This document shows, piece after piece, positions 1 to 34,676 of a stretch of 34,676 bases of DNA. Position 1 is the stretch's first letter; each line of letters starts with the position of its first letter. Source of the DNA: Candidatus Flavonifractor merdipullorum (GTDB taxonomy: Bacteria; Bacillota; Clostridia; Oscillospirales; Oscillospiraceae); assembly GCA_019114165.1 (NCBI GenBank), contig DXGA01000004.1:1-34676 (forward strand). Direction: 5' to 3'. Under the pieces are notes generated by a model that searched no databases, had not been told where the DNA came from, and saw only the letters and a program-made list of their open reading frames with translations. A program made the translations under genes and the position numbers.

Positions 1-720
1 CTCCAGCTCGGTGCCGGGGGTGCAGAAGAACTCCAGCTCCATCTGCTCAAACTCGCGGGTGCGGAAGGTGAAGTTGCCCGGGGTGATCTCGTTGCGGAAG
101 GACTTGCCCACCTGGCACACGCCGAAGGGCAGCTTGCGGCGGGTGGTGCGCTGCACGTTCTGGAAGTTGACGAAAATGCCCTGGGCGGTCTCAGGACGGA
201 GGTAAACGGTGTTCTTGGCGTCCTCAGTCACGCCCTGGAAGGTCTTGAACATCAGGTTGAACTGGCGGATGTCGGTCCAGTTGTGCTTGCCGCAGGTGGG
301 GCAGGGGATGTTGTGCTCCTCCACAAAGGCCTTCATCTCCTCCTGGGAGAAGGCGTCCACCGGCTTGGGCAGGGTGAAGCCGGTCTCGGCGCACCAGTCC
401 TCGATGACCTTGTCGGCGCGGAAGCGCTCCTTGCACTCTTTGCAGTCCATGAGGGGATCGGAGAAGCCGCCCACATGGCCGGAGGCCACCCAGGTCTGGG
501 GATTCATGAGGATGGCGGCGTCCAGACCCACATTATAGCGGTTTTCCTGGACGAACTTCTTCCACCAGGCCTTTTTGACGTTGTTCTTCAGCTCCACGCC
601 CAGGGGGCCGTAGTCCCAGGTGTTGGCCAGACCGCCGTAGATCTCGCTGCCGGCGAAGATGAAGCCGCGGCCCTTACAGAGGTTGACGATCTGTTCCATG
701 GTCTTTTCGGTGTTCTTCAT
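1..720 (-). CDS. glyS: Glycyl-tRNA synthetase (class II, GlyQS-type), 5' part only, runs off the left edge
   Basis: Minus-strand translation from ATG at 720: [53 protein letters not shown]...; RBS AAGGAG upstream; T-box leader upstream. Confidence 0.95.
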
Positions 721-754
721 ATGGTCTCAAACTCCTTTGTCTGGTATTGATATA

Positions 755-1000
755 GAAAAAAACGCCCTGAGCCCGAAGGCTCAGGGCGGATCTTCTCCGT
801 GGTACCACCTGAATTCGGAACGCATCCGTTCCGCACTCTTACCCAATAACGGCGGGTCGTCTCAACCGGCGGAGCATTTCCGCTCCGCGACTCACGGGCG
901 CCTTGGGCGGGACCGTCGGGAGCTTTGCACCGGCCAGCTCCTCTCTTGGGTCCGGGTCTTCCGCCTACTCTTCCCGGTCATTGTCTTTCCTCATTGGGCG
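755..1000 (-). promoter_or_regulatory. T-box riboswitch leader of glyS with intrinsic terminator (stem 763-788 then T run)
   Basis: Minus strand carries T-box core CAGGTGGTACCACGG (797-811) followed by CGCCCTGAGCCTTCGGGCTCAGGGCG-TTTTTT. Confidence 0.92.
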
Positions 1001-1001
1001 T

Positions 1002-1030
1002 ATTCTATCACCTTTTGACCCTTCCGTCAA
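1002..1030 (-). promoter_or_regulatory. Sigma-A-like promoter for the glyS T-box leader
   Basis: TTGACG - 17 bp - TAGAAT on the minus strand just upstream of the T-box leader. Confidence 0.7.
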
Positions 1031-1112
1031 GGCGATTTCTCACGCTTCCTCCAGCTTAGTGCACACGATGTTCAGCGCGCCCCGCTGTGCGGGGCCCCTG
1101 ATGATGGGCGCG

Positions 1113-2906
1113 TTATTCGTCCTCTTCCTTTTTGGTGCACACGATGTTGAGCTCGTTAAGCTGGGCATCGGTGACAAAAGAGGGCGCGCCCATCATCAGG
1201 TCCTGGGCGTTCTTGTTCATGGGGAAGGGGATGATCTCGCGGATGGAGTCCTCGCCGGCCAGCAGCATGACCATGCGGTCCACGCCCGGGGCGATACCGG
1301 CGTGGGGGGGCGCGCCGTAGGTGAAGGCGTTGTACATGGCGGGGAACTTGGCCTTTACATCGTCCTCGCCCAGACGGACCAGCTGGAAGGCCTCGATCAT
1401 GATCTCGGGGTCGTGGTTCCGCACCGCGCCGGAGGACAGCTCCACGCCGTTGCACACCAGGTCGTACTGGAAAGCGGTGATGGACAGGGGGTCCACCTCA
1501 CCGGCAGCGGCCTTCTTCAGAATCTCCAGACCGCCGTTGGGCATGGAGAAGGGATTGTGGCAGAACTCCAGCAGGCCGGACTCCTCGCCGATCTCGTACA
1601 TGGGGAAGTCCACGATCCAGCAGAAGGTGTACTGCTCCTTGTGGAAGTGCTCAGGCGCCAGGGCGGCCACCTGCTTGATGAGCACGCCGGCGGTCTTCTG
1701 GGCGGCCAACTTCTTGCCGGCGGTCAGGCCCACGAAGGTACCGGGCTGGAGGCCCAGGGCGTCGATGACCTGCTGCTTTTTGTCCTGGAGGAACTTGGAG
1801 ATGCCGCCCACCAGCTCGCCCTTCTCGTCCAGGCGGAACCAGTAGGCCTTGTTGCCAGACTGCACTTCCACGTCGGCGCAGAGCTTGTCGATCTGCTTGC
1901 GGGTGGCGGTGAAGTTGGTGACGGGCACCGCCTTGACGGTGTTGCCCTCGAAGGGACCAAAGCCGCAGTCAGAGAGCAGGGCGGTGGCGTCGGTGACGGT
2001 CAGGTCGATGCGCAGGTCGGGCTTGTCGGTGCCGTAGGTCTCCATGGCCTCCAGGTAGGAGATGCGCTGGAAGGGCGCGGGAGAGGCAGTGTTATACTTG
2101 CCGTACTTGGCAAAGATGGGGGGCAGCACGTCCTCCAGCACGGCGAACACGTCCTCCTGACCGGCAAAGGCCATCTCCATATCCAGCTGATAGAACTCGC
2201 CGGGGGAGCGGTCGCCGCGGGCGTCCTCGTCGCGGAAGCAGGGGGCGATCTGGAAGTACTTATCAAAGCCGGAGGCCATCAGCAGCTGCTTGAACTGCTG
2301 GGGCGCCTGGGGCAGGGCGTAGAACTTGCCGGGATGCTTGCGGCTGGGGACCAGATAGTCACGGGCGCCCTCGGGAGAGGAGGCGGTGAGGATGGGGGTG
2401 GTGATCTCCATAAAGCCGTGGTCGATCATGGCGGCGCGGAGGGCGGCCACCACGTTGGAGCGCAGCACGATGTTGTTCTTCACTTCCGGGTTGCGCAGGT
2501 CCAGATAGCGGTGCTTCAGGCGGGCGGACTCGTCGGCCTCCCGGCTGCGGTTGATCTGGAAGGGCAGCTCGTTGTGGCGGCAGCGGCCCAGCACCTCGAT
2601 GGAAGTGGGCACCACTTCAATGTCGCCGGTGGGGAGCTTGGGGTTCTTGGAGTCACGCTCCCGCACCACGCCGGTGACGGCAATGGTGGATTCCTTGTTG
2701 AGGGGTTTGACAATGGCCATCATTTCCTCATTCTCGATGACCACCTGGGTGGTGCCGTAGAAGTCGCGGAGCACCACGAAGGCCAGATTCTGGCCCACTT
2801 CCCGGATGTTCTCCAGGAAACCGGCCAGAGTAACGGTCTGGCCCACCTGCTCCATACGGAGCTCCCCACAGGTGTGGGTGCGGTAGAGCGTGTGCACGTT
2901 GTTCAT
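1113..2906 (-). CDS. aspS: Aspartyl-tRNA synthetase
   Basis: 597 aa; MNNVHTLYRTHTCGELRMEQVGQTVTLAGFLENIREVGQNLAFVVLRD..., RHRYLDLR-like motif, class II motifs (FRDEDARGDRSPGEFYQLDMEMAF; GIAPGVDRMVMLLAG). Confidence 0.97.
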   Translation of the reverse strand: MNNVHTLYRTHTCGELRMEQVGQTVTLAGFLENIREVGQNLAFVVLRDFYGTTQVVIENEEMMAIVKPLNKESTIAVTGVVRERDSKNPKLPTGDIEVVPTSIEVLGRCRHNELPFQINRSREADESARLKHRYLDLRNPEVKNNIVLRSNVVAALRAAMIDHGFMEITTPILTASSPEGARDYLVPSRKHPGKFYALPQAPQQFKQLLMASGFDKYFQIAPCFRDEDARGDRSPGEFYQLDMEMAFAGQEDVFAVLEDVLPPIFAKYGKYNTASPAPFQRISYLEAMETYGTDKPDLRIDLTVTDATALLSDCGFGPFEGNTVKAVPVTNFTATRKQIDKLCADVEVQSGNKAYWFRLDEKGELVGGISKFLQDKKQQVIDALGLQPGTFVGLTAGKKLAAQKTAGVLIKQVAALAPEHFHKEQYTFCWIVDFPMYEIGEESGLLEFCHNPFSMPNGGLEILKKAAAGEVDPLSITAFQYDLVCNGVELSSGAVRNHDPEIMIEAFQLVRLGEDDVKAKFPAMYNAFTYGAPPHAGIAPGVDRMVMLLAGEDSIREIIPFPMNKNAQDLMMGAPSFVTDAQLNELNIVCTKKEEDE

Positions 2907-2951
2907 GAGATGATCAACTCCAAATCATTATTATTTGATATCTTGAAGGGA

Positions 2952-4034
2952 TTATTGGGAGAGCAAATTCTCCAGAAGGGTATGGGAGTAGGGCTGGTCC
3001 AACGGCAGGGTGACACCCAGGTTGTCCAGCTTGAGGGCGCTGCCGTCGGCGGCGCAGAACCAGACGTTGAGGCTGTCCGGGTTTTCCGGCGAGAAGGCGC
3101 ACTGGACGGTGCGCTGCACGCTGTCCAGCACGGAAAAGGCCAGCTGGGTGGAGTCATAGACGTGGAAGCCCGGCTTTTGGGGCTCCGGCGGACCGGCAAA
3201 GAGGGCGCTGGTGTCTGCCCAGGAAATGGTCACGCCCCCCTTGCCCACAAAAATCTCGGAAGCGTCCAGGTTCCAGCCGGTGAGGTCGCTCATTTCCGTG
3301 AGAAAATGTTCGATGAGAAGGGCGCTCTCTTCTGCCGGGTCCAGGGTGCTGTTGGTATAAAAGGGGACGAAATCTCCCTCCTGGCCCACATAAAGGGTGT
3401 ACTCCGCGCTGAGGGTGAAGCGCATCCGCAGCTCCTCCCGGGCCACCCGGGCTACCATGGCGGCGCACTCCGCCCGAGTCAGGGTCTTGTCCGGGGCAAA
3501 GGTGCCTTTGCTGTCCACGCCGGAGAGGATGCCCGCGTTATAAAAACGCAGCACGTCCTGGTCCTGGGTGTCGGGCAGGGTAGTGACGGTATTGATGGGG
3601 GAGAGCATATCGTCCGGCACCACGGCGGAGAGCAGAGCGACGAACTCCTGCCGGGTGGCCTGCTTTTCCGGGTCGGGGACGGTGATCCCCAGGTCCTCCA
3701 GGTAGCGCACATAGGAGGTATACCAGGGATAGGTGGAGTCCGCCAGGAAAATCGCCTCTCCGGTTATGGCCTCGTTCATACGGGCGGCAATGGCGGCTAC
3801 CTCGCCTGCCGTGAGCATCTGGTCGGGAGAAAAAGCCTGTCCGGTGCCCTGCATCAGGCCCACCTCGCAGCAGACCCGGGCGGCGTCGGCGTACCAGGAG
3901 CCCACCTCCACGTCAATGAAGCCGGGGTAGGTGCACCGGTCCGGAAAGACTTCCGCAGGGGAAGCCGCAGCGGCAGAGCCGGTCAGCAGCGCGGCAGAAA
4001 GGGCCAGCGCGGCCACGTTCCGAAGCAACGGCAT
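2952..4034 (-). CDS. Secreted S-layer homology (SLH) domain protein with split SLH repeats
   Basis: Signal peptide MPLLRNVAALALSAALLTGSAAA; SLH-like segments FIDVEVGSWYADAARVCCEVGLMQGTGQAFSPDQMLTAGEVAAIAARM and GILSGVDSKGTFAPDKTLTRAECAAMVARV. Confidence 0.85.
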   Translation of the reverse strand: MPLLRNVAALALSAALLTGSAAAASPAEVFPDRCTYPGFIDVEVGSWYADAARVCCEVGLMQGTGQAFSPDQMLTAGEVAAIAARMNEAITGEAIFLADSTYPWYTSYVRYLEDLGITVPDPEKQATRQEFVALLSAVVPDDMLSPINTVTTLPDTQDQDVLRFYNAGILSGVDSKGTFAPDKTLTRAECAAMVARVAREELRMRFTLSAEYTLYVGQEGDFVPFYTNSTLDPAEESALLIEHFLTEMSDLTGWNLDASEIFVGKGGVTISWADTSALFAGPPEPQKPGFHVYDSTQLAFSVLDSVQRTVQCAFSPENPDSLNVWFCAADGSALKLDNLGVTLPLDQPYSHTLLENLLSQ

Positions 4035-4039
4035 ATGTG

Positions 4040-5389
4040 TTACCCCCGATCCCGGATGGGCGTACCGGCGTTGCGTCCGGCCAGACCGGCCTGGATGCGG
4101 GCAATGGCCTCTTCCACGGTCTGGGTGAGCTGTTCGCCGGTGGTCATATCCTTGACGGCGGCCTTGTTCTGGGCGATCTCGTCCTCGCCCAGGAAGATCA
4201 CATAGGGGATGCCCAGCTTGTCGGCATAGCCGATCTTCTGCTTGAACTTCTTGTTCTCGGTGTAGAGCTGGGTGCGGATGCCCGCCTCCCGCAGGGCGGT
4301 GGCCAGGGAGATGGCGGGGGAGAGGTCCTCCGTCATGGGGAGGACCAGCACGTCGGCGGGGGCGGTGAGCAGTTCTTCGTTGAGGTACTTCTGCTCTTCC
4401 AGCACATAGAAAAGACGGGTCAGGCCAATGGAGATACCCACGCCGGGCAGTTGTTTATTGGTGTAATATTCCGCCAGGTTATCATATCTGCCGCCGGAGC
4501 AGATGGAACCGATCTCGGGGTGGTCCAGCATGGCGGTCTCGTAGACGGTGCCGGTGTAGTAGTCCAGGCCACGGGCAATGGTCAGATCCACCTTGAAGTG
4601 GTCGGCGGGCACGCCGAAGGCGGACAGGCAGCCCACCACGGTCTCCAGCTCGGAAATGCCCTGATCCAGCAGTGCATGCTTGCCCTTATAGGCAGCCAGG
4701 GCTTCCATAGGCGCCTCGGTGGACAGCAGGTCCAGCAGCTGACGGCCGGTCTCGGCGGGAACGGCAAATTCCTCGGTCAGGATGTTGAGCACCTTTTCAG
4801 GGCCGATCTTCTCCAGCTTGTCGATGGTGCGCATCACGTCGCCGGCGTGTTCCTCCAGACCCAGCAGGGCGAAAAGACCGTTGAGCACTTTACGGTTGTT
4901 CACCCGGATCTGGAAGCGGCGGAGGCCCAGGGTGGTGAACGCCTTATAGATGATGGCGGGGATCTCGGCCTCGTTGACAATGTCCAGCTTTCCGTCGCCG
5001 ATCACGTCGATGTCAGCCTGATAGAACTCACGGAAGCGGCCGCGCTGGGCGCGCTCACCGCGGTAGACCTTGCCGATCTGGAAGCGGCGGAAGGGGAAGG
5101 ACAGCTCGCCGGCGTGGAGGGCCACATACTTGGCCAGAGGGACGGTGAGGTCAAACCGGAGAGACAAATCGGTATCGCCCTTGGTGAAGCGGTAGATCTG
5201 CTTTTCGGTCTCGCCGCCGCCCTTGGCCAGCAGCACCTCGCTGGCCTCGATGAGGGGGGTGTCCAGACCGGTGAAGCCGTAGAGAGAATAGGTCCGGCGG
5301 AGGATCTCCACCATCCGGTCGAACTGGGCCTGACGGTCGGGCAGCAGTTCCATAAATCCGGAGAGCGTGCGGGGCTTGATTTGTGCCAT
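4040..5389 (-). CDS. hisS: Histidyl-tRNA synthetase
   Basis: MAQIKPRTLSGFMELLPDRQAQFDRMVEILRRTYSLYGFTGLDTPLIEASEVLLAKGGGETEKQIYRF...; GLDYYTGTVYE motif; T-box upstream. Confidence 0.96.
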   Translation of the reverse strand: MAQIKPRTLSGFMELLPDRQAQFDRMVEILRRTYSLYGFTGLDTPLIEASEVLLAKGGGETEKQIYRFTKGDTDLSLRFDLTVPLAKYVALHAGELSFPFRRFQIGKVYRGERAQRGRFREFYQADIDVIGDGKLDIVNEAEIPAIIYKAFTTLGLRRFQIRVNNRKVLNGLFALLGLEEHAGDVMRTIDKLEKIGPEKVLNILTEEFAVPAETGRQLLDLLSTEAPMEALAAYKGKHALLDQGISELETVVGCLSAFGVPADHFKVDLTIARGLDYYTGTVYETAMLDHPEIGSICSGGRYDNLAEYYTNKQLPGVGISIGLTRLFYVLEEQKYLNEELLTAPADVLVLPMTEDLSPAISLATALREAGIRTQLYTENKKFKQKIGYADKLGIPYVIFLGEDEIAQNKAAVKDMTTGEQLTQTVEEAIARIQAGLAGRNAGTPIRDRG

Positions 5390-5452
5390 ACGATACACCT
5401 CAGTTTCAAGATTAAGAAAGAGTGAAGAGTAAAGAGTGGAGAGTGAAGATAA

Positions 5453-5520
5453 GGAGGCGCGCAAAGCGCGCCGGATGAAAGTTTTCTTTGCCTACTTTCT
5501 TTTTCAAAAGAAAGTAGGCG
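5453..5520. repeat. Dispersed hairpin repeat, copy A
   Basis: GGAGGCGCGCAAAGCGCGCCGGATGAAAGTTTTCTTTGCCTACTTTCTTTTTCAAAAGAAAGTAGGCG; near-identical to the reverse complement of 15077-15143. Confidence 0.8.
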
Positions 5521-5762
5521 TTCTCGTCCCTTGTCACGGGACGAGAACGCCTTGTTCTCGTGGTGCCACCCATGTTCGGTGCTCCTCTCTCCCAAAGAGC
5601 ACCCTTTCTGCTCCTGTTGCGGGGAGCTGCCGCGCCCGTCTCCGGGCCCGCTGGTAACGCCGTCTTCCCCGATCCCCTTCCGTAAGACCCTTCCAGCCGG
5701 TGAAGTCTCTCTCTGTCCGGGGGAAACCGGATACTCATGCGCCGTCATGGCGGTTTCGTTTC
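5517..5762 (-). promoter_or_regulatory. T-box riboswitch leader of hisS
   Basis: Minus strand ATGGGTGGCACCACGAGAA (5556-5573) followed by long stem GGCGTTCTCGTCCC/GGGACGAGAACGCC (5517-5551). Confidence 0.9.
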
Positions 5763-5791
5763 ATCTTATCCCAAATAGCGCAAAAAGTCAA
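5763..5791 (-). promoter_or_regulatory. Sigma-A-like promoter of the hisS leader
   Basis: TTGACT - 17 bp - TAAGAT on the minus strand. Confidence 0.7.
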
Positions 5792-5795
5792 CGCC

Positions 5796-5822
5796 CTTTC
5801 TCACCACTGGGGCGAAAAAGAG
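5796..5822. repeat. 27-bp direct repeat, left copy (candidate target-site duplication)
   Basis: CTTTCTCACCACTGGGGCGAAAAAGAG, identical to 6874-6900. Confidence 0.85.
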
Positions 5823-6873
5823 TGTAGAGGTACAATACATGTTGGACAGTTGAATAAAAAAGGATGAAGGATAAGGCCTCATCGGTTAAAGTTGAAGTTG
5901 CGGACAACAACTCAACGAGAGGGGGCCATATCCTTCATGAGCAAGAGTATAACACAGGACATGGCATATCGGCAATCCCTGATGAAGTACGCGGAGAAAT
6001 ATGGCGTCAGCCGAGCCAGTCGGAAGTACAACAAGAGCCGGTCGTACATATACTTCTGGAAGGCCAGGTGGGATGGGAGCGTGGCATCTCTGGCCTGCCA
6101 GTCTCGGCGGCCTCACAGCCATCCTAACCAGCATACGGAGGCAGAGCTGAAGCTGATCCGGGACATGCGCCGCCGCAATCCAAACCTGGGCATGGTGGAA
6201 CTGTGGCACCGGCTGCGGAAACGAGGTTATACCCGCCGCCCGGAGAGCCTGTTCCGGATTATGCGCAAGCTGGGGCTGTTTCCTGGGGCTGAGAAGAAGA
6301 AAGCATATAAACCCAAGCCTTATGAGCAGATGACCTATCCCGGCCAGCGGGTCCAGGTAGACGTGAAGGTGGTGCCCCGCAGGTGCATTGCGGACCCGGA
6401 GCTCCGCCTGTTCCAGTACACCGCCATTGATGAGTTCACACGTCTGCGCTTCCTGGCTGCCTATCCGGAACAGAGCACCTACTCCTCCGCCGACTTCCTG
6501 AAAAGGTTGTTCAAGTGGTATGCACGCCGGGGTATCCGGGTGGAATGTGTCCAGACAGACAATGGCTTTGAGTTTACCAACCGCTTTTCCAACAGCAGGC
6601 GGGATCTGCCCACCCTCTTTGAGACCGCCGCTGCCAGGCTGGGCATCCGCCACAAACTCATCCGTCCCTACACGCCCCGCCACAACGGAAAAGTGGAGCG
6701 CAGCCACCGGGAGGACCAGAGACGCTTTTACGCCTGCCACAGCTTCTACTCCCTGGATGACTTTGCAAAGCAGCTCGCCTTCCACAACCGCCGCTCCAAC
6801 AACTTCCCTATGAGGCCGCTTGGCTGGCGCTCTCCCTTAGAGTTCACCGTCCAATATGTTTGACAAACCTACA
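5823..6873 (+). mobile_element. IS481-like insertion sequence, about 1051 bp, with imperfect terminal inverted repeats
   Basis: Left end TGTAGAGGTACAATACATGTTGGACAGT; reverse complement of right end TGTAGGTTTGTCAAACATATTGGACGGT; one DDE transposase ORF; flanked by 27-bp direct repeats. Confidence 0.88.
5937..6863 (+). CDS. IS481/IS3-type DDE transposase with integrase core domain
   Basis: HTH-like N-terminus; DDE context QVDVKVV, VQTDNGFEF, YTPRHNGKVERSHREDQRRFY; ORF-track start 5892, likelier start MSKSITQ at 5937. Confidence 0.9.
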   Translation: MSKSITQDMAYRQSLMKYAEKYGVSRASRKYNKSRSYIYFWKARWDGSVASLACQSRRPHSHPNQHTEAELKLIRDMRRRNPNLGMVELWHRLRKRGYTRRPESLFRIMRKLGLFPGAEKKKAYKPKPYEQMTYPGQRVQVDVKVVPRRCIADPELRLFQYTAIDEFTRLRFLAAYPEQSTYSSADFLKRLFKWYARRGIRVECVQTDNGFEFTNRFSNSRRDLPTLFETAAARLGIRHKLIRPYTPRHNGKVERSHREDQRRFYACHSFYSLDDFAKQLAFHNRRSNNFPMRPLGWRSPLEFTVQYV

Positions 6874-6900
6874 CTTTCTCACCACTGGGGCGAAAAAGAG
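6874..6900. repeat. 27-bp direct repeat, right copy (candidate target-site duplication)
   Basis: CTTTCTCACCACTGGGGCGAAAAAGAG; contains the TGA stop (6879-6881) of the adjacent minus-strand CDS. Confidence 0.85.
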
Positions 6901-7787
6901 ATGGTTCCAGAGCCGGAAGAAGATCCCATGCCATCCTTTGCGTACGAGGCCGCTTCATTGGACGCATCACAAAGGGTCAGACCTGAGCTCGTCTCCAGCG
7001 TGGTATAAAGATGGATGGAACAGCTTTCCTGCTCCATATATGCCGACAGGTCCGCCTGATACCAAAGACGGGTATCCCCGTCGGGGGCATCCATGGCCGA
7101 CATATCCATGGCCTCCAGCGTGGCGCCGTTGTCATCCTTGACCAGCAGCGTCAGACGGGACACATCTTCCGCCGTGCGGACAGGTCCGTCTGTGTTGGGT
7201 ACCAAGGTCACATAGAGAACATTTTCTGCCTTTTGCTGCTCTGCCGTGGGACCCATCTCATCCAGATTCCACGACCAGATGCTGCTGCCCTCTATGGCCA
7301 GAATATTGTCCGGGTAAAGGGTATCCAGCGCCTCCTGACGGGCGCCTGCCGAGCTCTGCTCCACCACCACCGGCGTGAATTCCGCCGACGGCGACAGTTT
7401 CAGCGTACCCGACCAGGTCTTTCCGTCCGACACCATCTCCACCGACTGAGCGGTATTTTCCAGCGTCAGCAGATAACTGGTCCCAGCCACCACTTCCTTG
7501 GGCAGCACGCTGGCCGTCAGCACCAGTTCACCCTTCTGATAAGAGAGCTGGGCTTCCACCTTGGAAAAAAGACTCCCCTGTTCCGCAAGATCCTGCGTCA
7601 GACGGTTGCCCATTTCGGAAATGCTGTTTTGTAGATAGGCGCTCTGGCTGTCGATGTCCGTGGAAAGCTCCTCCACCGCGTGCTGAAGCTGTGCCACATC
7701 CTCCCGCAGGGAGAGGGTCATGGCGATCAGCACCGCCACCAACAGACAGAGTATGCCCACCAAAATACTGCGAATGTGCTTAGACAT
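6879..7787 (-). CDS. Hypothetical membrane-anchored protein with coiled coil
   Basis: MSKHIRSILVGILCLLVAVLIAMTLSLREDVAQLQHAVEELSTDIDSQ... ; N-terminal TM then coiled coil; start trimmed from ORF 6879..7958. Confidence 0.75.
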   Translation of the reverse strand: MSKHIRSILVGILCLLVAVLIAMTLSLREDVAQLQHAVEELSTDIDSQSAYLQNSISEMGNRLTQDLAEQGSLFSKVEAQLSYQKGELVLTASVLPKEVVAGTSYLLTLENTAQSVEMVSDGKTWSGTLKLSPSAEFTPVVVEQSSAGARQEALDTLYPDNILAIEGSSIWSWNLDEMGPTAEQQKAENVLYVTLVPNTDGPVRTAEDVSRLTLLVKDDNGATLEAMDMSAMDAPDGDTRLWYQADLSAYMEQESCSIHLYTTLETSSGLTLCDASNEAASYAKDGMGSSSGSGTISFSPQW

Positions 7788-7828
7788 AGGGTATTGCCTC
7801 CTGTGGAGCCAAAACCAAAGCCCCTTCC

Positions 7829-8245
7829 TCAGGCGGTGAAGGGCTTGGTCTTGGGATTGACGATATCGCGCCAGTCCAGGTCGCCCCGCTCCAGGCCGTG
7901 GATCAGCATCTCGGCCGTGGCCACGTTGGTGGCAAAGGGGACGCTGTACTGGTCGCACAGGCGGGTAATATAGTTGAGATCGTTGTCCAGATCATGGGAC
8001 TGGGGATCGGAGAAGAAGAGCACCATGTCGATCTCGTTATAGGCAATGCGCGCGCCGATCTGCTGGCTGCCGCCGTGGGCATGGGAGAGGAACAGGTGGA
8101 CCGGAAGGCCGGTGGCCTCCGAAACCAGACGCCCCGTGGTGCTGGTGGCGCAGAGGGTATGCTTGGACAGGATGCCGCAGTAGGCAATGCAGAACTGCAC
8201 CATCAGTTCTTTTTTACGGTCGTGGCTCAAAAGGGCGATATTCAT
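7829..8245 (-). CDS. mgsA: Methylglyoxal synthase
   Basis: 138 aa; MNIALLSHDRKKELMVQFCIAYCGIL...LCATSTTGRLVSEATGL...LSHAHGGSQQIGARIAYNEIDMVLFFSDP. Confidence 0.95.
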   Translation of the reverse strand: MNIALLSHDRKKELMVQFCIAYCGILSKHTLCATSTTGRLVSEATGLPVHLFLSHAHGGSQQIGARIAYNEIDMVLFFSDPQSHDLDNDLNYITRLCDQYSVPFATNVATAEMLIHGLERGDLDWRDIVNPKTKPFTA

Positions 8246-8299
8246 GCAAAAAACTCCTCTCTGAATGAGTGGCTATGGAATGAAGACAGCCAGTAAAAC

Positions 8300-9040
8300 T
8301 CAGCGGATGGGCATCAGCGGCACCCGCATCCCGGTCAGCCGACGGGCAATGTTGAGATAAGCCCGCGCGGCGCCGTAGCGCGCCATCAGGATCAGGGGTT
8401 CTCCACGGTTGGCGGCCAGCATGACCTGAGCATCCTCAGGCACCACGCCCAGCAGCGGCAGACCGGCGGCGTCCATGGCGTCATCAATGGTGGAATGCAG
8501 CTGGCGGAGCAGCCGGGGCTGGACCCGGTTCACCACCAGATGAAGGGACTGAAGGGTATGGCTCAATTCGCAGACGGTACGCTGTGCGTCCCGCAGCGCC
8601 GAGGCGTCCGTGGTGGACACCACAATGGCCCGGTCCGCCCCGCACACCGACAGCCGGAAGCCCAGGCCCAGTCCCGCCGGGGCATCCATCAGGATATAGT
8701 CGAATTGCTCCTTTGCCTCAGCGAGAAAACGGCGCAAAGCCTCCTCACTGATGGCGTCTCTGGGCGCGGTAAGAGGCGCGGTGAGCAGGTACAGCCCCTG
8801 AATGACAGGATGGGGCACCGCCGCCTTCTCCAGCGTGGTACGGCCCGACAGCACATCGGTGAAATCCATCAGCGCCCGGTCGCTCATACCCAGGGAAAGG
8901 TCCAGATTGCGCAGGCCAACATCCATATCAATACACAGTACCCGGTTGCCCAGCGCCGCCAGACAGGACCCGACACCGCCGGTAAGAGAGGTCTTTCCCG
9001 TGCCCCCCTTACCCGATGTGATCGCGATTGCAGTTGACAA
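8300..9040 (-). CDS. MinD/ParA-family P-loop ATPase, MinD-like
   Basis: AIAITSGKGGTGKTSLTGGVGSCLAALGNRVLCIDMDVGLRNLDLSLGM deviant Walker A; DYILMDAPAGLG. Confidence 0.85.
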   Translation of the reverse strand: MSTAIAITSGKGGTGKTSLTGGVGSCLAALGNRVLCIDMDVGLRNLDLSLGMSDRALMDFTDVLSGRTTLEKAAVPHPVIQGLYLLTAPLTAPRDAISEEALRRFLAEAKEQFDYILMDAPAGLGLGFRLSVCGADRAIVVSTTDASALRDAQRTVCELSHTLQSLHLVVNRVQPRLLRQLHSTIDDAMDAAGLPLLGVVPEDAQVMLAANRGEPLILMARYGAARAYLNIARRLTGMRVPLMPIR

Positions 9041-9172
9041 TTTGAAGGTTCCTCCCTGGTGGTCAAACTACTTTATCATGAATTATAGGAAAATTCAATG
9101 GTTTCAGACCACTTTAATTTGTGCAAAACAGTAAAAGTTTCAAAGCGAAGCATTGCTTGATCGAACAAAAGA

Positions 9173-9901
9173 TCAAATGAGTGGGGATTTTTGTATTTTA
9201 GCCCACCTTCTGGGGAATCCCTTGGGGGTAGGGGACACCTTGCGGATGGGAATGACCCGGTGGGTGACGTCGGTGCCGGGGATGGTGTAATCCCAGGCGG
9301 GCAGCAGCTGGCCGCCCAGCTTGGACACGCACCGTCCCGCCCGCTCCAGCTCCTCCTTGGCGTCCACCGACTTCATGGCCAAAAAGAGACCGCCCACCTT
9401 CACATAGGGAAGGCACAGCTCGGTGAGCACCTCCAGCGAGGCCACCGCCCGGGACACGGCAATATCAAAGCTGTCCCGGAAGCCGGGCTGGAGGGCCTGC
9501 TCTTCGGCCCGGGCGTGGAGACAGTGGACCCCTTCCAGCCCCAGTTCCTGACACACGCTGTCCAGCCAGTGGACCCGCTTGCCCAGGCTGTCCAGCAGGG
9601 TGAGGGAGATGGAGGGCGCCAGGATGCGCAGCGGCACGCCGGGGAAACCGGCGCCGGTTCCCACATCGATCACCGTTTTTGTGGAAAAGTCGGTGTATCC
9701 CAGCAGAGCAGCGGAGTCCAGGAAGTGGAGATCCGCCACCTGGTCCGGATCGGTGATGGCGGTCAGGTTCATCACCTGATTCTGCTCCAGCAGGAGCGCG
9801 CCGTATTTGGCCAGGGTTTCCGCGCCCCCTTCGGCATGGACCCCCAGCGCGTCCAGACCGGCGGCAATGCGGGGGATTTGAGGGGTAAGATCAAAAGCCA
9901 T
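9173..9901 (-). CDS. rsmG: 16S rRNA (guanine-N7) methyltransferase RsmG/GidB
   Basis: NLTAITDPDQVADLHFLDSAALL...VIDVGTGAGFPGVPLRI...LDSLGKRVHWLDSV; start MAFDLTPQ at 9901. Confidence 0.94.
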   Translation of the reverse strand: MAFDLTPQIPRIAAGLDALGVHAEGGAETLAKYGALLLEQNQVMNLTAITDPDQVADLHFLDSAALLGYTDFSTKTVIDVGTGAGFPGVPLRILAPSISLTLLDSLGKRVHWLDSVCQELGLEGVHCLHARAEEQALQPGFRDSFDIAVSRAVASLEVLTELCLPYVKVGGLFLAMKSVDAKEELERAGRCVSKLGGQLLPAWDYTIPGTDVTHRVIPIRKVSPTPKGFPRRWAKIQKSPLI

Positions 9902-9905
9902 TCCA

Positions 9906-10244
9906 TTAACCTCCCAGCAGACCCAGGGCAATGCCCACGGTGATGATACCGGCGACCGCGGTCACCAGGCACAAAGCAGCGGCCAGGATGCCCAATACCA
10001 GGTGAAACCAGCCGCCCTTGGCCTTGTAGCGGAGAAAGGCGACGGCGGACAGTCCGCCGCAGGCGGGGGCCAGCATGATGCCCGGTCCGCCGTGGAGAGG
10101 CTCGCCATGGGCCAGATTGTAGGTAAAGAGGAGGACCAGGATGACCATATAGACAATGCCCATCCAGGCCAGCGCCCGTTTTTCCGGCGACGCCGGGGTA
10201 TAGGAGGGCTTGGACTCCTCGGGGGTGTTTTTTTCGTCGGGCAT
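9906..10244 (-). CDS. Small hypothetical membrane protein
   Basis: 112 aa with several hydrophobic helices (WMGIVYMVILVLLFTYNL; LVLGILAAALCLVTAVAGIITVGIALGLLGG). Confidence 0.65.
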   Translation of the reverse strand: MPDEKNTPEESKPSYTPASPEKRALAWMGIVYMVILVLLFTYNLAHGEPLHGGPGIMLAPACGGLSAVAFLRYKAKGGWFHLVLGILAAALCLVTAVAGIITVGIALGLLGG

Positions 10245-10303
10245 GGATTCGACTCCTTTTTCAAATACATTTCCCCAAAAGGGGAGAGGGGTGTGGAAAA
10301 CCC

Positions 10304-11260
10304 TTATCCGTTTTCCAGAGAGAAGTGCAGGCGCAGCTCCGGACGGATCAACCGTGCGGCCATGGCGGCCATCTCCGCCCGGCTGAGTTGGTCATTGGGG
10401 CGGAAGGCGCCGGAGGCATCCACACCGCTCAGGATACCCGCCTGATAGAGGGGCAGGACGGTATCCTTCCAATCGTCCTCACAGTCGGGGAAGGTGGTGA
10501 TGTCGTTGATGGGCTCCAGCAGATCGCCGGACACCAGTTTGAGGGCCTTGGCAAAGGTGAGCCGGGTGGCGGTATCGGTAAGCCGCCCCAGTTCATCGGT
10601 ATCAAGGACGGTGTCCAGATAGCAGGCGGTATTCCGGTACCACACGCCGGGCGCAGGCCAGGCCAACGCCGTCCAGAGATCCTCATAATACTGGTCGTAC
10701 GTTTCCTGGGACACCTGACCCAGCTGGAAGGCCGGGGTCAGTCCGTAAGCCCCCAGCACATAGCGGAAGGTGCCGGAATAGGTGCTGCCGTTCATCTCCA
10801 GGGTGACCGTCTGGCCGTCGTAGGCCTTCCAGCTGTCGTCCACCGTGAGATAGAGGGAGTTGATCTCCCGGTCATTCACCCAGAAACCGGTGGAGGCGCT
10901 GCTGTACAGAGAGAGGGTCACGCCGTCCTCCCGGGTCACGGTGATCTGTCCCCAGTCCGCCGGCGCTTCGGGCAGGACCCCGTCTCCGCCATTCAGGATG
11001 TGGTGGATGCGGGCGGCCAGGGTGGCGGCTTCGGCGGTGGTGACCATGGCGTCGGGCGAGAATGTTCCGTCGCCGGTGCCGTTCATCAGTCCGGTCTCAT
11101 AGCACAGCCCGGCGGCGTCGGCGTACCAACGATCCTGTGCAACGTCAGAAAAAGAAACAGGCTCCCGCACAGCGGGGAAGGAGGTTTCCGCACGATCGGC
11201 GGCCAGCGCGGGGGTAATGAGCAGAGAACCGGTCAAAACCAACGTAAACAGACGTTTCAT
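10304..11260 (-). CDS. Secreted SLH domain protein, paralog of the 2952-4034 product
   Basis: Signal peptide MKRLFTLVLTGSLLITPALA; FSDVAQDRWYADAAGLCYETGLMNGTGDGTFSPDAMVTTAEAATLAARI and GILSGVDASGAFRPNDQLSRAEMAAMAARL. Confidence 0.85.
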   Translation of the reverse strand: MKRLFTLVLTGSLLITPALAADRAETSFPAVREPVSFSDVAQDRWYADAAGLCYETGLMNGTGDGTFSPDAMVTTAEAATLAARIHHILNGGDGVLPEAPADWGQITVTREDGVTLSLYSSASTGFWVNDREINSLYLTVDDSWKAYDGQTVTLEMNGSTYSGTFRYVLGAYGLTPAFQLGQVSQETYDQYYEDLWTALAWPAPGVWYRNTACYLDTVLDTDELGRLTDTATRLTFAKALKLVSGDLLEPINDITTFPDCEDDWKDTVLPLYQAGILSGVDASGAFRPNDQLSRAEMAAMAARLIRPELRLHFSLENG

Positions 11261-11290
11261 TCAGCTACCTCCTTTTTTTACAGACAGACG

Positions 11291-11322
11291 AAACGGGACG
11301 GCGGATACCCGCCGCCCCGTTT
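11291..11322. terminator. Strong hairpin between serS and the SLH gene
   Basis: AAACGGGACGGCGG-ATAC-CCGCCGCCCCGTTT; minus-strand downstream tract TCGTCTGTCTGTAAAAAAAGG lacks an ideal U run. Confidence 0.5.
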
Positions 11323-11323
11323 C

Positions 11324-11367
11324 TGATGGAAGTTCTGTTTGCTTCTTTTTCTTTCAAGAAAAAGAAG
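11324..11367. repeat. Dispersed hairpin repeat, degenerate copy B, abutting the serS stop codon
   Basis: TGATGGAAGTTCTGTTTGCTTCTTTTTCTTTCAAGAAAAAGAAG resembles consensus GATGGAAGCTTTCTTTGCCTACTTTCTTTCTCGAAAGAAAGTAGG. Confidence 0.6.
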
Positions 11368-12675
11368 TTACTTCTTGCAGGGGATGAGGACTTCCTTGCC
11401 GCCCACATAGGGACGCAGGGCAACAGGCACCTTGACGGAGCCGTCGGCCTGGAGGTTGTTTTCCAGCAGGGCGATGAGCATACGGGGGGGCGCCACCACG
11501 GTATTGTTGAGGGTATGGGGCAGGTAGGTGCGGCCGTCGGCGCCCTTGACGCGCATCTTCAGGCGGCGGGCCTGAGCGTCGCCCAGGTTGGAGCAGGAGC
11601 AGACCTCAAAATACTTCTGCTGGCGGGGGGACCAGGCTTCGATGTCGCAGGACTTGACCTTCAGGTCGGCCAGGTCGCCGGAGCAGCACTCCAGCTGACG
11701 GACGGGGATATCCAGGGAGCGGAAGAGCTCCACGGAGTAACGCCACATCTTCTCGTACCAGTCCATGGAGTCCTCGGGCTTACAGACCACGATCATCTCC
11801 TGCTTCTCAAACTGGTGGATGCGGTACACGCCGCGCTCCTCGATGCCGTGGGCGCCCTTCTCCTTGCGGAAGCAGGGAGAATAGGAGGTCAGGGTCTGGG
11901 GCAGGGTGTCCTCGGGAATGATCTGGTCAATGAACTTGCCGATCATGGAGTGCTCGGAGGTGCCGATGAGGTAGAGGTCCTCGCCCTCGATCTTGTACAT
12001 CATGGACTCCATATCGGTCTGGCTCATCACGCCCTCCACCACGTTGCCGTGGATCATGAAGGGAGGAATGCAGAAGGTGAAGCCCTTGTCGATCATGAAA
12101 TCGCGGGCATAGGCCAGCACGCCCTCATGGAGACGGGCGATGTCGCCCAGCAGGTAATAGAAGCCGGAACCGGACACCCGGCCGGCGGCGTCCATGTCGA
12201 TGCCGTTGAAGGACTCCATGATCTGGGTGTGGTAGGGGATCTCAAAGTCGGGGGTCACAGGCTCGCCGAAGCGCTCCACTTCCACGTTGGCGGAGTCGTC
12301 GGGACCGATGGGCACGGAGGGGTCGATGATGTTGGGGATGAGGAGCATGATGTGGCGGATCTGCTCGGCCAGCTCGGTCTCCTTGGCTTCCAGCTCGGCC
12401 AGACGGTCGGCGTTGGCCTTGACCCGGGCCTTGGCTTCCTCGGCCTCGGCCAGCTTGGAGGGGTCCTTCTTGGCCTGACCCATCAGGATGCCCACCTGCT
12501 TGGACAGGGTGTTGCGGGAAGTACGCAGCTCCTGGGCCTCGGCGATGGTGGCGCGGTTCTGGGCGTCCAGCTCCAGCACCTGGTCCACCAGGGGCAGCTT
12601 TTCGTCCTGGAACTTCTTCTTGATGTTTTCCTTGACGGCTTCGGGGTTCTCGCGAATAAACTTGATATCCAGCAT
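11368..12675 (-). CDS. serS: Seryl-tRNA synthetase
   Basis: MLDIKFIRENPEAVKENIKKKFQ...; LIGTSEHSMIGKF; CFRKEKGAHGIEERGVYRIHQFEKQEM. Confidence 0.97.
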   Translation of the reverse strand: MLDIKFIRENPEAVKENIKKKFQDEKLPLVDQVLELDAQNRATIAEAQELRTSRNTLSKQVGILMGQAKKDPSKLAEAEEAKARVKANADRLAELEAKETELAEQIRHIMLLIPNIIDPSVPIGPDDSANVEVERFGEPVTPDFEIPYHTQIMESFNGIDMDAAGRVSGSGFYYLLGDIARLHEGVLAYARDFMIDKGFTFCIPPFMIHGNVVEGVMSQTDMESMMYKIEGEDLYLIGTSEHSMIGKFIDQIIPEDTLPQTLTSYSPCFRKEKGAHGIEERGVYRIHQFEKQEMIVVCKPEDSMDWYEKMWRYSVELFRSLDIPVRQLECCSGDLADLKVKSCDIEAWSPRQQKYFEVCSCSNLGDAQARRLKMRVKGADGRTYLPHTLNNTVVAPPRMLIALLENNLQADGSVKVPVALRPYVGGKEVLIPCKK

Positions 12676-12703
12676 GGTTGTGTGACTCCTCGTCTCGTTA
12701 TTT

Positions 12704-12719
12704 TGTTTCACGTGAAACA
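12704..12719. promoter_or_regulatory. parS: parS site (ParB-binding palindrome)
   Basis: Perfect 16-mer TGTTTCACGTGAAACA, upstream of serS. Confidence 0.95.
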
Positions 12720-12727
12720 GGACAAAT

Positions 12728-13300
12728 TTAATTGATCCACTCGTTGAGATTCTGCCAGGCGGCCACGGGGTCGTAAGCGGCCAGCTCCTGGGGGGTGAGG
12801 GTGGCGCGGTACTGGGTCAGACCCGCCAGAACCTGGCCGGGGGCTTCCGCCTCCCACTGGGCCAGCAGGGTGCGGCACTGGCTGTATTCGCCGCTGTTAT
12901 AAAGGCCGCGGATCTGGTTGAGCTTGGTGACCGCGTCCAGCTGGGCCTCGGACTGGGTCAGGGCGTCCTGGGTCTCGGTGAGCTGCTGGTTCTGGTCGCT
13001 GCTCTCGTCCTGGGCCTTCTGGAGGGCTTCCACCTGCTCCTTGAGTTCCTCGTTCTCCGCCAGGATGCTGTCCAGGGTAGCCACGGCGGATTGATAGGAC
13101 TGCGTCTGTTCGTTCAGGTCGTTCTGGGTCTGCTCATTGGTGCGCTGCTGCATGAAGTAGGCCATCAGCATCAGGAAAAACGCAATGGCAAAGAGAATGA
13201 CCAGATAGAGCAGCACAGGGCTTCTGCGGCCCGGTGAGGCGTGCTCGGCGGCGTGCTGCAAGGCCGGGTCGTGGTTGGGGTGCTGATTGGGGTCGCTCAC
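12728..13300 (-). CDS. Hypothetical single-pass membrane protein with coiled coil, overlapping parB by 4 bp
   Basis: RRSPVLLYLVILFAIAFFLMLMAYFMQQ TM helix; Q/E-rich coiled coil ENEELKEQVEALQKAQDESSDQNQQL. Confidence 0.75.
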   Translation of the reverse strand: MSDPNQHPNHDPALQHAAEHASPGRRSPVLLYLVILFAIAFFLMLMAYFMQQRTNEQTQNDLNEQTQSYQSAVATLDSILAENEELKEQVEALQKAQDESSDQNQQLTETQDALTQSEAQLDAVTKLNQIRGLYNSGEYSQCRTLLAQWEAEAPGQVLAGLTQYRATLTPQELAAYDPVAAWQNLNEWIN

Positions 13301-14199
13301 AGGCTGTCCCCTCCTTTCCGCTGGTTGGGGAACTGCTCCAGCAGTTCCAGGAGGGCGTTGAGGTCGTCGGTGTTGTAGTACTCCAATTCCACTTTGCCCT
13401 TTTTCTTGCCGTTGATGATGTGGACCTTCCGCCCAAAGCGGGAGGAGAGATCCTGTTCCGCCGCCCGGAGGTAGATGGAGAAATCGGGGACGGCGGGGGC
13501 GGGTTCCTCGTCCAGCAGGTCCTGGGCCTTGGCCAGACGCTTGGCCAGCGCCTCGGTCTGACGGACCGAGAGACCGTCCTGCACCACTTTCTGGGCCAGC
13601 CGTTTTTGCAGCTCCTTATCGGGGGCTGACAGGATGGCCCGGGCGTGACCGGCGGAGAGGCGGCCTTCCTCCAAAAGCAGGTGGACGGCGTCGGGCAGGG
13701 CCAGCAGCCGGAGGGCGTTGGCCACGGCGGGCCGGGACTTGCCCACCCGCTGGGCCACCTCATCCTGGGTGAGTCCATACTCGTCCATCAGGACTTTATA
13801 GCCGTTGGCTTCTTCGATGGGGTTCAGGTCCTCCCGCTGGAGGTTTTCAATGAGGCCCAATTCCATGACGGTGCGGTCATCGGCCTCGATGATGACGGCG
13901 GGCACCTCATGGAGCCCGGCCAGCTTGGCCGCCCGCCAGCGGCGTTCCCCGGCGATGATCTGATAGTAGCCGGAAGAGAGGCGGCGGACGGTGAGAGGCT
14001 GGATGATGCCATGGGTGCGGATGGAGTCGGCCAGATCGGCCAGGCTCTCGTCGTCAAAGCGTTTGCGTGGCTGCTTGAGACCGGGCTGTACCTCTGAGAT
14101 GGGGAGGGAGAGGGAGCCGCCCTCCTGAGACTGGAGGGCGTCGTCCCCCAGCAGGGCCCCAAGGCCCTTGCCCAGACCGCGGTCTTTCAGTGCTGACAT
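13297..14199 (-). CDS. parB: Chromosome partitioning protein ParB/Spo0J
   Basis: KDRGLGKGLGALLGDDAL N-terminal motif; QPRKRFDDESLADLADSIRTHGIIQPLTVR; GERRWRAAKLAGL; GKSRPAVANALRLLALP; SAGHARAIL. Confidence 0.95.
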   Translation of the reverse strand: MSALKDRGLGKGLGALLGDDALQSQEGGSLSLPISEVQPGLKQPRKRFDDESLADLADSIRTHGIIQPLTVRRLSSGYYQIIAGERRWRAAKLAGLHEVPAVIIEADDRTVMELGLIENLQREDLNPIEEANGYKVLMDEYGLTQDEVAQRVGKSRPAVANALRLLALPDAVHLLLEEGRLSAGHARAILSAPDKELQKRLAQKVVQDGLSVRQTEALAKRLAKAQDLLDEEPAPAVPDFSIYLRAAEQDLSSRFGRKVHIINGKKKGKVELEYYNTDDLNALLELLEQFPNQRKGGDSL

Positions 14200-14229
14200 G
14201 TACTCAGTCCTTTCTGTGGGGGGATGGGA

Positions 14230-14991
14230 TCAGGTCCGGTTCTGTTCCATGACCTCTTTGGCCAGGGCCTCGTAAGCTTCGGCGCCCCGGGAGAGACTGT
14301 CGTAAGCCAGGACGGGCTTGCCGTGGCTGGGGGCTTCGGAGAGCCGGACGTTGCGGGGGATGACGGTGGCATAGACCTGGCCGGGGAAGTGGCGCTTCAC
14401 CTCTTCGGCCACCTGAAGGGAGAGATTGGTGCGTCCGTCGAACATGGTCAGCACCACGCCCTCCATGGCGATGCGGGGATTGAGGGAGCGCTTGACGATG
14501 CGCACGGTGGACAGCAGATCGCTGAGCCCTTCCAGGGCGTAATATTCGCACTGGACGGGGACCATGATGGTGTCGGCGGCACACAGGGCGTTGAGGGTGA
14601 GCAGCTCCAGAGAAGGGGGGCAGTCCACAAAGATGTAATCATACCGGTCGCACAGAGGAGACAGAACGTCCCGCAGACGGTATTCCCGCTTGTCCAGGCC
14701 GATCATCTCAATGGACGCGCCGGCCAGGGCTTTATTGGAGGGGAGGACATCTGCGTACTCGGTGGAGACAATGGCGCGGCTTACGTCGGCGTCGTTGATA
14801 AGCACGTCGTAGACGTTGGGGGAGGCGGTGACCTTGTCCACGCCGAAGCCGGAGGTGGTGTTTGCCTGGGGGTCAAAGTCGCAGACCAGCACCCGTGCGC
14901 CCAGTTTGGTGAGAGCGGCGGCCAGATTGACGCAGGTGGTGGTCTTGCCTACGCCGCCCTTTTGGTTGACGATTGCAATGGTTTTAGCCAT
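14230..14991 (-). CDS. parA: Chromosome partitioning ATPase ParA/Soj
   Basis: MAKTIAIVNQKGGVGKTTTCVNLAAALTKLGARVLVCDFDPQANTTSGFG; YDYIFVDCPPSLELLTLNAL. Confidence 0.96.
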   Translation of the reverse strand: MAKTIAIVNQKGGVGKTTTCVNLAAALTKLGARVLVCDFDPQANTTSGFGVDKVTASPNVYDVLINDADVSRAIVSTEYADVLPSNKALAGASIEMIGLDKREYRLRDVLSPLCDRYDYIFVDCPPSLELLTLNALCAADTIMVPVQCEYYALEGLSDLLSTVRIVKRSLNPRIAMEGVVLTMFDGRTNLSLQVAEEVKRHFPGQVYATVIPRNVRLSEAPSHGKPVLAYDSLSRGAEAYEALAKEVMEQNRT

Positions 14992-15076
14992 AGTACACCT
15001 GCCTTTTTCCAAAAGGAAAGATGAAAACCTGTCGAGGTTACCATGCTATTATAATGCGGCACTCCCTGCAATTCAA

Positions 15077-15143
15077 CCTTCTTTCTTTTGAAAAAGAAAG
15101 AAGGCAAAGAAAACTTTCATCTGGCGCGCTTTGCGCGCCTCCC
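15077..15143. repeat. Dispersed hairpin repeat, copy C, with a degenerate partial copy at about 15168-15210
   Basis: CCTTCTTTCTTTTGAAAAAGAAAGAAGGCAAAGAAAACTTTCATCTGGCGCGCTTTGCGCGCCTCCC; reverse complement of the copy A consensus. Confidence 0.8.
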
Positions 15144-15244
15144 ATTTTTTGATAGGTTGGAGCAAAAAATAAGAGAAAACTTTTATTTGGCGTGCTCTAT
15201 GTACCTTCTTTTTTTTTGGAAAAGAGCTGCAAAAACGAGAGGGA

Positions 15245-15260
15245 TGTTTCACGTGAAACA
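15245..15260. promoter_or_regulatory. parS: parS site
   Basis: TGTTTCACGTGAAACA, between noc and parA. Confidence 0.95.
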
Positions 15261-15286
15261 TCCGGATGGGGCCGGTGGATGTTTTA

Positions 15287-15302
15287 TGTTTCACGTGAAA
15301 CA
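15287..15302. promoter_or_regulatory. parS: parS site
   Basis: TGTTTCACGTGAAACA, 42 bp from the previous site (start to start). Confidence 0.95.
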
Positions 15303-15346
15303 TGGGAAACAAAAAGAGAGCGCCGGGTGTTGACCCGACGCCGTGC

Positions 15347-16180
15347 TCAGCCCTCCTTTCGGTTGGACCGGTTTGGAATGTGGATGGTAAGTAAGATCTC
15401 TTCGTCTGAGTCCTGCCGGTCGCACTGGGCATTGACGCCTGCGTCCTTCATCAGCGCCAGCCCCCGGGTAACGGCGTTGAGAAAGAGCCGCACATCCTTG
15501 AGGAGCACCCGGGGCTTGGCCCGGACTTTGGACGGCGGCGGCGCTTTGGGGTGGAGGAGTTCTTCCACCAGCGCCTCGGTGCGGGAGACGGTCAGTTCCT
15601 CTTCCACCACCTGCTTTGCCGCCTGTCGCTGGAGGTCCGGCTGATTGAGCCGGAGCAGCGCCCGGGCGTGGCGCTCGGAGCAGCCGTGATCCCGCAGCAG
15701 AGCCAGCACGTCCTCCGGCAGGCGGAGGAGCCGGAGCTTATTGGCCACCGCCGACTGGGACTTGCCCAAACGCCGGGCGGCTTCCTCCTGAGAAAGGCCG
15801 TAGGCGTCGATGAGACGGCGGAGGGCGGAAGCCTCTTCCACAAAGTCCAGATCTCTCCGCTGGAGGTTTTCGATCAGGGCCAGCAGAGAGGACCCCTCCT
15901 CGTCCACGCCCACCAGCAGGCAGGGGACTTCCTCCAGCCCTGCCAGACGGGCGGCCCGCAAGCGGCGTTCTCCGGCGATCAGTTCATATCCGCCCGACAG
16001 GGTGCGGCGCACGCTCAGCGGCTGGAGAATACCATGGCGTCCGATGGACTGGGCCAGTTCTTCCAGCGCGTCGGGCGCAAAGGTGCGGCGGGGCTGATTG
16101 GGGTTGGGCTGGATGGCGTCAACCGGCAGAAACAGCACCTTGCTCCGCTCGTATAACCCCTTTGTTCGCCCCAGAATCAT
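15347..16180 (-). CDS. noc: ParB-family nucleoid occlusion protein, Noc-like
   Basis: LPVDAIQPNPNQPRRTFAPDALEELAQSIGRHGILQPLSVR; GERRLRAARLAGLEEVP; GKSQSAVANKLRLLRLP and SERHARALL, Noc-type specificity residues. Confidence 0.88.
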   Translation of the reverse strand: MILGRTKGLYERSKVLFLPVDAIQPNPNQPRRTFAPDALEELAQSIGRHGILQPLSVRRTLSGGYELIAGERRLRAARLAGLEEVPCLLVGVDEEGSSLLALIENLQRRDLDFVEEASALRRLIDAYGLSQEEAARRLGKSQSAVANKLRLLRLPEDVLALLRDHGCSERHARALLRLNQPDLQRQAAKQVVEEELTVSRTEALVEELLHPKAPPPSKVRAKPRVLLKDVRLFLNAVTRGLALMKDAGVNAQCDRQDSDEEILLTIHIPNRSNRKEG

Positions 16181-16262
16181 GTATGACCCTCCTTTTCTGT
16201 TGGGATAACCATATTTTACCACAACGGCCCGGGAAGCAACGGGAAAGCCGTCGGCACAGTTG

Positions 16263-16297
16263 AAGATAAGAGATAAAAGATAAGAGATAAGAGATAG
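16263..16297. repeat. Short tandem repeat of (A)GATAAGA units
   Basis: AAGATAAGAGATAAAAGATAAGAGATAAGAGATAG. Confidence 0.7.
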
Positions 16298-16366
16298 GGA
16301 AGCAGTCCTTTATCTGGGCTTGGCAGTATGTACGGGAGCGGGCGCCAGGTATTCTTCCACCCCGTA

Positions 16367-16388
16367 GGGGCGACCCTTGTGGTCGCCC
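16367..16388. repeat. GC-rich palindromic hairpin repeat
   Basis: GGGGCGACC-CTTGT-GGTCGCCC. Confidence 0.55.
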
Positions 16389-16420
16389 GCCGGTTCACGG
16401 ACCACTCCCGAAAGAGAGAA

Positions 16421-16445
16421 GGTCCCGGACCAGCGGTCCGGGACC
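16421..16445. repeat. Perfect inverted repeat hairpin
   Basis: GGTCCCGGACC-AGC-GGTCCGGGACC. Confidence 0.6.
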
Positions 16446-16540
16446 AGATGGAAGCTGCTGCTTTTCAGGACTTGCAAGACGAGCGAACCAAGCGCTTGAT
16501 GGAAGCTTTTTTGCCGTCCGAGTCTGCACAGACTGCCAAA

Positions 16541-16594
16541 CGAGCGCTTGATGGAAGCTTTCTTTGCCTACTTTCTTTCTCGAAAGAAAGTAGG
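16541..16594. repeat. Dispersed hairpin repeat, copy D, abutting the yitT stop codon; partial copy at about 16487-16515
   Basis: CGAGCGCTTGATGGAAGCTTTCTTTGCCTACTTTCTTTCTCGAAAGAAAGTAGG. Confidence 0.8.
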
Positions 16595-17464
16595 TTAGGC
16601 GCGGAGGAAGCCTTTTCCGAAGATTTCGCTGGAATTGGCGATGATGAAGAAGGCGGAGGGGTCCTTTTCCTTGAGAAAACGGCGGAGGGTGACGGCCTGT
16701 CCGCGGGAGAGGGCGGTGAGGATGATCCAGTGCTCCTCGTGGGTGTAGGCGCCTTCCCCCTTCCAGATGGTAGCGCCCCGGCCCAGGGTGTGGGTGATAT
16801 ATTCGCTGGTGACGGAGGGCCGGGAGGTGATGATGAAGAAATTCTTTCTCCGGTTGAGAGACTCAATGACGCTGTCCACCAGTACCGACTTGAGGACCAG
16901 ACCCAGGATGGAGAACAGGCCGGTCTCCACGTCGAAGATGAGGAAGGTGGCGGCGGCGATGAGCACGTCGGAGAGAAGCAGCGCCCGGCCCACATCAAGG
17001 CCGGTGTACTTTTTGAGGATCATGGCGATGATGTCGGTGCCGCCGGAAGAGGCGTCGATGTTAAAGAGAATGGCAGAGCCAAGGGCGGGAAAGATGACCG
17101 CGAAGAAGAGCTCCAGCACCTTTTCATCGGTGAGGGGTCCCGACATGGGGCAGATCCACTGGAAGAGCTGGACAACGCCGGAATAGAGAAAGGAACAGTA
17201 CACCGTCTTCAGACCAAAGCCCTTGTTGAGCATGGCAAAGCCCAGGAAGAGAAAGAGGGTATTGATGATACCGTTGTAGGCCGAAGCGGTGAGCCAGGGA
17301 AAGGCCCGGATGGTCAGCGGCTCCAGAATGACCGCCAGACCAGACACGCCGCCCATGGAGAAGTTGTTGGGGAACTTGAAGAAATAAACGCCGATGGCCA
17401 CCAGTACGGTGCCCAGGGTCATGAGCAGGAATTCACGCAGCAGCGCGCCTGATTTTGCTTTCAT
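16595..17464 (-). CDS. YitT family membrane protein (DUF161/DUF2179)
   Basis: 289 aa; LLMTLGTVLVAIGVYFFKFPNNFSMGGVSGLAVIL; IDASSGGTDIIAMILKKYTGLDVG; C-terminal FFIITSRPSVTSEYITHTLGRGATIWKGEGAYT. Confidence 0.9.
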   Translation of the reverse strand: MKAKSGALLREFLLMTLGTVLVAIGVYFFKFPNNFSMGGVSGLAVILEPLTIRAFPWLTASAYNGIINTLFLFLGFAMLNKGFGLKTVYCSFLYSGVVQLFQWICPMSGPLTDEKVLELFFAVIFPALGSAILFNIDASSGGTDIIAMILKKYTGLDVGRALLLSDVLIAAATFLIFDVETGLFSILGLVLKSVLVDSVIESLNRRKNFFIITSRPSVTSEYITHTLGRGATIWKGEGAYTHEEHWIILTALSRGQAVTLRRFLKEKDPSAFFIIANSSEIFGKGFLRA

Positions 17465-17491
17465 AGGGGAGACACACCTCTCTCAAAACAG

Positions 17492-19150
17492 TTACCGCTG
17501 GGCCAGGATGGCGCTCCAGAGGTCATAGCTTTCGCTGTTGGGCACGTTGCCCAGCCGCCACAGGGATACGCCGGTGATGCCGAACATCCGGGCCAGGTCC
17601 ATTTTATCGGTGATGCTCCGGGCGCTCTCAAACCAGACCTGATAAAGGGCGCCGCTCTCATCGTGGTAGCGGACATAGGAGCTGCGCACCGACGGCACAT
17701 AGGTTACCTGGGCGTCGCTCTGAGAGAGACGCTGGGTGAGGGTGGCGATGGAAGGCCGGTAATAGACGGCTTCCGCCACGGCTCCGTTTTCGTCCAGCTT
17801 GAAGCCGGTGGTATCCATGGAGAAGGCCAGAGCGATCTTGGAGCGGTCGGCTACGCCGGTATCCGGGTCGGTGATCTCGGTGAGGGCGTCGTAGATCTTG
17901 GAGAAGGGCGTGAGGGCAAAGGCGCTGGTATCGGTGGCGCCCACCTTGATATCGGACTGGGGCGGCCGGTAGTCGTGGGCCATGAGGATGACCTTGTCGC
18001 AGGATTCGCCCAGGGACTTAAAGTCATAGCCGGTGAGATAGGGACCGGGCTGCACGCAGATGTTGAGTTTCTTCCCCGCAGGGAGCGCGGCCCGAAGCTT
18101 TGCGATAAAGGCGGCATAGTCCGCTTTCAGGGGGGATTTCAGACCCTCAAAATCAATGGTCAGTCCGCCGTAATCGTTGGCCAGAGCGGTGAGGGCGGCG
18201 ATGGCCTGATCCTGTCCCGCCTGGGTGGAGAGCATGGCCGCCACCGTGGAAGAGGAGGTGCCGTCGGGCAGGGTCACCGCATCGGAGGCAGAGCCGAAGA
18301 CGCAGATATAATAGGGCGTGTTGTGCTGCTGGAAGTGGGAGAGGGCGGTGGAAGCGCCCTGGGGAATGTTCCAGCCGTTGCCGTTTGCATTGGTGGTGTT
18401 GACCGTCACGCCGCCGTCGGTACTGTACTCCAGCCGGGCCCAGCCCAGAGAGACCCCGTCCATGGAGTCGGTGAGTCCGATCTGGTCATAGGAGCTGACG
18501 GCATAGAAGGCGTGGAGCCAGTCAATGTCGGAGATGTACCGCTCGTAGACCCGGACCAGCATGGCGGCACATTCCGCCCGGGAGGCCGAGTGGTTGGGCT
18601 TGAAATGGAGGGCGCCGTTTTCCTCCACGCCGTTGGTCAGGCCGAACTGCCAGGCCAGGGCGATATAGCCCCGGTTCTCCGAGGCGCTCACGTCGGTAAA
18701 AGGAAGAGAGACGTCCAGCGCGTCGTCGGCCAGATCCTGATAGCCCAGCGCGCGGACCAGCATCACCGCCATCTCCTCCCGGCTGATGGGGTCGGTGGGA
18801 CGGAAAGCGCCGCCTTTATCGATTACACCGTGGGCGGCAGCGGTTTCCACATAGCCATAGCCCCAGTAAGAGGGCGTGCAGTCAATGAAACTGGGGGAAC
18901 TGGGGGTAACGGTCTCCCAGTCAAACATACGGCACAATACCGTCAGGAAAGACGCCCGGTCAATGCTGGCGTCCACCCCGAAGACGCCGCCGCCGGTGCC
19001 CTCCATGAGACCGTAGTCGGTGACTTTGGTGATGTAGGACTGGGCCCAGTGGCCCGATGCGTCGGTATAGCCGGCAGCGCTGGCGGCAGGCAGTGCCGCG
19101 CAGGTCATAACAGCGGCCAGCAGCGCCGCCGCGATGGAACGATACTTCAA
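17492..19150 (-). CDS. Secreted protein with three SLH domains and a GH18-like glycoside hydrolase domain
   Basis: Signal peptide; YTDASGHWAQSYITKVTDYGLMEGTGGGVFGVDASIDRASFLTVLCRM; GH18-like catalytic strand GGLTIDFEGLKSPLKADYAAFIAKLRAALP; VILMAHDYRPP. Confidence 0.85.
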   Translation of the reverse strand: MKYRSIAAALLAAVMTCAALPAASAAGYTDASGHWAQSYITKVTDYGLMEGTGGGVFGVDASIDRASFLTVLCRMFDWETVTPSSPSFIDCTPSYWGYGYVETAAAHGVIDKGGAFRPTDPISREEMAVMLVRALGYQDLADDALDVSLPFTDVSASENRGYIALAWQFGLTNGVEENGALHFKPNHSASRAECAAMLVRVYERYISDIDWLHAFYAVSSYDQIGLTDSMDGVSLGWARLEYSTDGGVTVNTTNANGNGWNIPQGASTALSHFQQHNTPYYICVFGSASDAVTLPDGTSSSTVAAMLSTQAGQDQAIAALTALANDYGGLTIDFEGLKSPLKADYAAFIAKLRAALPAGKKLNICVQPGPYLTGYDFKSLGESCDKVILMAHDYRPPQSDIKVGATDTSAFALTPFSKIYDALTEITDPDTGVADRSKIALAFSMDTTGFKLDENGAVAEAVYYRPSIATLTQRLSQSDAQVTYVPSVRSSYVRYHDESGALYQVWFESARSITDKMDLARMFGITGVSLWRLGNVPNSESYDLWSAILAQR

Positions 19151-19201
19151 GATACAAGACCTCCTTCAAAAGGCACAAAAAAAGGGGTTGGAACAACCCT
19201 C

Positions 19202-19230
19202 ATTTTAGCAGGAGCGCCGGAGAAACGCAA
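19202..19230 (-). promoter_or_regulatory. Predicted promoter for the SLH-GH18 gene
   Basis: TTGCGT - 17 bp - TAAAAT on the minus strand. Confidence 0.5.
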
Positions 19231-19268
19231 CGTCCTCCGGACCGGGGAAGAAAATTTCCCCACAGGGG

Positions 19269-19297
19269 GTGACGAGCGGCCGCTTTTTTGTTATTAT
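19269..19297 (+). promoter_or_regulatory. Predicted promoter for xpt
   Basis: GTGACG - 17 bp - TATTAT. Confidence 0.5.
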
Positions 19298-19364
19298 AGA
19301 GGTGAATCAGAACATCTGGGCCCAAGGACCCGGAGAAAAATTATGAGATGAGGGATGGGAAGGC

Positions 19365-19940
19365 ATGAAATTGCTGGAAGAGCGTATCCGGAAAGACGGC
19401 ACCATCCGCGGCACTGAGGTGCTGAAGGTGGACCGGTTTCTCAATCATCAGATGGACATCAAGCTCATCAACGAGATCGGCAAGGAATTTTATCGGCTCT
19501 TTGGCGACTGCGGGGTGAATAAGATCCTCACCATTGAGGCCTCCGGAATCGGTATCGCCTGCATCACCGCCCAGTTCTTCGGCGTGCCGGTCATCTTCGC
19601 CAAGAAGAACAAGACCAAAAACATTGCCGGCGACGTGTACACCTCCAAGGTGGAATCCTTCACCCACGGCAAGGTGTACGACATCATCGTGTCCAAGGAG
19701 TTCCTGGGTCCCCAGGACAAAGTGCTCCTCATCGATGATTTCCTGGCCAACGGCAGCGCCCTCCAGGGTCTGATCAATCTGGTGCGCGACGCCGGCGCGG
19801 AGCTGGTGGGCGCGGGCATCTGCGTGGAAAAGGCCTTCCAGCCCGGCGGCGACATGATCCGCGCCATGGGCGTGCGGGTGGAGTCTCTGGCCCGGGTCAA
19901 GGCCATGGACGAGGCCACCGGCCTGCTGGAGTTCTGCTGA
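19365..19940 (+). CDS. xpt: Xanthine phosphoribosyltransferase
   Basis: 191 aa; MKLLEERIRKDGTIRGTEVLKVDRFLNHQMDIKLINEIGKEFYRLF...VLLIDDFLANGSALQGLI. Confidence 0.95.
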   Translation: MKLLEERIRKDGTIRGTEVLKVDRFLNHQMDIKLINEIGKEFYRLFGDCGVNKILTIEASGIGIACITAQFFGVPVIFAKKNKTKNIAGDVYTSKVESFTHGKVYDIIVSKEFLGPQDKVLLIDDFLANGSALQGLINLVRDAGAELVGAGICVEKAFQPGGDMIRAMGVRVESLARVKAMDEATGLLEFC

Positions 19941-19954
19941 GCACTGGGAAAACA

Positions 19955-19989
19955 GGGGAGAAGAAGCAATGGTGCGTATTCTCCCCTTT
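19955..19989 (+). terminator. Attenuator/terminator-like hairpin between xpt and the BMP lipoprotein gene
   Basis: GGGGAGAA ... TTCTCCCC followed by TTT. Confidence 0.5.
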
Positions 19990-20068
19990 CCTATGGCTAT
20001 GACAGCGCCATGCGCTGTTTGGCATAGAAGGAAACGGAAGCAATGGTATGTTCAAAGGAGGAACAACG

Positions 20069-21280
20069 ATGAAGAAACGGATTTTTGCTCTGCTGCTGGC
20101 AGGCGCGATGATCTTCGGCCTGGCCGCCTGCTCCAACGGCGACACCAAGACCAGCACCACCCCTGACAGTCAGACCAGCACCACCCCCGATGACGGCGGC
20201 GCCACCGGCGGCATCGCCAAGGAAGAGCTGAAGGTGGGCTTCGTCCACGTGGGCGACGAGAGCGACATGGGCTACACCTACAACATGGTCCAGGGCGTCA
20301 AGGAGATGCAGGAGAATCTGGGCCTCTCCGATGACCAGATCGTCACCAAGTACAACGTTACCGAGGACGACGCCTGCGCCGACGCCCTCAACGAGCTGCT
20401 GGACGCCGAGTGTGACATCATCATTGCCACCAGCTTCGGCTTTGGCCCCTATGTGGTGCAGGCTGCCCGGGATAACCCGGAGGTCCAGTTCTGCCACCTG
20501 ACCGGCACCGACGCCGCTTCCTCCGGCCTGTCCAACCTGCATAACGCCTTCGCCGACATCTACCAGGGCCGCTATCTGGCCGGTATCGTGGCCGGTATGA
20601 AGAGCCTGGAGACCGGCAACAACAAGCTGGGCTATGTGGGCGCTTACCCCTATGCCGAGGTCATCTCCGGCTACACCGCCTTCTATCTGGGCGCTAAGAG
20701 CGTCAACCCCGACGTGACCATGGACGTCATCTACACCAACACCTGGAACGACGCCTCCCTGGAGAGCCAGACCGCCCAGGCCCTCATTGACCGTGGCTGC
20801 GGCATCGTGAGCCAGCACTCCGACTCCACCGGTCCCGCCACCACCGCTGAGGCCGCCGGCGCCTTCCAGGTGGGCTACAACTCCGACATGATCTCCGCCG
20901 CGCCCGGCGCGTCCCTCATCTCCACCCGCATCGACTGGGGCATCTACTTCACCGAGGCGGTGCAGGCCATGATCGACGGCACCGAGATCCCCGCCGACTG
21001 GTGTAAGGGCTACGGCGACGGCGCCGTGGTCATGACCGCCCTCAACGAGGACATTGCCGCCGAGGGCACCGCCGAAGCGCTGGAGAAGGCCGAGGCCGGT
21101 CTGGCTGACGGCAGCATTCAGGTCTTTGCCGGTCCGCTTACCGGCACCAACGCCGCTGGCGACGAGCTGAATCTGGCCGAGGGCGAAGCCTTCGTGGAGA
21201 GCGACGTGGCGGGCGGCAAGACCAGCGCCCCCTACTTCGACTACATCGTGGACGGAATCACCGTGGTGGGCGAGCAGTAA
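20069..21280 (+). CDS. BMP-family nucleoside-binding lipoprotein of an ABC importer
   Basis: Lipobox MKKRIFALLLAGAMIFGLAACSN; KVGFVHVGDESDMGYTYNMVQGVKEMQE; RBS AAGGAGG. Confidence 0.92.
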   Translation: MKKRIFALLLAGAMIFGLAACSNGDTKTSTTPDSQTSTTPDDGGATGGIAKEELKVGFVHVGDESDMGYTYNMVQGVKEMQENLGLSDDQIVTKYNVTEDDACADALNELLDAECDIIIATSFGFGPYVVQAARDNPEVQFCHLTGTDAASSGLSNLHNAFADIYQGRYLAGIVAGMKSLETGNNKLGYVGAYPYAEVISGYTAFYLGAKSVNPDVTMDVIYTNTWNDASLESQTAQALIDRGCGIVSQHSDSTGPATTAEAAGAFQVGYNSDMISAAPGASLISTRIDWGIYFTEAVQAMIDGTEIPADWCKGYGDGAVVMTALNEDIAAEGTAEALEKAEAGLADGSIQVFAGPLTGTNAAGDELNLAEGEAFVESDVAGGKTSAPYFDYIVDGITVVGEQ

Positions 21281-21301
21281 ACCCATATCCATCATAACCC
21301 C

Positions 21302-21340
21302 GGGCGGGGCCGCGGCTTCCCGCGGTCCCGCCCCTTTTTT
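21302..21340 (+). terminator. Intrinsic terminator/attenuator between the binding-protein and ATPase genes
   Basis: GGGCGGGGCCGCGG-CTTC-CCGCGGTCCCGCCCC-TTTTTT. Confidence 0.8.
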
Positions 21341-21366
21341 GGTATTTCAAAGAGAGAGGTGAGCCT

Positions 21367-22950
21367 ATGGCGACCCAACACGCCATCGAGCTGCGGGAGC
21401 TGACCAAGACCTTCGGCGACGTGGTGGCAAACGACAAGATTTCCCTCACCCTGGACAAGGGAGAGATCCTCTCCCTGCTGGGCGAAAACGGCAGCGGCAA
21501 GACCACCCTGATGAATATGCTCTCCGGCATCTATTTCCCCGACGGCGGCGAGATCCTGGTGGACGGCCGGCCGGTGACCATCCGGTCCCCCAAGGACGCC
21601 CATGATCTGGGCATCGGCATGGTCCACCAGCATTTCAAGCTGGTGGATGTGCTGACCGCGGCGGAGAATATCATCCTGGGCCTCAAGGGCAAGGGACGGC
21701 TGGACCGGAAGGCGCTGGCCAAGGACATCCGGGCCATCAGCGAAAAATACGGCTTTGACATTGACCCCAACCAGAAGATTTACGAGATGTCGGTCTCCCA
21801 GAAGCAGGGGGTGGAGATCCTGAAAGTCCTCTACCGGGGAGCGGATATCCTCATTCTGGACGAGCCCACCGCCGTCCTCACCCCCCAGGAGACCGAAAAG
21901 CTCTTTGCCGTCCTGCGCAACATGAAGGCCGACGGCAAGGCCATTGTCATCATCACCCACAAGCTCCACGAGGTCATGTCCATTTCCGACCGCGTGGCGG
22001 TGCTCCGCAAGGGCAAATACATCGGCGCGGTGGAGACTGCCCAGACCGATCCCCAGCAGCTCACCGAGATGATGGTGGGCCGGGCGGTCAAGCTGGAGAT
22101 CGACCGCCCCAGGACTGAATACCAGGACCTGCGTCTGGAGGTCAAGGGCCTCAACTGCTTCAACGACGAAGGGGTGCAGGTCCTCAAGGACGTCAGTTTC
22201 CAGGCCAACGGCGGCGAGATTTTGGGCATTGCGGGCGTGGCCGGTTCCGGTCAGAAGGAACTGCTGGAGGCCATCGCCGGTCTTCAGAAGGTCCGCTCCG
22301 GCCATGTCTTCTACTATCCGCCCCATCCCAAGTCGGATCTGGCGGGCAAGCATGTGCCGGTGGACAAGGCGGGCGAGGAACTGGTGGGCAAGACCCCCAC
22401 GCAGATCCAGAAAATCGGCGTCTCTCTGGCCTTTGTGCCCGAGGACCGGCTGGGCATGGGCCTGGTGGCTTCCATGGACATGGTGGACAACATGATGTTG
22501 AAAACCTACCGGGAGAGCAGGGGACCGCTGGTGGACCGCAAGCCCCCCAAGGCGCTGGCCCAGAAGCTGAAAGAGGAGCTGGAGATCGTCACCCCCAGCA
22601 TTGCCACGCCGGTGCGCCGTCTGTCGGGCGGCAACGTGCAGAAGGTGCTGGTGGGCCGTGAGATCGCCTCCAGCCCCACGGTGCTCATGACGGCCTATCC
22701 CGTCCGGGGACTGGACATCAACTCTTCTTACACCATCTACCACCTCCTCAATCAGCAGAAGGAGAAGGACGTGGCCGTCATTCTGGTGGGTGAGGATCTG
22801 GACGTATTGCTGGAGCTGTGCGACCGGATTCTGGTGCTGTGCGGCGGCCAGGTAAGCGGCGTGGTGGACGGCAGGACCGCCACCAAGGAGCAGGTGGGCC
22901 TGCTCATGACCCATCTGCCCGACCGGCAGGAAGGAGGAGACAAGGCATGA
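21367..22950 (+). CDS. Nucleoside ABC transporter ATP-binding protein with two ABC domains
   Basis: 527 aa; LLGENGSGKTTLMNMLSGIYFPDGGEI; LILDEPTAVLTPQE; second half RRLSGGNVQKVLVGREI. Confidence 0.93.
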   Translation: MATQHAIELRELTKTFGDVVANDKISLTLDKGEILSLLGENGSGKTTLMNMLSGIYFPDGGEILVDGRPVTIRSPKDAHDLGIGMVHQHFKLVDVLTAAENIILGLKGKGRLDRKALAKDIRAISEKYGFDIDPNQKIYEMSVSQKQGVEILKVLYRGADILILDEPTAVLTPQETEKLFAVLRNMKADGKAIVIITHKLHEVMSISDRVAVLRKGKYIGAVETAQTDPQQLTEMMVGRAVKLEIDRPRTEYQDLRLEVKGLNCFNDEGVQVLKDVSFQANGGEILGIAGVAGSGQKELLEAIAGLQKVRSGHVFYYPPHPKSDLAGKHVPVDKAGEELVGKTPTQIQKIGVSLAFVPEDRLGMGLVASMDMVDNMMLKTYRESRGPLVDRKPPKALAQKLKEELEIVTPSIATPVRRLSGGNVQKVLVGREIASSPTVLMTAYPVRGLDINSSYTIYHLLNQQKEKDVAVILVGEDLDVLLELCDRILVLCGGQVSGVVDGRTATKEQVGLLMTHLPDRQEGGDKA

Positions 22951-24044
22951 CCAAAGAGCAGAAAGAGCCCCTCATCCGGCTGGCAAAGCGGGAGGACATC
23001 ACCGGCGGCAAGGCATGGCTCATCCGGATTCTGTCCATCGTGCTGGCCCTGGTGGCAGGCGCCCTCATTATTTTGATCCTGGGCCACAACCCGCTGGAGG
23101 TCTATTCCTCCATGGTGGGCGGCGCGCTGGGCAAGCCCCGGGTCATCCGGGAGACCGTCAAGCGGGCCATCCCGCTGCTGGGCGCGGCGCTGGCCATTGC
23201 CCCCGCCTTCAAGATGAAGTTCTGGAACATCGGCGCTGAAGGTCAGATCCTGGCGGGCGCGGTGGCGGCCACTTACTTTGGCCTTTTCTGGGCCGACCAG
23301 CTGCCCCAGCCGGCCCTGCTGCTGGTGATGGCCATTGCCTCCATCGTGGTGGGCGGACTGTGGGGCCTCATCCCCGCCGTCTTCAAGGCCAAGTGGGGCA
23401 CCAACGAGACCCTGTTTACCCTGATGCTCAACTATATCGTGCTGGGCTATGTGAAGTATCTTCAGGCCGGACCCTGGGGCGCCGACCTGAGCGCCAACGG
23501 CTACCCCAAGATCCCCATGTTTGACGCAAATGCCATGCTGCCCACCGTGCTGGGGGTGCACATCGGCTGGATCGTGGTGCTGATGATGACGGTGCTGATG
23601 TTTGTCTACCTCAAGTACTGCAAGGGCGGCTATGAGATCGCCGTGGTGGGCGAGAGCGTGCGCACCGCCCAGTACGCCGGTATGAACGTCTCCCGCATCG
23701 TCATGCGCACCATGTTCCTCTCGGGCGGCATTGCCGGTCTGGTGGGCTTTATGCAGGTCTCCGGCGCCAGCGGCAGCCTCACCGAAAACACCGCCGGCGG
23801 CATTGGCTTCACCGCCATCACCGTGGCCTGGCTGGCCAAGCTCAATCCCTTTGTGATGGTCTTTATTGCGGCGCTGCTGGCCGTGCTGGAAAAGGGCGCC
23901 GATACCATCCAGACGGTGTACGCCATCCCGGCCTCGGCGGCGGAGATGCTCACCGGCATCATCCTGTTCTTCATGCTGGGCTGTGAGTTCTTCATCAACT
24001 ATCGTCTCATCTTCCGGGGAAAGGGGGAGCACAAGCATGGATAA
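22947..24044 (+). CDS. Nucleoside ABC transporter permease 1
   Basis: Polytopic; FWNIGAEGQILAGAVAATYFGLF; NETLFTLMLNYI; overlaps the upstream gene by 4 bp. Confidence 0.9.
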   Translation: MTKEQKEPLIRLAKREDITGGKAWLIRILSIVLALVAGALIILILGHNPLEVYSSMVGGALGKPRVIRETVKRAIPLLGAALAIAPAFKMKFWNIGAEGQILAGAVAATYFGLFWADQLPQPALLLVMAIASIVVGGLWGLIPAVFKAKWGTNETLFTLMLNYIVLGYVKYLQAGPWGADLSANGYPKIPMFDANAMLPTVLGVHIGWIVVLMMTVLMFVYLKYCKGGYEIAVVGESVRTAQYAGMNVSRIVMRTMFLSGGIAGLVGFMQVSGASGSLTENTAGGIGFTAITVAWLAKLNPFVMVFIAALLAVLEKGADTIQTVYAIPASAAEMLTGIILFFMLGCEFFINYRLIFRGKGEHKHG

Positions 24045-25023
24045 GGTCTTTACGATTTCCTTTTTGGTGGCGGCGGTGGCAGCCGGCGCGCCGCTGCTCT
24101 TCGGCACCCTGGGCGAGATCCTGACCGAGAAGTCGGGCAACCTGAACCTGGGCGTTGAGGGTATGATGTACATGGGCGGCGTGGCCGGTCTGGCCGGTGC
24201 TTACTACTATGAGCAGGCCATGGGCGCGTCGGCTTCCGGCGCGGTGGCCGCGCTGATCGGTACGGTGTGCGCCTTTTTGTGCGCCATGGTGGGCGCGCTC
24301 ATTTACAGCGTGCTGACCATCACCTTCCGGGCCAATCAAAACGTCACCGGTCTTGCCCTGACCATTTTCGGCACCGGTTTCGGCAATCTGGTGGGCGAGG
24401 CCATGGGCACCGCCGCCGGCGGCTTTGTGGCGGTGAGCCAGAACACCAAGGATGTGTTTGTGGGCGGTATTCCCGTTCTCAAGGATCTGCCCGTGGTGGG
24501 TCAGCTGCTTTTTTCCTATAACTACCTGGTCTATCTGGGCATCATTCTGGCCATTGTCATGGCCTGGTTCCTGGGCCGCACCCGCAGCGGTCTGAACCTC
24601 CGCTCGGTGGGCGAGGACCCGGCCACCGCTGACGCCGCCGGCGTCAACGTGACCCTCTACCGCTATCTGGCCACCTGCATCGGCGGCGGTATCTGCGGCC
24701 TGGGCGGCATGTATATCGTCATGGCCGAGCAGAACGGCGTCTGGGTCCATAACTGCGTGCTGGGCAAGGGCTGGATCGCCGTGGCTCTGGTCATCTTCGC
24801 CACTTGGAGCCCCGCCCGGGCCCTGCTGGGCAGTCTGGTCTTTGGCGCGCTGTCCATCCTGCGCCTCTACCTGGATTTCGGCGGCGTGCGTATGATCCCC
24901 ATTTACGACATCATCCCCTATGTGGCCACGGTGGTGGTCCTCATCGCGGTGAGCATCCGTCAGCGCCGCGAGAGCCAGCCCCCCGCCAGCCTCGGCAACG
25001 CCTACTTCCGCGAAGACCGCTGA
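24037..25023 (+). CDS. Nucleoside ABC transporter permease 2
   Basis: GTLGEILTEKSGNLNLGVEGMMYMGGVAGL; overlaps the upstream gene by 8 bp. Confidence 0.9.
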   Translation: MDKVFTISFLVAAVAAGAPLLFGTLGEILTEKSGNLNLGVEGMMYMGGVAGLAGAYYYEQAMGASASGAVAALIGTVCAFLCAMVGALIYSVLTITFRANQNVTGLALTIFGTGFGNLVGEAMGTAAGGFVAVSQNTKDVFVGGIPVLKDLPVVGQLLFSYNYLVYLGIILAIVMAWFLGRTRSGLNLRSVGEDPATADAAGVNVTLYRYLATCIGGGICGLGGMYIVMAEQNGVWVHNCVLGKGWIAVALVIFATWSPARALLGSLVFGALSILRLYLDFGGVRMIPIYDIIPYVATVVVLIAVSIRQRRESQPPASLGNAYFREDR

Positions 25024-25135
25024 CCTACTTTCTTTCGAGAAAGAAAGTAGGCAAAGAAAGCTTCCATAGAGCGCCCGTTCGGTAGGTTGTGCAAACTTGG
25101 ACGGCAAAGAAAGCTTCCATTAAGCGCCCGGTTCG
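25024..25135. repeat. Dispersed hairpin repeat, copy E, plus a partial tandem copy from about 25098
   Basis: CCTACTTTCTTTCGAGAAAGAAAGTAGGCAAAGAAAGCTTCCATAGAGCGCCCG then GGCAAAGAAAGCTTCCATTAAGCGCCCGGTTCGG. Confidence 0.8.
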
Positions 25136-25162
25136 GAAGTACGAGCAGACTTGTACAACACA

Positions 25163-25202
25163 AAACGGCCCCAGACCATTTTCCATTGGTCTGGGGCCGT
25201 TT
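25163..25202. terminator. Bidirectional intrinsic terminator between convergent operons
   Basis: AAACGGCCCCAGACCA-TTTTCCAT-TGGTCTGGGGCCGTTT. Confidence 0.85.
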
Positions 25203-25269
25203 CAAACTTTTGATAAAGTGCAACACAGTGCAAGAAAATATAAGGTGCTTACATAGAAGGGGCCAAAGC

Positions 25270-26019
25270 TTATCTGACCTGAAATTCCACCACAATGGAC
25301 CCGCCGCAGACCATACCCAATTCCGCGGCGGCATGGGAGAGGTCATATCCCTTTCGGGCGGAGCGCTGGCCGGAGGTCAGCAGGGCCAGCGCGTCGGTTT
25401 TGGCCTGGAACTCCACCGCGCCGCCGCCGATGGTGCCCGTACAGGAGCCGTCCGGATGGACCAGCATCCAGGTCCCCACACCACGGGGCGCGGAGCCGTG
25501 CTTTTCCACGATGGTGACCAGCACGCCCGGTTCAGAGGGAGGCGGGACCGCCGCCGGGCCCCGCTTGGACCGCACAGCGATGATCTCTGCCAGAATGGAA
25601 ATGCCGATTTCCGCCGGTGTCTGTGCCCCGATGGCCAGACCCACCGGCGAATGGACCCCGTCCAGCACCTCCTGACTAAAGCCCTGGGCCCGCATCCGCT
25701 CCATCACCGCCGCCACCTTGACCTTGCTGCCGATCATGCCCACATAGGCATACCGGCCCTTCAATACCTGGGCCAGACAGTCGGCGTCATAGGCGTGGCC
25801 CCGGGTGAGGATGACGTAATAGTCGTCATCCCGGGTGCCCAGCTGTTCCAGAGCCTCCAGAAAGGGGGCGCAGAGCACCTGAGACGCCATGGGGAAGCGG
25901 GCCTCATTGGCGAATTCCGCCCGGTCGTCAATGACCACCACTTCAAATTCCAGGTGGTCCGCCAGATAGGCCACCTCCAGCGATACATGACCGCCGCCGC
26001 ACAAGATCAGCCGTTCCAT
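25270..26019 (-). CDS. XdhC/CoxI family protein (molybdenum hydroxylase maturation)
   Basis: LILCGGGHVSLEVAYLADHLEFEVVVIDDRAEFAN; YVILTRGHAYDADCLAQVL; YVGMIGSKVKVAAVMERMRAQG; VHSPVGLAIGAQTPAEIGISILAEIIA. Confidence 0.92.
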   Translation of the reverse strand: MERLILCGGGHVSLEVAYLADHLEFEVVVIDDRAEFANEARFPMASQVLCAPFLEALEQLGTRDDDYYVILTRGHAYDADCLAQVLKGRYAYVGMIGSKVKVAAVMERMRAQGFSQEVLDGVHSPVGLAIGAQTPAEIGISILAEIIAVRSKRGPAAVPPPSEPGVLVTIVEKHGSAPRGVGTWMLVHPDGSCTGTIGGGAVEFQAKTDALALLTSGQRSARKGYDLSHAAAELGMVCGGSIVVEFQVR

Positions 26020-26819
26020 GTGGTTCCTCCTTCTCTCTGCCGGGAAAAGTACATAAGACCCTCCAGCACGCCGCCGCCCACTGCCCGGGCCTTGTCCGAC
26101 ACCGTAAAGCAGTGGTCACGGGTGCACCGGGGGTCGATGTCGCCCGCCTTCATGCCCGCCGGAACTGTCAGTCCCTCGGGCAGCATACCACGCACTATGC
26201 CCGGCATGGCGGCGTAGACCGGGGTCTCGTCCACATGGGCTACCACCTCGCCTTTCTCCACCGTGTCGCCGATAGACGTCACCGGATGGAACACCCCCGC
26301 CTTGGGGGCGCGGATGAGCCGCTCGATGGTGTAGCCGCCCACGTCGCCCGGTACGCCCGTATTGGGGATGGCGCTTCCTTCTGTGATGAGTCGGCCCAGA
26401 TAGTGGCCCCGCTTGGTCTCCACTACGCCGTGACAGTCCACCCCAGCGGTGAAGCCGGGGCCCAGCGCCAATACGATGGGCGCGTCGGTGATGGCGGTGC
26501 CGGTGTTGTGCTTGGCCAGAATGGCGTCCACCACCGCGTCAAAGGGAAGGGCGGCGCGGATCTCTGCCGCCGGATCGGCCAGCACCGGTACCTCGCCCGC
26601 AGCAAGAGCGGACTTCACCTGGTCCACATCCTGCACCGCCCGGGCGGTGATGCCCTCCACCGTTGTGGTTCCGTCATAGCGGCACTGACAAAAGGAGACC
26701 GTCCGCCGTACCGCTGTGGGCTGGGCCAGGTCGGTCATCACTACCGGAAAACCGCTCCGGTACAGCCGTACCGCCACGCCGGTGGCCAGATCGCCCGCGC
26801 CTTTGATTAAAACCAACAT
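26007..26819 (-). CDS. yqeB: Selenium-dependent molybdenum hydroxylase system protein YqeB (EF2563 family)
   Basis: MLVLIKGAGDLATGVAVRLYRSGFPVVMTDLAQPTAVRRTVSF...GPGFTAGVDCHGVVETKRGHYLGR; start trimmed to 26819. Confidence 0.9.
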   Translation of the reverse strand: MLVLIKGAGDLATGVAVRLYRSGFPVVMTDLAQPTAVRRTVSFCQCRYDGTTTVEGITARAVQDVDQVKSALAAGEVPVLADPAAEIRAALPFDAVVDAILAKHNTGTAITDAPIVLALGPGFTAGVDCHGVVETKRGHYLGRLITEGSAIPNTGVPGDVGGYTIERLIRAPKAGVFHPVTSIGDTVEKGEVVAHVDETPVYAAMPGIVRGMLPEGLTVPAGMKAGDIDPRCTRDHCFTVSDKARAVGGGVLEGLMYFSRQREGGTTWNG

Positions 26820-27523
26820 GCTCCGCCACGCTCCTCTTCCGTAAAGTAAGTGACCCCGCAGGGGATTTGCTGTCTGGCCAGCAAAGAAGCGATCTCTTTC
26901 CCGGCCTGCCGCCTCCTGGCGTCGTCCGCCTTGTTCAGAAGACACCGGAAGGCCATGGATTCCGTTACATACTTTCGTCCGCCCAGGGGATGGGACAGCA
27001 AAAGGGCGACGTCCGCCGTGGTAATGAGATGGTCCATCTCCTGACCCAGCAGGGCGCAGACCTGTTGGGGGCGGTGACAGATGGCGCCGATGGGCTGGCC
27101 CAACGCGTCCAGACCGGCCACGGCCACCACCGCCTGACTCTCCGGCGGGATCACCGGCTCATGGTCGGCCGGCGCTTTCAGGGGGTGGAGCCGCGCTCCG
27201 TCGCCCTCCACCAGTACCACATCCGCCGCCGCCAGCGCCATGCCGATCTCGCCGGTGCCGGTCAGCTTGCCGTTTTGCCGCGCGCCCAGCGTGGCGATGC
27301 CGTGGGCCGCCAGCAGTGCGGGCAGCGCCCCGGCGCTGTCCGTCAGGGGAAGCCGGGGATGGGGCATGATGTGTGTGGTGGTGGTGATGACCACCGTTTT
27401 GCCCGCCAGACGGCAGGCCTGAGCCAGCGCGTACATGGTACTTGTCTTGCCGCCGCCCCCCACAAAGGTCACGCAGCGATGGACCGCCGGGTCCAGAGAG
27501 AGCGCCGTCCACAGCCCGTTCAT
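26807..27523 (-). CDS. yqeC: Selenium-dependent hydroxylase accessory protein YqeC
   Basis: VTFVGGGGKTSTMYALAQACRLAGKTVVITTTTHIMPHPRL; VLVEGDGARLHPLKAPADHEPVIP. Confidence 0.9.
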   Translation of the reverse strand: MNGLWTALSLDPAVHRCVTFVGGGGKTSTMYALAQACRLAGKTVVITTTTHIMPHPRLPLTDSAGALPALLAAHGIATLGARQNGKLTGTGEIGMALAAADVVLVEGDGARLHPLKAPADHEPVIPPESQAVVAVAGLDALGQPIGAICHRPQQVCALLGQEMDHLITTADVALLLSHPLGGRKYVTESMAFRCLLNKADDARRRQAGKEIASLLARQQIPCGVTYFTEEERGGACWF

Positions 27524-27527
27524 TTGT

Positions 27528-28085
27528 TTAGCCTCCTGTCAGATGCTCCACCAAAATTTTAATGCCGATGCCGATGAGCACCAGTCCGCCCACCAGCTCC
27601 GCTTTCTGCTGAAAAAGACCGCCCAGCTTGCGCCCGGCCAGTCCGCCTACCACCGAAAGCGCAAAGGCCACCAGACCGATCACCGTGGCGGCCACGCCGA
27701 TCTGCACATCCATAAAGGCCATGGAGACACCCACCGCCAGCGCGTCAATGCTGGTGGCAACGGCCAGCATCACCAGCCGTCCGGCGCTCAGGTCCGTGGG
27801 GGCTTCTTCCTCTTCGCCCCCCCTCAGGGTGCCCCACACCATCCGTCCGCCGATGAGGGCCAGCAGGGTAAAGGCGATCCAGTGGTCCACGGCCACAATG
27901 TAAGTGCTCAGGCTGCTGCCCAAAAACCAGCCGATGAGCGGCATGGCGGCCTGGAAAACGCCGAAATAAAGGCCCATCTTCAAGGCCTGCTTCCAACCAA
28001 ATCCAGGCACGGAGATGCCGCTGGAGACCGACACGGCAAAGGCGTCCAGTGCCAGGCTCACAGCGATCAAGAGAATTTCCAGCAA
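27528..28085 (-). CDS. mntP: Putative manganese efflux pump MntP
   Basis: LEILLIAVSLALDAFAVSVSSGI...LAVATSIDALAVGVSMAFM duplicated D-A-V motifs; probable TTG start at 28085 after GGAGGG. Confidence 0.92.
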   Translation of the reverse strand: MLEILLIAVSLALDAFAVSVSSGISVPGFGWKQALKMGLYFGVFQAAMPLIGWFLGSSLSTYIVAVDHWIAFTLLALIGGRMVWGTLRGGEEEEAPTDLSAGRLVMLAVATSIDALAVGVSMAFMDVQIGVAATVIGLVAFALSVVGGLAGRKLGGLFQQKAELVGGLVLIGIGIKILVEHLTGG

Positions 28086-28157
28086 AAAAATCCCTCCAAA
28101 CAAGATAGTCTTTTCATTATAGCACATGGGGAAAGGGGACGCCACGGGTATTTCCGC

Positions 28158-28186
28158 TTGCCGGAGGGAGAGGGAAATGGTATATT
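28158..28186 (+). promoter_or_regulatory. Predicted promoter for tadA
   Basis: TTGCCG - 17 bp - TATATT. Confidence 0.5.
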
Positions 28187-28216
28187 GAGAAGAAAACGAG
28201 CAAAGGAGCGGATGGA

Positions 28217-28705
28217 ATGGAGCACGCCGACTATATGCGTCAGGCGCTGGCGCTGGCCCGGGAGGCCATGGAGGAGGGCGAGGTGCCGGTGGGATGCGTC
28301 ATCGTGTGGGAGGACGGGCGCGTGGTAGGCCGGGGCCGCAACCGGCGGGAGGTGGACAAGTGCGCCCTGGCCCACGCGGAGCTGGAGGCCATCCGGCAGG
28401 CCAATGAGACTCTGGGCGGCTGGCGGCTCCACAAGGCCACCCTCTATGTGACCCTGGAGCCCTGCCCCATGTGTGCCGGCGGCATCCTCAACGCCCGCAT
28501 TCCCCAGGTCTGGTACGGCGCCGCCGACCCCAAGGCAGGCTGCTGCGGCTCGGTGCTGGATCTCTACGACAACCCCTTCAACCACCATCCCCAGGTCCAC
28601 ACCGGCCTGTTGGAGGAGGAGTGTTCCGCGCTGCTGCGGGAATTCTTTCAGCGTTTAAGGGAAAAACGAAAAAAGAGTTCATCATTCCGTAAAGAAATGA
28701 CCTGA
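28217..28705 (+). CDS. tadA: tRNA-specific adenosine deaminase TadA
   Basis: 162 aa; MRQALALAREAMEEGEVPVGCVIV; HAELEAIRQAN; VTLEPCPMCAGGILNARIPQVWYGAADPKAGC. Confidence 0.95.
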   Translation: MEHADYMRQALALAREAMEEGEVPVGCVIVWEDGRVVGRGRNRREVDKCALAHAELEAIRQANETLGGWRLHKATLYVTLEPCPMCAGGILNARIPQVWYGAADPKAGCCGSVLDLYDNPFNHHPQVHTGLLEEECSALLREFFQRLREKRKKSSSFRKEMT

Positions 28706-28787
28706 ATTTTTGTAACAAATATCCGGTATCCTAATACCATCAAGTGTTGAGACTCTTCTTTTTTCATTCTATCCTCCAAAGACGGCA

Positions 28788-28815
28788 AAGAGCGGCGCGT
28801 TTTGCGCCGCTCTTT
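28788..28815. terminator. Intrinsic terminator, bidirectional, between tadA and the tetR-type gene
   Basis: AAAGAGCGGCGC-GTTT-TGCGCCGCTCTTTT. Confidence 0.8.
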
Positions 28816-28817
28816 TG

Positions 28818-29417
28818 CTATGCCTTCATTTCGATCAGACCGTTGCGGATGAGCCGGTCGGCCAGTTCCGCCATCTCCTCCGGAGAGCGGTCGAAGCCGC
28901 GGGCCGTCCAGGTCCGGATGAGACTGACGGCCCCCGCCACGACAAACTCCAGCTCATAGTTGCCCCGCTCCATAAAGTCGATGGCATAGAGCCCCCGCCA
29001 CTCGCCCACGCACCGCTCATAGATCAGGCTGCTCAGCCGCTGAAAGAACCGCTGGTCGGCGTGAATGTTGAGCAGCGCTTCGCACACAGCGGCGTTTTTT
29101 CGGGCAAAGTAAAATACATCGGACAAAATGGGCCGAAGGCCCCGCTGAAGCTCCTCATTGGTGTAGGCATCCAATAAAGTGTTGAATTCAGCGATCAGCC
29201 CCTGCTCGGTCTGCTCCAGCAAGTCGTAGATATCCCGGTAATGCCGGTAAAAGGTGCCCCGGTTGATATCAGCCAGACGGGTCAGCTCCTGCACCGTGAT
29301 GTCCTGCACGTTTTTCTGGGCCATCAGTTCCGCCATGGCCTTTTGCAGCTGGGTCCGGGTCTTGCGCACGCGCGGGTCTTCCTTCGTTTGTGAAACATCT
29401 TTGCGCCGTTCGTTCAT
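28818..29417 (-). CDS. TetR/AcrR-family transcriptional regulator
   Basis: KTRTQLQKAMAELMAQKNVQDITVQELTRLADINRGTFYRHYRDIYDLLEQ. Confidence 0.92.
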   Translation of the reverse strand: MNERRKDVSQTKEDPRVRKTRTQLQKAMAELMAQKNVQDITVQELTRLADINRGTFYRHYRDIYDLLEQTEQGLIAEFNTLLDAYTNEELQRGLRPILSDVFYFARKNAAVCEALLNIHADQRFFQRLSSLIYERCVGEWRGLYAIDFMERGNYELEFVVAGAVSLIRTWTARGFDRSPEEMAELADRLIRNGLIEMKA

Positions 29418-29476
29418 TATGCAACACCTCTCTGGAACAGTGTTGGATTATTTGCTATTTCATAACAAAATATCCC

Positions 29477-29506
29477 TTGAAACCTCTCTTTCACCTATAC
29501 TATAAT
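29477..29506 (+). promoter_or_regulatory. Predicted promoter of the ABC transporter operon
   Basis: TTGAAA - 18 bp - TATAAT. Confidence 0.7.
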
Positions 29507-29559
29507 AAGCTTACAGGAGAATTGCAACACCTGTTCCTTAAGAAACAGAGGTGAAATGC

Positions 29560-30261
29560 ATGTCATATATTGCACTGGAACATGTGGTCAAACGCTATAA
29601 AATGGGAGAGATTACCATTACCGCCGCCGACGACATCACCTTTGAAATCGAAAAGGGCGAGTTTGCCATCATTGTGGGACCGTCGGGCGCGGGCAAGACC
29701 ACGGTGCTCAATATTCTGGGCGGCATGGATCAGAGCGACAGCGGCTCCATCCTGGTCGACGGACAGAACGTGGCGGCCTATACCGCCAAAGAGCTTACCT
29801 CCTATCGCCGCTATGATATCGGCTTTGTCTTCCAGTTTTATAATCTGGTGCAGAATCTGACGGCGCTGGAGAATGTGGAGCTGGCGGCCCAGATCTGCCG
29901 GGACCCGCTGCCGGCGGCGGAGGTGCTGCGCCATGTGGGACTGGCCGACCGGATGGACAATTTCCCCGCCCAGCTCTCCGGCGGCGAGCAGCAGCGGGTG
30001 GCCATTGCCCGGGCGCTGGCCAAAAATCCAAAGCTTTTGCTCTGCGACGAGCCCACAGGCGCGCTGGACTATGTGACGGGCAAGTCCATTCTGAAACTGC
30101 TTCAGGATACCTGCCGGCAGCAGGGGATGACGGTGGTGGTCATCACCCACAATACCGCCATTACCCCCATGGCAGACCGGGTGATCCACATCAAAAACGG
30201 CCGGGTGGCCCAGGTGGAGCGCCAGAGCCATCCCATGCCGGTGGAGGACATCGAATGGTAA
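29560..30261 (+). CDS. ABC transporter ATP-binding protein, MacB/LolD type
   Basis: [89 protein letters not shown]. Confidence 0.94.
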
Positions 30262-33200
30262 GGGGGCGGCGGTGGGGGAGCCCGCTGCTCACCGACGCGG
30301 TGCGGGAGGTGCGCCGCACCCTGAGCCGCTTTCTCTCGTTATTTGTACTGTCGGCGCTGGCGGTGGCCTTTTTATCCGGCCTGCGCACCACCGCACCCGA
30401 CATGGAGTATACCGCCGACCGCTATTTTGACCGCCTGGGACTGATGGATATCCGGGTGCTCTCCACCCTGGGGCTTACCGATGAGGACGTGGCGGCCTTG
30501 GCCCAACAGGAGGGGATCATCGCCGCAGAGGGCAGCTATGAGGCCGACGCCTCGGTCTCCATTGGGGACAACGACCTCATCATCAAGCTGATTTCCCTCT
30601 CGGAAAAGGGCTTCAATCTGCCCGATCTGCAGGAGGGACGCCTGCCCCAGAATGACAGGGAATGCCTGGTGGAGCCTGCCTTTTTGGATCAGAGCGGGCT
30701 TTCCGTGGGCGATACCGTCACCTTTGATACCGGCGACGGAGACTATGAAGACGCCCTGGTCCACGATACCTTTACCATCGTGGGTACCGCCAATTCGCCA
30801 TTGTATGTCTCTCTGGTTCAGCGGGGCACCTCTTCTCTGGGCACCGGTTCGGTGTCCGCCTTTGTGATGCTGCCCGAGAGCGCCTTTTCCATGGATGCCT
30901 ATACCCAGGTCTATCTCCAGGTGGAGGGCGCGGAAGCATTGCTCTGCTACGGGGAGGACTATGAAACGCTGGTGGACGGCGTGATCGACCGGCTGGAGCC
31001 GCTGGGAGAGGACCGGGCCGATCTGCGGTATGACGATGTGATCGGAGAGGCCAACGAGAAGCTGGACGACGCGCAAAAGGAATATGACGACGCGGCGGCG
31101 GAGGTAACGCAGGAACTGGCCGACGCAGAAGCGGAGCTGGCCGATGCCCGCAAGGAGCTGGACGACGGCTGGGCGGAATGGCGGGACGGCTGGGAGACCC
31201 TGAGGCAGGAGGAAGCCGACGGCTGGGCCAAGATCTATGACGCAGAAGCGGAGCTGCCCGACGCCCTTCAGGAGCTGAAGGACGGCGAAGCGAAGCTGGC
31301 CGATGCCCGTAAGGAGCTGGACGACGGCTGGAAGGAATATCAGGACGGTCTGGCCGACTACGACGCGGCGCTGGTGACCTATCAGGACGGCGTGGACGAG
31401 TATAACGACGGATACCAGACCTTGCTGGACAGCGAGAGCGAGTATGCCGACGCCCTCACCAAGCTGGAGGACGGACAGAAGGAATACGACCAGGGCATGG
31501 AGGAGTACCGCGCCGCCCTCCAGGAGCTGGCCGACGGCGGGCAGCAGCTCATGGACGCCAAGCAGCAGCTGGAGGACGCCCGGATGGAATTGCGCTCCGG
31601 CAGCACCCAGATCTCTCAGGGCGAGGCCCAGCTGGAAGCAGGCAAGGCGCAGTATCAGCAGCTTTCCGACGGCTATACCCTTCTATCCCAGTCTCTGGGC
31701 GCTTCCGACCCGGACAGCATTGCCCAGACCCTTTTGATGCTTACCATGGACCCCACCGGTCAGACGGCCGGGCAGTTCCACACCAATGTGGTGCTGTCCC
31801 TCCGCACCATGCTGGACGGACTTTCTCAGGCCATCACCGACGAGGCTCAGCTTGCCATGCTGGAGCACTTGAAAGCCGCGCTTCCCGCCGACGCCGAGAC
31901 CTTCAATCTGGCCATCCAGACCGAGGAGGGCCGGGCCGGTCTGGCGCAGGGGATTTCGGGGGCCATGGCCTTTGTGGGACAGGCGCTGCCCCTCATGGAG
32001 CAGCAGCTCTCTGAGAGCGAAACCAAGCTGGAGCAGGCAAAAGACAGCCTGGCCGACGGACGGCGGCAGTACCGGGAGGGGCTGGAGGAATACGAAGCGG
32101 CGCTGGAGAAGTATGAAGCAGGCGTCAAAGAGGCCGAAGCAGGCGGTCAGGAGCTGGCCGACGCAAAAGCCGAGCTGGAGGACGGCTGGGCGGAACTGCA
32201 CAGCGGCCGCACCGAACTGGACGACGGCTGGGCCGAGCTGGAGGAGGCCCGCAAAGAGCTGGAAGACGGACAGGCGGAATTGGATGACGCGCTGGTCCAG
32301 CTCAACGACGCAAAAGCCGAGCTGGAAGAGGGTGAGCAGGAATACGCCGACGGCTTAACGGAGCTGGAAGAGGGCTGGAAAAGCTATGAGGAGGGCGTGG
32401 CTGACCTGGCCGAGGCCAAGGCCACCCTGCCCCGGGAGATCGCCGACGCCCAGCAGGAGCTCAACGACGCGGAAGCGGAGCTCAACGACGGTGAAGCGGA
32501 GTACGCCGACGGCCTTTCTGACTACGAAGAAGGGAAAAAAGAGGCGGAGGAAGAGCTGGCCGACGCCCGCAACAAGCTCAACGACGCCCGGCGGGACATC
32601 AGCGAGATCGAGGACTGCCAGTGGTACATTCTGGGCCGGGATACCAACCTGGGCTATGTCTCCTTCCAGCAGGACGCCCAGCGTATCGGCAATCTGGCGG
32701 CCGTCTTTCCGGTGATTTTCTTCCTGGTGGCGGCGCTGGTGTGCCTTACCACCATGACCCGCATGGTGGAAGAACAGCGGCTTCAGATCGGTTCCCTCAA
32801 GGCCCTGGGCTATGGCAAGGGGGCCATTGCCCTCAAATATGTGGGTTATGGATTTGCAGCCTCCTTCACCGGCGGTCTGGTGGGCCTGGCGGTGGGCTGT
32901 ACCCTGCTGCCCTGGATTATCTTCAATGCCTGGCGCATCATTTACACCATGGGAGATCTGGAGTTCTTCTTCCAGCCCCTGACCTACACCATTGCGGTGG
33001 GCGCGGCGGTGCTGTGCGTCACCGGCGCGGCGCTGGCGGCGGTCTTCTCGGCCCTGACCGCCGTGCCAGCCCAGCTGCTGCGGCCCAAAGCGCCGCCCAT
33101 CGGCAAACGGGTTTTGCTGGAGCGCATCCGCCCGCTGTGGCGTATGCTGTCCTTCTCCTATAAAATCACCCTGCGCAACCTGTTCCGCTATCAGCGGCGG

Positions 33201-34286
33201 TTCTGGATGACGGTCATCGGCATCGGCGGATGTACCGCCCTCATCGTCACCGCCTTCGGCCTGCGGGATTCCATCTTTGATATCATGGACCGGCAGTTTG
33301 ATGAGATCTTTACTTACAGCGCCGACGTCAGCCTGGCGAGCAAAATTACCGAGGAAGAGCTGTCCGACATCCAGCAGGCCCTGCAAAAAACCGGTCTGGC
33401 GGAGGAGTGGATGCCCATTCATCAGGACAGTCTCACCGCCGAGAGCGACGCCGGCAGCGCGGATGTGACCCTCTTTGCGGTGGAGGAGGAAGAGACCTTT
33501 TCTCACTTCGTCCACCTGCGCCACCGGCTGGACGACGACCCGGTGACCCTGGACGAGGAAGGGGCGGTCATCACCGAAAAGCTGGCCACTTTGCTGGAGG
33601 TGTCGGTGGGAGATACCATCACTCTGGACGGCGACAAGCGGGTCACCGTCACCGTGACCGATATCGCCGAAAACTATATCCAGCACTATGTCTATCTCTC
33701 CGATACAGCCTATGAGGCCCTGTATGGAACGGAGCCGGAGATCAACGACATGATGGTGCGCTATGTGGACAGCACGGAGGAGACGGGAAACGCCGTTTCC
33801 GCGGCGTTGATCCCGCTTTCCGGGGTGGTGTCGGTGTCCCGCATCCAGTCCATCCGGGATACCTTTACCAGCAGTCTGGAGAGCGTGGATTATGCGGTGG
33901 TGCTCATCATCGTGTGTGCGGCGGCGCTGGCCTTTGTGGTGCTCTATAATCTGACCAACATCAATATCACCGAGCGGATCCGGGAGCTGGCCACGTTAAA
34001 GGTACTGGGCTTCTACGAGCGGGAGCTGTCGGCCTACATCTACCGGGAAAACGTGTTTTTGACGGTCTTCGGCGTGGCCATGGGTATGGTCATGGGAAAA
34101 TTCCTCCATCAGTGGCTGGTGCTGACGGTGGAGATCGATATGCTCATGTTTGGCCGCACCATCAGCACCATGAGCTATGTATGGGCGGCTGTGCTGACGA
34201 CGGTATTTTCCCTGCTGGTCAACCTGACTTCCCGCCGCCGGCTGAAGAAGATCGACATGGTGGAGTCCCTGAAAACCATCGAGTAG
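30255..34286 (+). CDS. FtsX-like ABC transporter permease with a very long coiled-coil extracytoplasmic domain
   Basis: 1343 aa; N-terminal TM (FLSLFVLSALAVAFLSGL), about 500-aa repetitive ELxDGxxEL coiled coil, then FtsX TM blocks (VFPVIFFLVAALVCLTTMTRMVEEQRLQIGSLKALGYG; ERIRELATLKVLGFYERELSAYI). Confidence 0.92.
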   Translation: MVRGRRWGSPLLTDAVREVRRTLSRFLSLFVLSALAVAFLSGLRTTAPDMEYTADRYFDRLGLMDIRVLSTLGLTDEDVAALAQQEGIIAAEGSYEADASVSIGDNDLIIKLISLSEKGFNLPDLQEGRLPQNDRECLVEPAFLDQSGLSVGDTVTFDTGDGDYEDALVHDTFTIVGTANSPLYVSLVQRGTSSLGTGSVSAFVMLPESAFSMDAYTQVYLQVEGAEALLCYGEDYETLVDGVIDRLEPLGEDRADLRYDDVIGEANEKLDDAQKEYDDAAAEVTQELADAEAELADARKELDDGWAEWRDGWETLRQEEADGWAKIYDAEAELPDALQELKDGEAKLADARKELDDGWKEYQDGLADYDAALVTYQDGVDEYNDGYQTLLDSESEYADALTKLEDGQKEYDQGMEEYRAALQELADGGQQLMDAKQQLEDARMELRSGSTQISQGEAQLEAGKAQYQQLSDGYTLLSQSLGASDPDSIAQTLLMLTMDPTGQTAGQFHTNVVLSLRTMLDGLSQAITDEAQLAMLEHLKAALPADAETFNLAIQTEEGRAGLAQGISGAMAFVGQALPLMEQQLSESETKLEQAKDSLADGRRQYREGLEEYEAALEKYEAGVKEAEAGGQELADAKAELEDGWAELHSGRTELDDGWAELEEARKELEDGQAELDDALVQLNDAKAELEEGEQEYADGLTELEEGWKSYEEGVADLAEAKATLPREIADAQQELNDAEAELNDGEAEYADGLSDYEEGKKEAEEELADARNKLNDARRDISEIEDCQWYILGRDTNLGYVSFQQDAQRIGNLAAVFPVIFFLVAALVCLTTMTRMVEEQRLQIGSLKALGYGKGAIALKYVGYGFAASFTGGLVGLAVGCTLLPWIIFNAWRIIYTMGDLEFFFQPLTYTIAVGAAVLCVTGAALAAVFSALTAVPAQLLRPKAPPIGKRVLLERIRPLWRMLSFSYKITLRNLFRYQRRFWMTVIGIGGCTALIVTAFGLRDSIFDIMDRQFDEIFTYSADVSLASKITEEELSDIQQALQKTGLAEEWMPIHQDSLTAESDAGSADVTLFAVEEEETFSHFVHLRHRLDDDPVTLDEEGAVITEKLATLLEVSVGDTITLDGDKRVTVTVTDIAENYIQHYVYLSDTAYEALYGTEPEINDMMVRYVDSTEETGNAVSAALIPLSGVVSVSRIQSIRDTFTSSLESVDYAVVLIIVCAAALAFVVLYNLTNINITERIRELATLKVLGFYERELSAYIYRENVFLTVFGVAMGMVMGKFLHQWLVLTVEIDMLMFGRTISTMSYVWAAVLTTVFSLLVNLTSRRRLKKIDMVESLKTIE

Positions 34287-34447
34287 GGGCGAAATACATG
34301 GCGGCGGCCTTTATGAAAATCAGAAAAACATAGGATTTAATAGTCTTGTAATAAGATAGGTTTGGTTTATTAACATCTTTCGGCTATCATAATTCTTGCA
34401 AGAGACAGTTTCTTTTCATTTCATTGTATCCTCTTTCCTAAACAGAG

Positions 34448-34480
34448 GGCCGGACGTCAGGAGCAGACGTCCGGCCTTTT
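34448..34480 (+). terminator. Intrinsic terminator downstream of the ABC permease
   Basis: GGCCGGACGTC-AGGAGCA-GACGTCCGGCC-TTTT. Confidence 0.8.
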
Positions 34481-34493
34481 GTTTTGCCTGATT

Positions 34494-34676
34494 TTATTGC
34501 AGATCTTCCGCCCGGTCCACATCCATCAGCTCCCGGGGGGAGGAACACTCCACCAGCACCAGCTGTTCCGGATGGGCGCGGATCACCTGACCGCCGCCCC
34601 GGTCGCCTGTGAGGGCCAAAAGGGCGGGGAAAAGTTCCGACGGAAAAACCACCGGATTGCCCCTCTGCCCTGCAAA
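34494..34676 (-). CDS. MocA-like molybdenum cofactor cytidylyltransferase, C-terminal part, runs off the right edge
   Basis: Minus-strand translation FAGQRGNPVVFPSELFPALLALTGDRGGGQVIRAHPEQLVLVECSSPRELMDVDRAEDLQ*. Confidence 0.75.
   Translation of the reverse strand, partial: FAGQRGNPVVFPSELFPALLALTGDRGGGQVIRAHPEQLVLVECSSPRELMDVDRAEDLQ

Follow-up and report, generated by a model that had tools for sequence, protein, structure and literature searches.

An insertion sequence (IS) in the genome of Candidatus Flavonifractor merdipullorum raises the question of why a small IS481-like element should be flanked by an exact direct repeat as long as 27 bp. It lies within a stretch of 34,676 nucleotides, here termed the window, and our results indicate that it is very probably an intact member of a widespread IS481-like subgroup whose transposase inserts directly upstream of sigma-A promoters. 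The copied target would be long because the family inserts behind promoters at a fixed distance, which leaves the adjacent gene with its promoter whole. Promoter-targeted, oriented insertion, which was absent from the original prediction for this locus, explains where the 27-bp repeat lies.

The element and its flanking repeat

The element occupies positions 5823–6873 on the forward strand (1,051 bp) and extends from TGTAG to CTACA, with corresponding boundaries in 44 copies. Its terminal inverted repeats, the left (IRL) at 5823–5850 on the forward strand and the right (IRR) at 6846–6873 on the reverse strand, are 28 bp long and, as had been described, imperfect, with 19 of 28 positions identical. 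The 27-mer CTTTCTCACCACTGGGGCGAAAAAGAG is present exactly at 5796–5822, on the side of the element that faces the hisS promoter, and again at 6874–6900, in agreement with the earlier claim of an intact element with exact 27-bp repeats. The only plausible gene is an intact ORF at 5937–6863 on the forward strand, encoding a transposase of 308 aa with a helix-turn-helix and an rve integrase core. The insertion had also been called recent on account of the identical repeats and intact ORF; both of these hold and a recent event is compatible with them. The draft genome, in 217 contigs, holds one other near-complete copy, which is only 87% identical to the window element.

Genomes of 84,980 species were scanned for relatives, yielding more than 400, and the analysis retained the 80 best; among these the nearest elements come from Oscillospirales including Flavonifractor, Intestinimonas and Ruminococcus. 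Both junctions are intact in 44 copies, the window copy included, and these carry 44 different flanking repeats of 24 bp (one copy), 25 bp (six), 26 bp (29, the mode) or 27 bp (eight); the complete genome of Ruminococcus bicirculans 80/3 contributes 12 of them. The original prediction had named two ways in which the repeat could be something other than a target-site duplication (TSD), namely that the 27-mer was part of the element or that it was already duplicated at the empty site. The 43 other intact copies carry 43 other repeats, which places the 27-mer outside the element, and a genome of the same genus, G006, in which the window flanks are joined and the promoter is unchanged, holds the 27-mer once (25/27 identical), which argues against prior duplication.

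Because other copies carry different repeats and a congener has a single-copy empty site, the 27-bp repeat is, on comparative grounds, a true TSD. The window sequence derives from a draft MAG, and this could favour a reading of the repeat as part of a longer element, a pre-existing duplication or an assembly artefact. However, that reading is almost certainly wrong, given the variety of repeats found at the same junctions, a dozen of them in a complete genome, and it is refuted by the empty site.

The element also carries conserved internal features. A -10-like TACAAT at 5831–5836 faces inwards in IRL, 8 nt from the tip, and a -35-like TTGACA at 6860–6865 faces outwards in IRR, also 8 nt from the tip. 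If abutted, the IRR and IRL ends would read TTGACA-N16/17-TACAAT, with N17 when one base lies between them, and the 8/8 spacing of TTGACA and TAYAAT from the respective tips is kept in 42 of the 44 copies. On the forward strand at 5864–5938 there is a conserved RNA hairpin, which spans the ribosome-binding region and whose 3' arm enters the transposase start codon. Compensatory changes occur in eight of its ten pairs among 15 relatives, and 91.9% of cells are paired against 80.8% in shuffled alignments, a value reached in none of 500 shuffles. One relative (L145/L035, in genome G235) is 1,401 bp long compared with 1,051 bp for the window element and has a duplicated left-end motif, with a TSD of 26 bp.

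Family placement of the transposase

The DDE integrase core that had been noted comprises D142, D208 and E254, and the IS481-like assignment was upheld. The best NCBIfam model is NF033577 (transpos_IS481), with 196.9 bits; this falls just short of the cutoff of 224, yet no other family model comes close, and the element shares the gross IS481 features of a length of about 1.05 kb, a single ORF and TGT...ACA inverted repeats. It differs in the spacing between the second aspartate (D2) and the glutamate, with 45 residues between D208 and E254 in place of the 34–35 of a DD(34/35)E motif. The latter spacing was found in five classical IS481 elements, from Rhodococcus, Agrobacterium, Moraxella, Acetobacter and Piscirickettsia, while it is 45 in the clade with 26-bp TSDs and 41–43 in a clade with 15-bp TSDs, making D2–E spacing a candidate determinant of specificity. 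Most IS481 elements in ISfinder generate 6-bp TSDs, within a range of 2–15 bp (PMC10045372), whereas those of the window subgroup are 24–27 bp and its promoter target is absent from the classical copies examined.

The proposed link to IS1202-type elements, in contrast, did not extend to membership. The IS1202 family comprises the groups IS1202, ISSeq2, ISTde1 and ISAjo2, the last of which targets dif/pdif sites and yields 5-bp TSDs (PMC10132070). Model NF033594 (ISNCY_2, ISNCY/IS1202-type) gives the window transposase 35.4 bits against a cutoff of 250, and in a tree the protein falls among 31 IS481-side rows, separated from 11 IS1202/ISNCY rows with a support of 100/100. Moreover, at 308 aa it is shorter than IS1202-type transposases, which have 394–507 aa with a beta-barrel and a C-terminal domain. 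Traits in common are the TGT ends, the glutamine at E+7 (Q261), which is nearly invariant in the window clade, the left-side target, the fixed orientation and the long TSD, which falls within the 16–28 bp of the IS1202 group (27–28 bp for IS1202 and ISSeq2, 16–17 bp for ISTde1-like elements). By sequence, then, the window element belongs with IS481 and outside the IS1202 clade. The suggestion of a little-described subgroup with long-stagger cleavage is supported, and this subgroup is widespread in Oscillospirales. Among solved structures, IS21 IstA is nearest in sequence and IstA and retroviral integrases are nearest in fold, and an AlphaFold model of only moderate quality (pLDDT 69, pTM 0.49) shows no more than an integrase-like fold.

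The hisS promoter as the target in the window

The left copy of the TSD is separated by 4 nt (5792–5795) from the -35 box of the hisS promoter on the reverse strand (TTGACT, 5786–5791), which is followed after 17 nt by the -10 box (TAAGAT, 5763–5768). The gene for histidine--tRNA ligase, hisS, lies at 4040–5389 on the same strand with an inferred start at 5389 (TIGR00442, 396 bits), and aspS is located downstream at 1113–2906 (NF001750, 693 bits). Between promoter and gene lies a T-box leader (RF00230) at 5534–5757 on the reverse strand, which begins at the expected transcription start, some 6 nt past the -10 box. No T-box is returned for the window at the Rfam gathering threshold, but the match is clear at the E-value threshold (cmscan, E=2.3e-11); this T-box is divergent and GC-rich and its 54.7 bits are well under the gathering score of 93. 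The position of the leader, together with conservation of the -35 and -10 boxes in seven same-genus genomes besides G006, provides independent confirmation of the target, and the hisS promoter is, on this evidence, the target of the window insertion. On the far side, the right copy of the TSD supplies the final residues and stop codon (..FSPQW*) of an ORF at 6879–7958 on the reverse strand, such that the insertion appears to have harmed neither neighbouring gene.

A promoter motif beside the target-site duplication

The arrangement at hisS recurs at most of the subgroup's insertions examined. Outside the TSD, on the IRL (transposase-5') side and read outwards from the element, the flanks carry the motif N4-TTGAC-N17-TATAAT. 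Flanks were scored with a crude consensus count against TTGACA-N16/18-TATAAT (maximum 12), and in the set examined first the left flanks reached at least 8 at a fixed position in 49 of 62 cases, compared with 3.5% of control positions on the same contigs, while 35 of the 62 reached at least 10, against 0.13% of control positions. To guard against circularity, a second set was collected with the IRL motif alone from 394 genomes of the order, with some flanks from an earlier genus search added and duplicates removed. Here 48 of 57 flanks scored at least 8, where 3.5% were expected (binomial P about 1e-60); the -35 box occurred solely at offsets 29–31 and the spacer was 17 bp in 43 of the 48. A TRTG extension upstream of the -10 box, which did not enter the score, was also enriched (T 0.73, T 0.73, G 0.72).

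The -35 box begins 4 nt beyond the TSD (TSD+4) in 32 of 34 cases, whether the TSD is 24, 25, 26 or 27 bp, and the promoter-proximal cut is thus fixed while the distal cut floats by about a base. The promoter lies on the left in 35 of the 44 TSD-bearing copies, in mirrored form on the right at TSD+4 in five, and on neither side in four, which corresponds to a 7:1 bias towards IRL facing the promoter. A recognisable promoter is absent at about 10–20% of insertions, and from both sides in about one in ten. Three further IS groups, taken from genomes of this order, gave no such promoter peak. A weak test for an ORF with a ribosome-binding site gave 23 of 42 downstream of the target promoter and 14 of 40 on the other side, and is given no weight here. 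The sample of the 26-bp clade is mostly from Oscillospirales, and almost all of the overall sample is from Bacillota.

Confusion of the target with the element's own end, which bears TTGACA, was also considered and was dropped because orientation and distance to the cut disagree. Among individual relatives, two at 52–55% identity (L155 and L156) have TSDs of 27 and 26 bp with no recognisable promoter on the left side. Another at 62% identity (L261, at G514:C85) carries a 14-bp direct repeat instead of one of about 26 bp, with a TATAAT at about the right distance, and a change of TSD class inside the clade is possible.

Distant relatives and the IS1202 family

Relatives with 15–16-bp TSDs and transposases of 370–396 aa show the -35 box at about offset 19, again TSD+4, at 11 of 12 insertions in three genomes. 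IS1202-family elements were sampled from one Paenibacillus replicon and from a further eleven genomes of Bacillota; they are 1.43–1.64 kb long, with transposases of about 450 aa that carry Q at E+7, and the Paenibacillus comparator scores 424 bits with NF033594 (cutoff 250). Their 27 distinct insertions have TSDs of 16–18 bp and all 27 adjoin a promoter, whose -35 box directly abuts the TSD (TSD+0) in 26, while 5% of control positions reach the same promoter score. The Bacillota IS1202-family copies examined are thus also promoter-targeted, at TSD+0 rather than the TSD+4 of the window subgroup. Classical IS481 copies on plasmids, which are single copies, had TSDs of 6–7 bp where readable and no promoter.

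A phylum-wide search for IS1202 elements via Pfam Mu-transpos_C was set aside, since the 40 loci examined lacked a convincing terminal inverted repeat or long TSD; we take these loci to be IS21 IstA-like. Neither a TSD nor a tip promoter was seen at two loci of Enterococcus 'ISNCY' copies, reached via a plasmid named in PMC10215258. These IS1202-type copies on Enterococcus plasmids (L401 and L402) have the tips TATCATTCG...TTGACA, and that of L402 adjoins the cfr(D) resistance gene.

A possible mechanism and its alternatives

As the comparison of sequences shows, one strand is cut upstream of the -35 box at a distance of 4 nt and the other 24–27 nt further upstream, with IRL nearly always facing the promoter, and repair duplicates roughly -41 to -66, which is the upstream-element region. 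The promoter thereby keeps its native sequence to about -66, and the flank on the far side retains a copy of its own. Instead of recognising the -35 DNA alone, the transpososome may be guided by the sigma-A RNA polymerase holoenzyme bound at the promoter, because the target spans the cut, the -35 box, TRTG and the -10 box, beyond the likely reach of a small transposase; this motif extent is the sole evidence from which polymerase involvement is inferred. The transpososome might attack upstream DNA that is left exposed, and do so from a single face, which would explain half-integer helical staggers of about 15–17 or about 26 bp, since TSDs of about 15.75 and 26.25 bp equal (n+1/2) x 10.5 and would place both cuts on the same face. 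That the TSD classes lie about one helical turn apart has been remarked earlier (PMC10045372).

Transposition probably proceeds via an excised circle, given that nearly all copies keep the promoter-like hexamers at their fixed distances from the tips, and the IRR–IRL junction would then constitute a strong transposase promoter. In the IS3 family (IS911, IS2), a -35 box in IRR and a -10 box in IRL are brought together into a promoter only by joining of the ends, and the window element has the same architecture, with the circle here predicted from sequence alone. The RNA hairpin over the start codon may hold basal translation of the transposase low.

The guidance step, and only that step, has a competing explanation in which one of the helix-turn-helix domains of the transposase reads promoter DNA, mainly the TTG of the -35 box, without RNA polymerase. 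This trinucleotide is the most conserved part of the target and the nearest to the cut, the mirrored orientation occurs in five of 44 insertions, and sequence resembling TTGACA is present in the ends of the element. Nevertheless, we consider this explanation rather unlikely, because the -10 box and TRTG are strongly conserved at a 17-bp spacing, about 25–38 bp from the nearer cut and 50–64 bp from the other, because a protein of 308 aa is unlikely to read that far, and because the target is common to very distantly related transposases. Much less probable still is the view that insertion is random and harmful elsewhere, such that only promoter-adjacent copies persist. Insertion behind promoters should indeed be nearly harmless, with the TSD of about 26 bp preserving promoter and upstream region, but purifying selection cannot account for the orientation bias or for a register precise to one nucleotide (TSD+4, with TSD+0 for IS1202 types), nor for the lack of any such pattern among the other IS families examined in this order.

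Targeting of promoters thus appears to us well founded, whereas a more general proposal is evenly poised. It holds that sigma-A RNA polymerase, when bound to a promoter, tethers a broad group of bacterial IS481/IS1202-type elements, with a fixed cut next to the -35 box and a second cut on the same face one or two extra turns away, giving quantised TSDs. This would be a bacterial counterpart of polymerase-guided retrotransposon integration that apparently evolved independently of TnGBS/ISLre2.

Relation to known systems

TnGBS, ISLre2 (p-MULT3) and ISKra4-group (p-MULT4) elements are established examples of promoter targeting, and the window subgroup shares with them oriented insertion at a fixed distance. 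For p-MULT elements, asymmetry of the inverted repeats is held to determine orientation (PMC3942029). These are Mutator-superfamily elements, unrelated to the Pfam rve/IS481 transposase of the window, and they have the promoter on the IR-right side and at a shorter distance. Given the difference in superfamily, promoter targeting by the window subgroup most likely has a second origin and is apparently convergent with that of the Mutator-type elements. A further comparison is with IS481EU elements of Trichomonas and other parabasalids, which have a related transposase and TSD classes of about 4, 15 and 25 bp; they differ in being eukaryotic, in showing several TSD classes within one family and in having no reported target (PMC10045372).

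No published promoter targeting by IS481 or IS1202 elements was found in the open-licence literature. In 2023, no target had been found for the long-TSD IS1202 members (PMC10132070), and the sorting of TSDs from IS481, IS1202 and IS481EU into classes near 5, 15 and 25 bp was left unexplained (PMC10045372). For the Bacillota members examined, we offer promoters, at single-nucleotide register, as the target of long-TSD IS1202 elements, and the question of TSD classes becomes directly testable because the IS481-like groups fix the -35-side cut while the other shifts by about one helical turn. Retention of a promoter intact to about -66 suggests how such elements could spread cheaply and, if RNA polymerase is the guide, their transposases could be used to map active promoters or to place DNA behind them.

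Other target preferences were encountered in a genome of the same order (G044). A 1.3-kb IS3-like family there has seven of seven copies (L316–L322) inside the loop of inverted repeats resembling rho-independent terminators, with flanks such as CCCTTATGG...CCATAAGGGATTTTTT, and shows apparent terminator targeting. A second IS3-like family, of 1.45 kb, has GTCAA on the left and a TTGAC-type sequence on the right in most of six copies (L310–L315), which suggests an inverted-repeat target of its own.
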